Source: Streptococcus sp. Marseille-P6264
GTDB taxonomy: Bacteria; Bacillota; Bacilli; Lactobacillales; Streptococcaceae
Length of the DNA stretch: 64,000 nt
Assembly: GCF_902460355.1 (NCBI RefSeq)
Contig: NZ_CABPTO010000006.1
Location: forward strand, 1-64,000
Reading direction: 5' to 3'
Position 1 is the stretch's first letter; each line of letters opens with the position of its first letter. Shown piece by piece: positions 1 through 64,000 of this stretch. The translations under genes and the position numbers were made by a program. A model generated the notes under the pieces. The model was not told where the DNA came from, made no database searches, and was given only the letters and a program-made list of their open reading frames with translations.

Positions 1-735
1 AAGTGCATCAATCAGTGCTAGCCAATCAGCAAGCACAAGCATGAGCAACAGTGTAAGTGCATCAATCAGTGCATCTGAATCAGTAAGCACAAGCATGAGT
101 AATAGCCTATCCGCTTCAATCAGTGCTAGCCAATCAGCAAGCACAAGCATGAGCAACAGCGTAAGTGCTTCAATCAGTGCATCTGAATCAGTAAGCACAA
201 GCATGAGCAACAGCGTGTCTGCTTCAATCAGTGCATCTGAATCAGCAAGCACAAGCTTGAGCAATAGCCTATCCGCATCAATCAGTGCTTCAGTATCAGC
301 AAGCACAAGCATGAGCAACAGTGTAAGTGCATCAATCAGTGCATCTGAATCAGTAAGCACAAGCATGAGTAATAGCCTATCCGCATCAATCAGTGCTTCA
401 GTATCAGCAAGCACAAGCATGAGCAACAGTGTAAGTGCATCAATCAGTGCATCTGAATCAGTAAGCACAAGCATGAGTAATAGCCTATCTGCTTCAATCA
501 GTGCTAGCCAATCAGCAAGCACAAGCATGAGCAACAGCGTAAGTGCATCAATCAGTGCTAGCCAATCAGCAAGCACAAGCATGAGCAACAGTGTAAGTGC
601 ATCAATCAGTGCATCTGAATCAGTAAGCACAAGCATGAGTAATAGCCTATCCGCTTCAATCAGTGCTTCAGAATCAGCAAGCACAAGCATGAGCAACAGC
701 GTAAGTGCTTCAATCAGCACAAGCATGAGCAACAG
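1..735 (+). repeat. 54-bp tandem coding repeats (18-residue Ser-rich units)
   Basis: Counting from the methionine codon at 41, twelve full 54-bp units follow, then a shortened unit ending near 735. Units alternate between two main types (NSV...SES and NSL...SQS or SVS), giving a partial 108-bp higher-order period. Copies are nearly identical in DNA as well as protein, which implies recent unequal crossing-over or gene conversion. Copy number in an assembly should be treated with caution. Confidence 0.95.
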
Positions 736-988
736 CGCAAGTACCTCAGCTAGCTTGTCTGACAGTGCTTCAATCTCAAGTGCTACAAATCACTCTCAAG
801 CACCTAAGCCACAGCCTGCAGAACCAGGACAAGTCAAAGTTACTCCAAACGCTAAGGCTTTACCAAATACAGGAACTGCAAGTAACCAATTTGCTGGTCT
901 TGGATTAGGAGTAGCTGCTTTGGTAACTGCCTCTCTTCTTGGTAAGAAGAAGAGATCAGCAGCTTCTGAAATGGATTTAGAAGACTAA
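2..988 (+). CDS. Serine-rich-repeat LPXTG surface adhesin, C-terminal part (5' end outside window)
   Basis: The reading frame is open from the left edge, so this is only the C-terminal 328 residues of a larger wall-anchored protein. Most of it is Ser-x dipeptides in an 18-residue unit with Val/Leu and Glu/Gln/Val variants. After about residue 260 comes a Pro/Ala/Gln wall-spanning stretch, then LPNTG, a hydrophobic segment and a KKKR-type charged tail: a complete sortase A sorting signal. Serine-rich-repeat adhesins of this family (GspB, Hsa, SrpA, Fap1) are O-glycosylated in the cytosol by GtfA/GtfB and exported by SecA2/SecY2. Family membership is secure; the ligand-binding region is not visible. 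The next genes are an IS remnant and a GtfB-like gene rather than the usual secY2-asp genes. Confidence 0.93.
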
Positions 989-1046
989 GTTCCACAAATC
1001 GGCTACAATGAAATTTTGTTGATATCATTTTAGCGATGAAAATAAG

Positions 1047-1080
1047 AACCCCGGATGGCTCAAGGCTATCTGGGGTTTTT
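1047..1080 (+). terminator. Rho-independent terminator of the adhesin gene
   Basis: AACCCCGGAT (1047-1056) pairs with ATCTGGGGTT (1068-1077) with one G-U pair, followed by a T run. It lies 58 bp after the adhesin stop codon. Confidence 0.85.
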
Positions 1081-1262
1081 GGGCTCTTTTCTATCATTTG
1101 TCAAGTCTATCAGGGCTTTAAGTAAAAAAGAGATCAGAGAGTAGCTATTCTGAGGTTACTGTCTTATTTTTAACACTTTTTGATCCATAAAAGGGCATGC
1201 TAAAAAACACCTCATCTGGTATTTTTGAAACAAGGTGTTACCATAATACGGCATAAATAGTT

Positions 1263-1823
1263 TTACCGATTTTGGGTAGAAGTATAATCGTAAAGTTTGT
1301 TATGCGTAATGAGGTAATACATTGTTCGAATGAGACGATGTATAGAGGCAATCGTATGTGGCTTAGTTGAAGCTATTGTCGATTGTCTTTTTCGTTTCTC
1401 ATAAAAGTCAGCGATATGGCAGGGATTGGTATGACTAGCTGAAGCGATGTTGTGAATGCACTTGAACAAGATTTTTCTGGCATAGGGATTACCTCGTTTA
1501 GTGATGTGTTCCTTAGCGAGAAAGTTCCCAGATTCATAGTGTCTCAGGTCAATGCCAATAAAAGCGTTGATTTGATTGGTAGACTGAAAGCGACGAATAT
1601 TTCCCAATTCGCCAATGATAGATGTCGCTATGGTTTCTGCGATGCCAGGAATTGACCGTAAGATGTCATACTCTGGTAAAGGCTGAGCTAGAGCTACCAT
1701 GTCGTTTAAGACAACTTGTCTGCGTTCAGAAAGACGAAGCAATTCTTGAGCATAGTAACGAACCTCTTCAAGCATTGGAGAGGTTTTCTTTACCGCACAA
1801 AAAGATTGTTTAGCGAGTGAGGT
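1263..1823 (-). pseudogene. IS110-family transposase, C-terminal remnant
   Basis: The leftward frame (170 residues from an internal methionine at 1775, open back to about 1823) carries the C-terminal Transposase_20 helix-hairpin-helix part: a SIPGIAE motif, GELGNIRRF, a GIDLRHYESG-type segment, TKRGN and LFKC. The N-terminal RuvC-like DEDD catalytic domain of a normal transposase of about 400 residues is absent, and an in-frame stop sits at about 1824-1826. It is therefore a dead fragment. It lies between a serine-rich-repeat gene and a GtfB-like gene, a likely site of rearrangement. IS110 elements lack terminal inverted repeats, so the element edge cannot be placed by eye. Confidence 0.85.
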
Positions 1824-1926
1824 AGCTGAGCCTTACCTTGATGAGCATATTGCCCAGCGCTGGTCTGATCTGGTTCGATCGGCTCAGACTAACTAAGTAG
1901 GATTCAGAAAGAAAGGCATAACCACT

Positions 1927-2625
1927 ATGATTTGTTTGTTTGACCGCTATGATCAAGCAAGTTTTGATTTGTTACGTTCATTAAAAGCAACAGGACTTGA
2001 TTGTCCTGTTGTTGTACAAGACGATGGCTATCTTTCACCAGATGTCGAGTCTCCTTACAGTTATTTTACAGGAGATTTGGACACACCAGAAGAAAAGAAA
2101 TCTTTCCACAATATTGGTTATATTTATGATTACCAGCGTCTTAATAATATGAATCCAGAAGCCTTGATCTTGACCAATAGTGATCAGCTTGAGCAAATAG
2201 AGCAGCTCTTGACTCAGCTACCAAATGTACCTTTCCATATAGGAGCCATCACAGAAATGTCTGGCCATTTGATGGGGCTCAATCGTTATCCGAATGTTTC
2301 GCTTTATCCAAATATTCGTCCGGCAAAGGTTGCAGAGCTTTTTGAGAGATGTGACTTGTATCTAGATATCAATATCAGCGATGAAATCCTCAATGCATGT
2401 CGCACAGCTTTTGAGAACAACATGCTGATTCTCAGTTTCACAAACACTTGTCATAGCCATCGATTTATTGCGGATAATCACATTTATGCGCCAGAAAATG
2501 TCTCAGGCATGGTGGATAAGATTCAAAGTGTCCTTGCCCACTCATCAGAGATGGAAGCGGCACTTGCTAAGCAAAAACAGGTGGCGAATCAGGCTGATCT
2601 GGAAGCCTACAAGGCAATTTTATAA
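1927..2625 (+). CDS. GtfB-like glycosyltransferase chaperone, apparently internally shortened
   Basis: The first 50 or so residues (MICLFDRYDQ..., GLD...V.QDDGYLSPDVESPYSYF) resemble the start of streptococcal GtfB (Gtf2). The part from about residue 70 (LILTNSDQLEQIE, FHIGAITEMS, LYPNIRP, CDLYLDIN, AFENN) resembles its C-terminal Rossmann half. GtfB is normally about 440-450 residues; this has 232, so the middle seems lost by an in-frame deletion. GtfB partners GtfA to put GlcNAc on serine-rich-repeat adhesins. Whether this short form works is doubtful. There is only a weak Shine-Dalgarno (AGAAAGG). The assignment rests on remembered family sequence; a diverged short paralogue is the alternative. 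Confidence 0.7.
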   Translation: MICLFDRYDQASFDLLRSLKATGLDCPVVVQDDGYLSPDVESPYSYFTGDLDTPEEKKSFHNIGYIYDYQRLNNMNPEALILTNSDQLEQIEQLLTQLPNVPFHIGAITEMSGHLMGLNRYPNVSLYPNIRPAKVAELFERCDLYLDINISDEILNACRTAFENNMLILSFTNTCHSHRFIADNHIYAPENVSGMVDKIQSVLAHSSEMEAALAKQKQVANQADLEAYKAIL

Positions 2626-2642
2626 GCTAAGAAGACAAGGGC

Positions 2643-2661
2643 TTGCTTTCGATGAAAGCAA
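2643..2661 (+). terminator. Hairpin after the GtfB-like gene
   Basis: TTGCTTTC and GAAAGCAA pair perfectly over 8 bp with a 3-nt loop, 18 bp after the stop codon. The following tract (ATTCCTTT) is only mildly T-rich, so termination is possible but not certain. Confidence 0.4.
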
Positions 2662-2693
2662 ATTCCTTTCTATCAACAGAAAAGGAGGAGCAG

Positions 2694-2877
2694 ATGTTCT
2701 AATAAGGACAATGGCATTTTACAAGAACATATACGAGAACAGCTAGATAATCGAAAGAAACCCCTAAAAAGGGAGAAGCAAGATTTTAGCATGATTGCCG
2801 TGCTGGGCGGAGTTCTCTTTCTTATCACCCTTTTGGTCACAATCATCATGCAGTTGGGACACTTTTTTAGCTCCTGA
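2694..2877 (+). pseudogene. Small membrane protein gene, broken by a frameshift at its start
   Basis: A strong Shine-Dalgarno (AAAGGAGG, about 2681-2688) precedes ATG at 2694, but that frame stops after two codons. The +1 frame runs open from 2698 to a TGA at 2875-2877. It encodes a hydrophilic segment (NKDNGILQEHIREQLDNRKK) followed by one transmembrane helix (MIAVLGGVLFLITLLVTIIM). Removing one T from the TT at 2697-2698 would join the ATG to this frame and give about 60 residues. This could be a real frameshift, a sequencing error, or re-initiation at the ATG at 2791. Function unknown. Confidence 0.45.
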
Positions 2878-2897
2878 TATTCTAATCAGAATGATGA

Positions 2898-2925
2898 AAA
2901 ACAGCAGACTTTCCTGCTGTTTTTT
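2898..2925 (+). terminator. Rho-independent terminator upstream of holA
   Basis: AAAACAGCAG (2898-2907) and CTGCTGTTTT (2914-2923) form a perfect 10-bp stem ending in a T run. It separates the adhesin-locus remnants from holA. Confidence 0.85.
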
Positions 2926-2976
2926 GTTACAATTTATACATGACTAAGAATCAAGAAAAAGGAAGGGAGTGCCACT

Positions 2977-4014
2977 GTGTTAGCAATTGAAAAAATTAGG
3001 AAAATCACTCCCGAAAACCTTCCGCCTTTAACGATTTTGACGGGAGACGACTTGGGGCAATTTGAGCTGTTCAAAGACGAGTTTTTGAAACAGATTCACT
3101 ACGATCCAGCGGATTTGAATGTCACGTTGTTTGACATGAAAGAAACGTCTTATGCAGATGTGGAGTTAGATCTAGTCAGTCTGCCTTTTTTTGCGGATGA
3201 AAAGATTATTATTTTAGATCATTTTGCGGATCTAACGACAGCAAAAAAGCGCTATTTATCGGATGAAGAGCTCAAGTCCTTTGAGCAGTATTTGGAAGCC
3301 CCTAGTGGCACGACCAAATTAGTCATTTTTGCGGAAGGTAAGCTGGACAGCAAACGCAGATTAGTCAAGATACTCAAGCGCGACGGACAGATCTTTGAAG
3401 CAGCTGAGATTAAAGAAACAGATTTACGTCAGTATTTTACCAAACAGGCCCAGCTTGAAGGTCTGGACTTCGCTCCGAAGGCTTTTGACCACTTGCTGAT
3501 CAAATCAGGCTTTCATTTTAGCGAAATCAGTAAAAACTTGGCTTTTCTGAAGTCTTATAAGGAGTCAGGACAAATTAGTCTAGAAGACATTGCTGAGGCC
3601 ATTCCCAAAACCTTGCAGGACAACATTTTTGATTTGACTCAGCTGATTTTACAGAAACAAATTGATGCGGCACGGAGTTTGGTGCGCGATCTGACCTTGC
3701 AGGGTGAAGATGAAATCAAGTTGATTGCTATCATGTTAGGTCAATTTCGGATGTTTACTCAGGTTAAAATTTTGGCGGATAATGGCCGATCTGAGAGCCA
3801 AATCGTGTCGGACTTATCAGACTATCTAGGCCGCAAGATGAATCCCTTCCAAGTCAAGTTTGCGCTTAAGGATGCGCGTGGGCTTAGCCTCAACTTTCTG
3901 AAAAGAACCCTGACCTGCTTGATTGAAACGGACTACCAGATCAAGTCTGGCCTTTATGATAAGGATTACCTTTTTGACCTTGTCTTGCTGAAAATCGCGA
4001 CAGAAAACTTCTAA
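2977..4014 (+). CDS. holA: DNA polymerase III delta subunit
   Basis: HolA (delta) is the clamp-loader subunit that opens the beta sliding clamp during chromosome replication. The 345-residue length fits. The N-terminal AAA+-like domain shows the strand ILTGDDLGQFELFKDEF and the middle has LDSKRRLVKILK; the C-terminal helical collar includes LIAIMLGQFRMF and a DYQIKSGLYDKDYLFDLVLLKI ending. It starts at GTG (2977) behind AAGGAAGGGA; no ATG gives the family N-terminus. sodA follows closely on the same strand, the usual order in this group. Confidence 0.95.
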   Translation: MLAIEKIRKITPENLPPLTILTGDDLGQFELFKDEFLKQIHYDPADLNVTLFDMKETSYADVELDLVSLPFFADEKIIILDHFADLTTAKKRYLSDEELKSFEQYLEAPSGTTKLVIFAEGKLDSKRRLVKILKRDGQIFEAAEIKETDLRQYFTKQAQLEGLDFAPKAFDHLLIKSGFHFSEISKNLAFLKSYKESGQISLEDIAEAIPKTLQDNIFDLTQLILQKQIDAARSLVRDLTLQGEDEIKLIAIMLGQFRMFTQVKILADNGRSESQIVSDLSDYLGRKMNPFQVKFALKDARGLSLNFLKRTLTCLIETDYQIKSGLYDKDYLFDLVLLKIATENF

Positions 4015-4075
4015 AAGATTAGGAAAATTTATAAGCAAAATAGTTGAAAAATGTGCGTTTTTACGTTATGATTTG

Positions 4076-4081
4076 TATAAT
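4076..4081 (+). promoter_or_regulatory. -10 element of the sodA promoter
   Basis: A perfect TATAAT lies 24 bp upstream of the sodA ATG. No good -35 sits at 17 bp; the nearest, TTGAAA at 4044-4049, is too far. Confidence 0.5.
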
Positions 4082-4105
4082 AATAAAGAAAATGAGGACA
4101 AGTAA

Positions 4106-4711
4106 ATGGCAATTATTTTACCAGATCTACCTTATGCATACGACGCTTTGGAACCTTACATCGATGAGGAAACAATGCACCTTCACCATGACAAGCACCA
4201 TCAAACTTACGTGAATAACGTAAATGCAGCGCTTGAAAAACATCCTGAAATTGGTGAAGATTTAGAAAAACTGTTGGCAGATGTTGAGTCTATTCCGGCT
4301 GATATTCGCCAAGCAGTGATCAACAACGGCGGTGGACACTTGAACCACGCTCTTTTCTGGGAATTGATGACTCCTGAAAAAACTGCTCCATCAGCAGAAC
4401 TTGCAGCAGCAATCGATGCGACATTTGGTTCATTCGAAGAATTCCAAGCAGCCTTCACAGCAGCAGCAACAACTCGTTTCGGTTCTGGTTGGGCATGGTT
4501 GGTTGTCAACAAAGAAGGGAAACTTGAAGTAACTTCAACAGCAAACCAAGATACACCAATCTCAGAAGGCAAGACACCAATCTTAGGCTTGGACGTTTGG
4601 GAACATGCTTACTACGTGAAATATCGCAACGTGCGTCCTGACTACATCAAGGCTTTCTTCTCAGTGATCAACTGGAATAAAGTGGATGAACTCTACGCAG
4701 CAGCTAAATAA
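4106..4711 (+). CDS. sodA: Superoxide dismutase, Mn/Fe family
   Basis: This cytosolic enzyme dismutates superoxide to hydrogen peroxide and oxygen, an essential defence in a peroxide-producing, catalase-negative streptococcus. All four metal ligands are visible: His27 (in MHLHHDKHH), His81 ([11 protein letters not shown]), and Asp163 and His167 ([10 protein letters not shown]). The length of 201 residues is typical. The GSGWAWLV segment and the Gly-rich GGG before His78 fit the Mn or cambialistic streptococcal type, but the metal cannot be proved from sequence. It has its own promoter and terminator, so it is monocistronic. Confidence 0.97.
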
Positions 4712-4720
4712 TAGAATTAT

Positions 4721-4747
4721 AAAACGGATCGCAATGATTCGTTTTTA
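4721..4747 (+). terminator. sodA terminator
   Basis: AAAACGGATC (4721-4730) pairs with GATTCGTTTT (4736-4745), one G-U pair, followed by T residues. Confidence 0.85.
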
Positions 4748-4772
4748 AATGCCCTTAAATTGACCTTTCTAC

Positions 4773-4801
4773 TTGTTATTTTAATGAGAATCTTTTATAA
4801 T
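4773..4801 (+). promoter_or_regulatory. Promoter of the beta-lactamase-fold gene
   Basis: TTGTTA (4773-4778) and TATAAT (4796-4801) are spaced by 17 bp and lie 24 bp upstream of the start codon. Confidence 0.65.
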
Positions 4802-4824
4802 ACTAAAATATTAGGAGAAAAACT

Positions 4825-5877
4825 TTGATTAAAAATGACATAAAGAAACTGGCTTGCTGGTTCGGTGGTGTTTTCTTATTTATTTGTTTTTTGGGTCTTT
4901 TGGTGGAACCACAGCGAGCTGATAAAAAGATAGCAGAAGCAGGTCAATCAATCGCTTCTTCACAGTCTACAGAAGGAGAGGAAACGAAGTCTGAGGGGAC
5001 TGCGCGTGCTAGCAAGACAATGGAAGAGAAGCAAGAGGTGATAGAGCAGGATTTTCCGACCATGGAAGCCTTGGGCTTATCTTACGATTATGCGAATATG
5101 ACCTTGCCACAAGTTGTTCAGGCTTACATGGATGACATGGGAATTGACTCTTCTCAGATTGCTTTTTCTTATAAAGATCTGACAAGTGGGCAAACTTATG
5201 CCATGAATGATACCCAGCCTATGACAGCAGGCTCTACTTATAAACTCCCCCTTAATATGTTGGTTGTTGATGAGGTAGCAGCAGGAAAATTATCGCTGGA
5301 AGAGCGGTTTGATATTACCAACACCAGCTATGAATACAAGGAAGAGCACGATAACTATGTAGCGGCCTTCAATGGCGCCATGTCTATTCCTGATATGCAG
5401 GAGTATTCCTTGGTTTACTCTGAAAATACGCCCGCTTATGCGCTAGCAGAGCGATTAGGTGGTATGGATAAGGCCTACAGCATGTTTGGAAGGTATGGCC
5501 GGTCAAAAGCTAAAGTCAAGACGATCAGCAGAGAAAACAAAACAACAACGGATTATTATATTCAAGTTCTAGAGTATCTGTGGAATAACCAAGAAAAATA
5601 CAAGGATATTCTTTATTTTATCGGTGTTTCCTTCCCTGGTGAATATTACAAACGTTATCTTTATGATTTGACCATCTATCAAAAGCCTGGTTATGTTAGA
5701 GAAGCTCTTAATGTTGATGCTATTGTTATGGAGGAGAAGCCTTATATTGTGGCACTTTATACAGCCTATCTAGGTGGCAGTACAGAAGCCAGTGAGGAGA
5801 TCAGCGGAGTTGGTATTGATCAGGTCGGTCAAATTGCCTATATCATCAATGAGTGGCACCGGGTCAACATGAATTAA
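4825..5877 (+). CDS. Membrane-anchored serine hydrolase of the class A beta-lactamase fold
   Basis: A basic N-terminus and one transmembrane helix (about residues 9-27) are followed by a Ser/Glu-rich linker and a Beta-lactamase2-type domain. The S-x-x-K motif (GSTYKLP) is near residue 138 and an S-E-N in the YSENTPAYALAERLGG segment stands in the SxN position. No clear KTG triad is seen. Streptococci rarely carry true beta-lactamases, so a cell-envelope role on peptidoglycan-like substrates is more likely; that is inference. Translation starts at TTG 4825, 7 nt after AGGAG; no in-frame ATG keeps the membrane anchor. Confidence 0.8.
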   Translation: MIKNDIKKLACWFGGVFLFICFLGLLVEPQRADKKIAEAGQSIASSQSTEGEETKSEGTARASKTMEEKQEVIEQDFPTMEALGLSYDYANMTLPQVVQAYMDDMGIDSSQIAFSYKDLTSGQTYAMNDTQPMTAGSTYKLPLNMLVVDEVAAGKLSLEERFDITNTSYEYKEEHDNYVAAFNGAMSIPDMQEYSLVYSENTPAYALAERLGGMDKAYSMFGRYGRSKAKVKTISRENKTTTDYYIQVLEYLWNNQEKYKDILYFIGVSFPGEYYKRYLYDLTIYQKPGYVREALNVDAIVMEEKPYIVALYTAYLGGSTEASEEISGVGIDQVGQIAYIINEWHRVNMN

Positions 5878-5946
5878 AATCGGCCCAGCAACTAGGCTCT
5901 GCAATGAACCTGCTGAATGAGGTTTCTTTATAGAAAATAGTTGTAG

Positions 5947-5975
5947 AATGCGAGATTGATCCTCGCATTTTGTTC
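5947..5975 (+). terminator. Terminator after the beta-lactamase-fold gene
   Basis: AATGCGAG (5947-5954) and CTCGCATT (5962-5969) form a perfect 8-bp stem followed by TTGTT. Confidence 0.75.
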
Positions 5976-6010
5976 TGAATGTGAGTTTTCTGACCAGCCT
6001 TTTTAGAGGA

Positions 6011-6038
6011 TTGACATCTGGGAGGAAAAAGGTATAAT
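6011..6038 (+). promoter_or_regulatory. Sigma-A promoter of the YhfC-like gene
   Basis: A perfect TTGACA (6011-6016) and TATAAT (6033-6038) are separated by 16 bp, 37 bp upstream of the ATG. This is one of the strongest promoters in the window. Confidence 0.85.
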
Positions 6039-6074
6039 TCTAGTAAAACTTTTAATAGTTGAGGAGACGATTTC

Positions 6075-6854
6075 ATGCTTCAAACGCATATTTTGATTGC
6101 TATGGTGCTGATTTTAGCCGCTGTAGTCATTCCAGTAATTTATTTTAAAAAGACCAAGCAGATTTCCCTGCTTGTTTTCCTCTTGGGAGGGGTCGGATTT
6201 TATCTGTCCAGTCAGATTTTTGAAAATCTCCTACATCGCTTGGTTCTACAGCCTCAGGCTGATGGGACAATTGCGCTGATGAAAACTGCTCCCTTACTCT
6301 ATATTTTATATGGCATTGCAACGGCGGCCATCTTTGAGGAGACGGCGCGCTATGTGATTTTTAGATATTTACAAAAGAAGCGTCCACTGACTATCGGTGA
6401 TAGTCTGGCCTATGGTTTAGGACACGGCGGGATCGAAGCTCTTTTCATCGGTATTTCAGGTCTCTTGAGTCTGTTTGTCCTCGCTCATCTAGTCAGTCAA
6501 GGGGACAGCGCCTTGCTAGCGCAATTACCCCAAACGATGATTTCTTACGTGCAAAGACTACAAGTAGGGCAGATTTACCTACTAGCTTTTGAGCGTATTT
6601 TAGCGCTTGCGATTCAAGTATTTCTGACTTTCTGGGTTTGGGCAGCTGTAAAAGACAAAAAAATATTCTATTTTCTTGCGGCTCTGGCCTTTCATGCTTT
6701 GATTGATTTGGCTCCTGCTCTGGTTCAAGTTGGATGGCTGACTCAGCCGATTCTGGTTGAAGTGATTATTTTGGTAGAATTTCTTGCTCTGGTATTTCTG
6801 ACTAAGAAGTTTCTATCGTTATCAATTTTTAATACCAAGAGTAAAAATGCTTAA
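6075..6854 (+). CDS. YhfC-family intramembrane glutamic-type protease
   Basis: This 259-residue polytopic membrane protein has about seven or eight hydrophobic helices. It carries the signature polar residues of the YhfC/DUF2324 family inside helices: EETARYVIFR (about residues 96-105), a GHGGIEA motif (about 118-124) and HALIDLAP near the C-terminus. The family is related to CPBP/Abi intramembrane proteases; substrates are generally unknown. It is a single-gene unit with its own strong promoter and terminator. RBS GAGGAG lies at about 6061-6066. Confidence 0.8.
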   Translation: MLQTHILIAMVLILAAVVIPVIYFKKTKQISLLVFLLGGVGFYLSSQIFENLLHRLVLQPQADGTIALMKTAPLLYILYGIATAAIFEETARYVIFRYLQKKRPLTIGDSLAYGLGHGGIEALFIGISGLLSLFVLAHLVSQGDSALLAQLPQTMISYVQRLQVGQIYLLAFERILALAIQVFLTFWVWAAVKDKKIFYFLAALAFHALIDLAPALVQVGWLTQPILVEVIILVEFLALVFLTKKFLSLSIFNTKSKNA

Positions 6855-6903
6855 TGAGGCTCAAGTAAAGAAGGTAAGAGTTTAAACGAGTTTGGATAGT
6901 AAG

Positions 6904-6940
6904 GAGAGGTTAGGACAAAAGATTCCTAGCCTCTCTTTTT
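6904..6940 (+). terminator. Terminator after the YhfC-like gene
   Basis: GAGAGGTTAGG (6904-6914) pairs with CCTAGCCTCTC (6925-6935), one G-U pair, followed by TTTTT. Confidence 0.9.
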
Positions 6941-7092
6941 GTTAGAAAATTAGCAGGAGTATTTTAAAAGTTCTGAGAGAATGTTTAAAACGAATTTTCA
7001 AAGCAAGCGAGTAAAGCTCAATCGCTATCGATTTGCTTTCATATTATTAAAATAAACTGGTCTAATAATTTCTGTTTTTGGAAGCGGATTTA

Positions 7093-7101
7093 TGCTATAA
7101 T
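7093..7101 (+). promoter_or_regulatory. Extended -10 promoter of flp
   Basis: TG-C-TATAAT, a perfect extended -10, lies 27 bp upstream of the flp start codon. The -35 region is weak. Confidence 0.65.
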
Positions 7102-7127
7102 ACTAATAGCAAGTAAGAAGGGTTATT

Positions 7128-7814
7128 ATGATCAATAAGGAACATTATCAGATTATTAGGCAGCATCCAGCATTTGCACATTTTCCTGTGGAAATTTTTG
7201 ATAAGATTGCTATTGAGATTCAATTCCGCAAGATCCCCAAGGGACAGATTATCTTCTTTTCAGGGGACCGTAGAGATCGCCTTTTCCTCCTGCATCGAGG
7301 CTATGTTCGTATCGAGCAGTACGATTCAACTGATACTTTTTCTTATATGGATTATATTAAAATGAATAGTGTGTTTCCATATGGAGGTATGTTTTTCGAT
7401 GAGCGTTATCATTATACGGCTAGTGCGGTTACCAATGTCGAGTACTTCAGCATTCCTATGGACTTGTTTGAAGACTATTCAAAAAAGAATGTTGATCAGC
7501 TGTTGTTTATCACCAAGCGTTTATCGCAGATTTTAGAATTTCAGGAATTGCGCTTACGGAATGTCGTCTCAGCCAGTGCTACGGATCGCGTGACCCAGTC
7601 TCTATCTATTTTGTGCATGGACTTGTGCAAAGAGCAGGATACACTTCCGTTTCCATTGAGTATGAAAGAGTTGGCCAAGCTAGGAGCCACCACACGTGAA
7701 ACAGTTAATCAGGTTCTAAAAAAACTAAGAGAAGAAGGAGCGATTGAATACGAGCATAAAAAACTGACATTTAAGAATAAAGATTACTTTATGAGGTATT
7801 TTGAAGGAAGCTAA
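7128..7814 (+). CDS. flp: Crp/Fnr-family transcription regulator (Flp, candidate arc operon activator)
   Basis: The 228-residue protein has an N-terminal cyclic-nucleotide-binding beta-roll (about residues 20-120; FFSGDRRDRLFLLHRGYVRIE) and a C-terminal winged helix (about 150-225; SMKELAKLGATTRETVNQVLKKLREEGAIE as the helix-turn-helix). It lacks the N-terminal cysteine cluster of true Fnr, so oxygen sensing by a 4Fe-4S cluster is not supported; two cysteines (CMDLC) lie between the domains. In S. gordonii a gene of this type directly upstream of arcA (flp) activates the arginine deiminase operon under anaerobiosis. The same position here supports that role. Confidence 0.88.
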   Translation: MINKEHYQIIRQHPAFAHFPVEIFDKIAIEIQFRKIPKGQIIFFSGDRRDRLFLLHRGYVRIEQYDSTDTFSYMDYIKMNSVFPYGGMFFDERYHYTASAVTNVEYFSIPMDLFEDYSKKNVDQLLFITKRLSQILEFQELRLRNVVSASATDRVTQSLSILCMDLCKEQDTLPFPLSMKELAKLGATTRETVNQVLKKLREEGAIEYEHKKLTFKNKDYFMRYFEGS

Positions 7815-7837
7815 TCAATCATTTGATTGGCTTTTTT
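7810..7837 (+). terminator. flp terminator
   Basis: GCTAATCAA (7810-7818) pairs with TTGATTGGC (7823-7831), one G-U pair, followed by six T. The stem begins inside the flp stop region. It isolates flp from arcA. Confidence 0.85.
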
Positions 7838-7894
7838 CAAACATTTTTACACATTTAAAAGTTTTTTCTGATCATATTCTAATATTAATTGAAC

Positions 7895-7919
7895 ATATAT
7901 TTTTTACAAAAAAATATAT
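7895..7919. promoter_or_regulatory. Perfect 11-bp inverted repeat upstream of arcA
   Basis: ATATATTTTTT (7895-7905) and AAAAAATATAT (7909-7919) are perfectly complementary around a 3-nt centre ACA. The site lies about 140 bp upstream of the arcA -10. It could bind a regulator or be a bent AT-rich upstream element. Confidence 0.5.
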
Positions 7920-7954
7920 ATTCCTAAAAATAATAGAACAATCAAAATATGCAA

Positions 7955-7968
7955 AGAAAACGCTTTAA
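7955..7968 (+). promoter_or_regulatory. cre-like CcpA site upstream of arcA
   Basis: AGAAAACGCTTTAA keeps the CG core and the A-rich/T-rich arms of the catabolite-responsive element consensus. Carbon catabolite repression through CcpA is known for the S. gordonii arc operon. The 304-bp gap from 7815 to 8118 holds the flp terminator, the inverted repeat, this site and the promoter, but no gene. Confidence 0.6.
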
Positions 7969-8056
7969 AATAAATAAATATTACAATGTTTTATAAAAAA
8001 CGCAAGGGATTTGGCATTTGTAATGTAAGATTTTAGGTGTAAGCCTTTCCAATTCA

Positions 8057-8065
8057 TGATAGAAT
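8057..8065 (+). promoter_or_regulatory. Extended -10 of the arcA promoter
   Basis: TG-A-TAGAAT lies 54 bp upstream of the arcA ATG. No recognisable -35 is found at 16-18 bp, which suits an activator-dependent promoter. Confidence 0.55.
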
Positions 8066-8118
8066 AATAACATAAAAGGGATTGGGAAACCAAACCTCAA
8101 CGAAAAGGAGGACAATAG

Positions 8119-9348
8119 ATGTCTACACATCCAATTCATGTTTTCTCAGAAATTGGAAAACTGAAAAAAGTTATGTTGCACCGTCCGGGCAAAGAGCTGG
8201 AAAACTTGCTACCGGACTACCTAGAACGTCTTCTTTTTGATGACATTCCTTTCTTGGAAGATGCTCAAAAAGAACACGATGCATTCGCTCAAGCTCTTCG
8301 TGACGAAGGAATTGAAGTTCTTTATCTCGAAAAATTGGCTGCTGAATCCTTGATTTCTCCAGAAATTCGTGAACAGTTCATCGAAGAATATTTGGAAGAA
8401 GCAAATATTCGTGGACGCGAAACGAAGAAAGCTATTCGTGAATTGCTGCATGGTATCAAGGACAACCAAGAATTGGTTGAAAAAACAATGGCAGGGGTTC
8501 AAAAAGCTGAATTGCCAGAAATTCCTGACGAAGCGAAAGGTCTGACTGACTTGGTAGAATCAGATTATCCATTTGCGATTGATCCAATGCCAAACCTTTA
8601 CTTCACACGCGATCCATTTGCAACCATTGGTAATGCCGTATCGCTCAACCACATGTTTGCAGATACTCGTAACCGTGAAACTCTCTACGGCAAATACATC
8701 TTCAAATATCACCCAGAATACGCTGGAAAAGTGGAATTGGTTTACAACCGTGAAGAAGATACTCGTATCGAAGGTGGGGACGAGCTAGTTCTTTCTAAAG
8801 ATGTATTGGCAGTTGGTATTTCTCAACGTACAGACGCAGCATCTATCGAAAAACTTTTGGTGAATATCTTCAAGAAGAATGTTGGCTTCAAGAAAGTATT
8901 GGCCTTTGAATTTGCTAACAACCGTAAATTCATGCACTTGGATACTGTCTTCACTATGGTTGACTATGACAAGTTTACCATTCACCCAGAAATCGAAGGC
9001 GACCTTCGCGTTTACTCCGTTACTTATGAAAACGAAAAACTGAAGATCGTTGAAGAAAAAGGTGACTTGGCTGAACTTCTGGCTCAAAACCTTGGCGTAG
9101 AAAAAGTTCATTTGATTCGTTGCGGTGGCGGCAATATCGTAGCAGCTGGACGTGAACAATGGAATGACGGTTCTAACACCTTGACAATCGCTCCTGGTGT
9201 GGTAGTGGTGTATGACCGCAATACCGTAACCAACAAGATTTTGGAAGAATACGGGCTTCGCTTGATCAAGATTCGCGGAAGTGAATTGGTTCGGGGCCGT
9301 GGTGGACCTCGTTGTATGTCTATGCCATTTGAACGTGAAGAAGTTTAA
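8119..9348 (+). CDS. arcA: Arginine deiminase
   Basis: ArcA hydrolyses arginine to citrulline and ammonia, the first step of the pathway that gives ATP and raises pH in oral biofilms. Catalytic features are present: [10 protein letters not shown] (about residue 160), GGDELVLS (about 220), HLDTVF (about 275) and the nucleophile Cys399 in GPRCMSMP near the C-terminus. The length of 409 residues is typical. A strong AAAGGAGG lies 8 nt upstream of the ATG. It heads the arcABCDT cluster, with arcB 57 bp downstream. Confidence 0.98.
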
Positions 9349-9405
9349 TTCGTGTTCGACAATTTATCAATAGAAATTTAATAACTAGAAAGAGGAAATA
9401 ACAGA

Positions 9406-10422
9406 ATGACACATTCAGTATTCCAAGGACGTAGCTTCCTTGCAGAAAAAGACTTTACTCGTGCAGAATTAGAATATCTAATCGGACTTTCAGCTCACTT
9501 GAAAGACTTGAAGAAACGCAATATTCAGCACCACTATCTTGCTGGTAAGAATATCGCTCTCTTGTTTGAAAAAACATCTACTCGTACGCGTGCAGCCTTT
9601 ACTACAGCAGCTATCGACCTTGGTGCACATCCAGAATACCTTGGTGCTAATGATATTCAGCTTGGTAAGAAAGAATCTACAGAAGATACAGCTAAAGTAT
9701 TGGGACGTATGTTTGACGGGATTGAATTCCGCGGTTTCAGCCAACGCATGGTAGAAGAATTGGCAGAATTCTCAGGTGTTCCAGTATGGAATGGTTTGAC
9801 TGATGAATGGCACCCAACTCAAATGCTTGCTGACTACTTGACAGTTCAAGAAAACTTTGGTCGTTTGGAAGGCTTGACATTGGTTTACTGTGGTGATGGA
9901 CGTAACAACGTTGCCAACAGCTTGCTGGTAACAGGAGCTATCCTTGGCGTTAACGTTCATATCTTCTCACCAAAAGAACTCTTCCCAGAAAAAGAAATTG
10001 TTGAATTGGCAGAAGGCTTTGCTAAAGAAAGCGGCGCACATATCCTCATCACTGAAGATGCAGACGAAGCTGTTAAAGGTGCAGATGTACTTTACACAGA
10101 CGTTTGGGTATCTATGGGTGAAGAAGATAAATTCGCAGAACGCGTTGCACTTTTGAAACCTTACCAAGTTAACATGGAATTGGTGAAGAAAGCTGACAAT
10201 GAAGACTTGATCTTCTTGCACTGCTTGCCAGCATTCCACGATACAAATACTGTTTACGGTAAAGATGTCGCTGAAAAATTTGGCGTAGAAGAAATGGAAG
10301 TAACAGACGAAGTCTTCCGCAGCAAATATGCTCGCCACTTTGACCAAGCAGAAAACCGTATGCACACAATCAAAGCTGTTATGGCTGCTACACTCGGCAA
10401 CCTTTACATTCCAAAAGTATAA
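9406..10422 (+). CDS. arcB: Ornithine carbamoyltransferase, catabolic
   Basis: ArcB carries out phosphorolysis of citrulline to ornithine and carbamoyl phosphate. The carbamoyl-phosphate motif STRTR (about residue 55), the DEWHPTQML segment (about 130) and the ornithine-binding HCLPAFHD loop (about 270) are all present in 338 residues. It follows arcA after 57 bp with its own Shine-Dalgarno (AGAAAGAGG). The position in the arc operon indicates the catabolic rather than the biosynthetic enzyme. Confidence 0.98.
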
Positions 10423-10449
10423 TTTATAAACCGTAATACCAACAGCTAT

Positions 10450-10488
10450 GAGGGCTGCGACTAATAGCTTTAGTCCAGTCCTCTTTTA
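10450..10488 (+). terminator. Intercistronic hairpin between arcB and arcC
   Basis: GAGGGCTG (10450-10457) pairs with CAGTCCTC (10476-10483) with one G-U pair, and ACTA/TAGT continues the stem inside after a small internal loop. TTTT follows, then ATA. It may partly terminate or stabilise the upstream arcAB message and so set lower arcC-D-T expression. Confidence 0.55.
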
Positions 10489-10580
10489 TATGATGGAAAT
10501 CTGTTATTTCTTATAAAAATTTGAAAAAATATTAAACAGAAATCTAAAGGCATTCAATTGAATGTGATAAAGGAGAATTT

Positions 10581-11528
10581 ATGGCAAATCGTAAAATTGT
10601 AGTAGCTTTGGGAGGAAATGCGATTCTTTCTTCTGATCCGTCAGCAAAAGCTCAACAGGAAGCTTTGGTGGAAACAGCTAAGCATCTTGTAAAACTGATC
10701 AAAAATGGAGATGATTTGATCATCACTCACGGTAATGGTCCTCAAGTTGGAAATCTTTTGCTCCAACACTTGGCTGCCGATTCTGAAAAGAACCCTGCTT
10801 TCCCACTCGATTCACTTGTTGCTATGACAGAAGGTAGCATCGGTTTCTGGCTGCAAAATGCCTTGCAAAATGCTCTCTTGGATGAAGGTATCGAAAAAGA
10901 TGTTGCTTCAGTTGTGACCCAAGTTGTTGTCGATAAGAATGACCCAGCTTTTGTTAACTTGAGCAAACCAATTGGTCCCTTCTACTCAGAAGAAGAAGCA
11001 AAAGCAGAAGCTGAAAAGAGCGGAGCGACTTTCAAAGAGGATGCCGGCCGCGGTTGGCGTAAGGTTGTTGCTTCACCAAAACCTGTTGATATCAAGGAAA
11101 TCGAAACAATTCGTACCCTCTTGAATGCTGGTCAAGTGGTCGTTGCTGCTGGTGGTGGTGGAATTCCAGTCATCAAGGAAGACAACGGTCATTTGGCTGG
11201 TGTGGAAGCTGTTATTGATAAGGACTTTGCTTCTCAACGCTTGGCAGAATTAGTCGAAGCTGACCTCTTCATCGTCTTAACTGGTGTAGACTATGTCTTT
11301 GTAAACTACAATAAACCAGACCAAGCAAAATTGGAACATGTGAATGTTGCTCAGCTGGAAGAATATATCAAACAAGACCAATTTGCACCAGGAAGCATGC
11401 TTCCAAAAGTAGAAGCAGCTATCGCTTTTGTCAATGGCCGTCCAGAAGGAAAAGCAGTTATTACTTCCCTTGAAAACCTTGGAGCTTTGATTGAATCTGA
11501 AAGCGGAACAATTATTGAAAAAGGATAA
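10581..11528 (+). CDS. arcC: Carbamate kinase
   Basis: ArcC transfers phosphate from carbamoyl phosphate to ADP, the ATP-yielding step of the arginine deiminase pathway. The amino-acid-kinase fold is clear: [10 protein letters not shown] at the N-terminus, [14 protein letters not shown] (about residue 50-63), [11 protein letters not shown] (about 190-200) and the ADP/metal loop around [10 protein letters not shown]. The length of 315 residues is typical. It is separated from arcB by 158 bp containing a hairpin, and from arcD by 212 bp. Confidence 0.98.
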
Positions 11529-11660
11529 GTTATTTTACTGGTAAGATGTATTTAATTTCTAACATCTTTATATCAAATTAGGAATATTTCTTGAAAATAA
11601 GTGCGATATTTTCAAAAAATACTAGTTTTTTAGACCTTAATGTGGTAAAATAAATATAAA

Positions 11661-11676
11661 TAGAAAGCGTTTTTCT
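11661..11676 (+). promoter_or_regulatory. cre-like CcpA site upstream of arcD
   Basis: TAGAAAGCGTTTTTCT matches the catabolite-responsive element core AAAGCGTTTT. It overlaps the left arm of the inverted repeat at 11672-11695. A second cre-like site inside the operon suggests separate control of arcD and arcT. Confidence 0.6.
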
Positions 11677-11695
11677 TAAATATTTATTTAAGAAA
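11672..11695. promoter_or_regulatory. Perfect 11-bp inverted repeat upstream of arcD
   Basis: TTTCTTAAATA (11672-11682) and TATTTAAGAAA (11685-11695) are perfectly complementary around a 2-nt centre. It ends 45 bp before the arcD start. It may be an operator or an AU-rich RNA hairpin; no T run directly follows, so a terminator is unlikely. Confidence 0.5.
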
Positions 11696-11740
11696 GTGGT
11701 TGGTTTTTTGCACTTTGTTAGACATTAGGAGGAAAAACAA

Positions 11741-13255
11741 TTGAGTGAAAAAGCTAAAAAAGGGTTTAAGATGCCTTCATCTTACACCGTCTTGTTGATA
11801 ATCATTGCTATTATGGCAGTGTTAACTTGGATCATCCCTGCAGGTGCCTTTGTGGATGGTGTTTACAAAGCCCAACCTCAAAATCCGCAAGGGATTTGGG
11901 ATGTTCTCATGGCACCGATTCGGGCTATGCTAGGTACTCATCCAGAGGAAGGTTCGCTGATTAAGGAAACAAGTGCAGCGATCGATGTAGCCTTCTTCAT
12001 CCTCATGGTTGGTGGTTTCCTTGGTGTTGTCAATGAAACTGGTATGCTAGACACTGGTATTGCTTCTATTGTGAAGAAGTACAAGGGCCGCGAAAAGATG
12101 TTGATTTTGGTTCTCATGCCTTTGTTTGCCCTCGGTGGTACAACTTATGGTATGGGTGAAGAAACCATGGCCTTCTATCCTCTTCTTGTGCCAGTTATGA
12201 TGGCTGTTGGATTTGATAGCTTGACTGGGGTTGCCATTATCTTGCTCGGTTCACAAATAGGATGTTTGGCATCTACCTTGAACCCATTTGCGACAGGTAT
12301 TGCTTCATCAACTGCAGGTGTAGGTCTTGGTGAAGGGATTATCCTTCGTTTGATTTTCTGGTTTGCTTTAACTGGTCTTAGCACTTGGTTCGTTTACAAG
12401 TATGCTGATAAGATCCAAAAAGATCCAACTAAGTCTCTTACTTATGCAACACGTGATGAAGATATGAAATTCTTCAATGTTGGTGAAGACGAAGAAAACG
12501 TTAATTCAACTCTTACTAAGAAACAAAAACATGTCTTTGTTCTCTTTGTATTGACCTTTGTCTTGATGGTCTTGAGTTTCATTCCATGGAGTGACTTAGG
12601 TATTACTCTCTTTGGAGACTTAAATACTTGGTTGACTGGTCTTCCAGTTATCGGTAAGATTGTTGGCTCATCTACAGCTGCTTTGGGTACTTGGTACTTC
12701 CCAGAGGGCGCAATGCTCTTCGCCTTTATGGGTATCCTTATCGGTGTTGTTTATGGTCTTAAAGAAGACAAGATTATCTCTGCCTTCATGAATGGTGCTG
12801 CTGACTTGCTCAGTGTAGCCTTGATCGTGGCAATTGCCCGTGGTATCCAAGTTATCATGAACGATGGTATGATTACTGATACTATCCTCAACTGGGGTAA
12901 AGAAGGCCTGAGCGGTCTGTCTTCACAAGTCTTTATCGTTTTGACTTATATCTTCTATCTGCCTATGTCATTCTTGATCCCATCTTCATCTGGTCTTGCC
13001 AGCGCGACTATGGGTATCATGGCTCCGCTCGGAGAATTTGTCAATGTACGTCCTAGCTTGATCATCACTGCTTACCAATCTGCTTCAGGTGTCTTGAACT
13101 TGATCGCACCAACATCTGGTATTGTGATGGGAGCTCTTGCGCTTGGACGTATCAACATTGGTACTTGGTGGAAATTCATGGGCAAACTTGTAGTTGCTAT
13201 CATTGTAGTGACTATCGCCCTTCTTCTCCTTGGAACGTTCATTCCATTCCTATAA
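11741..13255 (+). CDS. arcD: Arginine/ornithine antiporter, YfcC/DcuC-like family
   Basis: This is a 504-residue integral membrane protein with about twelve helices of the YfcC (C4-dicarboxylate-like) family used as ArcD in streptococci. It exchanges external arginine for ornithine. Conserved segments are YGMGEETMAFYPLLVPVMMA (about residue 135-154) and FLIPSSSGLASATMGIMAP (about 410). It starts at TTG 11741, 8 nt after AGGAGG; no ATG gives a sensible N-terminus. arcT begins 20 bp downstream, so the two are likely cotranscribed. Confidence 0.93.
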   Translation: MSEKAKKGFKMPSSYTVLLIIIAIMAVLTWIIPAGAFVDGVYKAQPQNPQGIWDVLMAPIRAMLGTHPEEGSLIKETSAAIDVAFFILMVGGFLGVVNETGMLDTGIASIVKKYKGREKMLILVLMPLFALGGTTYGMGEETMAFYPLLVPVMMAVGFDSLTGVAIILLGSQIGCLASTLNPFATGIASSTAGVGLGEGIILRLIFWFALTGLSTWFVYKYADKIQKDPTKSLTYATRDEDMKFFNVGEDEENVNSTLTKKQKHVFVLFVLTFVLMVLSFIPWSDLGITLFGDLNTWLTGLPVIGKIVGSSTAALGTWYFPEGAMLFAFMGILIGVVYGLKEDKIISAFMNGAADLLSVALIVAIARGIQVIMNDGMITDTILNWGKEGLSGLSSQVFIVLTYIFYLPMSFLIPSSSGLASATMGIMAPLGEFVNVRPSLIITAYQSASGVLNLIAPTSGIVMGALALGRINIGTWWKFMGKLVVAIIVVTIALLLLGTFIPFL

Positions 13256-13275
13256 AGAGTGAGTGAGGTGATTCC

Positions 13276-14610
13276 ATGAAAACATATTTAACAAATCAAG
13301 TTAAAGATGAATTTCTTACATCATTAAAAACCTTGATCTCCTACCCTTCGGTACTCAATGAAGGAGAAAATGGAACACCTTTTGGACAAGCAATTCAAGA
13401 TGTCCTAGAAAAAACTTTAGAGATTTGTCGAAGTTTAGGTTTCACTACCTATTTTGACCCTAAAGGTTATTACGGATATGCAGAAATCGGTCAGGGAGCA
13501 GAGCTCCTGGCCGTTCTCTGTCATTTGGATGTTGTTCCATCAGGTGATGAAGCAGATTGGCAGACACCGCCGTTCGAGGCAACTATCAAAGACGGCTGGA
13601 TCTTCGGACGTGGTGTCCAAGATGATAAGGGACCATCAATGGCTGCTCTTTACGCAGTCAAGGCTCTGTTAGATAGCGGAGTAAAATTTAAAAAGCGGGT
13701 TCGTTTTATCTTTGGTACGGACGAAGAGACACTTTGGCGCTGTATGGGGCGGTATAATGAACTTGAAGAAACAGCGACGCTTGGCTTTGCACCAGATTCT
13801 TCCTTCCCTCTGACCTATGCTGAAAAAGGCCTCTTACAGGTCAAGCTGCATGGTCCTGGTTCAGAACAGCTAGAGCTAGAAGCAGGAGAGGCCTTTAATG
13901 TTGTGCCTGGCAAGGCTAGCTATCAAGGAGAACTTTTGAAGCAGGTCGTTGCAGGTTTGCAAGCAGCTTCTTTTGACTACGAGCAAAATGACCAGCAAGT
14001 CACTGTTCTCGGTCTACCTAAGCATGCTAAGGATGCAGCTGAAGGTATCAATGCTATTGTTCGGCTGGCGACAGTTTTGCAGCCTTTACAAGCTCATCCT
14101 GCTCTGGCTTTTATTGCAGAAGCGGTGGGAGAAGATGCGACTGGTTGCCGTTTATTTGGTGACATTTCAGATGAACCGTCTGGCAGACTATCCTTTAACA
14201 TTGCAGGTCTGACACTGAACTCAGAAAGGTCTGAAATCCGTATTGATATTCGGATTCCTGTCTTAGCGGATAAAGATCAGTTAGTGGCACAACTAGCGGA
14301 TATTGCTGGGCGCTACCAGCTGGACTATGAAGAGTTTGACTATCTGGCTCCGCTTTATGTACCTAAGGACAGCGAACTGGTCAGCACCCTGATGGCTATC
14401 TATCAAGAAAAGACTGGCGATACTAGTCCAGCTATGTCCTCTGGTGGGGCAACCTTTGCTCGGACGATGCCAAATTGTGTGGCCTTTGGCGCTCTTTTCC
14501 CAGGAGTAGAGCAGACGGAACATCAAGCCAATGAAAGAGCATCTTTAGATGATCTCTATCGTGCGATGGATATCTATGCTGAGACCATTTACCGCTTGGC
14601 AGGAGAGTAA
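13276..14610 (+). CDS. arcT: ArcT, M20-family dipeptidase
   Basis: The 444-residue protein belongs to the M20 metallopeptidases (PepV/Xaa-His dipeptidase type). Zinc-site motifs are CHLDVVPSG (about residue 76), GRGVQDDKGP (about 113) and FGTDEETLW (about 147). It is historically annotated as an ArcT transaminase, which the sequence does not support. In the arc cluster it probably releases arginine from peptides. It lies 20 bp after arcD with GTGAGTGAGGTG as a modest ribosome site. Confidence 0.92.
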   Translation: MKTYLTNQVKDEFLTSLKTLISYPSVLNEGENGTPFGQAIQDVLEKTLEICRSLGFTTYFDPKGYYGYAEIGQGAELLAVLCHLDVVPSGDEADWQTPPFEATIKDGWIFGRGVQDDKGPSMAALYAVKALLDSGVKFKKRVRFIFGTDEETLWRCMGRYNELEETATLGFAPDSSFPLTYAEKGLLQVKLHGPGSEQLELEAGEAFNVVPGKASYQGELLKQVVAGLQAASFDYEQNDQQVTVLGLPKHAKDAAEGINAIVRLATVLQPLQAHPALAFIAEAVGEDATGCRLFGDISDEPSGRLSFNIAGLTLNSERSEIRIDIRIPVLADKDQLVAQLADIAGRYQLDYEEFDYLAPLYVPKDSELVSTLMAIYQEKTGDTSPAMSSGGATFARTMPNCVAFGALFPGVEQTEHQANERASLDDLYRAMDIYAETIYRLAGE

Positions 14611-14671
14611 AATTGCTAGGATAGATATCAGTTTTGCTGATTTTTCCAAGTAAAAACTGTGAATCAAAATG

Positions 14672-14698
14672 AAAAGAGTTGGATTTTCCAACTCTTTT
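14672..14698. terminator. Bidirectional terminator between arcT and argR
   Basis: AAAAGAGTTGG (14672-14682) and CCAACTCTTTT (14688-14698) pair perfectly over 11 bp with a 5-nt loop and A/T flanks on both sides. It serves both convergent genes. Confidence 0.92.
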
Positions 14699-14699
14699 G

Positions 14700-15170
14700 T
14701 CATTTACTAAAGAAAAATGGGGGGGCAAATTCTTTGAGTTTATCAAAGCATTCGATAGCAGCTTGATTATCTTCGCAGATGATCAGGCAGACATCGTCTC
14801 CACAGACGGTAGCAACAATCTGGGGCAACTCTAGAGCGTCTAAAATGGCACCAAAGGATTGGGCTAGTCCGGGTAAGGTTTTCATGACGACTTGATGCTG
14901 AACGGGGCGGAGCATGACTAGGGCATCTTCCATATAGAAGCGCAGCCTTTTCTCCCAACGAGAAGGGGCGATGCTGTTAATGACATAGTAAGATCTGTCG
15001 TTTTCAGTCACCTTGACTAGATTGAGAGTTTTCATGTCACGAGAAAGGGTAGACTGGGTTACAATGACGCCATTTGCTTCCAGTAGTTCTTGGAGTTCCT
15101 GCTGGGTATGGACTCTTTTTTCCATGATAAGGGAGCGGATGAGGCGATGCCTACTTTCGATTTTATTCAT
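14700..15170 (-). CDS. argR: ArgR/AhrC-family arginine repressor
   Basis: The 156-residue arginine-responsive regulator has an N-terminal winged helix ([36 protein letters not shown]) and a C-terminal trimerisation and arginine-binding domain ([13 protein letters not shown]). I start it at 15170 because the upstream extension is unlike the family and AGGTGA lies just before this ATG. Lying convergent to arcT and next to queA, it matches the S. gordonii arcR/argR that controls the arc operon with arginine. The queA stop is 13 bp upstream, so it is likely transcribed with queA. Confidence 0.94.
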
Positions 15171-15183
15171 AGATTCACCTGTA

Positions 15184-16212
15184 TTATTTGATAAACATAG
15201 CGTCGCCAAAGCTAAAGAAGCGGTAGCGCTCAGCGATAGCATGCTCATAGGCTTGCAGTGTCAGTTGGCGTCCAGCAAAAGCTGATACTAGCATGACAAG
15301 GGTTGATTTTGGCAAATGGAAGTTGGTCGAAAAGGCATCGACAATCTTCCACTGATAGCCTGGCTTGATAAAGATATTGGTCCAGCCAGAGTCGGCTTGG
15401 ATTTGACCATCGAATTTGCTGCCGATTGTTTCTAAAGTACGAATGGACGTGGTGCCGACAGCAATGATGCGGTGGCCGTTTGCCTTGACTTGACGCAGGG
15501 TTTCAGCTGCTTCTTCAGACAAGCTATAAAATTCGGAATGCATCTCATGCTCTTCCAGATTGTCAACTGATACAGGACGGAAGGTTCCGAGTCCGACATG
15601 CAGCGTCAGGTAGACGAGTTTAACGCCTTTTTCCGCAATTTTATCCAGCAATTCCTCTGTGAAATGGAGGCCAGCGGTAGGAGCGGCAGCAGAGCCGTTT
15701 TCTTTGGCATAGACTGTCTGGTAGCGTTCACGGTCTTCTAGCTTCTCGTGGATATAGGGTGGCAGGGGCATTTCACCCAAACTTTCTAGAACTTCTAGGA
15801 AAATGCCCTGATAATCAAAGCAAACGATCCGTCCACCGTGCTCCAGCTCTTCTGTAACAGTGGCAGTCAAACGACCATCGCCGAAAGAAACACGCGCTCC
15901 GACTCTTAGACGTTTGGCCGGCTTGGCTAGGACTTCCCAGAAGTCTCCTTGTGTATTTTTCAAGAGTAGGAGTTCGATATGACCACCAGTTTCAGGCTTG
16001 GTTCCATAAAGGCGGGCTGGCAGGACACGGGTGTTATTCATAACCAAGGCATCACCTGGCTCAAGTTGGTCAATAATATTGTCAAAATGTTGGTCACTAA
16101 ACTGGCCAGTTTCCCGGTCTACAATGAGCAGGCGAGAAGAGTCTCGCTTCTCCAGAGGAGTTTGAGCAATCAGTTCTTCCGGCAAGTGAAAATCAAAATC
16201 AGCAGTATTCAT
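15184..16212 (-). CDS. queA: tRNA preQ1(34) S-adenosylmethionine ribosyltransferase-isomerase
   Basis: QueA transfers and isomerises the ribosyl part of S-adenosylmethionine onto preQ1 at tRNA position 34 to make epoxyqueuosine. The 342 residues carry the family blocks [17 protein letters not shown] (N-terminus), [15 protein letters not shown] (about residue 55-69), [11 protein letters not shown] (about 175) and [10 protein letters not shown] (about 205). GGAGAT precedes the ATG. Upstream lies a possible small membrane gene and a candidate extended -10. Confidence 0.97.
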
Positions 16213-16221
16213 TCTATCTCC

Positions 16222-16395
16222 TTAAATAGTTCTCATGATCCAAATATAGTAGGCGGCAAGCAAAAAGGGAATACTGATAAAGAAAGTTCCCAGGCATAAA
16301 AAAATTAGTTGCCAACCGAGATGTTTTTTTAAGAAAAGCCCAGAGGTAAAAAGGGCAATTTCTAGTAAAAAGATTATAAGCATTGGTAATAGCAT
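16222..16395 (-). CDS. Putative 57-residue membrane protein upstream of queA
   Basis: The short leftward frame encodes two strongly hydrophobic segments (about residues 5-22 and 28-52) split by KKHLGW, a plausible two-helix membrane protein. It ends 9 bp before the queA start. No Shine-Dalgarno precedes the ATG at 16395 or the next at 16383. An extended -10 ends about 6 nt upstream, so any product would be leaderless or near so. I do not recognise the family. It is the only coding candidate in the 316-bp gap from 16213 to 16528. Confidence 0.45.
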   Translation of the reverse strand: MLLPMLIIFLLEIALFTSGLFLKKHLGWQLIFLCLGTFFISIPFLLAAYYIWIMRTI

Positions 16396-16401
16396 TCTTT
16401 T

Positions 16402-16410
16402 ATTATACCA
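16402..16410 (-). promoter_or_regulatory. Extended -10 promoter for the queA-argR unit
   Basis: On the minus strand TG-G-TATAAT reads from 16410 to 16402, a perfect extended -10. No -35 is recognisable. Confidence 0.5.
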
Positions 16411-16462
16411 CGATTTGACGCTAAGTCCTTCAGTAAAATTTGAAAAATTGAGCAGAATCTAC

Positions 16463-16491
16463 TTGACAAAAATTGGTCTATACCATATAAT
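16463..16491 (+). promoter_or_regulatory. nagB promoter with a NagR-type operator in the spacer
   Basis: Perfect TTGACA (16463-16468) and TATAAT (16486-16491) are 17 bp apart. The spacer holds TGGTCTATACCA (16474-16485), whose TGGT/ACCA arms and TCTATA centre match the operator of GntR-type NagR/YvoA repressors of amino-sugar genes. Binding there would block RNA polymerase directly; GlcN6P or GlcNAc6P would relieve it. Confidence 0.75.
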
Positions 16492-16528
16492 AAAATAAGG
16501 AATCAATCAAGAAAAATAGGAGAACAGA

Positions 16529-17236
16529 ATGAAAGTTATTCGTGTTGAGAATCAAGTAGAAGGCGCAAAGGTAGCTTTAGAAATCTTGAAGGAGAAGTTG
16601 GCTCAAGGGGCTAAAACACTGGGCTTAGCGACAGGAAGCAGCCCGATTGAGTTTTATAAGCAAATCATTGCTAGTGACCTAGATTTGTCAGAGCTGACCA
16701 GTGTAAACTTGGATGAGTATGTTGGACTTTCAGAAGATAATCCTCAGTCTTATCGTTACTTTATGAATGAGCAGCTGTTTAATAAAAAGCCTTTTAAAGA
16801 AAGCTTTTTGCCAAATGGTGCAGCAGAAGATGCGGAAACAGAAGTGAAACGCTACAACCAAGTCTTGGCTGACCACCCAGTAGATTTGCAAATTTTGGGA
16901 ATTGGCACCAATGGTCATATTGGCTTTAATGAGCCAGGAACTAGTTTTGATAGCACTGTCCATATCGTCGATTTGGAGCAGTCAACTATCGAAGCGAACG
17001 CTCGCTTCTTTGAGAAGATTGAGGACGTACCAACCCAAGCTATCTCAATGGGTATTCGGAATATCTTAGATGCAAAATCAATCATTCTATTTGCCTATGG
17101 CGCTTCTAAAGCTCAAGCCATCGCAGGAACAGTTCGAGGTGAGGTGACAGAAGCTTTGCCAGCTAGCGCCCTTCAAGGCCATGAAGATGTCGTGATTATT
17201 GCTGACAAGGAAGCTTTGAGTTCATTAGAAGCCTAA
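16529..17236 (+). CDS. nagB: Glucosamine-6-phosphate deaminase
   Basis: NagB converts glucosamine-6-phosphate to fructose-6-phosphate and ammonia, linking amino-sugar use to glycolysis. The 235-residue short Gram-positive form shows [13 protein letters not shown] (about residue 33), NLDEYVGL (about 65) and [13 protein letters not shown] (about 125), which form the substrate and active-site loops. AGGAG precedes the ATG. It is a single-gene unit with its own promoter, operator and terminator. Confidence 0.97.
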
Positions 17237-17246
17237 TAATCTATTT

Positions 17247-17274
17247 CCTATCTAATTTTTAGGTAGGATTTTTT
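17247..17274 (+). terminator. nagB terminator
   Basis: CCTATCTAA (17247-17255) pairs with TTAGGTAGG (17259-17267), one G-U pair, followed by a T run. Confidence 0.88.
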
Positions 17275-17340
17275 ATATTTATCAAAAACCTGATTAAAAA
17301 TATGATATACTAGTTAGGAATGATTTTTTGGAGGATAAAT

Positions 17341-18675
17341 GTGAAGAAGAAGTTTTTGGTGTTTGGATTGATTTTGTCTGCCTTTCTATCACCGCTTTCT
17401 GCTGCGGCAGATGAATTGGTAGATATGGCACGAAAAATGTATCCCAATGAAAATGTACAAGCAATCAATCGTCCTAAGTCATCTTTGATGATTGACGGAA
17501 ATACGGGAGATATCCTGTGGCAGGATAACATTGATGAAATTCGCGATCCAGCCAGCATGAGTAAGATCATGACCTTGTACTTGGTTTTTGAAGCCATTAA
17601 AGAGGGAAAACTCAGTTTAGATACGGTAATTAAAGCGACGCCGCAAGATCAAGCTATTGCGGAAATTTATGAAATTTCCAACAATAAAATCGTAGCTGGG
17701 GTTAATTATACTGTTTCTGAGCTGATTACCATGACAGTTGTGCCCTCTTCTAACGCAACAACAGTGATGCTGGCAAATTACCTATCAGATAATGATCCTG
17801 ATGCTTTCTTGGATAAGATGAACGCGAAAGCGCAGGAACTGGGCATGACCAATACCAAATGGTTTAATGCCAGTGGTGCTGCAGCAGTTTCCTTTAAAGG
17901 TTACTATACTCCTCAGAGATATAATAACTACGCTAGCAACCAAACAACTGCGCGTGATTTAGGGATTTTAGCTTATAATTTTGTAAAAAACTATCCAGAT
18001 ATTTTAAACTATACCAATCAGGCTAAAGTAACTGTCAAGGCTGGCACACCTTATGAAGAAACATTTGAGACTTATAATTACTCATTGCCGGGTGCTCGCT
18101 ATGCTCTAGAGGGAGTAGATGGTCTGAAGACGGGCTCAAGCCCAAATGGTGCCTTCAACTACATTGCAACTGTCAAGCGTGGAAATCAGCGCGTGATTGG
18201 CGTTATCATGGGCGTTGGCGACTGGTCTGACCAAGACGGTGAATATTACCGTCATCCATTTGGAAATGCCTTGATCGAAAAATCTTATGCTGACTACGAG
18301 TACAAGAAACTGTTCTCTAAAGGGAAGCAGGAGATTAATGGAAAAACTTACAATCTGCCAGAAGATTTTTATGCGACAATCAAAAAAGATGCGAAGGCAA
18401 AGCCTGTAGTTGAGAATGGTGTCTTGAAGGCTGGAAATGATCTGTACACGCTCTCTCCAAAGATCTCTGATGAGATGAAAGTGGAGGAAGTAGATGCTTC
18501 TGTTACCCAGTCTGCCAAAGAAGAAGTAACTAAGAAAGAAAATAATAAAACTTGGTACAGTGACTTGCTAAGCAACCGCTGGTTAATTGCCTTGCCAATT
18601 GTCATTATTATCCTGATTTTCTATATTGAGAATCGGAAATCGAGAAAAGCTAAAGCAAAAGCTAGAAAAAAATAA
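17341..18675 (+). CDS. dacA: D-alanyl-D-alanine carboxypeptidase (PBP3 type)
   Basis: This class C low-molecular-weight penicillin-binding protein trims the terminal D-Ala of peptidoglycan pentapeptides outside the membrane. A signal peptide (about residues 1-23) precedes the S11 domain with Ser72-x-x-Lys75 (ASMSK), SSN (about 135) and KTG (about 257), then a PBP5-like C-terminal domain and a C-terminal transmembrane helix with a basic tail. I start at GTG 17341, 6 nt after GGAGG; the ATG at 17320 lies upstream of that ribosome site. Confidence 0.93.
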   Translation: MKKKFLVFGLILSAFLSPLSAAADELVDMARKMYPNENVQAINRPKSSLMIDGNTGDILWQDNIDEIRDPASMSKIMTLYLVFEAIKEGKLSLDTVIKATPQDQAIAEIYEISNNKIVAGVNYTVSELITMTVVPSSNATTVMLANYLSDNDPDAFLDKMNAKAQELGMTNTKWFNASGAAAVSFKGYYTPQRYNNYASNQTTARDLGILAYNFVKNYPDILNYTNQAKVTVKAGTPYEETFETYNYSLPGARYALEGVDGLKTGSSPNGAFNYIATVKRGNQRVIGVIMGVGDWSDQDGEYYRHPFGNALIEKSYADYEYKKLFSKGKQEINGKTYNLPEDFYATIKKDAKAKPVVENGVLKAGNDLYTLSPKISDEMKVEEVDASVTQSAKEEVTKKENNKTWYSDLLSNRWLIALPIVIIILIFYIENRKSRKAKAKARKK

Positions 18676-18710
18676 ATAAATGATTGCATTTAGCTTGCAA
18701 GCTGAAATAA

Positions 18711-18737
18711 AGCTCAGTTCCTAAAAACTGGGTTTTA
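18711..18737 (+). terminator. Terminator after dacA
   Basis: AGCTCAGTT (18711-18719) pairs with AACTGGGTT (18726-18734) with G-U pairs, followed by T residues. Confidence 0.7.
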
Positions 18738-18759
18738 TTCTATTTTTGGAGAGGTTTTG

Positions 18760-19929
18760 ATGATGGGAAAAAAGTTTTCTAATAGCTATTTGGCTTATTT
18801 TTTGATGTATAATTTTTATTTTCTGTCCAATTCATTGTTTTCGACCTTGATATCCGTTTATATGCTGGATAAGGGGTACACGGCTGGTCAAGTATCTATC
18901 GTCGTATCAGCTTCTTTCTTTTCTTCCATGCTGGCTCAGCCAATCATGGGGCTGTTAACTGATACACTTGGTATCAAGAGGGTTTCGCTTATCAGTTTTT
19001 TCCTGATTATTATGGGAGACATCTTTTTCATGGAGGCTGATAATCTATGGCTTTTAGCCATCTGGTACAGTTTTGTCTTGATGCTCATCAATGGGGTGGG
19101 TACCGTGATGGATGTACTGGCAACCCAAAGTCCTTATAAATATGGGAAAATCCGAATTTGGGGAACGATCGGTTACGCCGTCGGTTCACAGCTGGCAGGT
19201 TTGATTTATAAGAATATTTCTCCCCAGGCCATCTATCTGGTCTTTATCGGGACTATGCTGCTGAGTATTATAGGGGTTCTTGGCATGAATCCCAAGCGGG
19301 ATAAATTAACTAAAAAGACTGAAAAACGAGGAAATTCGCTCTTTTCAGCCATTCTTAAAAACAGAACCTATCTTTTTTATCTTTTTCTTGTTGCCCTTTA
19401 CTCTGGTGTGGGAAATACAGGTCACACTTATATTCCCTCCATGCTAGAATCCAGCGGTTTGAGTGTTGATTGGGCAACAACTGTTGTGGCTGTCTCTGTA
19501 CTGTGCGAGGCGCCTTTAATCTTTTATTCCTACCTTTTCATGGATAAAATCTCTGTCAAAAAGTTGCTCTATATTTGCTTGGGCATGATGCTCCTCCAGT
19601 ATGCGGTTTATGCTGTGAACTTTGGCTTATGCTCGAAAATTGCAGTCACCCTGCTTTCTAAACATGCTTCTGGTATGGTACTGACCATGCTTAGTCTGCG
19701 CATCGTAGCAAATCTGGTAGATGAAAAATATTTGGTGACAGCCTTTGCGCTGCTCCAGACAGGGAGAAATTTGGGCACGATTTTCATTCAGAATATGTCA
19801 GGGTCTATCTTGGATCACTTGGGCTATGATAGGATGAATCTTATGTTGACAGCCATTATCGGCCTAGTACTCTTGCTTGCCCTCTTTTTGAAAGTTCCTG
19901 AAAAGAAGAATCAGAATTTATTTGGATAA
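18760..19929 (+). CDS. MFS transporter
   Basis: The protein of about 389 residues has roughly twelve transmembrane helices and the MFS loop signature (GLLTDTLGIKRV between helices 2 and 3). It resembles the LacY/nucleoside-H+ symporter-like MFS_1 group (IWGTIGYAVGSQLAGL). The substrate cannot be told. GGAGAGG is 5 nt before the ATG at 18760 and 8 nt before 18763, so either may start. It stands alone between two terminators. Confidence 0.82.
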   Translation: MMGKKFSNSYLAYFLMYNFYFLSNSLFSTLISVYMLDKGYTAGQVSIVVSASFFSSMLAQPIMGLLTDTLGIKRVSLISFFLIIMGDIFFMEADNLWLLAIWYSFVLMLINGVGTVMDVLATQSPYKYGKIRIWGTIGYAVGSQLAGLIYKNISPQAIYLVFIGTMLLSIIGVLGMNPKRDKLTKKTEKRGNSLFSAILKNRTYLFYLFLVALYSGVGNTGHTYIPSMLESSGLSVDWATTVVAVSVLCEAPLIFYSYLFMDKISVKKLLYICLGMMLLQYAVYAVNFGLCSKIAVTLLSKHASGMVLTMLSLRIVANLVDEKYLVTAFALLQTGRNLGTIFIQNMSGSILDHLGYDRMNLMLTAIIGLVLLLALFLKVPEKKNQNLFG

Positions 19930-19931
19930 GG

Positions 19932-19970
19932 AAAAACGAGTCTGGAATTTTTTCAGCTCGTTTTTCTTTG
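19932..19970 (+). terminator. Terminator after the MFS gene
   Basis: AAAAACGAG (19932-19940) pairs with CTCGTTTTT (19957-19965); CTG/CAG extends the stem inside. Confidence 0.88.
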
Positions 19971-20042
19971 GGGAAATTAGCAAGAAAGTAGGAAGTGGTT
20001 TCTTTGTTCTATGTTCACAAGTTCTCACTTTGGCTTTTTAAT

Positions 20043-20050
20043 TACGAATA
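20043..20050 (+). promoter_or_regulatory. SigX (ComX) cin-box of coiA
   Basis: A perfect TACGAATA lies 37 bp upstream of the coiA ATG with a run of five T (20035-20039) just before it, as in streptococcal late-competence promoters. This puts coiA in the ComX regulon. Confidence 0.9.
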
Positions 20051-20087
20051 AAGATATAAAAGACATTGTTTTGGAAGGGAAATACTC

Positions 20088-21047
20088 ATGTTGCTTGCGA
20101 AAAATGAAGAGGGGATTTTGCTGAATGCCATGGAAAATCAGCCGTCTCTAGGCGAACAACTCTTTTGTCCGGCCTGTTCGGGAGCGGTTCGCTTCAAAAA
20201 AGGAAGGGTCATGCGACCGCATTTTGCTCATATTTCTCTTGAAAATTGTTCGTTTTATGCGGAAAATGAAAGTGCGGAGCATTTGAACCTGAAAGCTGGA
20301 CTTTATATCTGGGGGAAGCAAAGCCAAGAGGTTCAGGTGGAGGCCTTTTTGCCTGAGATAAAGCAGATTGCTGATCTTTTGTTGGACGGTCGTATAGCCC
20401 TGGAGGTCCAATGCAGTCCACTCAGTCAGGAAAGACTTGAAGAACGAACCCTGTCCTATCGCCAGCATGGCTATCAGGTCCTCTGGCTCTTGGGCAAGAA
20501 ATTATGGCTAAGACAGTCGTTGACGAGACTGCAAAAGGACTTTCTTTATTTCAGTCAAAATATGGGCTTTCATCTTTGGGAATTGGATGAGAGAAAGCAG
20601 GAGCTTCGGCTTAAATATCTCATTCACGAGGACTTACATGGACGAGCTCAGTACAAGGTCAAATCCTTTTCTTTTGGCCAAGGCTGCCTTTTATCCGTCT
20701 TGCGCAGCCCCTTTCAGAAGCAAGGGCTAGAAAGTTATCTGGCTCGGCAGGATCCTGAAATTTGTCGCTATGTTCGTCAGCAGCTTTATTACCAGCAGCC
20801 TCGCTGGATGAGGCTCCAAGCTCAGCTCTATCAAAAAGGAGACAATCTTCTGACCAAGTCAACCGAGGATTTTTATCCGCAGGTTCGGCCTGTCCAAGCC
20901 AGCTCCTTTTGCCAAATAACAAGAGACTTGACGTCCTATTACCAGCACTTTCATCGCTATTATCAGGCTGAAAAAAATAAGCAGCTTCAAATTATCTATC
21001 CACCAGTATTTTATGCGAGGATTTCCCCCACTTTTATGATAGAATAG
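20088..21047 (+). CDS. coiA: Competence protein CoiA
   Basis: CoiA is a late-competence cytosolic protein that acts with RecA/DprA in processing incoming DNA during transformation. The 319 residues include the N-terminal zinc-like segment ([22 protein letters not shown], about residues 23-45) and a restriction-endonuclease-like core with [12 protein letters not shown] (about 100-111) and YQVLWLLG. It is under the SigX box just upstream and is followed at 20 bp by pepF, the usual order. Confidence 0.95.
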
Positions 21048-21067
21048 AAGGGATGGAGGAAATTTCT

Positions 21068-22870
21068 ATGGCAAAACAAAGAAATGAAATTGAAGAAAAA
21101 TATACTTGGGATTTGACAACAATTTTCCCAACAGATGAAGCCTTTGAAGCGGAGTTGGCGCAGGTTTCAGAAGAAGTGAAGAAGGCAGCTAGTTTGGCTG
21201 GGCATTTGCTGGATTCGGCTGATAGTCTCTTAAAAACGACTGAAGTGCAGTTGGACTTGATGCGCCGTATTGAGAAACTTTATTCCTATGCTCATATGAA
21301 GAACGACCAGGATACTCGCGTGGCCAAGTATCAAGAATATCAGGCTAAGGGGATGACTCTTTATAGTGAATTCGGTCAAAGCTTTGCCTTCTATGAGCCT
21401 GAGTTTATGGCGATTACAGAAGAGCAGTACCAAGCTTTCTTGGCTGAGCAGCCAGGTTTGCAACTTTACCAACATTATTTTGACAAGCTTTTGAAAAAGA
21501 AAGCCCACATCCTGACCCAGCGCGAAGAGGAGCTATTGGCCGGTGCTGGGGAAATCTTTGGGGCAGCGGGCGAAACCTTTGCTATTTTGGATAATGCAGA
21601 TATTGTTTTTCCAATGGTGCATGACGAAGATGGAAATGAAGTTCAGCTTAGCCACGGCAACTATATCACCTTGGTCGAGTCTAAGAATCGAGAAGTCCGT
21701 AAGGAAGCTTATGAGGCTCTCTACAGCGTCTACGAGCAGTATCAGCACACCTATGCTAAGACTTTGCAGACCAATGTCAAGGTTCACAATTACAATGCGA
21801 AAGTCCGCAAGTTTTCATCTGCCCGCGAAGCGGCTTTATCAGCTGACTTTATTCCAGAAAGTGTTTATGATAGCCTAGTTTCAGCTGTCAATAAGCATTT
21901 GCCTCTTTTGCAGCGTTATATCGCTTTGCGAGCGAAGATTTTAGGCATTTCTGACTTGAAGATGTATGATATGTATACACCTTTGTCAGAGACAGACTAC
22001 AAGTTCACTTATGAGGAAGCCTTGGCTAAGTCTGAGGAAGTTCTGGCTATTCTGGGTGAGGATTATTTGAGCCGAGTGAAGACAGCTTTCTCAGAGCGCT
22101 GGATTGATGTTTATGAAAATCAAGGCAAGCGCTCAGGAGCATACTCAGGCGGTTCTTACGATACCAACGCCTTTATGTTGCTTAACTGGCAGGACACGCT
22201 AGACAATCTTTTTACCTTGGTGCACGAGACGGGTCACAGTATGCACTCTAGCTATACACGTGAGACCCAGCCTTATGTTTACGGAGACTACTCTATCTTC
22301 TTAGCTGAGATTGCTTCGACGACTAATGAAAACATCCTGACAGAGAAGCTCTTGGAAGAAGTAGAAGACGACGCTACGCGATTTGCGATTCTCAACCACT
22401 TCTTGGATGGCTTTAGAGGTACGGTATTCCGTCAAACCCAGTTCGCAGAGTTTGAGCATGCGATCCACAAGGCTGACCAAGAAGGTCAAGTTTTGACCAG
22501 CGAGTTTCTCAATGAACTTTACGCTGACTTGAACGAGAAATACTATGGACTGAAAAAAGAAGACAACCCGCAGATTCAATACGAATGGGCTCGGATTCCG
22601 CATTTCTACTACGATTACTATGTTTTCCAATATTCGACAGGATTTTCAGCGGCTTCTGCCTTGGCTGAAAAGATTGTCCATGGTAGTCAAGAAGACAAGG
22701 ACAAGTATCTGGATTATCTGAAAGCTGGGAACTCTGACTATCCACTCAATGTCATCAAAAAAGCAGGTGTGGATATGGAAAAAGAAGACTACCTAAATGC
22801 TGCTTTTGCTGTCTTTGAGCGTCGTCTAGACGAATTCGAGGCCTTGGTAGAGAAGTTGGGACTGGCATAA
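21068..22870 (+). CDS. pepF: Oligoendopeptidase F, M3 family
   Basis: This cytosolic zinc metallopeptidase cleaves medium-length oligopeptides. The M3 motif [11 protein letters not shown] (HExxH, about residue 384) is clear, with a downstream glutamate ligand in the AEIASTTNE segment. From ATG 21068 the protein has 600 residues, the usual PepF length. I prefer this start over ATG 21053 because GGAGG (21055-21059) lies 8 nt before it. It probably shares the coiA transcript but may also have its own promoter. Confidence 0.95.
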
Positions 22871-22871
22871 G

Positions 22872-23555
22872 ATGGTCGAGACTTATAATCAAAACTCCAA
22901 TCCCAATATGCGTCGGCCAGTGGTCAAAGAAGAAATTGTAGACTTTATGAGACAGCGTCTCCAGCCGGTCACTGGTGGACTCAAGGAACTAGAGGATTTT
23001 GCCAGAGCTGAAAATGTACCCGTGATTCCCCATGAGACAGTGGCTTATTTCCGCCTGCTACTCGAAAGCCTGCAGCCAGAGAAGATTTTAGAGATCGGGA
23101 CGGCTATCGGTTTTTCGGCCCTTTTGATGGCGGAACATGCGCCTCAGGCTCAGATTACGACCATTGACCGCAATCCAGAGATGATTGAGTTGGCCAAGGC
23201 TAATTTTGCTAAGTATGATAGCCGCCAGCAGATTACCTTACTGGAAGGTGACGCAATGGATTTGCTTGAGACACTGGAGGATTCTTACGACCTTGTCTTT
23301 ATGGACTCTGCCAAGTCTAAGTATGTGGTCTTTCTGCCCAAAGTCCTCAAGCGCCTCAATCCTGGTGGTCTGGTTCTCATTGATGATGTTTTCCAAGGTG
23401 GAGATGTTGCCAAACCTTTTGAGGAAATTAAGCGTGGCCAGCGGGCTATTTACCGTGGTTTGCATAGTCTTTTTGACGCAACTTTGGACAGTTCAGATTT
23501 GACTGCGAGTCTGCTTCCCCTGGGAGATGGACTGCTTATGATTAGAAAAAAATGA
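22872..23555 (+). CDS. SAM-dependent O-methyltransferase (class I, COMT-like)
   Basis: The 227-residue Methyltransf_3-type protein has the SAM-binding motif ILEIGTAIGFSALLMA (about residue 77), TTIDRNPEM (about 99), and DLVFMDSAK plus LVLIDDVF for the metal-binding aspartates. The physiological acceptor is unknown. It begins 1 bp after the pepF stop with no clear Shine-Dalgarno, which implies translational coupling. The order pepF, O-methyltransferase, prsA is conserved in streptococci. Confidence 0.9.
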   Translation: MVETYNQNSNPNMRRPVVKEEIVDFMRQRLQPVTGGLKELEDFARAENVPVIPHETVAYFRLLLESLQPEKILEIGTAIGFSALLMAEHAPQAQITTIDRNPEMIELAKANFAKYDSRQQITLLEGDAMDLLETLEDSYDLVFMDSAKSKYVVFLPKVLKRLNPGGLVLIDDVFQGGDVAKPFEEIKRGQRAIYRGLHSLFDATLDSSDLTASLLPLGDGLLMIRKK

Positions 23556-23620
23556 CATCTTTGATTTTTTCTTAATTTCCAAAAATTTTTAGGAAAAATT
23601 AAGATATCAAGTTAGATTTG

Positions 23621-23629
23621 TGGTACAAT
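23621..23629 (+). promoter_or_regulatory. Extended -10 promoter of prsA
   Basis: TG-G-TACAAT lies 36 bp upstream of the prsA start codon. Confidence 0.55.
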
Positions 23630-23665
23630 AGACAAAGTGAATTTATTGAAGGAGTAGATAAAATA

Positions 23666-24742
23666 ATGAAGAAAAAAATCCTTACAGGAGCAGTAACTCT
23701 CTTTTCTGTAGTGGCTTTAGCAGCATGTTCACAAACAGCAAAAGATAAAGATATTGTGACAATGAAAGGTGAGACAATCACCGTTAATGAATTTTACGAT
23801 CAAGTAAAAAATAATGGTGCCTCTCAGCAAGTTTTGCTTCAAATGGCCATTAAGCAAGTTTTTGAAGAAAAGTATGGCAAAAAAGTGACGGATAAAGAGG
23901 TTGAAGAAGCCTTTGAAAAAATGAAATCCGCTTATGGTTCTGCCTTCCAAAATGTTCTTGCTCAAAGCGGAATGACAGAAGAGGCATACAGAGACCAGAT
24001 CCGCGCAAATAAATTAGTTGAATACGCTGTTAAGAAAGCAGCTGAAAAAGAGTTGACAGATGACAACTACAAGGCTTTCTTTGAAACGTATACCCCAGAA
24101 GTAACGGCTCAAATTATCAAGGTGGACAGTGAAGAAAAGGCTAAGGAAGTGCTTGAAAAAGCTAAGGCTGAGGGAGCAGACTTTGGTCAGTTGGCCAAGG
24201 AAAACTCAACCGACAAGGACACCAAAGATAAGGGCGGCGAGGTGAAATTCGACTCAACCTCTACAACGATTCCAGATGCCGTTAAAAAAGCTACTTTTGC
24301 CTTAGAAGAAAATGGTGTCTCTGATGTGATCACTGTAAGAGGTAGACAGAATTATTCAGCAAGTTACTACATTGTTAAATTGGTGAAGAAGACTCAAAAA
24401 TCTGCAAAATGGACCGATTACAAGAAGCAACTAAAAGAGGGAATCCTGACTCAAAAACAAAACGATGCAAGCTTTATTCGTTCAGTCATTTCTAAAGAAT
24501 TGAAGGAAGCGAATCTGAAAGTGAAGGATCCAGCTTTCCAAAATGTCTTTGCCCAATATGTAGAAGGAGATACTTCTAGCTCATCGTCTAAAGAAGAAAG
24601 CAAGTCTCAGTCTTCTAGTTCAGAAGAAAAGAAATCACAATCTTCTAGCTCGGAAGAAGCAAAATCTGAGGCTTCAAGCTCAGAAGAAAGCAAGTCAGAA
24701 GCTGCTCATACTGAAGAAAAACCAGCTCCTGCAGCAGAATAA
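23666..24742 (+). CDS. prsA: Foldase lipoprotein PrsA (parvulin-type peptidyl-prolyl isomerase)
   Basis: PrsA folds secreted proteins outside the membrane. The signal peptide ends in the lipobox LAAC with Cys21 as the lipid anchor. A SurA-like N-terminal region, a PpiC domain (about residues 135-235; FGQLAKENSTDKDTKDKGGE) and a C-terminal tail of SSSSEE/KSQ repeats (about 305-350) follow. I start at 23666 because the signal peptide begins there and AAGGAG lies upstream. The tail is longer and more repetitive than in most streptococci. Activity of the parvulin domain is not certain from sequence. Confidence 0.94.
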   Translation: MKKKILTGAVTLFSVVALAACSQTAKDKDIVTMKGETITVNEFYDQVKNNGASQQVLLQMAIKQVFEEKYGKKVTDKEVEEAFEKMKSAYGSAFQNVLAQSGMTEEAYRDQIRANKLVEYAVKKAAEKELTDDNYKAFFETYTPEVTAQIIKVDSEEKAKEVLEKAKAEGADFGQLAKENSTDKDTKDKGGEVKFDSTSTTIPDAVKKATFALEENGVSDVITVRGRQNYSASYYIVKLVKKTQKSAKWTDYKKQLKEGILTQKQNDASFIRSVISKELKEANLKVKDPAFQNVFAQYVEGDTSSSSSKEESKSQSSSSEEKKSQSSSSEEAKSEASSSEESKSEAAHTEEKPAPAAE

Positions 24743-24744
24743 GC

Positions 24745-24773
24745 TTGACGAAAAGTCAAGAAGTCAGTATAAT
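24745..24773 (+). promoter_or_regulatory. Promoter of the alanine T-box leader
   Basis: TTGACG (24745-24750) and perfect TATAAT (24768-24773) are 17 bp apart. It overlaps a small CTTGAC/GTCAAG hairpin that may end prsA transcription. Confidence 0.8.
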
Positions 24774-24779
24774 AAAACT

Positions 24780-24955
24780 ATTGAGAATTGATTTTCTAGA
24801 TCTCAGCTCAGAGAATTGGCGGTGCTGCGAGCCATGTGAGAGGAAAAATCATGCTACTCATGTTTCAAACTAAATAGCTAATGAGAATGACAAGTTCATT
24901 GAATGAAGGTGGTACCGCGGTTTTTCGCCCTTCAGACAAGGAACTTGTCTTTTAT
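24780..24955 (+). ncRNA. T-box riboswitch leader (alanine)
   Basis: The T-box core GGTGGTACCGCGG lies at 24908-24920, flanked by GAAGG...CCTTC arms of the antiterminator. Stem I upstream contains the apical GGTGCTGCGAGCC-type segment. GCT at 24853-24855, followed by A on the 3' side of stem I, is the likely alanine specifier codon. Downstream, GACAAGTTC (24889-24897) can pair with GAACTTGTC (24941-24949) and AGACAAG with CTTGTCT, followed by TTTT: the terminator. Uncharged tRNA-Ala would allow readthrough into the LURP-one gene and alaS. Confidence 0.92.
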
Positions 24956-24976
24956 CTTGACTCTGGAGGTAAAGCG

Positions 24977-25459
24977 ATGAAGACCTATCTTGTCAAACAA
25001 AAATTTCGCCTAGGCGGTGAACGTTTTGATATCAAGGATGATCGAGGCAATGTAGCTTATCAGGTGGAAGGGTCATTTTTCCAGATTCCCAAGACCTTTA
25101 CAATCTATGACGCCTATGGTGAGCAAGTCAGTGAAATCAGCAAAGAATTTTTCACTTTGCTTCCTCGCTTTAATATCCAGTTACGAAACGGTTCAAATTT
25201 CGTTATTCGTAAGAAGTTGACCTTCTGGCGAGATAAGTATGAGTTTGATAATCTGGGGCTTCGTATCGAGGGCAATATCTGGGATTTAAATTTTAAATTA
25301 ATAGATGATCGCAATCAAGTCGTGGCAGAGATCACCAAGGAACTTTTCCATCTGACCTCCACTTATCAGGTGAGTGTCTATGATGAGGCTTACTCAGATT
25401 TGGTTATTTCCCTCTGCGTCGCCATTGACTATGTGGAAATGCTGGAAAGTTCATCATAA
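24977..25459 (+). CDS. LURP-one-related (YxjI-like) family protein
   Basis: The 160-residue tubby-like beta-barrel protein is of the LOR/YxjI (DUF567) family: FRLGGERFDIKDDRGNVAYQVEG, then repeated strands ending each half. Function is unknown in bacteria; related folds bind phosphoinositides or scramble lipids. I start at ATG 24977, 6 nt after GGAGGT; an upstream in-frame ATG lies inside the T-box. It sits between the alanine T-box and alaS, 33 bp before alaS, so its expression should follow tRNA-Ala charging. Confidence 0.88.
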   Translation: MKTYLVKQKFRLGGERFDIKDDRGNVAYQVEGSFFQIPKTFTIYDAYGEQVSEISKEFFTLLPRFNIQLRNGSNFVIRKKLTFWRDKYEFDNLGLRIEGNIWDLNFKLIDDRNQVVAEITKELFHLTSTYQVSVYDEAYSDLVISLCVAIDYVEMLESSS

Positions 25460-25492
25460 AAAACATTAAAAAGATTTAAGGAGAAAAATAAA

Positions 25493-28111
25493 ATGAAACA
25501 AATGTCAAGTGCTCAAATTCGCCAAATGTGGCTGGATTTCTGGGCAAGCAAAGGCCACTCTGTAGAACCATCAGTTAGCTTGGTTCCTGTAAACGACCCG
25601 ACTCTTTTGTGGATCAACTCAGGGGTAGCCACTCTTAAGAAATATTTTGACGGGACCATTATCCCTGAAAATCCTCGTATTACCAATGCGCAAAAAGCCA
25701 TTCGGACCAACGACATTGAAAATGTCGGAAAAACTGCTCGTCACCATACCATGTTTGAGATGTTGGGGAACTTCTCTATCGGGGATTACTTCCGTGATGA
25801 AGCTATTACTTGGGCTTATGAACTCTTGACAAGCCCTGAGTGGTTTGACTTCCCAGCTGAAAAACTCTACATGACCTACTATCCAGACGATAAAGATTCT
25901 TACAACCGCTGGATTGAAGTAGGAGTGGACCCAAGTCACTTGATTCCAATCGAAGACAACTTCTGGGAAATCGGTGCGGGACCTTCTGGACCAGATACAG
26001 AAATTTTCTTTGACCGTGGAGAAGCATTTGACCCAGAAAATATCGGTCTTCGTCTTCTTGCTGAAGATATCGAAAACGACCGTTACATCGAAATCTGGAA
26101 TATCGTTTTGTCACAATTTAATGCAGACCCAGCTGTACCTCGTAGCGAGTACAAGGAATTGCCACACAAGAACATTGATACGGGCGCTGGTTTGGAGCGT
26201 TTGGTGGCGGTTATCCAAGGAGCTAAAACAAACTTTGAGACAGACCTTTTCATGCCGATTATCCGTGAAGTGGAGAAATTGTCAGGTAAGGTCTACGACC
26301 AAGATGGCGACAACATGAGCTTCAAGGTCATCGCTGACCATATCCGTTCCCTTTCATTTGCAATCGGTGATGGTGCTCTTCCAGGAAATGAAGGCCGTGG
26401 TTATGTCCTTCGTCGTCTGCTTCGCCGTGCTTCTATGCATGGTCAAAAATTGGGCATCAACGAACCTTTCCTCTATAAACTCGTTCCAACAGTTGGAAAA
26501 ATCATGGAAAGCTACTACCCAGAAGTGCTTGAAAAACGTGACTTTATCGAGAAAATCGTTAAGAGCGAAGAAGAGTCATTTGCTCGTACCCTTCACTCAG
26601 GTCAACACTTTGCCCAAGGTATCGTAGCAGACTTGAAAGAAAAAGGTCAATCAGTGATTGCTGGTTCAGATGTCTTCAAACTTTATGATACTTATGGATT
26701 TCCAGTGGAATTGACAGAAGAAATCGCAGAAGAAGCTGGGATGACTGTAGACCGTGAAGGTTTTGAAGCAGCCATGAAAGAACAGCAAGAACGTGCGCGT
26801 GCATCAGCTGTTAAGGGTGGCTCAATGGGGATGCAAAATGAAACCCTTCAAAACATCACTGTTGAGAGCGTCTTTAACTACAATGCCAGTCAATTGCCTT
26901 CTAAACTGGTGGCTATCGTAGCGGACAATGCTGAAGTAGAAGCTGTCTCTGAAGGAACTGCTTCTCTGATCTTTGCAGAGACTCCATTCTACGCTGAGAT
27001 GGGTGGACAGGTAGCTGACCACGGACAAATCTTGGATGCTGCTGGAAACGTCGTGGCTACTGTAACAGATGTTCAAAAAGCACCAAACGGACAGCCACTT
27101 CATACAGTTGAAGTCCATGCTCCGCTTGCCTTGAACCAAGAATATACACTTAGCATCGACAGCAATCGTCGTCTTCGTGTCATGAAAAATCACACAGCGA
27201 CCCACTTGCTTCACGCTGCCCTTCACAATATCCTTGGAAATCATGCGACACAAGCAGGTTCTCTTAACGAAGTAGAATTCCTTCGCTTTGACTTCACTCA
27301 CTTCCAAGCTGTAACTCCAGAAGAATTGCGTGCCATTGAACAACAAGTCAATGAGAAAATCTGGGAAGCAATTGCGGTTAAAACGATTGAAACGGACATT
27401 GACACTGCTAAAGAAATGGGAGCTATGGCCCTCTTTGGTGAGAAATACGGCAAGGAAGTTCGTGTTGTGACTATCGGCGATTACTCAGTTGAGCTTTGTG
27501 GTGGTACGCACGTTGGCAACACTTCTGAGATTGGCCTCTTCAAGATTGTCAAAGAAGAAGGGATCGGATCAGGAACTCGCCGTATCTTGGCCGTGACTGG
27601 TAAGGAAGCCTTTGAAGCCTACCGTGAGCAAGAAGACGCCCTTAAAGCTGTCGCAGCTACCTTGAAAGCACCTCAACTCAAGGAAGTACCTCATAAAGTT
27701 GAAGGCCTTCAAGAGCAACTTCGTCAACTCCAAAAAGAAAATGCAGAATTGAAAGAAAAAGCCGCAGCCGCAGCTGCTGGCGATGTCTTCAAGGATGTGA
27801 AGGAAGTCAATGGCTACCGTTATATTGCGAGCCAAGTTTCTGTATCTGACGCAGGTGCCCTTCGTACCTTTGCAGATAACTGGAAACAAAAAGATTACTC
27901 TGACCTTCTTGTCCTAGTGGCAGCTATCGGTGACAAGGTCAATGTCCTTGTAGCTAGCAAGATAAAAGATATCCACGCAGGTAACTTGGTCAAAGAATTG
28001 GCTCCAATCGTTGATGGACGTGGTGGTGGTAAACCAGACATGGCCATGGCAGGAGGAAGCAACCAAGCGAAAATCCAAGACTTGTTGGATGCAGTAGCAG
28101 GTAAATTGTAA
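25493..28111 (+). CDS. alaS: Alanyl-tRNA synthetase
   Basis: AlaS charges tRNA-Ala. The 872-residue protein has the class II catalytic core (residues 1-250; [31 protein letters not shown]), tRNA recognition region, editing domain with [11 protein letters not shown] (about 565) and CGGTHVGNT (about 668) zinc residues, an Ala/Glu-rich coiled coil and the C-Ala domain ending in [21 protein letters not shown] precedes the ATG. Control by the T-box upstream is expected. Confidence 0.98.
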
Positions 28112-28118
28112 GAAAATA

Positions 28119-28148
28119 AAGATCTATCCACTGGGGTAGGTCTTTTTG
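28119..28148 (+). terminator. alaS terminator
   Basis: AAGATCTA (28119-28126) pairs with TAGGTCTT (28137-28144), one G-U pair, with CC/GG extending inward, then TTTTT. Confidence 0.8.
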
Positions 28149-28154
28149 TACGCG

Positions 28155-28185
28155 CAAAAAAGCTAAATCCGAGTGGACTTAGCTT
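28155..28185 (-). terminator. Second leftward terminator at the island edge
   Basis: AAGCTAAATCC (28160-28170) and GGACTTAGCTT (28175-28185) pair with one mismatch. On the minus strand a run of T follows the stem, so it faces the leftward genes. Confidence 0.6.
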
Positions 28186-28260
28186 GATTGTAATAGCTAA
28201 AAAAGAAAGTAAAATTTACTATGCTTCTGAATGCAAGTTATAGCTCGTAAGAAAAATTAA

Positions 28261-28289
28261 AAGGTATGACTCCTATGGAATCATACCTT
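28261..28289 (-). terminator. Terminator of the leftward three-gene operon
   Basis: AAGGTATGA (28261-28269) and TCATACCTT (28281-28289) are perfectly complementary, with TCC/GGA extending the stem after one mismatch. The minus strand continues TTTTAATTTTTC. It lies just after the 155-residue gene. Confidence 0.8.
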
Positions 28290-28294
28290 GCTAT

Positions 28295-28762
28295 CTAGTC
28301 CACTGTCTCACTTTTAATTCTAGCTCTCAGAAAGCGCAAATCATTAAAAATATAAATTAGAAGAATGATTTGACAAGAGTAAAATCCCCAATCTAGCCTA
28401 TAAATATCTCTTTGAATAGTGATAGAAAACAGGGTATACATCATGAAGATAAAACTAGCTATGAAAAGTAGGAAGGATTGTAGGCTTGCTATAAAAGGAT
28501 AGCCTCTCTTTTTCAAAATGGATTTGAATAAAAGAGCTAGGGCAGGCAAAATGGAAAATAAGGTAAAACAAGTTAAAAAATAAGAATTAATCAAATTTCT
28601 AAAATCTTTGCCCCAAAAGATAGAATCCTCGTTTTGAAAAATATAAATTGGATGTGATCTATCGTTTAAAAAGGGTAGGCCAAGGATGACCAGATAAAAT
28701 ACAATCAATAATCCAATTTGCCAAGAGAAACCTTCTTTCCTTCTCTCTTTATTGTCTGACAT
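28295..28762 (-). CDS. Hypothetical four-helix membrane protein (155 aa)
   Basis: I do not recognise the family. A charged N-terminus (MSDNKERRKEG) is followed by four hydrophobic helices (about residues 15-32, 60-82, 92-115 and 126-143) with short loops, so it is an integral membrane protein with no visible catalytic motif. The words FSWQ just before helix 1 also occur before the helix of the 328-residue protein in this operon. It starts 2 bp after the stop of the 263-residue gene, so translation is likely coupled. It is the last gene of the leftward operon. Confidence 0.8.
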   Translation of the reverse strand: MSDNKERRKEGFSWQIGLLIVFYLVILGLPFLNDRSHPIYIFQNEDSIFWGKDFRNLINSYFLTCFTLFSILPALALLFKSILKKRGYPFIASLQSFLLFIASFIFMMYTLFSITIQRDIYRLDWGFYSCQIILLIYIFNDLRFLRARIKSETVD

Positions 28763-28764
28763 GT

Positions 28765-29556
28765 CTATCTCCCTTCTATGATTTTTCCTTGCTTAACCTC
28801 AACATAATAATCGATTTTCTCATCAATCGTTCCCAATACATAGGTTCCATCAGGTAAGCTTAATTGTCCTAGCAACTGCTGGATTTGGTCTCTTAGATAA
28901 AAATGTTCCTTGTATTTTTCTTCTGGTAAGATAATTTGAACATAAACTGCGCTATGTGATAAGGCATCATTTAAAGGCAAATCGTACAATTCTTCAAGAA
29001 TAGAATGGTTATTGCTAACAGCATCTTCCATACGATCGCTATACCAGAGCTCACCTTTACCAAATCTATTTTGGTTAGATAGAGTGCTTCTCAGCTTAAC
29101 AGTTCCCCCTTTTAGGTGTGAAGCCTGATTTAATTTTCTCGTCAAAGATTGTTCCAATTTAGTTCGCTCGGGGTTAATTTCTAAAGCTTTTTCAATAATT
29201 GGCGCATATACTCTGATAGATTCATCATATATAGGGTTCCTCCACTTGTCTATATCCATCTTGTCGTAATAAGGCATGACTAATTGTTTGAAGCGGACCG
29301 ATTTTTTTACAGGGACAGAGATGGTTTTGTCCTTAATTTTTTCAGTATAGGTATAATTGACATCTATGCCCCAATTTTCTTCAGCCCAGGAAAAGCCAGT
29401 TATCTTAATCTCTCCCCAAAAATTACGATTGGTGTAAAAGCCTTTGAGATGAGCTTCTAGATTTCGGTAGAAAAACAAAGACGAGACCACTAGAAAGCAT
29501 ATAAGCACCATGAAACTTTTTCTCTTGTCCGTATCAATCTTTAAATTCTTTTTCAA
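28765..29556 (-). CDS. Hypothetical single-pass exported protein (263 aa)
   Basis: One transmembrane helix (about residues 14-31) follows a Lys/Asp-rich cytosolic start; the remaining 230 or so residues should lie outside the membrane as a type II protein without a signal-peptidase site. The exported part is rich in Lys, Glu, Tyr and Arg and has no cysteine and no recognised motif. The end (YVLGTIDEKIDYYVEVKQGKI) looks like a small beta domain. The gene overlaps the upstream 328-residue gene by 23 bp and is followed 2 bp later by the 155-residue gene. Function unknown. Confidence 0.8.
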   Translation of the reverse strand: MKKNLKIDTDKRKSFMVLICFLVVSSLFFYRNLEAHLKGFYTNRNFWGEIKITGFSWAEENWGIDVNYTYTEKIKDKTISVPVKKSVRFKQLVMPYYDKMDIDKWRNPIYDESIRVYAPIIEKALEINPERTKLEQSLTRKLNQASHLKGGTVKLRSTLSNQNRFGKGELWYSDRMEDAVSNNHSILEELYDLPLNDALSHSAVYVQIILPEEKYKEHFYLRDQIQQLLGQLSLPDGTYVLGTIDEKIDYYVEVKQGKIIEGR

Positions 29557-30520
29557 TGGCTTCCTCCTTAATGACTTGCTTGCACTCTTCTTCCGTACGG
29601 ATTAATTCTTCTTCGCCACTCTTTGTATACTTTTTGTTAATGCTCCAGTAAAAAGAGCCGGCATCGGGGAAGAACATTTTTGTTAGGGTGATGCTATCGT
29701 TGAGGGTCATGTTTTCTTTTAAAACTACTATATAGCCGTATTTTTTCAATATTGAGAGGAGTAGGCTATCCTCTGGTTTGCGATCACTATCATCAGCATC
29801 ACTATCCGTTATACGTGATTGGTAATCGTTCTTTTTGTAACTAAACAAAGTAGGCCAATCCGTAGTTACATTTTCGCTATCATACTTATATATCCCTGTG
29901 ATAAATGATGGACTTGAAAGTACCCGGTAGAGCCCTCCATATCCGAAATGAATCGCCTCTTTGGGCTGTTTTTTTGTTGCTTTTTTACTGGTTAGGTTTA
30001 CATAGATTTCATCATTATCGTTTATCCGAATTTTTGCATATTCATCTTTTCCATCAGAATACATAAGATTATCCATCTTGCCTTCTATGGTGACATAACC
30101 CATATCTTGAACGAGTTTCAAGACATCAATCGTTTGGCCATCCCCTTGCTCCTGACCCAGTTTATAATAACGAATTCGGAAGTATTCTTCCTTGTCCTTT
30201 GCTTTCAGTGTTCCCACATACTGCTTTGAATCCTGAAATGCTAAAAATTTCCGTCCAACAGCAAAATCATACGGACTCCACTCGTCGCTCTCTTTAAAAG
30301 AAAGAGCAATCATAGGGAATTCTGGCTCGGTCTCACCAATAGTTGTATAATCTGTTAAACGCTGATTCTTTCCTTTATAGACATAAGTTCTTTCTTTGAC
30401 CACATAAGCAGCTTCTTTTGTGAAAAAGAAAGAACAAGCACCAGCGATAAGAAAAATGACCAGTGTTGCCAAAGCATAAATCTGCCACATTTGCCAAGAG
30501 AAATTCTCTAGCTTCTTCAT
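29534..30520 (-). CDS. Hypothetical single-pass exported protein (328 aa), first of the leftward operon
   Basis: A short cytosolic start (MKKLENFSWQMWQ) leads into one helix (about residues 13-33), then about 290 extracytoplasmic residues. These contain YVYKGKNQRLTDYT, a YGGLYRVLSSPSF segment and an acidic stretch DSDADDSDRKPED (about 240-252). The C-terminus is strongly charged. I recognise no family. AAAAGGAGA precedes the ATG and an extended -10 lies 31 bp upstream, divergent from the 541-residue gene. Shared start motif with the 155-residue protein suggests the products are related in topology or partner choice. Confidence 0.8.
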   Translation of the reverse strand: MKKLENFSWQMWQIYALATLVIFLIAGACSFFFTKEAAYVVKERTYVYKGKNQRLTDYTTIGETEPEFPMIALSFKESDEWSPYDFAVGRKFLAFQDSKQYVGTLKAKDKEEYFRIRYYKLGQEQGDGQTIDVLKLVQDMGYVTIEGKMDNLMYSDGKDEYAKIRINDNDEIYVNLTSKKATKKQPKEAIHFGYGGLYRVLSSPSFITGIYKYDSENVTTDWPTLFSYKKNDYQSRITDSDADDSDRKPEDSLLLSILKKYGYIVVLKENMTLNDSITLTKMFFPDAGSFYWSINKKYTKSGEEELIRTEEECKQVIKEEAIEKEFKD

Positions 30521-30550
30521 CCTATTCTCCTTTTAGATAGATTATGGACT

Positions 30551-30606
30551 ATTATATCATTTTTTGTAAACTTCCTGCTATAAGCAAAAGAAAAGTATGA
30601 TAAAAT
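30551..30606. promoter_or_regulatory. Divergent promoter pair of the unknown membrane-protein island
   Basis: Leftward, TG-A-TATAAT reads on the minus strand with TATAAT at 30556-30551. Rightward, TG-A-TAAAAT spans 30598-30606. Both are extended -10 elements without good -35 boxes. Start points would be only about 60 bp apart, so the two operons probably share control. Confidence 0.6.
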
Positions 30607-30636
30607 GGTATTATTATAGTTTTATAAGGGAAAAAT

Positions 30637-32262
30637 ATGAATCAAGCACGTCTCAAAAAAATCCTGAAAATATCGAGTTTCTTTCTATTCGCTTTTGTGA
30701 CATATCATGTCTACTATCAATCTCTTGTCCCTCATCTTACAGCCAGGAACGAGGAAGATGCTAGACTGAGCCAGTCCAAATATCAAATCGCCTATGGGCA
30801 AGTAAGAGATTTTCAAAAGATCGGAAATTTTGCTTTGGCCATTGATATGTTTGGTGATGTCCAGCAGAAGGAAGGCTACATTATTGCTCAGAATTATCGC
30901 ATTCCCAAAACTCAGGATCCTTCTGAGGGGCAAGCATTTTATGATAAAGAGAAGTCTGAGTATTTTTATCAAATTGATATTTACAAAGAGGATGAAGGGA
31001 TTCAGTCACTGAGAAAGATTGATGTAAGAGATATCCTTCTCAAAGAAAAGAAGAAATATAAGATCATCAGTACGGCGAAAATAGATGCTTTTGACTCACC
31101 AACCAAGGCTCCCTATTTAGAAATAGGGTTGGAAGAAATTGATGGAGATGCTCGAGAGTTCTCTCTTATCATTGATTTACAGACCTTAGAAAGTCGCATT
31201 ACTCGCCTTATAGGATCTTCATCTGAGGAAAAAATCACTAGCAGGAGTAATAGGGAATTATCGGTTGTCAGAGCCAATCCTGTCTTTGCAGAGCGCTTGA
31301 AGAATCTGAGCTTCGTTATTGATACTGATGATACTATCACAATGCGACCATATCAAGGAGGAGAACTGATCAATCTCTACCAAGAATATCCTCATATTTT
31401 TGAAATGGCTAAAAAAGGTAGTTTTACGATCTATCCACAGTTTCAATACAAAGAAGATCTAACTCAACAAGTTTCAAATTTTGCTAATCTTTTCAATTAT
31501 CCAGGTGAAGCTCCCTTTTGGTCTGCTCAACAGAAACAAGATTACGAGGCAGACCGAGCTTTGAAACAGACAAAAGATTTATCGACTCCCCTTTCATATG
31601 ATTTTTTCATGGAGAAAGTAAAAGAAGAAGGCAAACTTAATTCGATAGAAGGGATGATTCCTATCGGCTTTGATATCAATACTGGGGAAATAGTTACCGT
31701 TGATTTCAAAAAAGGACCTGTTTATCTCCAGAATTTCAACCTAGATGACCATATAAATAGTCTAAGTTTTATAGAGTCCAATTATTCCTATATAAGGGAT
31801 GTGCGGTTTGATCAAGTTAGTATCGACACAGCCATGTCTTATAAATTAGGTACAAAATCTGTAAGTGATTACAGTAGGATGATTGAGGATTCTAAAATCA
31901 ATAAACCGAGAGAGACACGCTATATCACCTGGCTTCAATATAAACCAAACAACAATGTACATGAATCCGATATGAATATCGTTAAGGGAATTGTGGATCA
32001 AGGAATCTTGTACAAAATCTTCTCTATATTTAGTCTTGAAGAGGGGCAAATGACAGTGAATCAGACTGGGACTAACAGCAATCTTGCAGTAGGGAAGACC
32101 AAAATATTAGTACAAAATGGCCATCAACTTCTTGATTCATTACAGTTTGAGACAAATGATGTACCTAGCTTGAATCATGATGAAATGATCAAGTCTGGTC
32201 GGATTATATATGTTCTTATCGATGGGCAGCTTCGTCAAGTAAAAGTTCCGGAGGAAAAGTAG
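30637..32262 (+). CDS. Hypothetical single-pass exported protein (541 aa), first of the rightward operon
   Basis: A basic start is followed by one helix (about residues 9-29) and about 510 extracytoplasmic residues with no cysteine. Recognisable words are few: GMIPIGFDINTGEIVTVDFKKGP (about 342-364) faintly recalls the segment before Walker A in FtsK/EssC proteins, but no P-loop follows, so I do not claim an ATPase. Size and topology are unlike any streptococcal family I can name. The ATG follows AAGGGAAAAAT, a weak ribosome site. The 337-residue gene begins directly after the stop. Confidence 0.8.
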   Translation: MNQARLKKILKISSFFLFAFVTYHVYYQSLVPHLTARNEEDARLSQSKYQIAYGQVRDFQKIGNFALAIDMFGDVQQKEGYIIAQNYRIPKTQDPSEGQAFYDKEKSEYFYQIDIYKEDEGIQSLRKIDVRDILLKEKKKYKIISTAKIDAFDSPTKAPYLEIGLEEIDGDAREFSLIIDLQTLESRITRLIGSSSEEKITSRSNRELSVVRANPVFAERLKNLSFVIDTDDTITMRPYQGGELINLYQEYPHIFEMAKKGSFTIYPQFQYKEDLTQQVSNFANLFNYPGEAPFWSAQQKQDYEADRALKQTKDLSTPLSYDFFMEKVKEEGKLNSIEGMIPIGFDINTGEIVTVDFKKGPVYLQNFNLDDHINSLSFIESNYSYIRDVRFDQVSIDTAMSYKLGTKSVSDYSRMIEDSKINKPRETRYITWLQYKPNNNVHESDMNIVKGIVDQGILYKIFSIFSLEEGQMTVNQTGTNSNLAVGKTKILVQNGHQLLDSLQFETNDVPSLNHDEMIKSGRIIYVLIDGQLRQVKVPEEK

Positions 32263-33276
32263 GTGCAGAAGATAGTGATAAAAATAAAAAAATGCTTTCA
32301 AAATAAAATCTTTTTGAATGTTGCTGGCTATACCTTGGCTTTTACACTTGGTTTATTTTTAGCTTTTTATGTCTCTGAGAGGGAAAAAATGACCATTCAG
32401 TCTGAGCAAAGACAGGCTCAAACATCCCAAGAAAAGAAAGCTACAAGAGCGAAAGATGAGGCTGTTCAGATAGAAAAACTTGAAGACAAGATCTATATGG
32501 TGAAAAATCCTAACTCTGCTATCTTGTCTGATAAGTATATCTTACAGCAAGAAATGAATTACTCTGATCAATCCTTTCACTTTGACAGTTATCAGGCGTT
32601 TACTAAGGACAATAAACATAAGAACCATGTAAAAATTAAGCTATTTAATCAAGTTGAAGCGTTGTATAAAGATTACGATTTAGTCCAATTGGCTCAAAGC
32701 CTGCATAGTCAAGCCATACCAGGGAAGGTTAGCCATCAGCTATATCAAGATCCTCAGGATGGGCAATATTATTTTGCTTTTGAAGTCTATCTACCGGGTG
32801 GTAAGCAAGAAAATGACTACTCGAACGCTCATGAGGAGAATCCTATCTATACTCTCTATACCAATATTGAAAACGGGCAGACCTTTTATCTAAAAGATTA
32901 TTTTAAGCCCCTGAGTATCCGTGACAAGTATCCTGTCTATGGCGCTAGTAATCTGGATGATAAACTAGAGAAGTACGGCTTGGTTTTACTCAACAGTCCA
33001 CATAACTTTACCCTCATTCAAGGGGAAGAAACTTTACAGATCAAAAAGTTGAAGCTAAGCCAGCAATTTCCAAATATAGAGGAAAAACTTGCTAGCGGCT
33101 GGAGTTTGGTTGTAACTGGAGAAGATTCTTATGAAACGAGTATCAGACTTCTAGCGTCTGAAGGAGAAACCGATCTCTATACAAACGTCAAACTAGATCG
33201 TTCTTATTCATCTGATGACCAAGATCATCTCTTAAAGTCTTATCATGATTTCCTTGAGCTATACAAGGAAAAATAG
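32263..33276 (+). CDS. Hypothetical single-pass exported protein (337 aa)
   Basis: It starts at GTG 32263, the base after the stop of the 541-residue gene, with GGAGGAAAAG inside the upstream gene as ribosome site. One helix (about residues 17-40) is followed by a Gln/Lys-rich coiled stretch (about 45-75) and an exported domain. Words such as VEALYKDYDLVQLAQSLHSQAIP and NPIYTLYTNIENGQTFYLKDYF suggest a folded beta-rich region, but I recognise no family. It is the last gene of the rightward operon and ends before a strong terminator. Confidence 0.8.
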   Translation: MQKIVIKIKKCFQNKIFLNVAGYTLAFTLGLFLAFYVSEREKMTIQSEQRQAQTSQEKKATRAKDEAVQIEKLEDKIYMVKNPNSAILSDKYILQQEMNYSDQSFHFDSYQAFTKDNKHKNHVKIKLFNQVEALYKDYDLVQLAQSLHSQAIPGKVSHQLYQDPQDGQYYFAFEVYLPGGKQENDYSNAHEENPIYTLYTNIENGQTFYLKDYFKPLSIRDKYPVYGASNLDDKLEKYGLVLLNSPHNFTLIQGEETLQIKKLKLSQQFPNIEEKLASGWSLVVTGEDSYETSIRLLASEGETDLYTNVKLDRSYSSDDQDHLLKSYHDFLELYKEK

Positions 33277-33305
33277 CAAGTTTCTTTTTATCAAATAAGA
33301 TCGTT

Positions 33306-33359
33306 CCATATGAATCTTTCTAATGATGCTTTTCATTGGTTTCATATGGGGCTTTTTTT
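33306..33359 (+). terminator. Terminator of the rightward two-gene operon
   Basis: CCATATGAA (33306-33314) pairs perfectly with TTCATATGG (33341-33349); CTAATGA/TCATTGG (33320-33326/33333-33339) extends the stem inside; seven T follow. Confidence 0.9.
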
Positions 33360-33463
33360 ATGCCTTCAGAAAGTTATTTCGGATTTACCAACTGCACAGC
33401 CTTCATGGTATCTTTCTCAAACATTTGTAAAGGATCTAAGTCTTTATGACAAAAATCTTTATT

Positions 33464-33489
33464 TTTTTGACAAATATACTTGTCAAAAA
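33464..33489. promoter_or_regulatory. Perfect palindromic operator over the -35 of the XRE-PspC-ABC operon
   Basis: TTTTTGACAA (33464-33473) and TTGTCAAAAA (33480-33489) are perfectly complementary with a 6-nt centre ATATAC. The right arm contains the promoter -35 (TTGTCA). A small Cro/CI-type regulator is encoded in the same operon and is the natural candidate to bind here. Confidence 0.7.
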
Positions 33490-33508
33490 GAAAAGAATCT
33501 GTTACAAT
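33480..33508 (+). promoter_or_regulatory. Promoter of the XRE-PspC-ABC operon
   Basis: TTGTCA (33480-33485) and TACAAT (33503-33508) are 17 bp apart, and a TG one base upstream of the -10 makes it extended. It lies 38 bp before the first gene. Confidence 0.75.
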
Positions 33509-33546
33509 GTATTTAAGTTAAGAAGAAAAGATAAAAGGAGGGGCAA

Positions 33547-33867
33547 ATGGAGATACTGTTTTGGTGTCTACTTCCGATATTTTCTGGCTTGTGGCTGATG
33601 TCATCCAGTGAATTGAAAAATGTAAAAAGGAAGTTGAAACGTTTAGAGAGAAGTAAAGAAAGGAGTGGAGAAATGTCACGTTTTTTTAAAGAAATGATTG
33701 GGAAAAAACCGATCATCATCGGTGAAGTTTTTGGAACGGATGGCTGGATGATTGTTGATGCCGATGACGATTGGGTTAAGTTGAGTAAGACCAATAAAAA
33801 AGGTCAAACAAAAATTAAGCTCATGCGTATTGACGATATCAAGTCTGTTGAACTGAAAGAAGACTGA
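33547..33867 (+). CDS. Small membrane-anchored protein with a beta-rich C-terminal domain (106 aa)
   Basis: A hydrophobic N-terminal helix (about residues 3-18) is followed by a Lys/Arg-rich linker and a compact domain (about 52-106; KKPIIIGEVFGTDGWMIVDADDDWVKL) that looks like a small beta barrel. AAAGGAGG precedes ATG 33547. A second strong site, AAAGGAGTGGAG, precedes an in-frame ATG at 33673, which would give the 64-residue soluble domain alone. Two products may be made. Family not recognised. It is followed 11 bp later by the XRE regulator gene. Confidence 0.75.
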   Translation: MEILFWCLLPIFSGLWLMSSSELKNVKRKLKRLERSKERSGEMSRFFKEMIGKKPIIIGEVFGTDGWMIVDADDDWVKLSKTNKKGQTKIKLMRIDDIKSVELKED

Positions 33868-33878
33868 GAGGTGTTGTC

Positions 33879-34085
33879 ATGAAGCTGAAAAATCGACTTA
33901 AAGAGCTGAGGGCCAGAGACGGGCTGAATCAAACTGACTTGGCCAAGAAAGCCGGCGTGTCGCGGCAAACGATTAGCTTGCTGGAGCGGGATGAATACAC
34001 GCCCTCCGTGGTCATTGCTCTCAAAATTGCTCAGATTTTCAACGAAAGTGTCGAAAATGTCTTTCGCCTAGTGGAGGAAGAGTAG
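33879..34085 (+). CDS. XRE-family (Cro/CI-type) transcription regulator, 68 aa
   Basis: The whole protein is one helix-turn-helix domain: LKELRARDGLNQTDLAKKAGVSRQTISLLERDEYTPSVVIALKIAQIFNES is the classic HTH_3 layout, with the recognition helix at about residues 28-36. It resembles YgzD/YozG-like small regulators that sit with membrane-protein or transporter genes. The palindrome over the promoter of this operon is its most likely target, giving autoregulation. GAGAGGTG precedes the ATG. Confidence 0.92.
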   Translation: MKLKNRLKELRARDGLNQTDLAKKAGVSRQTISLLERDEYTPSVVIALKIAQIFNESVENVFRLVEEE

Positions 34086-34253
34086 GCCGTTAGGAGTAAT
34101 CAGTTGCTGGAGAAATTTTATGCTAGCCATCTTGTCTTGAAGACTAGTAAGCAAGTTCTGTATCACGGTAGTACTTGAGCTGATCCTGATAAGCTGTGTA
34201 AGTATATTAGTGCTTTTCCGCAAGTGACGGAAAGTAAAACAAGGAGAAAAACA

Positions 34254-34607
34254 ATGCAAGAATTTATGGAAAACTTTAAAGTTAACGAAGAACAAGCAAA
34301 AATTGCTGGTGTTTGCGCAGGTTTGGCAGATTATTTTGGGATAAAAGTAGCTTATATTCGTCTGATTTTCGCAGTTGTAGTGCTATCGTCAACTGAGCTA
34401 GGGATTTTTGTAGCCTTGGGCTATGCCTATCTGGCAGGATGGTTCCAAAAGGATTATTTGTGGAATAAAATGAGCAAAAAAGTCAGAAATCACTTTATTT
34501 TTCTGATGACAGTGCTGATTATTTTACCTTTATTTGGCCGTGAAATACTGGAAACTGCCTCTGACTTTATTAGCCAAGTCATGGCTTGGCTGACTGCGCT
34601 TATTTAA
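34254..34607 (+). CDS. PspC-domain membrane protein
   Basis: The 117-residue protein has the PspC domain (residues about 14-70; IAGVCAGLADYFGIKVAYIRLIF) with a membrane helix, then a second helix (about 82-100) and an amphipathic end. PspC proteins take part in envelope-stress responses and LiaFSR-like sensing in Firmicutes. I start at ATG 34254, 8 nt after AAGGAG. The 168 bp before it show no clear promoter, so it is probably read from the upstream operon promoter. Confidence 0.9.
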   Translation: MQEFMENFKVNEEQAKIAGVCAGLADYFGIKVAYIRLIFAVVVLSSTELGIFVALGYAYLAGWFQKDYLWNKMSKKVRNHFIFLMTVLIILPLFGREILETASDFISQVMAWLTALI

Positions 34608-34622
34608 GAATAGGAGAAAACA

Positions 34623-35363
34623 ATGTCAACAAAGAAAAGAATATTGAGAAATATCGGCATCTTAATTCTTGCTGTTATATTAGGAGGAGTAATTGGCTTT
34701 ATAATGGCTCATTTTGAGCATTTCTCTTGGCCGACCGTCTTAAATGTTGAACTGCTGAAGAACATTGGTCGAGCGAGTTTATTTATTCTCTATCCCGTAA
34801 CCTTTTTCTTGCTCTATCAGACGCATAAAGTTCACGGGGCTTACCAGAGAGAAGAAGATGATGATAAAAGCTATGAGCTCTATCGTCAAACTTTTAAAAC
34901 CCTAGAATATGCGACGATTTTATATAATATTTCGTCTGCTCTGACTCTATTCACCCTCTTTGTAGGAGTGAGCTACCTAGGTCCGCTACTAGGGTCAGAC
35001 ATGACGATTGACATTCCATTTTATGATATTGCACTGTTTCTTGCTTTGATTTTAGGTCAAATTCTTGTATTGAAAACCACTCAGAAGGTTCGTCAATATA
35101 AATTATCTGCTATGCCAACCATTGAGGAGATGAAGGACTATGCGCTGTCCTATGATGAAGGAGAGTTGCAGGCTCATTATGAACAAAGCTTTTTAACGCT
35201 CTTCAACCTCAATCAACGCCTCATTCCAGGCCTCTATGTCTTACTCTTTATTCTTGGAGTTGGAACACCGATGCAGGTCGTATCTGGCATGATTGTCTTA
35301 ACCATTATTTTTGTCTATATCAATGCTGAGTCTTATCGAGCAGTTAAGAGATATTTCAAATAG
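34623..35363 (+). CDS. DUF3169 family membrane protein
   Basis: The 246-residue polytopic protein has six hydrophobic helices in the DUF3169 layout: helix 1 (about residues 10-30), helix 2 (about 45-65), a cytosolic EEDDDKSYELYRQTFKTLEYAT segment, then four more helices. A long conserved loop AMPTIEEMKDYALSYDEGE (about 162-180) separates the pairs. Function is unknown, but DUF3169 genes commonly sit with XRE regulators and ABC-2 transporters in streptococci. It lies 15 bp after the PspC gene. Confidence 0.87.
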   Translation: MSTKKRILRNIGILILAVILGGVIGFIMAHFEHFSWPTVLNVELLKNIGRASLFILYPVTFFLLYQTHKVHGAYQREEDDDKSYELYRQTFKTLEYATILYNISSALTLFTLFVGVSYLGPLLGSDMTIDIPFYDIALFLALILGQILVLKTTQKVRQYKLSAMPTIEEMKDYALSYDEGELQAHYEQSFLTLFNLNQRLIPGLYVLLFILGVGTPMQVVSGMIVLTIIFVYINAESYRAVKRYFK

Positions 35364-35400
35364 GCTGTTTGTCAGCTAAAAAGGAGTTCACCTGAAATTA

Positions 35401-35553
35401 GTGAGTTTTATCTTTCCTAGTATCTATATTGGACTGATACCGCTAAATCTTCTATTCCAACTGGATATGATTTTAGCTTGGATTGCGGTATCGGTCATCT
35501 ATCTTTATGTTACTGTCAGCCAGTACAAAATCGTTAAACCTTATTATAAGTAA
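35401..35553 (+). CDS. Putative small membrane protein, 50 aa
   Basis: The frame encodes two hydrophobic stretches (IFPSIYIGLIPLNLLF and MILAWIAVSVIYLYVTV) and a basic tail. AAGGAG lies at 35381-35386. The first standard start is GTG 35401, 14 nt downstream; a CTG at 35392 has better spacing and adds three residues. It fills the gap between DUF3169 and the ABC ATPase, in the same operon. Too short for firm assignment. Confidence 0.5.
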   Translation: MSFIFPSIYIGLIPLNLLFQLDMILAWIAVSVIYLYVTVSQYKIVKPYYK

Positions 35554-35572
35554 GAAAGTGAGAAGAGGTCTT

Positions 35573-36406
35573 ATGTCACAAGTGATTCAAGTAGAGAATA
35601 TTTCCAAAAGTTTTGGAGATAAAAAAGCTTTAGAACGGATTAATTTTCATATCGATCAAGGAGAAATTTTCGGATTTTTAGGACCATCTGGGTCGGGAAA
35701 AACAACCTTAATTAATATCCTGACAGGCCAGCTTGATGCCGACAATGGTCAAAGTAAAATCCTTGGTAAAGCTTCAGATGCTATTAATGCTCAGGATTTG
35801 GTGAAGATTGGCCTAGTATCTGATACAAGTGGCTTTTATGAGAAGATGACTCTCTATAAAAACCTGCAGATATATGCGAAATTATACGGTTTAAAAAATG
35901 AGCGGATAGATGAAGTTTTAGAGCAGGTTGGTTTGTTAGAAAGCAAAAATATTGTAGCAGAGAAGCTTTCGACAGGTATGAAGCAGCGGATGTTTCTAGC
36001 TCGAGCTCTTTTAAATAATCCTGAGGTCTTATTTTTGGATGAGCCAACGAGTGGGCTTGATCCTCGTACTTCCAAGGTGATTCATGAGCTTTTGCTTGAG
36101 CTGAAGAAAAAGGGAACAACCATTTTTCTGACGACTCATGATATGCATGAAGCTAGCGCCCTTTGTGATCGACTGGCCTTGCTAAATAAGGGAGTATTAG
36201 TAGAATATGGCGAGCCGAAAGCTATTATTCAAAAATATAACACAGCCAAGAAAGTTAAAATTAGCTATGAAAATGGAGAAACCGAGCAAATTTCGTTCTC
36301 AGAATTGGCTACAAAAGACCTAAAATTGGCTATTACAGTACATTCTTGCGAACCTACATTAGAAGAAATCTTTATTCAATTAACAGGAGAAAAACTAGAT
36401 GTATAA
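35573..36406 (+). CDS. ABC transporter ATP-binding protein
   Basis: This 277-residue ATPase has Walker A GPSGSGKTT (about residue 38), the Q-loop region, signature LSTGMKQR (about 133), Walker B VLFLDEP (about 152) and the H-loop TTHD (about 185). It belongs to the CcmA/DrrA-like exporter group. I start at ATG 35573 after GAAGAGG; the longer frame upstream overlaps the small membrane gene and is not family-like. It overlaps its permease gene by 8 bp. Substrate unknown; export of a peptide or lipid, or self-protection, is typical. Confidence 0.94.
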   Translation: MSQVIQVENISKSFGDKKALERINFHIDQGEIFGFLGPSGSGKTTLINILTGQLDADNGQSKILGKASDAINAQDLVKIGLVSDTSGFYEKMTLYKNLQIYAKLYGLKNERIDEVLEQVGLLESKNIVAEKLSTGMKQRMFLARALLNNPEVLFLDEPTSGLDPRTSKVIHELLLELKKKGTTIFLTTHDMHEASALCDRLALLNKGVLVEYGEPKAIIQKYNTAKKVKISYENGETEQISFSELATKDLKLAITVHSCEPTLEEIFIQLTGEKLDV

Positions 36407-37091
36407 AAAAATTAAAGCTCTCACATGGCTGCGTACTCAGATTTTATTGACAAACTCTTCTTTGCTTATGTCCGTCTTGCTGCCCTTTGGCCTCCTCTTT
36501 TTGTACAATATGATTTTAAATAAGAATGGCAATGCAGGTCAAGGACTATTGAAGATGATCCTACCTATGACCTTTTCTATGAGTGGCGGCTACATGGTGT
36601 CTATTATGATGGCAGAGGACAAGGAGAAGCGCAATTTAAAAACCTTAATGTTGAGCGGGGTTCGTTCTGGCGAATACCTCTTATCCATGTTGGTTTATCC
36701 CTTCCTATTTACAGTCTTTGCCTTGCTTTTTTTCCCATATTATTTGCATGTAGATCTCTCCGGCAAATGGCCTATCTATCTTTTGATCAATCTCTTCATT
36801 ATTGTTATTATCCTTTTAATCAATCTTTTTATTGGTGGTATTTCCAAGACACAATCTCAAGCTCAGGTTTATAGTTTATTTCCGCTGTTGCTGATTAGTT
36901 TCGTACCTCTATTTGCTAGTTTTGATAAAACAATACAGCATATTCTGCGGTTTACTTTTATGAATCCATTTATCAACTTCTTTGAAACAGGAGACTATTC
37001 ATTCAAAATTGAAGATTTCTCTAATTTGGTGATTTGGCTTCTTATTTTTATCAGTGCAAGCACCTATGTCTTGAGTAAAGGTCGAAAATAA
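36399..37091 (+). CDS. ABC-2-type transporter permease
   Basis: The 230-residue integral membrane protein has six helices in ABC-2 style, with the conserved SGGYMVSIMMAEDKEKRNLKTLMLSGV segment between helices 2 and 3 and GGISKTQSQAQVYSLFPLLL after helix 4. It partners the ATPase whose last 8 bp it overlaps. Length and pattern match the permeases of bacteriocin-immunity or lantibiotic-resistance-like exporters, but the cargo cannot be inferred. Confidence 0.9.
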   Translation: MYKKIKALTWLRTQILLTNSSLLMSVLLPFGLLFLYNMILNKNGNAGQGLLKMILPMTFSMSGGYMVSIMMAEDKEKRNLKTLMLSGVRSGEYLLSMLVYPFLFTVFALLFFPYYLHVDLSGKWPIYLLINLFIIVIILLINLFIGGISKTQSQAQVYSLFPLLLISFVPLFASFDKTIQHILRFTFMNPFINFFETGDYSFKIEDFSNLVIWLLIFISASTYVLSKGRK

Positions 37092-37104
37092 TGGAGGAGC
37101 TTTT

Positions 37105-37665
37105 ATGAAACTTATTAAAAAAATCAACTTTATGGAAGAAAAGAAATATGTAATCGGTCTAAATGTAGCGGGGCTCTTACTGATTTTTCCTTTCTCAATG
37201 CTTTTTGCGAAATTGACCCAGCTAATTTTTCGTGCAGACCATTATGATTTTTCGGGTCTAGATCTTGCCTATTTTTTAGTTTTTGCCTTTATCCTTGTCG
37301 TCATCCATGAGTACATCCACGGTTTCTTCTTCAAGTTTTTTGGTAAAGGGAAGGCCAAGGTCAAGTTTGGTTTTAAAAATGGGATGGCCTACGCGACTAG
37401 TCCAGGAACTTTTTACAATCGTAAGGACTTCTTGGTCATTGGTTTGGCTCCCTTTGTTTTGATTAGCTTGCTTCTGACTTTATTGGCCATGCTGGGCTTG
37501 CTCAGTTCAACTCTCTACTTGCCTCTAGCTAGTATTCATGCAGCGGGCTGTGTTGGTGACTTTTACATCGCTTTGCTGCTGTTGGGCCAGACTGATGATA
37601 TTCTGGTCGAGGATACTGAGGTTGGGATGAACTTTTACCAGAAAGAAGAGCCTAGTCAGGGCTAG
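37105..37665 (+). CDS. DUF3267 family putative membrane zinc metallopeptidase
   Basis: The 186-residue protein has four hydrophobic helices. HEYIHGFFFKFFG (HExxH, about residues 72-84) lies in the second helix, the mark of DUF3267 putative zincins; a later helix has HAAGCVGDFYIALLLL, whose aspartate may be the third ligand. It would cut substrates in or near the membrane. GGAGG precedes the ATG, 13 bp after the permease. It is the last gene of the operon that begins at 33547. Confidence 0.85.
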   Translation: MKLIKKINFMEEKKYVIGLNVAGLLLIFPFSMLFAKLTQLIFRADHYDFSGLDLAYFLVFAFILVVIHEYIHGFFFKFFGKGKAKVKFGFKNGMAYATSPGTFYNRKDFLVIGLAPFVLISLLLTLLAMLGLLSSTLYLPLASIHAAGCVGDFYIALLLLGQTDDILVEDTEVGMNFYQKEEPSQG

Positions 37666-37800
37666 CAATCACAAGTGTTATATACTTTTTTTAAAATGTC
37701 TATTAAAGAGTAACCGACTTGATAATTAAAGATGTGGAGCAATGTTGATCCTGTCGAAATGGATGGCAGCATGATACTAAGTTTAAATTTAAGACAAATG

Positions 37801-37834
37801 AAACCCGAAGGACTAGAAGTTCCTTCGGGTTTTG
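37801..37834. terminator. Bidirectional terminator between the DUF3267 gene and ald
   Basis: AAACCCGAAGGA (37801-37812) pairs perfectly with TCCTTCGGGTTT (37821-37832), with A- and T-rich flanks. It serves both convergent units. Confidence 0.92.
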
Positions 37835-37852
37835 TATATAAGAGAAAAATGA

Positions 37853-38965
37853 TTAGATAAGTTCGTCAATAGAAGTGTAATCGAGGTTCAAGCCTTCTGC
37901 AACTGGTCGGCTAGTGATATGGCCGTGATAGGTTGTGACACCTTCACGCAATCCAGCGTCGTCTGCAATAGCTTGTCTGAATCCTTTGCCAGCCAGCGCT
38001 TCGATATAAGGAAGGGTGACATTGGTCAGAGCAATAGTAGAAGTACGGGCCACGGCACCAGGGATATTGGCTACCGCATAGTGGAGGACACCGTGTTTCT
38101 CATAAACCGGCTCATCATGGGTGGTCACGCGGTCAGCAGTCTCGATAACGCCACCTTGGTCAACGGCCACGTCAACAATAACAGAACCAGGGCGCATTTG
38201 CTTCACCATATCGTCAGTCACCAGTTTTGGAGCCTTAGCACCAGGAATGAGCACAGCTCCAATCACGACATCTGCTTCGCGGACGCTTGCCTCGATGTTA
38301 AATGGATTGGACATGAGAGTTTGAATTTGGTTGCCAAAGACTTCTTCTAGCACAGATAGACGTTTGGCACTAATATCGAGAATCGTAACTTGAGCACCTA
38401 GTCCCAGAGCGATACGGGCTGCATGAGTTCCTACCACACCGCCTCCGATGATGGTGACTTTACCTTTTGGCACACCTGGTACACCACCAAGGAGAACGCC
38501 AGATCCGCCTGTTTGCTTGGTTAGGAAATGAGCTCCGATTTGAACCGCCATACGACCAGCAACCTCACTCATAGGTACTAAGAGTGGTAGTTGTCCTTGT
38601 CCGTCACGTACAGTCTCGTAGGCTACCCCGGTAGTTTTAGCAGTTACCATAGCTTGGGCTAATTCGGGAGCAGCGGCCATGTGCAGGTAAGTGAAGAGTA
38701 GGAGGTCCTCACGCAAGTACTGATATTCAGTTTCCAACGGTTCTTTAACCTTAACAACCAACTCAGCTGCCCAAGCTTCAGCAGCAGTGGCAACGATTTT
38801 TGCACCTTGCTTTTCATAGTCTGCATCTGCAAAGCCAGATCCAAGTCCAGCATTTGTCTCGATCAGCACCTGATGACCTTTTCCTACAAGACTGTGCACA
38901 CCAGCTGGCGTCAGGGCAACGCGATTTTCATTATTTTTAATTTCTCTTGGAATTCCGATTAACAT
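37853..38965 (-). CDS. ald: Alanine dehydrogenase
   Basis: This NAD-dependent enzyme interconverts L-alanine and pyruvate plus ammonia. The 370-residue protein shows the N-terminal [23 protein letters not shown] block, the VKVKEPL segment with the catalytic lysine, LTYLHM-like [12 protein letters not shown] (His96 region) and the NAD fold [18 protein letters not shown] (about residues 175-192). AAGGAG precedes the ATG at 38965. It is a single leftward gene. Confidence 0.96.
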
Positions 38966-39140
38966 AGAGCCTTACTCCTTTTTCTAACGCTAGGATCTCC
39001 GAATACAGGACTACAAAGGAACCTAGGTCAATTATTGTGATGTTTTCATTTTAAAGGAAACTGTCGCAAAAAGCAAGAAAAAAAGGATTGTTTTAGGCAG
39101 GGAATTATGCTATTCTGATAAAAAAAATCAGGAGGAAGAG

Positions 39141-39710
39141 ATGGAAAATATCTATGTTAAACTGAGCCAACATTCCAGAATTGAGACGGAACGGTTAATC
39201 TTGCGTCCAGTGACTTTGGATGACGCACCAGCCATGTTTGAATATGCTGCGGACGAGGAAAATGTTCGCTATACCTTTGTGACCAACAGAAATCTAGAAG
39301 AAACCCGCAATAATATTGCCTTGTTTTACCTAGCTAATCCTTTGGGACGCTGGGGCATCGAGCTGAAGGAGACTGGCGACTTTATCGGGACGATTGACCT
39401 GCATAAGATCCGCATGGACTTGAAAACGGCAGCTATCGGTTATATTATCAATAAAAAATACTGGAATCAGGGCTATACGACGGAGGCCAATCGGGCGGTG
39501 CTTGAGCTGGCTTTTGAGGAAATCGGGATGAATAAAATTGTAGCGCTGCACGATGCGGATAATCCAGCATCTGGCCGTGTCATGCAAAAGTCAGGTATGA
39601 TTTTTTCGCACGAAGATCCGTACGCAGCCTTGGACCAGCATGAGGAAGGGCGCATAGTGACGCGGGTGCATTATTATCTGACTAGGGACCAATATTTTGC
39701 AAAAAAATGA
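39141..39710 (+). CDS. GNAT acetyltransferase, RimJ/RimL type
   Basis: The 189-residue protein has the Acetyltransf_3 layout: TERLILRPVTLDDAPAMFEYA at the start, WGIELKETGDFIGTIDL, AAIGYIINKKYWNQGYTTEANRAVLELAF (acetyl-CoA region, about residues 95-123) and NPASGRVMQKSGM. Such enzymes acetylate protein N-termini or small amines; the substrate is unknown. AGGAGG lies 7 nt before the ATG. An extended -10-like TG-C-TATTCT lies upstream. Confidence 0.88.
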   Translation: MENIYVKLSQHSRIETERLILRPVTLDDAPAMFEYAADEENVRYTFVTNRNLEETRNNIALFYLANPLGRWGIELKETGDFIGTIDLHKIRMDLKTAAIGYIINKKYWNQGYTTEANRAVLELAFEEIGMNKIVALHDADNPASGRVMQKSGMIFSHEDPYAALDQHEEGRIVTRVHYYLTRDQYFAKK

Positions 39711-39719
39711 GAAAGAATA

Positions 39720-39748
39720 TTGACAAGTATCTATCTACGTGATATAGT
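39720..39748 (+). promoter_or_regulatory. Promoter of tRNA-Thr with internal palindrome
   Basis: TTGACA (39720-39725) and TATAGT (39743-39748) are 17 bp apart, 12 bp before the tRNA. CTATCTAC (39731-39738) and GTAGATAG (39747-39754) form a perfect 8-bp inverted repeat across the spacer and -10. Confidence 0.75.
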
Positions 39749-39759
39749 AGATAGGTAAT

Positions 39760-39832
39760 GCTGATTTAGCTCAGTAGGCAGAGCGCATCCATGGTAAGGA
39801 TGAGGTCGCCGGTTCGATCCCGGCAATTAGCA
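39760..39832 (+). tRNA. tRNA-Thr (anticodon GGT)
   Basis: The 73-nt cloverleaf is complete: acceptor GCTGATT/AATTAGC with one G-U pair, D-loop TAGCTCAGTAGGCAGAGC, anticodon stem CATCC/GGATG around loop ATGGTAA (anticodon GGT), T-arm GCCGGTTCGATCCCGGC and discriminator A. The CCA end is not encoded. It is a solitary tRNA gene with its own promoter and terminator. Confidence 0.97.
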
Positions 39833-39842
39833 CTAGATAAAG

Positions 39843-39869
39843 AGGTTGAGATTTTCTCAGCCTTTTTTG
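39843..39869 (+). terminator. tRNA-Thr terminator
   Basis: AGGTTGAG (39843-39850) pairs with CTCAGCCT (39856-39863), one G-U pair, then six T. Confidence 0.88.
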
Positions 39870-39932
39870 GTTTTAAATCAGGATTTCTCCTAGTTCAAAA
39901 TGTGTGCTTGAGTCCTCATAGGCGCTCAAATA

Positions 39933-39941
39933 TGGTATAAT
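39933..39941 (+). promoter_or_regulatory. Extended -10 promoter of the ybeY-dgkA-era operon
   Basis: TG-G-TATAAT lies 29 bp before the ybeY start codon. Confidence 0.6.
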
Positions 39942-39970
39942 AAAAGTAATATTAGCAAGGCAGGTAAAAT

Positions 39971-40468
39971 ATGTATATCGAAATGGTGGATGAAACCGGT
40001 CAGGTTTCTCAAGAAATCATCAAGCAGACTCAGGAAATCTTGGAGTTTGCAGCTAAAAAAACCGGCAAAGAAAATAAGGAAATGGCTGTGACCTTTGTGA
40101 CCAATGAGCGCAGCCATGAGCTCAATTTGGAGTACCGAGACACCGATCGGCCGACGGATGTCATCAGCTTGGAATACAAGCCGGAGCTGGATATTGCCTT
40201 TGACGAGGAAGATTTGGCGGACAATCCTGAGCTGGCTGAGATGCTGGAGGATTTTGATGCTTATATTGGCGAGCTCTTCATTTCTGTGGACAAGGCGCGG
40301 GAGCAGGCGGAAGAATATGGCCACAGCTTTGAGCGGGAGATGGGCTTTTTGGCGGTGCATGGTTTTCTGCATATCAACGGCTATGATCATTATACGCCGG
40401 AAGAAGAAGCGGAAATGTTTGGCTTACAGGAAGAAATTTTGACAGCTTATGGACTTACAAGACAATAA
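39971..40468 (+). CDS. ybeY: Endoribonuclease YbeY (rRNA maturation factor)
   Basis: YbeY is a zinc-dependent RNase needed for 16S rRNA 3'-end maturation and ribosome quality control. The 165-residue protein has the invariant metal motif [11 protein letters not shown] (about residues 130-140) and the [11 protein letters not shown] segment (about 62). It overlaps dgkA by 20 bp and is followed by era, the common Firmicute order that groups ribosome-maturation genes. Confidence 0.96.
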
Positions 40469-40853
40469 CAATAACAAGCGCAAGTGGAAAAATCGAGATG
40501 TCATATCGAGTTTGGAGTTCGCTCTGACGGGGATTTTCACAGCTTTTAAGGAAGAAAAGAATATGCGGAGCCATGTTCTTTCGGCTTTAGCTGCCATCAT
40601 TGCAGGTTTGATTTTTCGGATTTCAGCGACGGAGTGGCTTTTCTTGCTGCTAAGTATTTTTTTGGTGATCGCTTTTGAAATCATGAATTCAGCCGTTGAA
40701 AATGTTGTGGATCTAGCTAGTGACTATCACTTTTCTATGCGGGCTAAGAATGCCAAGGATATGGCAGCTGGTGCAGTTTTGGTGGTTTCTGTTTTTGCAG
40801 TTATCACAGGTTTGATTATCTTTCTGCCAAAATTGTGGGATATTATTTTTTAG
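40449..40853 (+). CDS. dgkA: Undecaprenol/diacylglycerol kinase
   Basis: The 134-residue DgkA-family membrane kinase phosphorylates undecaprenol (in Gram-positives) to recycle the cell-wall lipid carrier. It has a basic cytosolic start, three helices (about residues 40-58, 62-80 and 108-130) and the catalytic [16 protein letters not shown] block (about 75-90) plus [10 protein letters not shown]. The ATG lies within the last codons of ybeY, implying coupled translation. The start has a run of asparagines (DNNNNKRK). Confidence 0.93.
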
Positions 40854-40868
40854 AGAAGGAATAGAAGA

Positions 40869-41768
40869 ATGACTTTTAAATCAGGCTTTGTAGCCATTTT
40901 AGGTCGACCAAATGTCGGCAAATCAACTTTTTTGAATCATGTCATGGGGCAAAAAATTGCCATCATGAGTGACAAGGCTCAGACGACCCGCAACAAGATT
41001 ATGGGCATTTACACGACGGATAAGGAGCAGATTGTCTTTATCGACACTCCGGGAATCCACAAGCCCAAGACGGCTCTAGGTGATTTTATGGTGGAAGCGG
41101 CTTATAGCACGCTGCGTGAGGTAGATACCGTTCTCTTCATGGTGCCGGCTGATGAGCCGCGTGGCAAGGGCGATGACATGATTATCGAGCGCTTGAAAGC
41201 GGCTAAGGTGCCAGTTATTTTGGTGGTTAATAAGATTGATAAAGTCCATCCGGATCAGCTCTTGGCGCAAATTGATGATTTCCGTCAGCAGATGGACTTT
41301 AAAGAAATCGTTCCGATTTCGGCTCTGCAGGGCAATAATGTTTCCCGTCTGATTGATATCCTTAGTGAAAATCTGGAGGAAGGTTTCCAATATTTCCCAG
41401 AAGATCAGATTACCGACCATCCAGAGCGCTTCTTGGTTTCAGAAATGATCCGTGAAAAGGTTCTACACCTGACTCGTGAAGAAATTCCCCATTCAGTCGC
41501 GGTAGTTGTTGATAGCATGAAGCGAGACGAGGAGACGGACAAGGTTCATATCCGAGCGACGATCATGGTCGAGCGAGACAGCCAAAAAGGCATTATCATC
41601 GGTAAAGGTGGTTCCATGCTCAAGAAAATCGGCTCCATGGCTCGCCGCGATATTGAGCTCATGCTGGGAGACAAGGTCTTCCTCGAAACATGGGTCAAGG
41701 TCAAGAAAAACTGGCGGGACAAGAAGCTGGACTTGGCGGACTTTGGCTATAATGAGAAGGAATATTAA
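40869..41768 (+). CDS. era: GTPase Era
   Basis: Era binds 16S rRNA near its 3' end during 30S assembly. The 299-residue protein shows G1 GRPNVGKST (about residue 12), the switch region [10 protein letters not shown]3 DTPG (about 59), G4 NKID (about 121), and a C-terminal KH domain with [19 protein letters not shown] (about 238-256). AGAAGGAATAG precedes the ATG. It lies 15 bp after dgkA in the ybeY-dgkA-era operon. Confidence 0.98.
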
Positions 41769-41824
41769 AAGAGCAAGAATTTTTCATTTTTGATTATTGA
41801 TTGAATCGTAGATAGGAAACTTGA

Positions 41825-42301
41825 ATGAATAAAGACTACATTTCCTATATTCGCTCCAAGGTTGGGCATGATAGAGTTATCCTGAATTTTGCTGGTGGAA
41901 TTCTGGCAGACGAGGAGGGTCGTGTGCTTCTGCAGTTGCGAGGCGATAAGAAAACATGGGCGATTCCTGGTGGAGCTATGGAGCTCGAGGAGACTTCTTT
42001 GCAAGCAGCCGTGCGCGAATTTTACGAAGAGACAGGCATTGCTGTTGAAGCCAAGCGCTTGCTGAATGTCTACACTAATTTTGCTGAAACTTATCCTAAT
42101 GGTGACAAAGTGCAGACAGTTGTCTTTCTGTATGAATTGCAGGCACTGGAGAATGTTGATATTTCCAATTTTCATAATGAGGAAACACTGCGTTTAGGCT
42201 TTTTTTCTAAAGAAGAAATAGCAGAGCTGGAAAATGTATCGGATAAACACCGCCTGATGCTGGATGAGTATTTCTCGGATAGCTTTGCTATGGGACATTG
42301 A
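41825..42301 (+). CDS. Nudix hydrolase
   Basis: The 158-residue protein has a complete Nudix box, GGAMELEETSLQAAVREFYE plus ETGI (about residues 52-75), with all metal-binding glutamates. The Nudix fold strands lie on either side. MutT-like enzymes remove nucleoside diphosphate derivatives; the substrate here is not known. It lies between era and the repair gene mutM, but 56 bp from era without a clear promoter. Confidence 0.9.
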   Translation: MNKDYISYIRSKVGHDRVILNFAGGILADEEGRVLLQLRGDKKTWAIPGGAMELEETSLQAAVREFYEETGIAVEAKRLLNVYTNFAETYPNGDKVQTVVFLYELQALENVDISNFHNEETLRLGFFSKEEIAELENVSDKHRLMLDEYFSDSFAMGH

Positions 42302-42353
42302 GTTGAGATTGCCATAATCAGTGATTAGTTTAATTTTTTAAGGAGGCAGGGCA

Positions 42354-42878
42354 ATGGAATTTGTAAATCTTTTAGTAGAAAACGTGGAACGAGTCGAGGA
42401 GCGTTTTTTATCGGTGCTGGATAATTTATCTGTGGAAGAAGCGAATGCTTTTCCGGTTGCGGATACAGTTCCGTCCATTAAGTCTGTGACTTGGTTGACT
42501 TGGCATACGGCGCGGGAGCTGGATTTTCAGATTGCTGATTTAGCAAAGACTAATCCAGTCTGGTTTTCTAAAGGTTGGAAGAAAAAATTTGCTTTGGATT
42601 TACCAGATGATACGGAAGATTGGCATCACACTCCTCAAGAAGCGCATAAAGTTGTGGTGACAGATATTGAGTTGCTCAAAGGTTATCTGTCTGATGCGGT
42701 TGCGGCAACAATTGCTTATTTATCAGAGGTGAATGAAGACAGTCTGGACGATGTTATTGATGAGAATTGGACTCCAGCTGTTAAGCGTGGGAATCGCTTA
42801 GTATCGATCATTGACGATGCTGCTATGCATTCAGGTCAGGCGATCTATGCTCGCCGCCTGCTAGGAAGAGAAGATTGA
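42354..42878 (+). CDS. DinB-family protein
   Basis: The 174-residue four-helix-bundle protein is of the DinB/YfiT type. Histidines at about residues 46 (TWLTWHTARELDFQ), 86 (DWHHTPQEAHK) and 159 (DDAAMHSGQAIYARRLLG) are in place for the usual metal triad. Family members are thiol-dependent transferases or have unknown roles; none can be assigned here. AAGGAGG lies 7 nt before the ATG. It overlaps the next gene by 4 bp. Confidence 0.87.
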   Translation: MEFVNLLVENVERVEERFLSVLDNLSVEEANAFPVADTVPSIKSVTWLTWHTARELDFQIADLAKTNPVWFSKGWKKKFALDLPDDTEDWHHTPQEAHKVVVTDIELLKGYLSDAVAATIAYLSEVNEDSLDDVIDENWTPAVKRGNRLVSIIDDAAMHSGQAIYARRLLGRED

Positions 42879-43330
42879 AAAAGGTAATGGTAGGGGAAAT
42901 TCGAGTGGTCGAAAAATCTCATCTAGCTGACTGGGCTTACTTTGCTCATTTAGCTTGGAAGACAGAGAAAAAGAAATTACTAGCAGCATTTTCTGAAGGC
43001 AAATTTCCTAATGAATTTTTGTACTACATAGAAGGAGAAGCCGTTGCTTGGATCAGCTTATCTATGCGTTCGGAGTATGTGGAAGGAGCAGAGCAACTTC
43101 CTATCGCATATATTGAAGGCATAGCGGTAGCACCTGCTTTTCAAAGAAATGGTATTGCTACTCAGCTTCTAGAGTTTGCACAGTCGTGGGCGACAGAAAA
43201 AGGAGTATCTCAGCTAGCTTCAGATTGTGATATGGACAATGCAGTCAGTCAAGCTTTTCACAAGAGTGCGGGATTTGAAGAAATAAGTCGAACGGTGCAT
43301 TACATGTTACATTTGGATAAGAAAGGATAA
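42875..43330 (+). CDS. GNAT acetyltransferase
   Basis: The 151-residue protein has the acetyl-CoA motif [23 protein letters not shown] (motif A, Q/RxxGxG/A, about residues 87-110) and a C-terminal [15 protein letters not shown] block, as in aminoglycoside 6'-N-acetyltransferase-like GNATs. The substrate is unknown. It starts at TTG 42875, overlapping the DinB stop (TTGA) with AGGAAGAG upstream, so translation is likely coupled; an in-frame ATG at 42887 is a less likely start. Confidence 0.87.
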
Positions 43331-43337
43331 AGATTTC

Positions 43338-44162
43338 ATGCCTGAATTACCTGAAGTGGAAACGGTTCGGCGCGGTTTGGAGTGTCTGGTTGTTGGCAAG
43401 ACGATTGAGCAGGTGCGGGTCCGCTATGCCAAGATGATTGGAACGGGAGTGGATGCTTTTGTCCATGACTTGCCAGGTCAGACCATTGAAAAGATTGGCC
43501 GTCGGGGTAAGTATTTGCTTTTTTACCTGACGGGTGGAGTGCTGGTTTCCCATCTGCGAATGGAAGGCAAGTACCTTTTTTATCCTGATGCGGTGCCTGA
43601 GCGCAAGCATGCTCATGTCTTTTTCGAGATGACGGATGGTGGGACGCTTGTTTATGAGGATGTCCGCAAATTTGGAACCATGGAGCTGCTTAGAAAAGAC
43701 CAGCTGGAGCCTTATTTTGCTGACAGAAAGCTTGGTCCAGAGCCGACAGAGGCGGACTTTCTTTTGCCACCTTTTGCCGCAGCTTTGAGTCGGTCCAAGA
43801 AGCCCATCAAACCCTATTTGCTGGAGCAGACCTTAGTCGTTGGTCTGGGCAATATCTATGTAGATGAGGCCCTTTGGCGGGTGTGGATTCATCCGGCCAG
43901 GCCTGCAGCTAGTCTAAAGCCTGCTGAAGTGAAACGGCTGCGTGAGCAGATTATAGAAGTTTTGCAGCTGGGGATTGAAAAGAGAGGATCGACCATTCGG
44001 ACCTACCGCAATGCTTTGGGCGAAGATGGCACGATGCAGGATTTTCTGCAGGTCTATGGAAAGACTGGTCAACCCTGTGCTAGATGCGGCAGCCCGATTG
44101 AAAAAATTAAGCTGGGTGGACGCGGTACTCATCTCTGTCCTCACTGCCAGAAAGCGAGGTAG
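43338..44162 (+). CDS. mutM: Formamidopyrimidine-DNA glycosylase
   Basis: MutM (Fpg) removes oxidised guanine from DNA and cuts the abasic site. After Met removal the N-terminus [14 protein letters not shown] supplies the catalytic Pro and Glu. The H2TH region, [17 protein letters not shown] (about residue 215) and the zinc finger [11 protein letters not shown]...CPHC (about 250-270) are complete in 274 residues. It suits a peroxide-forming organism. coaE begins 5 bp downstream. Confidence 0.97.
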
Positions 44163-44167
44163 CTGCC

Positions 44168-44764
44168 ATGGCAAAAATTATCGGTATCACTGGCGGCATT
44201 GCCTCGGGTAAGTCAACTGTGACAGAGTTTTTGCGGCAGCAAGGCTACCAAGTCATTGATGCGGATCAAGTGGTGCATGAGCTTCAGGAGCCGGGGGAAC
44301 GGCTTTATCAAGCTCTTTTATCTACCTTTGGCACAGCTATCTTACAGGAAGATGGGCGCTTGGACCGACCCAAGCTAGGAGCTATGATTTTTGGGAATCC
44401 TGATGTCTTGGCGCGGTCCAGCCAGCTTCAGAACAAGATTATCCGCGAGGAACTGGCTCACCGGCGTGACCTACTAGCAGAGACAGAAGATATCTTTTTC
44501 ATGGATCTTCCCTTGCTGTTTGAGCTAGAATATGATAACTGGTTTGACCAAATCTGGTTGGTGGATGTGAGTGAAGAAACCCAACTCAGTCGCCTTATGA
44601 ATCGAAATGCTCTGAACCAGGAAGAAGCAGAAAAACGCATAGCAGCTCAGCTATCTCTCCAAGAAAAACGCAAGAGGGCGGACGTTCTGATTGATAATAA
44701 TGGCTCGCTTGAGGGAACACGACAGCAGATTTGCGATGCTTTGCAGAAATTAGAAAGAAGATGA
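44168..44764 (+). CDS. coaE: Dephospho-CoA kinase
   Basis: CoaE phosphorylates the ribose 3'-hydroxyl of dephospho-CoA, the last step of CoA synthesis. The 198-residue P-loop kinase has GGIASGKST (about residues 8-16), DADQVVHELQEPG (about 33-45) and DLPLLFE (about 110). It follows mutM closely, as in many streptococci, and is followed directly by the pmrA-like transporter gene. Confidence 0.96.
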   Translation: MAKIIGITGGIASGKSTVTEFLRQQGYQVIDADQVVHELQEPGERLYQALLSTFGTAILQEDGRLDRPKLGAMIFGNPDVLARSSQLQNKIIREELAHRRDLLAETEDIFFMDLPLLFELEYDNWFDQIWLVDVSEETQLSRLMNRNALNQEEAEKRIAAQLSLQEKRKRADVLIDNNGSLEGTRQQICDALQKLERR

Positions 44765-44774
44765 TTCTATCACG

Positions 44775-45971
44775 ATACAAGTAAATTGGAAACATAATCT
44801 GAAAATCGCTTGGTTTGGGAACTTCCTGACAGGTGCCAGCATTTCTCTAGTCACTCCTTTCATGCCCCTTTTTGTGGAGCAGCTAGGAGCGCGTGGTCAT
44901 GAGGTGGAGTATTATGCAGGTCTTGGCATTGCTCTTTCGGCTGTTTCGGCAGCCTTTCTATCTCCTGTCTGGGGTAGTTTGGCAGACCGCTATGGCCGTA
45001 AGCCGATGATGATTCGGGCTGCTACGGCTATGGTCTTTACCATGGGCGGCATTGCCTTTGTGCCCAATATTTTTTGGCTCTTAGTCTTGCGCTTTCTCAA
45101 CGGCGTTTTTGCGGGCTATGTGCCCAACAGTACAGCCTTGATTGCCAGTCAGGTTCCTAAGGAAAAGACTGGTTATGCGCTGGGAACTTTGGCAACAGGT
45201 GTTGTTGCGGGCAATCTCATGGGGCCCTTGATTGGTGGAGTGATTGCTGAAGCTTTTGGTATCCGCAATGTTTTTCTACTGATTGGTTTTTTCTTCCTAA
45301 TTGCGACCTTAATGACGGCTGCTTTTATCAGAGAAGATTTTAGGCCAGTCACCAAGGAAGAGGAGATTGGCTTTGGGGAACTCATTCGCCAGATTAGATA
45401 TCCCAAGCTCTTGCTCACTCTTTTTCTGACTAGCTTTGTTATCCAGTTTGCAGCCCAGTCTATCGGCCCAATTCTCTCCCTTTACATTCGGGAGTTAGGC
45501 CAAACGGACAATTTGATTTTTGTATCTGGCCTGATTGTTTCGAGTATGGGACTGTCCAGTATGCTGAGCTCAAGTATTTTAGGCCGCATGGGGGATCGCA
45601 TGGGCAATCATCGCCTGCTGGTTTTAGCTCAGTTTTATTCTATTATCATTTACCTGCTCTGTGCTCATGCAGGATCCCCACTCCAACTCGGTTTTTACCG
45701 TTTCTTGTTTGGTTTAGGGACCGGAGCTTTGGTGCCGGGGGTCAATGCTCTATTGAGCAAAATCACGCCTAAGTTTGGGATTTCTCGAATTTTTAGCTAC
45801 AACCAGATTTTCTTTTATCTGGGTGGTGTCATCGGCCCCATGTCAGGCTCGGCTATTGCAGCGACAGCAGGCTATCATTCAGTCTTTTATGCTACAGCAG
45901 GCTTAGTGGGATTGAGTCTCCTTAGCAACCTTTTTTGTTTTGGAAATTTATTGAAAAAGAAGGAAATCTAG
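44775..45971 (+). CDS. pmrA: MFS multidrug efflux transporter, PmrA-like, with unclear start codon
   Basis: The twelve-helix MFS protein closely follows streptococcal PmrA, a fluoroquinolone and dye exporter. Motif [15 protein letters not shown] and motif C-like [14 protein letters not shown] are present. Conserved N-terminal sequence ([23 protein letters not shown]) begins before the first ATG at 44862, which would cut helix 1. Between the in-frame stop at 44751 and 44862 there is no ATG, GTG or TTG, only ATC (44769), ATA (44775) and CTG (44799). An ATG at 44761 overlapping the coaE stop is in another frame. A rare start codon or a 1-base deletion near 44765-44785 explains this. Confidence 0.85.
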
Positions 45972-46120
45972 TGCGCGTTAAAATTCATTTGAAATGCTCC
46001 AGTTGCGGCAGTCAGAATTATCTGACTAGTAAGAATAGTAAGACTCATCCTGATAAGATTGAGGTATTGAAGTACTGTCCCAAGGAAAGAAAAGTAACCT
46101 TACATCTTGAATCTAAGTAG
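45971..46120 (+). CDS. rpmG: 50S ribosomal protein L33
   Basis: The 49-residue L33 begins at GTG 45971, sharing one base with the pmrA stop. It shows [20 protein letters not shown] and [16 protein letters not shown], the typical small zinc-ribbon-like protein. Only the first CxxC is complete; the second knuckle has a single cysteine, as in several Gram-positive L33 forms. It leads into secG and rnr, a conserved order. Confidence 0.92.
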
Positions 46121-46126
46121 ATTTTA

Positions 46127-46135
46127 TGGTAAAAT
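46127..46135 (+). promoter_or_regulatory. Extended -10 promoter of secG
   Basis: TG-G-TAAAAT lies 26 bp before the secG start codon, just after rpmG. Confidence 0.5.
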
Positions 46136-46161
46136 AGAAAGGATTTTAAGGAGTTTTATTT

Positions 46162-46395
46162 ATGTATAGCCTATTATTAACGATTTTAGTCATTTTATCA
46201 GGTTTTATTGTCATTGCTATTTTTATGCAACCAACAAAAAACCAATCTAGTAACGTGTTTGATTCTAGTGCCAACGACCTTTTTGAGCGGTCTAAAGCAC
46301 GTGGATTTGAAGCTGTAATGCAGCGTCTGACCGGATTTCTTATCTTTGTCTGGTTGCTGATTGCCTTGATTTTGGCAGTATTATCTAGTAAATAA
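46162..46395 (+). CDS. secG: Protein-export membrane protein SecG
   Basis: SecG is the small auxiliary subunit of the SecYEG channel. The 77-residue protein has two helices (about residues 3-22 and 53-73) and the conserved loop between them (NVFDSSANDLFERSKARGFEAVMQRLT). AAGGAG precedes the ATG. The secG-rnr-smpB order is conserved across Firmicutes. Confidence 0.94.
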   Translation: MYSLLLTILVILSGFIVIAIFMQPTKNQSSNVFDSSANDLFERSKARGFEAVMQRLTGFLIFVWLLIALILAVLSSK

Positions 46396-46480
46396 AATGG
46401 GCTCTGACTATGTCTTGGCCTTTTTTTAAAGTTTAAAAAGAGGGGAATATCAAGAGCCCCTCATAGTATAGAAAGAAAGT

Positions 46481-48823
46481 ATGAAAGAAGAAATTATAGA
46501 ATATTTAAAAGACAGGCAGCAAGCTAGCGTACATGAACTGGCAGCTGCTTTGGGGAAAGAGTCTTCCAAGGACTTTAGTGCCTTGGTCAAGACCATCTCC
46601 CAGATGGAAAGAAAGCATCAGATTCGCTTTGATGATGAGGGGCGGATTGAGCTTTACGAGAAGAAAAAACAGGAGCGTCTGACGCTCAAGGGTGTTTTTC
46701 ATGCCCACAAAAATGGCTTTGGTTTTGTCACCTTGAATGAAGAAGAGGATGATCTTTTTGTTAGCCGTAATGATGTCAATCATGCCATTGATGGCGATAC
46801 GGTGGAAGTGGTCATTACAAAGGTGGCAGACCGGATTAAGGGAACATCAGCTGAGGCTAAGATTATCGATATTTTGGAGCATAGCCTGACGTCGGCAGTT
46901 GGCCAGCTGGTTCTAGATGAAGAAAAGCCCAAGTATGCCGGCTATATCCGCTCGAAAAATCAGAAAATCCGTCAGCCTATTTATGTTAAAAAACCAGCCA
47001 TGGTTTTAGATGGCACAGAGGTACTCAAGGTCGCAATTGACAAATATCCGACCAAGAAACACGATTTCTTCGTGGCCAGTCTGGTAGATGTGGTCGGCCA
47101 TATCAACGACCCTGGCATAGATGTACTGGAAGTGCTGGAGTCCATGGATATTGTCTCCGAGTTTCCAGAAAAGGTCTTGGAAGAGGCTGAACGCGTTCCG
47201 GATGCACTTTCAGAGAGTGATTTGGAAGGGCGTTTGGACCTACGCAATGAGATTACCTTTACCATCGATGGAGCGGATGCCAAAGACTTGGACGATGCTG
47301 TCCATATCAAGCGCTTGAAAAATGGGAACTTTGAACTGGGCGTCCATATCGCTGATGTATCCTACTATGTCAAAGAAGGCTCTGAGCTGGACAAGGAAGC
47401 CCTCAATCGGGCGACCTCTGTCTATGTGACCGACCGCGTTGTGCCCATGCTGCCGGAGCGCCTGTCCAACGGTATCTGCTCCCTCAATCCCAATGTGGAC
47501 CGGCTGACCCAGTCGGCTATCATGGAGATAGATGCCAAGGGGCGCGTGCTCAAGCATACCATTACGCAGACAGTCATTAAAACGACCTTTCGCATGACTT
47601 ATAGCGATGTCAACGACATCATCGCAGGAGATGAGGAAAAGGCTGCGCAGTTCAAGGCCATTGTGCCTAGTATTGACAGTATGGTCCAGCTACATGAGAT
47701 ACTAGAAAACATGCGTTTCAAACGCGGTGCCCTTAACTTTGACACCAACGAAGCCAAAATTATCGTCAACAAGGAAGGACGGCCATTGGATATTGTCTTG
47801 CGTCAGCGGGGAATTGCTGAGCGCATGATTGAGTCCTTTATGCTGGTGGCTAATGAGACAGTGGCTGAACATTTTGCTAAGTTAAATCTGCCCTTCATCT
47901 ATCGGATCCACGAGGAGCCTAAGGCGGAGAAGGTGCAGAAGTTTATTGATTATGCCTCTAGCTTTGGGATTCGGATTTATGGGACAGCTAGCTCTATGAG
48001 TCAGCAGGCGCTGCAGGATATTATGGAGGCGGTCAAAGACCAGCCTTACGAAGATGTCCTGTCCATGATGCTTTTGCGCTCCATGCAGCAGGCTCGCTAC
48101 TCTGAGCACAATCACGGTCACTATGGTCTGGCAGCGGAGTTTTATACGCATTTCACCAGTCCCATTCGCCGCTATCCTGACCTTCTGGTTCACCGAATGG
48201 TACGGGATTATGGCAAATCTAAAGAAATAGCAGAGCATTTTGAGCAAGTGATTCCAGAGATTGCTAGTCAGTCTTCCAGCCGAGAGCGTCGGGCTATCGA
48301 GGCTGAGCGAGAAGTCGAAGCCATGAAGAAGGCTGAGTACATGGAAGAATTTGTTGGGGAAGAGTTTGACGGCGTGGTCTCAAGCGTGGTCAAGTTTGGA
48401 CTCTTCGTCGAACTGCCCAATACGGTCGAAGGCTTGATTCATGTTACCAACCTGCCAGAGTTTTACAGCTACAATGAGCGGACTATGACCCTGCAAAGCG
48501 AAAAGTCAGGCGTGGTCTTCAAGGTCGGTCAGCAGATTCGCATCAAGTTGGTTCGAGCGGATAAGGCTACGGGCGAGATTGACTTTGAATACCTGCCAAG
48601 TGAATTTGACCTGGTAGAAAAGACTAGCAAGACTGGCAGAGGCAAGTCAGGCAGAAAGAAACGTCGTGAGGATGATAAGCGCAGCCATTCTGCCAAAGAA
48701 AAAGGCTATAAGAAAGACAAAAAGTCCAAGAAAGGCAAGAGCCAGAAGGCATTTTACAAGGAACTAGTCAAGAAAGGAGCCAAGCATGGCAAAGGGAGAA
48801 GGAAAGGTCGTCGCGCAAAATAA
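46481..48823 (+). CDS. rnr: Ribonuclease R
   Basis: RNase R is a processive 3'-5' exoribonuclease that degrades structured RNA and works with SmpB/tmRNA in quality control. The 780-residue protein has an N-terminal helix-turn-helix, cold-shock domains ([15 protein letters not shown]), the RNB domain with [17 protein letters not shown] (catalytic aspartates, about residues 263-279), [18 protein letters not shown], an S1 domain (about 625-705) and a Lys/Arg/Ser-rich tail. The smpB ATG lies within its last codons (38-bp overlap). Confidence 0.97.
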
Positions 48824-49253
48824 AAAGGCCAGACACGACTACACCATCGTAGATACCATTGAGGCCGGCATGGTGCTGACCGGGACGGAGATCAAGAGCG
48901 TCCGCGCAGCCCGCATCAATCTCAAAGACGGCTTTGCTCAGATCAAGAATGGCGAAGCCTGGCTCAGCAATGTCCATATTGCCCCTTATGAAGAGGGCAA
49001 TATCTGGAACCAAGAGCCTGAGCGCCGCAGAAAGCTGCTGCTGCATAAGAAGCAGATCCAAAAGCTGGAGCAGGAGACCAAGGGAACTGGCATGACGCTG
49101 GTGCCGCTTAAGGTCTATCTCAAGGACGGCTATGCCAAGCTGCTCCTGGGGCTAGCCAAAGGGAAGCACGACTATGACAAGCGCGAGTCCATCAAACGCC
49201 GCGAGCAAAACCGCGACATCGCAAGACAAATGAAGAACTTTAATACAAGATGA
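48786..49253 (+). CDS. smpB: SsrA-binding protein SmpB
   Basis: SmpB binds tmRNA and brings it to stalled ribosomes for trans-translation. The 155-residue OB-fold protein shows [38 protein letters not shown] and the C-terminal [17 protein letters not shown] tail that enters the mRNA channel. The overlap with rnr fits their shared function. Its ATG follows AAGAAAGGAGCC within rnr. Confidence 0.97.
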
Positions 49254-49325
49254 AAGACTTCAGGACAAGCTGCCGTATAAGATGCAGGGATATAATTTAG
49301 GAAATATAACTTAATGTATGATATG

Positions 49326-49362
49326 AGCAAGAATTGACTACTGAATCATTTCTTGCTTTTTT
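49326..49362 (+). terminator. Terminator after smpB
   Basis: AGCAAGAA (49326-49333) pairs perfectly with TTCTTGCT (49350-49357) around a 16-nt loop, then a T run. Confidence 0.8.
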
Positions 49363-49390
49363 GCTAGTGATACCTTGAATATCCTAGCAC

Positions 49391-49419
49391 TTGTCAAGTC
49401 CGCTCTTTTCGAGTATGAT
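49391..49419 (+). promoter_or_regulatory. Promoter of tehB
   Basis: TTGTCA (49391-49396) and TATGAT (49414-49419) are 17 bp apart, 48 bp upstream of the start codon. Confidence 0.65.
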
Positions 49420-49467
49420 AAAGACAGTTGAAATTTTGAAATTTGGCTTTCAGAGAAAGGATTTTTT

Positions 49468-50331
49468 ATGACAGAAAAATTGCTAGCCTATAAACGCATG
49501 CCAGTGTGGACAGCTGAGACCATGCCCGAATTGGTCAAGAATAAGCACAATACCAAAGAGGGAACTTGGGGCAAAATCACGGTTCTCAAGGGACGCCTTA
49601 AGTTTGTTGAGATGTCAGAGGAAGGTGAGGAGTTGGCTGAGCACATCTTTGAGGCGGGTCAGGACAATCCTTTTGTCCAGCCCCAAGCTTGGCATCGGGT
49701 TGAAGCTTTGACAGATGATTTGGAGTGGTATTTGGAGTTTTACTGTCGGCTTGAGGATTATTTCCCCAAGAAATACGGCAGCAATCCAGTTCACTCAGAG
49801 GTTTTGGAAGCCATGCAGACGGTCCGACCAGGACGGGCCTTAGATCTAGGTTGTGGTCAAGGTCGCAATGCTCTCTTTCTGGCCAAGCAGGGCTTTGAAG
49901 TAACGGCTGTAGATCAGAATGAGCTGGCACTGGAAATCTTACGTAGCATTGTCGAGCAGGAAGATTTGGATCTGCCAGTGGGTACCTACGATATCAACTC
50001 AGCTAGTCTGACTCAGACTTATGACTTGATCGTCTCTACCGTTGTTCTGATGTTTCTGCAGGCAGAGCGGATTCCAGATATTATCCGCAATATGCAAGAA
50101 CATACAGCGCTTGGTGGCTACAATCTCATCGTCTGTGCTATGGATACAGAGGACTTCCCTTGCTCTGTGCCCTTTCCTTTTACTTTTAAGGAAGGGGAGC
50201 TTGCGGAGTATTACAAGGACTGGGAGCTGGTTAAGTACAATGAAAATCCTGGCCACCTCCACCGCCGTGATGAAAACGGCAATCGAATTCAGCTCCGCTT
50301 TGCGACGATGTTAGCTAAAAAAGTGAGATAA
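49468..50331 (+). CDS. tehB: TehB-like SAM-dependent methyltransferase (tellurite resistance type)
   Basis: The 287-residue protein fuses an N-terminal DUF1971 cupin-like domain (about residues 1-95; RMPVWTAETMPELVKNKHNTKEGTWGKI) to a class I methyltransferase with ALDLGCGQGRNALFLA (about 129-144) and VTAVDQNELAL. This layout is typical of the long TehB. The family methylates tellurite and selenite in vitro; the natural role is less certain. It is a single-gene unit. Confidence 0.92.
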   Translation: MTEKLLAYKRMPVWTAETMPELVKNKHNTKEGTWGKITVLKGRLKFVEMSEEGEELAEHIFEAGQDNPFVQPQAWHRVEALTDDLEWYLEFYCRLEDYFPKKYGSNPVHSEVLEAMQTVRPGRALDLGCGQGRNALFLAKQGFEVTAVDQNELALEILRSIVEQEDLDLPVGTYDINSASLTQTYDLIVSTVVLMFLQAERIPDIIRNMQEHTALGGYNLIVCAMDTEDFPCSVPFPFTFKEGELAEYYKDWELVKYNENPGHLHRRDENGNRIQLRFATMLAKKVR

Positions 50332-50423
50332 ATTCTTTGAAGCTCAAGTCGGCTCTGCCAAAATCTTCAGTGAATTGCTTATAAATATTTTATAGCAGGA
50401 TGTTTTCCGATAAGATAAAAAAT

Positions 50424-50462
50424 AATAGCCTTTCCTCTAAATAAGATGGGGCTATTTTTTGT
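50424..50462 (+). terminator. Terminator in the tehB-dipeptidase gap
   Basis: AATAGCC (50424-50430) pairs with GGCTATT (50450-50456), then TTTTT. The 323-bp gap from 50332 to 50654 holds this terminator and the promoter and cre of the next gene; nothing coding is seen. Confidence 0.8.
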
Positions 50463-50528
50463 TTATCTGCTCTGATTTGAGAAAAAAGTAGAGGAAATAT
50501 AGATTAGATAAAAAATATACACAACTTT

Positions 50529-50543
50529 ATGTAAACGCTTGCA
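50529..50543 (+). promoter_or_regulatory. cre site (CcpA) over the -35 of the C69 dipeptidase
   Basis: ATGTAAACGCTTGCA matches the catabolite-responsive element consensus (WTGNAANCGNWNNCW) at every fixed position. It overlaps the -35 TTGCAA (50539-50544), so CcpA binding should repress. Confidence 0.85.
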
Positions 50544-50567
50544 AAAAGTTTAGAAAGAGAGTATACT
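50539..50567 (+). promoter_or_regulatory. Promoter of the C69 dipeptidase gene
   Basis: TTGCAA (50539-50544) and TATACT (50562-50567) are 17 bp apart. Confidence 0.7.
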
Positions 50568-50654
50568 AAAATAGGAATGTTAAGGTATTACGGTTTATGT
50601 TGTTTAGACTGGGAGTTGATTCCAGCCCCGCAGATAGTCAAAAGGAGATAGACT

Positions 50655-52361
50655 ATGAAGAAAATACTGCTCAGACTAATGTTCCTTGCAATGTTAGTTG
50701 CTCTTTTGCCTGTTCATGTGGCACAAGCGTGTTCTGCTTTTATTGTCGGTAAAGATCTGACAGCAGATGGCTCTACTCTATTTGGTCGGACAGAGGACTA
50801 CCCATACGCCCCTGACGGTGGTCGGCACAATCAAAACTATGTAGTTGTGCCAGCTAAGACCTATAAAGATGGCGATAAGATAGAAGATGAGTCAAATGGC
50901 TTTACCTATCCGCATTTAGCGAATGAAATGAAATACACAGCTGTCTACGACTCTGATCGTGACAACGGAAGTAACGGAAACTTCGCTGCGCATGGCTTTA
51001 ATGAACTTGGTGTAGCTATGACAGCGACCGTTTCAGCAACACCAAATGACAAAGTGTTAAAAGAAGACCCACTTGTAAAAGATGGTCTTCCAGAAGCATC
51101 ATTAGTTGACCTTGCTTTGCCTCGTGCAAAAACAGCACGTGAAGTTATTGAGACAGTTGCGAAAGTTCTGGATGAAAAGGGGTCAGCAGAAGGAAATATC
51201 ATCGTTGCAGCAGATAAAAATGAGCTATGGTATATGGAAATCCTGTCTGGTCACCAATATGTAGCCATCAAATTCCCAACAAATAAGTATGCTGTCTTTG
51301 CGAACACTTACTATCTTGGTCATGTTGACTTGAACGATAAGGAAAATGTCATTGCTTCTAAAGATGTGGAAGAAGTAGCTAAAAAAGCAGACAACTATAA
51401 GACCGACAAAGATGGCAACTTTATGATTGCTAAATCTTATGGACCTGATAAATATATGGAACGTAACCGTTCTCGGACCTATGCAGGTATCAAGTGGATG
51501 GATCCACAAGCAAAAGTAAATTATGACGATGAAGCTTTTGATCTCTTGCGCGAACCAACTGATCCAAATAAGAAATACACAGTTCATGATGTGATCGCTG
51601 AACAAAGAAATCGTTTTGAACACTTGCCAGAATATAAAGCAGATGACTTAGTTGAAGTCGGTAAGAAGATCGATGGCAATGTTTACAAATATGCACTAGG
51701 TAACGAAAACGTAATCGACGCGCACGTTTATCAAATCAAACCAAACCTACCAAATGCCTTTGGCGGTGTTATGTGGCTAGGTCTGGCACAAAGTCGCAAC
51801 ACACCATATGTGCCATTCTATGGTAATGTAGAAGATACTTACGAAGCTTTCAAGAACCGCTCTACTAAATATGACGGAAAATCTTGGTATTGGACTGTTT
51901 GGCATATTGACCAAATGGTTATGAAATATCCAGAAATCTTTGGTAACAGCATCCAAGAAAAATGGAAAGAAAAAGAAGCTGAATGGGATAAAGAACAAAC
52001 CGAACGTGATGCCAAATATGCAAACTACACAGATGAACAAGCCAAAGCCGCTGGACCAGAAGTGACGAAGGAAGCCTTGGAACGCTCAGAAAAAATCTTT
52101 AAGGAAATCAAAGCAGTCGAAGCAGAGATGGAAGAAAAGATTAAGAAGGAAAAAGGTAAAGATGCAGATCTTGTCTATACAGGCTATAACAAAGCAAACC
52201 TCCTGGCTGAAGCAGAAAAAGGAAAATCAGCGGACAAAGCTAGCGATACGAAGAAAGATAGCTCAAGTCAAACTACTTGGATTGTCATCGGCGTATTGGT
52301 TGTGCTAGTTGCTGGATTCTTCGGATACAAACAATTTAATAAGAAGAAGGTGGAAGAATAA
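50655..52361 (+). CDS. Secreted, membrane-anchored C69-family dipeptidase
   Basis: A signal peptide (about residues 1-25) ends at AQA-Cys26, so Cys26 becomes the N-terminal nucleophile of this Ntn-hydrolase (C69, PepD-like; CSAFIVGKDLTADGSTLFGRTEDY). The domain runs to about residue 440. A Glu/Lys-rich coiled stretch and a C-terminal helix with KKK tail (about 544-568) hold it at the cell surface. It probably releases dipeptides for uptake. The cre at its promoter places it under carbon control, like the peptide-fed arginine pathway. Confidence 0.93.
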   Translation: MKKILLRLMFLAMLVALLPVHVAQACSAFIVGKDLTADGSTLFGRTEDYPYAPDGGRHNQNYVVVPAKTYKDGDKIEDESNGFTYPHLANEMKYTAVYDSDRDNGSNGNFAAHGFNELGVAMTATVSATPNDKVLKEDPLVKDGLPEASLVDLALPRAKTAREVIETVAKVLDEKGSAEGNIIVAADKNELWYMEILSGHQYVAIKFPTNKYAVFANTYYLGHVDLNDKENVIASKDVEEVAKKADNYKTDKDGNFMIAKSYGPDKYMERNRSRTYAGIKWMDPQAKVNYDDEAFDLLREPTDPNKKYTVHDVIAEQRNRFEHLPEYKADDLVEVGKKIDGNVYKYALGNENVIDAHVYQIKPNLPNAFGGVMWLGLAQSRNTPYVPFYGNVEDTYEAFKNRSTKYDGKSWYWTVWHIDQMVMKYPEIFGNSIQEKWKEKEAEWDKEQTERDAKYANYTDEQAKAAGPEVTKEALERSEKIFKEIKAVEAEMEEKIKKEKGKDADLVYTGYNKANLLAEAEKGKSADKASDTKKDSSSQTTWIVIGVLVVLVAGFFGYKQFNKKKVEE

Positions 52362-52373
52362 ATTTTGAAAGAA

Positions 52374-52404
52374 AGCTAGAAGTTTAAGACTTCTGGCTTT
52401 TTTC
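52374..52404 (+). terminator. Terminator after the C69 dipeptidase
   Basis: AGCTAGAAGT (52374-52383) pairs with ACTTCTGGCT (52389-52398), one G-U pair, followed by six T. Confidence 0.9.
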
Positions 52405-52570
52405 CTCTTTCTAAGACAATAAACCTATATCCTAAAATACTTAGTAAGGAGATGAGGATAGAAGATTAGAATTGTCAAAAAACTAGGCTCCATCTTGCTT
52501 TTAGTGGTAAATTGCTATAAAATAGATAGGGTTAAACATCAATACTTTTATATTGCAAATAGGAGAAAAG

Positions 52571-53857
52571 ATGACAAAAAAATTAAAACGTCCAGAGGTA
52601 CTGTCACCAGCTGGTACGTTAGAAAAGTTGAAAGTAGCTGTTCGCTATGGGGCAGATGCTGTTTTTATTGGTGGTCAAGCCTATGGTTTGCGCAGTCGTG
52701 CGGGGAACTTCACTTTTGAGCAAATGGAAGAAGGTGTCCAATTTGCGGCTGAACATGGTGCCAAGGTCTATGTAGCGGCCAATATGGTTATGCACGAAGG
52801 AAATGAAGCAGGTGCTGGAGAATGGTTCCGTCGTTTGAGAGACATTGGGATTGCCGCTGTTATTGTTTCTGACCCAGCCTTGATTGCGATTGCAGCTTCT
52901 GAAGCGCCTGGCCTAGAAATTCACTTGTCAACGCAAGCTAGTGCAACCAACTATGAAACGCTTGAGTTTTGGAAAAATCTTGGTTTGACCCGGGTCGTTT
53001 TGGCGCGTGAGGTTTCCATGGCTGAGCTAGCTGAGATTCGCAAGCGTACCGATGTAGAAATCGAAGCTTTCGTTCATGGGGCTATGTGTATTTCTTACTC
53101 TGGCCGTTGTACCCTTTCCAATCATATGAGTATGCGCGACGCTAACCGCGGCGGTTGTTCGCAATCTTGTCGCTGGAAATATGATTTGTACGACATGCCT
53201 TTCGGACAAGAACGCAAGAGCTTGAAAGGTGAAATTCCAGAAGAATTTTCTATGTCAGCTGTTGATATGTCCATGATTGACCGCATTCCTGATATGATTG
53301 AAAATGGTGTTGATAGTTTGAAAATCGAAGGTCGGATGAAATCCATTCACTACGTTTCAACAGTAACTAACTGCTACAAAGCAGCTGTGGACGCCTATTT
53401 GGAAAGCCCAGAAAAGTTTGAAGCTATTAAGCAAGATCTAGTAGATGAAATGTGGAAAGTAGCTCAACGTGAGCTGGCAACTGGTTTTTACTACCATACG
53501 CCAACTGAGAATGAGCAGCTTTTCGGAGCCCGCCGTAAGATTCCAGAATACAAATTTGTAGCAGAAGTAGTTGCTTATGATGAAGTGACACAAACTGCGA
53601 CTATTCGCCAGAGGAATGTTATCCATGAAGGCGATCAGGTGGAATTCTATGGACCTGGTTTCCGCCATTTTGAAACCTATATTACTGACCTCCATGATGA
53701 AAAAGGGAATAAGATTGACCGTGCGCCAAACCCAATGGAATTACTGACGATTACAGTTCCGCAGCCAGTCCAACCTGGTGATATGGTCCGTGCCCGCAAG
53801 GAAGGTTTAATCAATTTGTATAAAGAAGATGGCACTAGTGTGACTGTTCGGGCTTAA
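52571..53857 (+). CDS. U32-family protein (TrhP-like tRNA hydroxylation / peptidase U32)
   Basis: The 428-residue protein carries the U32 signature EAFVHGAMCISYSGRC.LSN (about residues 160-180) with further cysteines in GGCSQSCRW, which probably bind an iron-sulfur cluster. It is historically called collagenase-like PrtC; better-studied relatives (TrhP/YrrO) hydroxylate U34 of tRNA using prephenate. In Firmicutes two U32 genes are usually paired; here only one is seen. I start at ATG 52571, directly after AGGAGAAAAG. Confidence 0.92.
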   Translation: MTKKLKRPEVLSPAGTLEKLKVAVRYGADAVFIGGQAYGLRSRAGNFTFEQMEEGVQFAAEHGAKVYVAANMVMHEGNEAGAGEWFRRLRDIGIAAVIVSDPALIAIAASEAPGLEIHLSTQASATNYETLEFWKNLGLTRVVLAREVSMAELAEIRKRTDVEIEAFVHGAMCISYSGRCTLSNHMSMRDANRGGCSQSCRWKYDLYDMPFGQERKSLKGEIPEEFSMSAVDMSMIDRIPDMIENGVDSLKIEGRMKSIHYVSTVTNCYKAAVDAYLESPEKFEAIKQDLVDEMWKVAQRELATGFYYHTPTENEQLFGARRKIPEYKFVAEVVAYDEVTQTATIRQRNVIHEGDQVEFYGPGFRHFETYITDLHDEKGNKIDRAPNPMELLTITVPQPVQPGDMVRARKEGLINLYKEDGTSVTVRA

Positions 53858-53972
53858 TCAGGCACGAAAGTTAGAGCAATGCGCTCATCAAGTAGGCCTT
53901 GCCTACATGGTGGATACGAATAGATAGCGGAAGTCCTTGTTCTAAAAATTCGGCCATTGGCTTTAAAAATAA

Positions 53973-54011
53973 AACTCTTCAAATCGCTTTTGATTTGAAG
54001 AGTTATTTTTT
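53973..54011. terminator. Bidirectional terminator between the U32 gene and the YolD-like gene
   Basis: AACTCTTCAAATC (53973-53985) and GATTTGAAGAGTT (53992-54004) pair perfectly over 13 bp with T-rich ends on both strands. It overlaps the last codon of the leftward gene. Confidence 0.93.
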
Positions 54012-54344
54012 GAATTTGCGGTTTTCGAGTCGAATATCTTTTCTCTGGGCCTCACGGATGTTATTGGGGACTAGACTGATGCGATGGATATCAGGCACAC
54101 GTATGATGGTCGTCATGTTTTTTTTGAAATTTTTGACAATCAACTGCTGGCGGTCACGGTCATATTTGACAATATCTCCAGTAAAATTCTTATCCAGAAA
54201 AATAACATGGACACCAGAATTTTTTCGCAGAGCCAAGTCAATCGTATGTAGGATATGACTGTTGTCGTCCTCTTCCTTATCCGTCTTTTTATAGTTAATA
54301 AACTCATTCGTCTTTTGTAAAATCATTTCGAGATATTTTTTCAT
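54003..54344 (-). CDS. YolD-like protein
   Basis: The 113-residue protein has a charged helical N-terminal half and a C-terminal beta part (GDIVKYDRDRQQLIVKNFKKNMTTIIRVPDIHRISLV, about residues 58-94) that fits the YolD-like domain, found near DNA polymerase Y genes and of unknown function. I start at 54344, 7 nt after GGAGAT; the in-frame ATG at 54359 contains that ribosome site. No polymerase gene is nearby. The family call is moderate. Confidence 0.65.
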   Translation of the reverse strand: MKKYLEMILQKTNEFINYKKTDKEEDDNSHILHTIDLALRKNSGVHVIFLDKNFTGDIVKYDRDRQQLIVKNFKKNMTTIIRVPDIHRISLVPNNIREAQRKDIRLENRKFKK

Positions 54345-54410
54345 AGATAAAATCTCCATAACTTGTTACAATATATTATATAATAAATTAATTAAAAAAG
54401 TAAAATCTTT

Positions 54411-54418
54411 TACGAATA
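54411..54418 (+). promoter_or_regulatory. SigX (ComX) cin-box of the ydbC gene
   Basis: A perfect TACGAATA preceded by CTTT lies 30 bp upstream of the ATG at 54449. No sigma-A -10 is visible, so the gene is probably expressed mainly during competence. Confidence 0.85.
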
Positions 54419-54448
54419 ATGAGATAGAAAGTAGAAAAGAGGTAAAGT

Positions 54449-54664
54449 ATGGCAGATTTTAAATTTGAAATCGAGGAAAAATTGCTCGTTTTATCGGAAA
54501 ATGAAAAAGGATGGACCAAAGAACTCAACCGCGTAAGTTTTAACGGTGCGCCAGCCAAGTACGATATCCGAACTTGGAGTCCTGACCACAGCAAGATGGG
54601 CAAGGGAATTACCCTTTCCAATGAAGAATTTCAAGTTCTTTTGGATGCATTTAAAAATGGATAG
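54449..54664 (+). CDS. YdbC-family PC4-like single-stranded-DNA-binding protein
   Basis: The 71-residue protein matches the PC4/YdbC fold (FKFEIEEKLLVLSENEKGWTKELNRVSFNGAPAKYDIRTWSPDH, GKGITLSNEEFQVLLDAF), a small dimer that binds single-stranded DNA. The SigX box just upstream makes it a late-competence gene, as for its S. pneumoniae counterpart, so it probably helps handle incoming single strands. AGAGG precedes the ATG. Confidence 0.93.
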   Translation: MADFKFEIEEKLLVLSENEKGWTKELNRVSFNGAPAKYDIRTWSPDHSKMGKGITLSNEEFQVLLDAFKNG

Positions 54665-54685
54665 ACGCAAAGTCTATCCGTTTTT
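54659..54685 (+). terminator. Terminator of the ydbC gene
   Basis: GGATAGAC (54659-54666) and GTCTATCC (54672-54679) form a perfect 8-bp stem followed by TTTTT. It overlaps the 3' end of convergent bioY. Confidence 0.85.
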
Positions 54686-55228
54686 ATTGTCTGAAAAATA
54701 GGAATGAAAAGCCAGACTCCTAAACATAGGAATGCTGATGAGAGTGATGGCGACAATTTTTAAAAGATCAGGAAGAATGAAAGGTGTGACACCAACAGCA
54801 ATGGCCTTGGAAAATCCCATGTTAGCCAGAAAATGAAGTCCGATTACGCCACCGACAAAAACCAGTGCATCTCCGAGCAGGTTAGCCAAAAAGATCGTGT
54901 AAAACTTGCTATCCTTACTTGTCAAACTAGAAGTGACCAATGCAAAGAGCAGATAAGCCCAAAGATAGCCCGCGCTTGGTCCGAAGAGGGCTTGAAAACC
55001 ACCGCTTCCTCCAGCGAAGACCGGCAGGCCAATAGCACCCAGCAGCAGATAGAGCAGAACAGACAAGACAGCTTCGCGGGTTCTAAAAATGGTTGCAATC
55101 AAACCAACAGCAAAGGTCTGTAGCGTAATGGGAATGGTCCCAATGGAGAAACTAAGCTGGGAGAGCACAGCTAGGAAAGCAGCACCAATAGCTGGAAGGG
55201 CAAGAAGAAATGCTTTGTTTTTGTTCAT
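54674..55228 (-). CDS. bioY: Biotin transporter substrate-binding subunit BioY
   Basis: BioY is the S-component of an energy-coupling-factor transporter that imports biotin with the shared EcfA/A'/T module. The 184-residue protein has six helices and the BioY block GLPVFAGGSGGFQALFGPSAGYLWAYL (about residues 66-92). The start at 55228 lies just after a BirA operator. Streptococci lack biotin synthesis, so uptake is required. Confidence 0.95.
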   Translation of the reverse strand: MNKNKAFLLALPAIGAAFLAVLSQLSFSIGTIPITLQTFAVGLIATIFRTREAVLSVLLYLLLGAIGLPVFAGGSGGFQALFGPSAGYLWAYLLFALVTSSLTSKDSKFYTIFLANLLGDALVFVGGVIGLHFLANMGFSKAIAVGVTPFILPDLLKIVAITLISIPMFRSLAFHSYFSDNKNG

Positions 55229-55230
55229 AA

Positions 55231-55262
55231 TAGTAAACCTCTTTTTTGAATTATGGTAACTA
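55231..55262 (-). promoter_or_regulatory. BirA operator of bioY
   Basis: On the minus strand TAGTTACC, a 15-nt spacer and GGTTTACTA lie between the -10 and the start codon. This matches the two-arm BirA site of Firmicute biotin genes. Biotin-bound BirA would repress. Confidence 0.8.
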
Positions 55263-55263
55263 T

Positions 55264-55293
55264 TCTAAATCAAAATAAAAAAAAGTCAAGTCT
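55264..55293 (-). promoter_or_regulatory. Promoter of bioY
   Basis: On the minus strand TTGACT and TAGAAT are 16 bp apart, about 40 bp upstream of the bioY start and just before the BirA operator. Confidence 0.6.
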
Positions 55294-55321
55294 TTTTACA
55301 TCAGACTAGACAGTTGTTTGC

Positions 55322-55432
55322 TTATTTCCGCTTTTTGCGACTCCGAATGAGGAGTAAGATAAAGGCGATTAAGCCAAAAATATTAAAGAAAATAATTCCT
55401 AGAGCTGCTAATAATTTTTTCGTTTTGCTCAT
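55322..55432 (-). CDS. Putative 36-residue single-helix membrane peptide
   Basis: A good ribosome site (AAAGGGGATT) precedes an ATG at 55432 that opens a 36-codon frame. It encodes a basic start (MSKTKK), one hydrophobic helix (about residues 7-29) and a strongly basic tail (RSRKKRK). Length, single helix and charge are like small regulatory or toxin-type membrane peptides, but no antisense RNA or antitoxin is evident. It is also unlike a sortase tail because no LPXTG is present. Family not recognised. Confidence 0.55.
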   Translation of the reverse strand: MSKTKKLLAALGIIFFNIFGLIAFILLLIRSRKKRK

Positions 55433-55868
55433 TTCCAATCCCCTTTCTCTTAGTATTTCTTCTTATCATATCAAAAATTCCTCTTCTTGAATAGCAGAAA
55501 GGGTAAAAGATGGCTGGCAAGTAAATACAGCAAGAAAATAAGACTGTCTTGAAAAATTACAACTTATAAGCTTGTTTAGAACAAGTAAGCATGCTGAATA
55601 AAAAAGAGGAAGATTCTTTACATAAATCTCCCCTAATTTTAGAATTAATTTAGAATTTCTTGAATGATAATTGAATCTTATGCTTTAAAATAAAGTAAGA
55701 AGCCAAAGAACAAAGCCAGATAGTGTGACTAGCTCTATCAAATCGTATAAGACTTCTTTCTTACAAAAATGTAAGATAAAAATCAAAAATGAAAGGATAA
55801 GTTATGGTTGCCTTCTCTTCTTTATTTTATGATAATAATGAGCTTTAGAAAGGCCAAAGAAGAAACTT
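55433..55868. other. 436-bp gap without a recognisable gene
   Basis: The stretch is AT-rich and has no frame I can support. It holds short direct copies of TTTAGAATT near 55638-55656 and, at about 55804, a 14-codon frame with a Shine-Dalgarno-like AAAGGAT. The small frame could be a leader peptide or a gene remnant. No clear promoter, terminator or IS end is seen. Confidence 0.5.
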
Positions 55869-57218
55869 TTAGCGCATGGTGACAAATTCTTCGGAGCCAG
55901 TTGGGTGGATGGCAACGGTGGCGTCGAAATCGGCTTTGGTAGCTCCCATCTTAATAGCAACGGCGAAGCCTTGAATCATTTCATCTACGCCATAGCCAAT
56001 GCCATGGAGGCCGACAACTTTTTCATTGTGACCAGCAGTGATAAGTTTAAACTTGGCCTGTTGGCGGTGTTGGGTAACAGCTGAGTACATAGAGGTAAAG
56101 CTAGAGGTGTAGACATGAATTTGCTCAACACCATAATCTCGAATAGCTTCTTCCTCTGTCAGCCCCACTGTTCCAATAGCGGGATGGGAGAAGACGACAG
56201 TTGGAATAGTGGAGTAATCCATCTTGGCATCTGTCTTGTCGTTAAAGAGGCGCTCAGACAGGGTGCGGCCAGCCTTGATTGCTACGGGCGTCAGCTCTTT
56301 TTCGCCCGTCACATCGCCCAAGGCATAGATACCAGGTATGACAGTATTTTGGTATTCATCCACAGCGATGAAGCCGCGGTCATTTAGGGTAACCCCTGCA
56401 GCATCAAGATTGAGCCCTTGGACATTTGGCTTACGGCCAATAGCCCAAATAATCCGTTCGGCAATATGGCTACTACCGTCTTGGAAGTAGAGGTGTAGCT
56501 GACCATCAGGAAGTTTTTCCACTCGTTCGGGTATCTTGTGAGCATGAAGACTAGGGCCAGATTTTTCCATCTCAGCCACCAATCCGTCAATCAGATAGCT
56601 ATCAAAATTGCGGAGGGGACGGTCGCGGCGGACAAAGAGATCCGTCTTGACACCTAGAGTATGGAGGACACCAGCAAGCTCCACAGCGATATAGCCTGCT
56701 CCGACAACGGCAACAGACTTGGGCAGCTCTTCCCAAGCAAAAACATCGTCAGAAGTCTCGCCGTATTCGGCACCAGGAATCTGAGGAATGGCTGCATGAG
56801 CACCTGTTGCGATAACGATGTGTTTGGCGCGAATCAATTCTCCATTGACTTCCACTGTATGCTTATCAACGAAATGAGCGCGACCTTCGATCAGTTCAAC
56901 GCCGTTACGTTTGAAGCTACCATCATAGGATGAGCGAGCGCGGTCAATGTAGGCTTCCCGATTCTTTCGTAAGGTAGCAAAGTCAAAGTGCTGATTATCT
57001 GAAGTAAAGCCATAGTCTGGTCCATAGTGCTGGATGGCTTCGGCAATCTGAGCACCGTACCACATGATTTTTTTAGGGACACAACCGACATTGACACAGG
57101 TTCCCCCTAATTTCTTTTCTTCAATGACAGCTGCTTTAGCGCCATGCTCACCAGCGCGATTCATGGTAGCAATGCCCCCACTGCCACCGCCAATTGCAAT
57201 AATATCGAATTCTTTCAT
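55869..57218 (-). CDS. gor: Glutathione-disulfide reductase
   Basis: Gor reduces glutathione disulfide with NADPH, part of the thiol defence against peroxide. The 449-residue flavoprotein has the FAD fold [18 protein letters not shown] (about residue 9), the redox pair in [13 protein letters not shown] (about 38-50), the NADPH fold [13 protein letters not shown] (about 174-186) and the C-terminal active-site [12 protein letters not shown] with catalytic His and Glu. It is a single leftward gene, divergent from the macA-like operon. Confidence 0.96.
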
Positions 57219-57355
57219 AGTTAGATAGAAGCTCCTTTAATCAATATGAGGTAATTGTACCTTTTTTAGAAAATGAATGCAAAAATCTGCTATGATTTAG
57301 AGATCCTGCAGCTTTTTTAGAGGAAAAATGGTCTTTTAGGGATTTTGTCCCTTTT

Positions 57356-57374
57356 CCTATCACAATATGATAGG
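57356..57374. promoter_or_regulatory. Palindrome at the -35 position of the MacAB-like operon
   Basis: CCTATCA (57356-57362) and TGATAGG (57368-57374) are perfectly complementary with a 5-nt centre. It lies where the -35 would be, 7 bp upstream of the -10 at 57381-57386, so a bound protein would control the promoter. Confidence 0.6.
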
Positions 57375-57377
57375 TTA

Positions 57378-57386
57378 TGATATAAT
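57378..57386 (+). promoter_or_regulatory. Extended -10 promoter of the MacAB-like operon
   Basis: TG-A-TATAAT lies 45 bp upstream of the start codon. No conventional -35 is present; the palindrome takes its place. Confidence 0.7.
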
Positions 57387-57430
57387 GTAGTATAAAAGAA
57401 AAATGGTTTTCATCAAGAGGAGGAAAATAG

Positions 57431-58582
57431 ATGAAAAAGCTGAAAAAATGGCAGCTATTTAGTATTATCGGAGTTGCTGTTGTAGTTGTATTGGGAGCAA
57501 TTTCTGCAATAGTCCTGAGCAATCTTAGTTCTACAACAGAACCTAAGGAAGTTGCACCAATTGTGCAGCAGGCAAAAGAAGGTAGCATAGCCTCATCTGT
57601 CCTGTTGACGGGAACCGTAACTGCTAACTCAGAGCAGTATGTTTATTATGATGCTACCAAGGGAGACTTGGAATCTGTCCTAGTAAATGTTGGCGACCAA
57701 GTAACGGTAGGCCAAGCGCTTGTTCAATATAAGAGTGCAGAAGCACAAGCCAATTATGATGCAGCAGTTCGTGCTGTCAATAAGGCTGACCGTCAGATTT
57801 ATGACTTACAGACCAATGGAGCGACAGTAGAAAAAACTGGCGATGAAGAAACGGATAATAAATCCCTTGCCTCTGCTCAACGGACTGTCGATTCTCAACT
57901 TGCTGATTTGCGCGATGCACGTTCAGACGCTGTGGACAATATGAATAAGGCGCAAGCTTTGTTAAATGCAGCGACTGTTACGAGCACTGTTGAGGGAACA
58001 GTAGTAGAAGTAAACCGCGATGTATCCAAATCAACAACAGGAACCAACCAAACCTTGGTGCACATTGTCAGCAACGGCAGCCTTCAAATCAAGGGAGAAC
58101 TCTCTGAATATAATCTGGCTAATTTGTCAGTTGGACAAGAAGTAAGCATTACTTCTAAAGTATATCCTGACAAAAAATGGACAGGTAAAATTAGCTATAT
58201 TTCCAACTATCCTAAGGACGGACAGCAAACTTCATCAACCAATACAGGTGGCGCAGCTTCCTCTGCAAAATATCCATTTACAGTCGATATTACAAGTGAA
58301 ATTGGTGATTTGAAGCAAGGTTTCTCTGTCAGCGTTGAAGTGAAAAACAATACAAAAGGGATTCTTGTACCAGCAAGCAGTATTATCTCAGACGGAGACA
58401 AGAACTACGTTTGGACTGTCGAAAAAGGTAAAGCAAAGAAAGTGGAAGTGACCTTAGGAAATGCTGATGCTGAAAATCAAGAAATCTCATCTGGTTTGAC
58501 AAAAGATAGTAAAGTTATCACCAATCCAACAGATAGCTTGAAAGATGGTCAAGAGGTGAAAGCGGATGAAAAAACTCATTGA
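57431..58582 (+). CDS. MacA-like efflux periplasmic-adaptor (HlyD family) protein
   Basis: The 383-residue protein has a cytosolic start (MKKLKKWQ), one helix (about residues 9-30), a biotinyl-lipoyl hairpin (GTVTANSEQYVYYDATKGDLESVLVNVGDQVTVGQALVQYKS), a coiled-coil part (about 110-180), a second lipoyl half and a beta-barrel region (about 215-300). It is the adaptor of a MacAB-like tripartite pump. In S. pneumoniae the matching operon (spr0693-0695) exports antimicrobial peptides. It overlaps the ATPase gene by 17 bp. Confidence 0.92.
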   Translation: MKKLKKWQLFSIIGVAVVVVLGAISAIVLSNLSSTTEPKEVAPIVQQAKEGSIASSVLLTGTVTANSEQYVYYDATKGDLESVLVNVGDQVTVGQALVQYKSAEAQANYDAAVRAVNKADRQIYDLQTNGATVEKTGDEETDNKSLASAQRTVDSQLADLRDARSDAVDNMNKAQALLNAATVTSTVEGTVVEVNRDVSKSTTGTNQTLVHIVSNGSLQIKGELSEYNLANLSVGQEVSITSKVYPDKKWTGKISYISNYPKDGQQTSSTNTGGAASSAKYPFTVDITSEIGDLKQGFSVSVEVKNNTKGILVPASSIISDGDKNYVWTVEKGKAKKVEVTLGNADAENQEISSGLTKDSKVITNPTDSLKDGQEVKADEKTH

Positions 58583-59264
58583 TCTACGAAATATTAATAA
58601 GACCTATCGGAATGGTGATCAAGAACTTAAAGTCTTAAAAAATATCAATTTGACAGTTGAAGAGGGCGAGTTTGTGGCTATCATGGGGCCGTCTGGTTCC
58701 GGAAAGTCAACCCTGATGAATATTATCGGGATGTTGGATCGTCCTTCTACTGGTGAGTATTTTTTAGGAAATGAAGATGTTGCAAACCTGGGTGATAAAA
58801 AATTAGCCAAGGTTCGAAATAATCAAATCGGCTTCGTTTTTCAGCAATTTTTCCTCTTATCTAAATTAAATGCCCTTCAAAATGTAGAACTCCCGCTGAT
58901 TTATGCAGGGGCGTCACAAGGAAGTCGCAGAAATCTAGCTAAGCAGTATTTGGAAAAAGTAGATTTGGGTACTCGTATGACTCACTTGCCCTCAGAATTG
59001 TCTGGGGGGCAGAAGCAACGTGTTGCTATCGCGCGTGCCTTGGTAAATAATCCTTCGATTATTCTTGCCGACGAGCCGACAGGAGCCCTTGATACCAAAA
59101 CTGGAGAGCAAATTATGGAACTCTTGACGGAGTTGAACGCTGAAGGAAAAACGATTATTATGGTTACTCATGAACCTGAAATTGCTGCCTATGCTAAGCG
59201 TCAGATTGTCATTCGTGATGGAGTTATCTCTTCAGATAGTGCTGAGAAGGAGGAACGTGATTAA
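58566..59264 (+). CDS. MacB-like ABC transporter ATP-binding protein
   Basis: The 232-residue LolD/MacB-type ATPase has Walker [10 protein letters not shown] (about residue 40), the Q-loop VFQQFFLL, signature LSGGQKQR (about 141), Walker [13 protein letters not shown] (about 160) and H-loop TH (about 195). It lies between the adaptor and the permease, overlapping both genes, so the three form one operon and one pump. Substrate is probably peptide-like, by analogy with the pneumococcal operon. Confidence 0.95.
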
Positions 59265-60520
59265 TGCAAAATTTTAAATTTGCCATTAGTTCCATTCTTG
59301 GGCACAAGATGCGGGCTTTTCTGACCATGATTGGGATTATCATCGGGGTTGCGTCTGTTGTCGTCATCTTGGCACTGGGAAATGGAATGCAACAGGGAGT
59401 CACCAAGAGCATCACCAAAGAACAACAGTATGTAAGCTTGCTTTATTCTCCTACTAAAAGTAATTATACGATGGGAGTCAACTTGATGGATACCGGTGGT
59501 GGTCCAGATGCAGATAGTGAGATACTAGAAGAACCACCTGTTGTTCAAGAGTCTTGGGTCAAGGAACTACTGAAGATTGATGGAGTCAAGGGTTATTATG
59601 TGACCAATGGTTCGACAGCTGATTTTTCTTATCAAAACAAGAAGTCTGATAAGGTCAACATTACGGGTGTGAATGCTACATTCTTTAAAATTAGAAAATA
59701 TGAGATTTTAGCTGGACGGACTCTCCTGCCTAGTGACTATCAAAGTTTTTCTAATGTGATGATGATCGATGAAACAGTGGCGAACAGCCTGTTTGGAAGT
59801 AGTGCAGAAGCCCTGAATAAAGTAGTTTCAGTCGGTGACAGCAACTACCGAGTTGTTGGTATCTATAAGGATCCCAATGCTGGTCAGAGCAGGAGTATGA
59901 GCTCAGGTAGCGCCTTGATGGCTAATACACAGGTGGCCTCTGAATTTCAGACAGATGAAATTGCAACTGTCTATATCTATGTACCAGAAGTGGAACGCAT
60001 CAACGAAGTCGGTGTAGAAGCAGCCAAAGAATTGACGGCTCTATCAGGGACTCGTCAAGGAGAATATCAAATCCTGAATATGGATACCTTGCTGGAGCAG
60101 TACAATCAAATCACAGGAACTATGACCGGTGTTATCGGAGCTATTGCAGGAATTTCCCTCTTTGTTGGTGGTATCGGTGTGATGAATATCATGTTGGTAT
60201 CCGTTACAGAGCGAACACGGGAAATTGGTTTGCGAAAAGCTCTTGGAGCAACGCGTGGAAATATTCTCACGCAGTTCTTGATTGAATCCATGGTATTGAC
60301 CCTTATCGGTGGCCTGCTTGGTCTTAGCCTTGCCTATGGAATCAATGCTTTGCTAGCTGCAGTCGTGCCTGAAAACGTATTTGGAGGCCCACCAGTTGTC
60401 TCTGTCACTGCAGCAGTTGGAAGCCTTGTCTTCTCAGCCATGGTTGGTATTGTCTTTGGTATCTTGCCGGCTAATAAAGCCTCTAAACTAGATCCGATTG
60501 AAGCGCTGAGATATGAATAA
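59264..60520 (+). CDS. MacB-like ABC transporter permease (FtsX type)
   Basis: The 418-residue permease has the MacB layout: helix 1 (about residues 18-40; MRAFLTMIGIIIGVASVVVI), a large extracytoplasmic MacB_PCD domain (about 45-270) and an FtsX domain with three helices at the end (GGIGVMNIMLVSVTERTREIGLRKALGA signature, about 300-327). The ATG shares one base with the ATPase stop. It forms the membrane part of the pump and couples ATP use to the adaptor. Confidence 0.95.
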   Translation: MQNFKFAISSILGHKMRAFLTMIGIIIGVASVVVILALGNGMQQGVTKSITKEQQYVSLLYSPTKSNYTMGVNLMDTGGGPDADSEILEEPPVVQESWVKELLKIDGVKGYYVTNGSTADFSYQNKKSDKVNITGVNATFFKIRKYEILAGRTLLPSDYQSFSNVMMIDETVANSLFGSSAEALNKVVSVGDSNYRVVGIYKDPNAGQSRSMSSGSALMANTQVASEFQTDEIATVYIYVPEVERINEVGVEAAKELTALSGTRQGEYQILNMDTLLEQYNQITGTMTGVIGAIAGISLFVGGIGVMNIMLVSVTERTREIGLRKALGATRGNILTQFLIESMVLTLIGGLLGLSLAYGINALLAAVVPENVFGGPPVVSVTAAVGSLVFSAMVGIVFGILPANKASKLDPIEALRYE

Positions 60521-60529
60521 TGTCATCAA

Positions 60530-60562
60530 GAGGCTGGGACAGAAGTCCTAGCCTCATTTTTT
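60530..60562 (+). terminator. Terminator after the MacAB-like operon
   Basis: GAGGCT-x-GGAC (60530-60540) pairs with GTCC-x-AGCCTC (60545-60555), a near-perfect stem with AGAA loop, followed by a T run. Confidence 0.88.
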
Positions 60563-60710
60563 CTTTGGATTGTAGAGCAAGACGCAGTGGTTGAGTGGGC
60601 TCTACTACGCTGATTTCATCAGCTTTTACAGCCCTACTCAACTGTGAGGAGGTGGGACGACGAAATCGAATTCTAACGAATTACCGATTTCTGTCCCACT
60701 CTCTTTGTCA
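60563..60710. repeat. Streptococcal intergenic hairpin repeat
   Basis: The segment contains GTGGGAC (60652-60658) pairing with GTCCCAC (60693-60699) and an inner GAAATCG/CGATTTC (60662-60668/60685-60691), a long cruciform. Upstream lies a run ending in CAGCCCTACTCAACTGTG. I recognise this layout as an intergenic repeat common in oral streptococci, but copy number cannot be checked here. Function unknown; it may stabilise or end transcripts. Confidence 0.6.
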
Positions 60711-60716
60711 TGTGAA

Positions 60717-60744
60717 AAATCCCGCTGGAAGTCCAGCGGGATTT
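60717..60744. terminator. Bidirectional terminator between the repeat and lysS
   Basis: AAATCCCGCTGG (60717-60728) pairs perfectly with CCAGCGGGATTT (60733-60744) with a 4-nt loop. On the minus strand TTTTT follows, so it ends lysS. Confidence 0.93.
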
Positions 60745-60772
60745 GCTTACTTAAAATTATGTAAGTTTTAGA

Positions 60773-62293
<1,521 letters not shown>

Positions 62294-62343
62294 CTATCAC
62301 AAAATAAAAGGAAATTCAGCAATAATTATCGATAAAAATAGAA

Positions 62344-62372
62344 AAACTGCGATGTTCAAAGATTCGCAGTTT
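62344..62372 (-). terminator. Terminator of the phosphoglycerate-mutase-like gene
   Basis: AAACTGCGA (62344-62352) and TCGCAGTTT (62364-62372) pair perfectly. On the minus strand TTTTTC follows. The stop codon of the gene lies in the loop, so the stem overlaps its last codons. Confidence 0.82.
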
Positions 62373-62997
62373 CATCTGTTCGCATGTAATCTAGGTTGTT
62401 CCAAGCAAGTAACTTGAAAGAGTCAAAATTGTCTGTTTCCAAAATGGTGAGGCTAGCATTGGCCAAGCCTCCGTCCTTACGGAGCAAAGATGTTTCGTAA
62501 CCGAGCAGGCGCCGAATGCTGGCAGTTAGGTTGGCACCATGTCCGACAATTAGGACATTTTGAAAATCTTTCCCTTTGAGAGATTTCACGAAGGAAATTG
62601 TCCGCTGGGTGGTTTGATCAACGGATTCTGCTCCAAATAGTTGGTGATCAAACTGGGATAGATCGTGGCGGAAGGCCCACATCTGCTGAGGATAGGTGTC
62701 TTCTACAGTAGCAATTTTGCCTCCTTCTAGTTTTCCAAGAGCCCACTCTCTTAGTTGAGGAGTCGGAATGATATCGGTTTGATGCTGGTTTTCACTTTGA
62801 ATAATCTCTGCAGAACGGTAAGCGCGCGGCAAATCGCTGGAGTAGATTTTATCGAATTTAACGTTTGACAAGTGCTTGCCCAAGCGCTTGAGCTCGTCAA
62901 TAGAGGTTTCAAGCAGTGGAGAATCTCCGCTTGCCCCTTGGAAACGCATTTCTAGATTCCATTCGGTTTTTCCATGTCGGATAAAATACAATTTCAT
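62356..62997 (-). CDS. Histidine phosphatase family protein (GpmB-like)
   Basis: The 213-residue protein has the phosphohistidine motif FIRHGKTEWN (His at about residue 8), a second histidine in VGHGANLTASIRRLLG (about 153), and DLPRAYRSAEII. It belongs to the cofactor-dependent phosphoglycerate mutase-like group (GpmB/PhoE), whose members are often broad phosphatases rather than mutases. The exact substrate is unknown. It is followed by its own terminator. Confidence 0.9.
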   Translation of the reverse strand: MKLYFIRHGKTEWNLEMRFQGASGDSPLLETSIDELKRLGKHLSNVKFDKIYSSDLPRAYRSAEIIQSENQHQTDIIPTPQLREWALGKLEGGKIATVEDTYPQQMWAFRHDLSQFDHQLFGAESVDQTTQRTISFVKSLKGKDFQNVLIVGHGANLTASIRRLLGYETSLLRKDGGLANASLTILETDNFDSFKLLAWNNLDYMRTDETANL

Positions 62998-63030
62998 ATC
63001 AAGATCCTTTTTTCTTTTGAAGCTAAAAAC

Positions 63031-63507
63031 TTAGTCCTCTTTCAAGTCCGCGAACTGTGCTTGAACAAAGTCAGCCAAGTCCTGAGCCTTGATCTGGATG
63101 CTACGGCCGATCTCACCAGCAGAAACAATGATGCTTTCGCGACTTAGAGCCGTTTGGTCAATGAAAATTGGGAAGGAGTGCTTTTGGCGAATTCCGATAG
63201 GATTATTGGCACCATGGATGTAACCAGTCGTTTTTTCTAAATCTTTTTGCGGAATCATGCTAACTTTTTTATTGCCTGAAATTTTTGCTAATTTCTTTTC
63301 CGACAGATGTTCGGTGATAGGCAGGATGCCAATGACTGTTCCTGTTTTATCCCCGTTTAAAGCCAGTGTTTTATAAATTTGCGAGCGGTCAAATTCTTCA
63401 GTTAGGTTATCATCCAAAGCATTAATTTGCAAGCCTTGGTGCTCAATTTTTGCCTTGTTTAAAATTTGCTCAACCAGTGTTTTTTTGAGTTTTGTCTTTT
63501 TTGCCAT
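63031..63507 (-). CDS. ebsC: Cys-tRNA(Pro) deacylase, YbaK/EbsC family
   Basis: The 158-residue YbaK-domain protein removes cysteine from mischarged tRNA-Pro. Family segments are KTLALNGDKTGTVIGILPITEHLSEKKLAKISGNKKVSMIP (about residues 45-85), GYIHGANNPIGIRQK (about 94-108) and an end with IVSAGEIGRSIQIKAQDLADF. It starts within the last bases of the DUF368 gene (TAATG), so the two are cotranscribed. The ebsC name comes from an enterococcal homologue; the role is better described by YbaK. Confidence 0.9.
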   Translation of the reverse strand: MAKKTKLKKTLVEQILNKAKIEHQGLQINALDDNLTEEFDRSQIYKTLALNGDKTGTVIGILPITEHLSEKKLAKISGNKKVSMIPQKDLEKTTGYIHGANNPIGIRQKHSFPIFIDQTALSRESIIVSAGEIGRSIQIKAQDLADFVQAQFADLKED

Positions 63508-64000
63508 TATTTATACTTCTCTTCTAATTGGGACATCCAAATTCCTAGCCAGATACCTAGTCCAAAGAAAAAGGCGGCAAGAACGAGTGTGAAAATGGAT
63601 ACTCCTGCATAACTAATGCTCTCACTGTTGCCACTTTGAGGGAGAACAATGAGCAAGGTACTGGACAATACAATGCCAATGATAAAATGGTAAACGCGGG
63701 AATGATAATGCTTCAAAATGTAATCCATGGCTTTTGAAAAGAGAATCAGAGCCAGAGCGCCACCGATGCCGATAGGCAGAAAGGTGCCAAATAAATCCAG
63801 ACGTTTAAATCCTGTCAGCATGGGAGTATAGAGCCCTAGAATCAATAGCAGATTTGAAGGGCTGAGTCCCGGAATCAAGATTCCTAAAGCGATAAGGGCA
63901 CCCGCTAAAATAAAGGATAAGAAGTTAGCTGGCAGTGTTCCCACCATTCCATTCAGTGAATAGAGGAAGACGCCCGACAAGATGAAACTAAGCCAGAAGG
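63507..64000 (-). CDS. DUF368 membrane protein, C-terminal part (5' end outside window)
   Basis: The leftward frame is open to the right edge, so the protein is truncated by the window; about 164 residues are visible. It has at least four helices and the DUF368 block LIALGILIPGLSPSNLLLILGLY. DUF368 proteins have recently been linked to undecaprenyl-phosphate flipping (PopT-type); whether this one does so is inference. It shares one base with ebsC. Confidence 0.88.
   Translation of the reverse strand, partial: FWLSFILSGVFLYSLNGMVGTLPANFLSFILAGALIALGILIPGLSPSNLLLILGLYTPMLTGFKRLDLFGTFLPIGIGGALALILFSKAMDYILKHYHSRVYHFIIGIVLSSTLLIVLPQSGNSESISYAGVSIFTLVLAAFFFGLGIWLGIWMSQLEEKYK

What the first reader, a model, noticed from the sequence alone, without database searches (positions are those of the whole stretch)
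28261..33359. Divergent five-gene island of unrecognised membrane-anchored proteins
Three leftward genes (155, 263 and 328 residues) and two rightward genes (541 and 337 residues) share one 116-bp divergent promoter region with two extended -10 elements. Four of the five have one N-terminal helix and a large extracytoplasmic part without cysteines; the fifth is a four-helix membrane protein. Genes touch or overlap within each operon (23-bp overlap, 2-bp gap, 0-bp gap), and both ends are closed by strong terminators. The 155- and 328-residue proteins share FSWQ before their first helix. I recognise no family. The layout suggests a single surface complex, perhaps for export, sensing or competitor defence.
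Basis: partly seen in the sequence, partly recalled or inferred. Interest (0 to 1): 0.75.

Follow-up and report, generated by a model that had tools for sequence, protein, structure and literature searches.

The report
Orphan toxin-immunity island in a streptococcus
Five neighbouring genes in an oral streptococcus, three of them distant relatives of proteins that other streptococci encode right behind presumed secreted antibacterial toxins, look like a shield worn on the outside of the membrane by a cell that does not itself make those toxins; the shielding role is inferred, not tested.

Summary
The anatomy is as described: A-B-C (328, 263, 155 aa) leftward, D-E (541, 337 aa) rightward, a 116-bp divergent region, strong terminators. 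No curated family is reached. Yet A, D and E belong to one divergent superfamily ('F', defined here) of single-pass extracytoplasmic proteins: with the membrane helix removed and the A and E clades left out of the profile they score 1.9e-15, 1.4e-7 and 4.4e-17. F matches occur in 48 of 197 streptococcal genomes. A recurrent setting is a type VIIb secretion (T7SSb) module: EssC, ~120-aa protein, ~700-aa presumed effector, F. In a search started from the effector, 27 of 28 testable genes are directly followed by F, and once more in another family. The window's genome has no EssC over cut-off, no LXG and no such effector, yet another F gene there lies among Imm33, Imm47 and DUF6572 genes. Best reading: an orphan T7SSb immunity island. 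Weak points: most F places (102 of 134) are not near EssC, and the A-B-C clade was never seen beside an effector.

The parts
29534..30520 (-). gene A, 328 aa: N-terminal helix plus ectodomain; F-superfamily member (own deep clade)
28765..29556 (-). gene B, 263 aa (TTG start): N-terminal helix plus ectodomain; not an F member; a lipoprotein-like relative lies beside F genes in two other genomes
28295..28762 (-). gene C, 155 aa: small multi-helix membrane protein, third gene of the A-B-C module
30637..32262 (+). gene D, 541 aa: weakly hydrophobic N-terminal segment, F-like domain (about residues 40-280), extra C-terminal part of unknown kind
32263..33276 (+). gene E, 337 aa (GTG start): F-superfamily member over most of its length
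30521..30636 (.). 116-bp divergent region with two extended -10 elements (30559-30551 -, 30598-30606 +)
28261..28289 (-). terminator after gene C
   Evidence: z -5.3
33303..33359 (+). long terminator-like hairpin and T run after gene E
   Evidence: z -5.2 for 33290-33362

Best explanation
An orphan T7SSb immunity ('antitoxin') island. Membrane-anchored proteins whose domains face the cell wall (D and E; [quoted passage not shown] Shown: A, D and E share a superfamily, some members of which stand directly behind a T7SSb-linked polymorphic gene; that gene's C-terminal part and F co-vary; the window's genome has no EssC over cut-off, no LXG and no such gene. Inferred: that this ~700-aa protein is a secreted toxin; that F neutralises it; that the window's own members keep that function; that B and C take part; that the toxin acts outside the cytoplasm.
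For: Homology: F profile without the A and E clades, membrane helix cut off: E 4.4e-17, A 1.9e-15, D 1.4e-7; best of 60 shuffled versions 3.4; B gave no hit, C only E 73; hhalign against the first F alignment: A 98%, E 95%, D only 32%. Effector link: 21 of 21 effector genes in loci chosen around EssC are followed by F at -35 to +25 bp (biased choice); in the genus-wide search started from the effector, 27 of 28 testable near-full-length genes, the miss being G069, with one more (G173:C23) cut by a contig end. The same module stands in another family of the order (L185). Polymorphism: mean identity 32% over the effector's N-terminal part, 21% over the rest; partial Mantel of the C part against F given the N part r 0.76, p 0.0005, 19 pairs. 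Machinery: 38 of 48 F genomes against 28 of 149 others have EssC over cut-off (Fisher p 5e-14, not corrected for kinship). Orphanhood: own genome has no EssC over cut-off (3 of 12 candidates were scored), 0 LXG, 0 effector. The own F paralogue at G000:C7:58448-59461 stands within about 4 kb of two DUF6572 genes, Imm33 and Imm47. Precedents: TipC is a single-pass, wall-facing T7SSb immunity protein with paralogue arrays (PMC6193138 and PMC9484751, passages including the abstracts); exiCD occur in antitoxin islands, also without T7SS genes (PMC12744356, abstract and results section).
Against: Most F places are not at T7SS loci: of 134 rows used (11 second pieces of listed proteins left out), 32 lie within 20 kb of a listed EssC match and 102 do not (contig ends and the capped list lower the count). 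No effector lies near any A-B-C or D-E locus seen. Direct profile comparisons of A, D and E with one another were negative (hhalign 5.5%, 0.1%, 0.1%); the kinship rests on the larger family. A forms a clade of 12 with full support and no effector-linked member, very far (about 4.6 substitutions per site) from the nearest one; D and E fall near effector-linked members only with weak support (0.44-0.78). F also co-varies with the effector's N-terminal part (partial r 0.35, p 0.0005). A-B-C goes with EssC only weakly (10 of 16 against 56 of 181, p 0.024). B and C are not F members. No assay and no usable structure.
Confidence: 0.62

Rival explanations
1. F proteins are secretion partners or surface receptors of the T7SSb effectors rather than immunity proteins; orphan copies are leftovers of lost systems.
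For: Tight adjacency to the effector would look the same. F is often followed by a ~120-aa protein, a size like that of T7SSb partner proteins (recalled). S. suis immunity proteins with DUF6572 double as export adaptors (PMC12558993, passages). F also co-varies with the effector's N-terminal part.
Against: F genes with open frames persist in genomes without EssC: G000, G003, G008, G048, G085, G156 and G186 show not even EssC fragments in the capped list; in the six of these looked at they stand singly or in small islands (G085 not looked at), in G000 beside Imm33/Imm47/DUF6572 genes. F co-varies more with the effector's C-terminal part than with its N-terminal part (partial r 0.76 against 0.35). 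One short C-terminal effector cassette (G166) has its own F.
Confidence: 0.15
2. The superfamily is an old wall-facing binding domain; the A-B-C and D-E proteins have turned to something else, such as envelope stress, bacteriocin resistance or sensing.
For: A is deep-branching and never beside an effector in the loci seen; A-B-C keeps its gene order, is doubled in tandem in three genomes, and sits at several sites. Most F places are away from EssC.
Against: Patchy presence (16 of 197), tandem doubling, and decay of A to a 47-residue remnant with a stop in four genomes (G037, G085, G093, G096) suit an immunity cargo better than a housekeeping role.
Confidence: 0.2
3. As first proposed, all five proteins form one dedicated surface complex.
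For: Shared divergent region and overlapping genes; all five together in 4 of 197 genomes at two sites.
Against: A-B-C or its remnants occur without D-E in 12 further genomes; A, D and E are paralogues, as expected of stacked specificities; no interaction could be modelled.
Confidence: 0.08

Closest known systems
TipC, immunity protein of the lipid II phosphatase TelC (Streptococcus intermedius)
   Same: N-terminal helix with a wall-facing domain; paralogue arrays behind a T7SSb effector (PMC6193138 and PMC9484751, passages including the abstracts).
   Different: TipC is about 204 aa, F about 330 aa; no NCBIfam match over a cut-off and no TipC chain among PDB sequence matches of F or the window proteins A, B, D, E; fold not testable here.
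ExiCD and staphylococcal antitoxin islands
   Same: Immunity at the outer face, two proteins needed together, orphan islands also in genomes without T7SS genes (PMC12744356, abstract and results section).
   Different: ExiC and ExiD are six-helix proteins; four of the five here have at most one N-terminal helix.
DUF6572/Imm59 immunity proteins of S. suis MSE-ExT toxins
   Same: Immunity genes of this kind stand beside the F paralogue of the window's own genome; truncated essC copies precede the effectors (PMC12558993, passages).
   Different: The window's five proteins and the F proteins scanned show no match to them; MSE-ExT toxins target NAD+, while three scanned effectors paired with F have no assigned domain.

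Membership tests
F superfamily (defined here) | profile match of the ectodomain, helix excluded, query clade left out of the profile | tested here: met
   A, D, E met; B no hit, C only E 73; direct A-D-E comparisons negative
T7SSb immunity protein (functional class) | gene directly behind its effector | tested here: not met
   found for the superfamily elsewhere (27 of 28 effector genes), not for the window genes: own genome has no such effector and no LXG
T7SSb immunity protein (functional class) | diverse paralogues, tandem copies, orphan copies outside T7SS loci | tested here: met
T7SSb immunity protein (functional class) | binds and neutralises the toxin | not testable with these tools
   needs an assay
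TipC | sequence similarity to TipC | tested here: not met
   no NCBIfam match over a cut-off and no TipC chain among PDB sequence matches
TipC | N-terminal helix and wall-facing domain | tested here: met
   hydropathy and flanking charges for A, B, E; D's helix is under the threshold; location itself not tested
TipC | crescent fold with seven-stranded sheet | tested here: inconclusive
   models of A and E have mean pLDDT 42 and 38; no fold search run
ExiCD | pair of six-helix membrane proteins | tested here: not met
   only C is multi-helix, with three clear helices

The most novel reading that the evidence does not exclude
A previously unnamed superfamily of wall-facing immunity proteins pairs with an equally unnamed T7SSb effector family, and in streptococci without the weapon it has been built into multi-gene shields: here a three-protein unit (A-B-C, which would need all three parts) set back to back with a two-protein unit (D-E), one promoter region switching on protection against several toxins at once.
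Probability: 0.35. Interest if true: 0.65.

Novelty: new variant of a known kind. Interest (0 to 1): 0.5.

Why it matters
It gives a testable identity to proteins that curated libraries leave blank, links a widespread streptococcal gene family (matches in 48 of 197 genomes) to contact-dependent antagonism, and names a candidate toxin-immunity pair (effector C-terminal domain plus F) ready for a simple co-expression test. It also suggests that oral streptococci without T7SS carry shields against neighbours that have it.

Tried and rejected
Curated libraries (Pfam, NCBIfam, PHROGs, PADLOC) gave only weak matches, under the curated cut-offs where there are any, for the five proteins. PDB sequence searches with A, B, D, E and F profiles gave nothing credible. 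Plasmids: no match of D. Viral contigs: no relative of F, A or B, so a phage origin is not supported, although one A-B-C copy lies beside what I read as an integrase gene (L066; not scanned). A YycH/YycI-type regulator was considered from memory and dropped: no Pfam match. Direct profile comparisons among A, D and E were negative. Structure prediction of A and E from three near-identical sequences failed, so no fold search was run. A glycine-zipper toxin was considered for the effector: only one of six had a GxxxG-like motif in its last 250 residues; its activity stays unknown. Mantel figures rest on 19 pairs that are related to one another. Genome counts are not corrected for kinship. In one search three candidates per genome were scored and the list of places was cut. 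Is F in print? Searches and the passages read show no such family, but papers cannot be searched by sequence here and many journals are not held.

Full report
Observation. The five ORFs, their overlaps, the 116-bp divergent region with two extended -10 elements, and the two terminators are as described. Small corrections are in the observation check. The stretch is somewhat richer in A+T than the window (64% against 58%). By my reading of the ORF (not scanned) the left neighbour is alaS; to the right stand an HTH gene, a PspC-domain gene and a DUF3169 gene and, again by reading, ABC transporter genes.

Host. The window is part of a 2.04-Mb genome in 13 contigs. The only named relatives of D found in the genome collection are two Streptococcus cristatus strains at 94-96% identity.

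Two modules. Among 197 genomes of the genus, D is found in 4, with strong matches of E in the same four (five further genomes have weak E matches that turned out to be members of the wider family where read). A has matches in 21: 12 cover at least half the protein, four are 47-residue remnants and five are short matches inside other proteins. B has 17, of which one (G159) is a 42-residue match that I leave out; C has 13, and in G034, G113 and G132 a small multi-helix ORF stands where C would be. The order A-B-C is kept, sits at several sites, and is doubled in tandem in G168, G100 and G169. D-E was seen only facing A-B-C; in G055 the five genes stand at a different site from that in the S. cristatus-like genomes.

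Superfamily. Weak matches of A and E led to streptococcal proteins of about 310-395 aa with one N-terminal helix. An alignment of seven of these (A2) matches A with 98% and E with 95% hhalign probability, D with only 32%, B with 3%; A, D and E compared directly with one another gave 5.5%, 0.1% and 0.1%. Searched against 197 genomes, A2 has matches in 48, up to nine in one genome, some of them short. Iterated, and then rebuilt without the A and E clades and with the helix of each query removed, the profile scores E at 4.4e-17, A at 1.9e-15 and D at 1.4e-7; 60 shuffled versions gave 3.4 at best; B gave no hit and C only E 73. So three of the five proteins are distant paralogues, linked through the larger family. 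D's first half carries the match; its second half is unassigned.

Where F lives. In T7SSb loci a recurrent order is EssC (often a truncated copy), a ~120-aa protein (in L122 a YwqH-like match under the cut-off), a presumed effector of 640-740 aa, F, then often another ~120-aa protein. This is not the setting of most F genes: of 134 rows used (11 second pieces left out), 32 lie within 20 kb of a listed EssC match. Effector genes found in loci picked for that closeness are followed by F in 21 of 21 cases. Because that choice is biased, I searched all 197 genomes with the effector alignment: 32 places in 21 genomes. Of the 29 near-full-length ones, 27 are followed by F, one (G069) is not, and one (G173:C23) runs off its contig. 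Of the three short places, one effector C-terminal cassette in G166 has its own F, G020:C19 has none, and the third is a short stretch in G166. In another family of the order the same module recurs with two F genes (L185). A search of 198 genomes of the order, the genus included, found matches in 25: 13 of the genus and 12 outside; outside, only G305 and G362 are strong, and the other ten are weak matches in the N-terminal third.

Co-variation. For 19 non-redundant pairs, mean identity is 32% over the effector's first part (about 150 residues), 21% over the rest and 22% for F. The C-terminal part correlates with F at r 0.91, the N-terminal part at 0.81; given the other part, 0.76 and 0.35, both with p 0.0005. 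This suits a toxin-immunity pair, without excluding other partnerships. Three effectors were scanned and have no Pfam or NCBIfam assignment over a cut-off, LXG included; that they are secreted toxins is inferred from their place and polymorphism.

Orphans. Among the 48 F genomes, 38 have EssC over the curated cut-off, against 28 of 149 without F. Seven F genomes show not even EssC fragments in the list, the window's among them; in the six looked at (G000, G003, G008, G048, G156, G186; not G085) F genes stand alone or in small islands. In the window's genome the best EssC-profile match is far under the cut-off (E 9.3e-35, the level found in all 197 genomes, as expected of FtsK), with 0 LXG and 0 effector matches. 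Its third F gene (G000:C7:58448-59461; D is not hit in that search) has two DUF6572 genes (7.2e-27, 4.5e-27), Imm33 (6.4e-15) and Imm47 (1.8e-63) within about 4 kb. DUF6572 is the conserved C-terminal part of S. suis T7SSb immunity proteins (PMC12558993, passages).

Precedents. [quoted passage not shown] EsxX immunity is split between cytoplasmic ExiAB and membrane ExiCD, the latter also in antitoxin islands, some in species without T7SS genes (PMC12744356, abstract and results section). Protective immunity clusters in strains without the toxin are noted in a review (PMC10765036, passages). TipE is a DUF5085 protein without a transmembrane domain (PMC10434224, passages). The S. gallolyticus survey names TipC, DUF5085, DUF443, Imm63 and DUF6572 as immunity families (PMC13253547, passages); no family like F is named in the passages seen.

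What stays open. The tree puts A in its own clade of 12 without effector-linked members; D and E fall, with weak support, near a group that has seven effector-linked members of 27. A-B-C is only weakly tied to EssC (10 of 16 genomes against 56 of 181). So the immunity reading is firmest for the superfamily, weaker for D-E, and weakest for A-B-C, where B has lipoprotein-like relatives (by my reading of their N-termini) beside F genes in two genomes and C is a small membrane protein. I therefore hold the island reading at 0.62.

Noticed in passing
L125:6446-11496 (own genome, contig C7): An array with an F gene, two DUF6572 genes, Imm33 and Imm47 in a genome where no EssC over cut-off was found: a second immunity island.
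   Followed up: partly
L131:2179-18739: Three successive modules, each an EssC-like gene or fragment, a 120-147 aa protein, a ~700-aa effector and F.
   Followed up: yes
L185:3125-10500: The EssC-effector-F module outside the genus, in another family of the order, with two tandem F genes.
   Followed up: partly
L122:8967-9473 and 19306-19794: Small ORFs at the end of the effector arrays; the second has weak glycine-zipper matches. Perhaps orphan toxin ends.
   Followed up: no
L019-L022: Gene A reduced to a 47-residue N-terminal remnant with a stop in four genomes that keep B and C.
   Followed up: no
L171:824-1450: A 208-aa single-helix protein matching the effector profile's C-terminal part; possibly a rearranged toxin-immunity remnant.
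   Followed up: no
L127:5372-10863 and L139:5087-9332: F proteins, several of them long (393-470 aa in L127), together with lipoprotein-like relatives of gene B, with no EssC-like or effector gene seen in the fetched stretch.
   Followed up: partly
window 33547-37665: Neighbouring set of a short ORF, HTH regulator, PspC-domain protein, DUF3169 protein and (by reading) ABC transporter genes, perhaps an envelope-stress operon.
   Followed up: no
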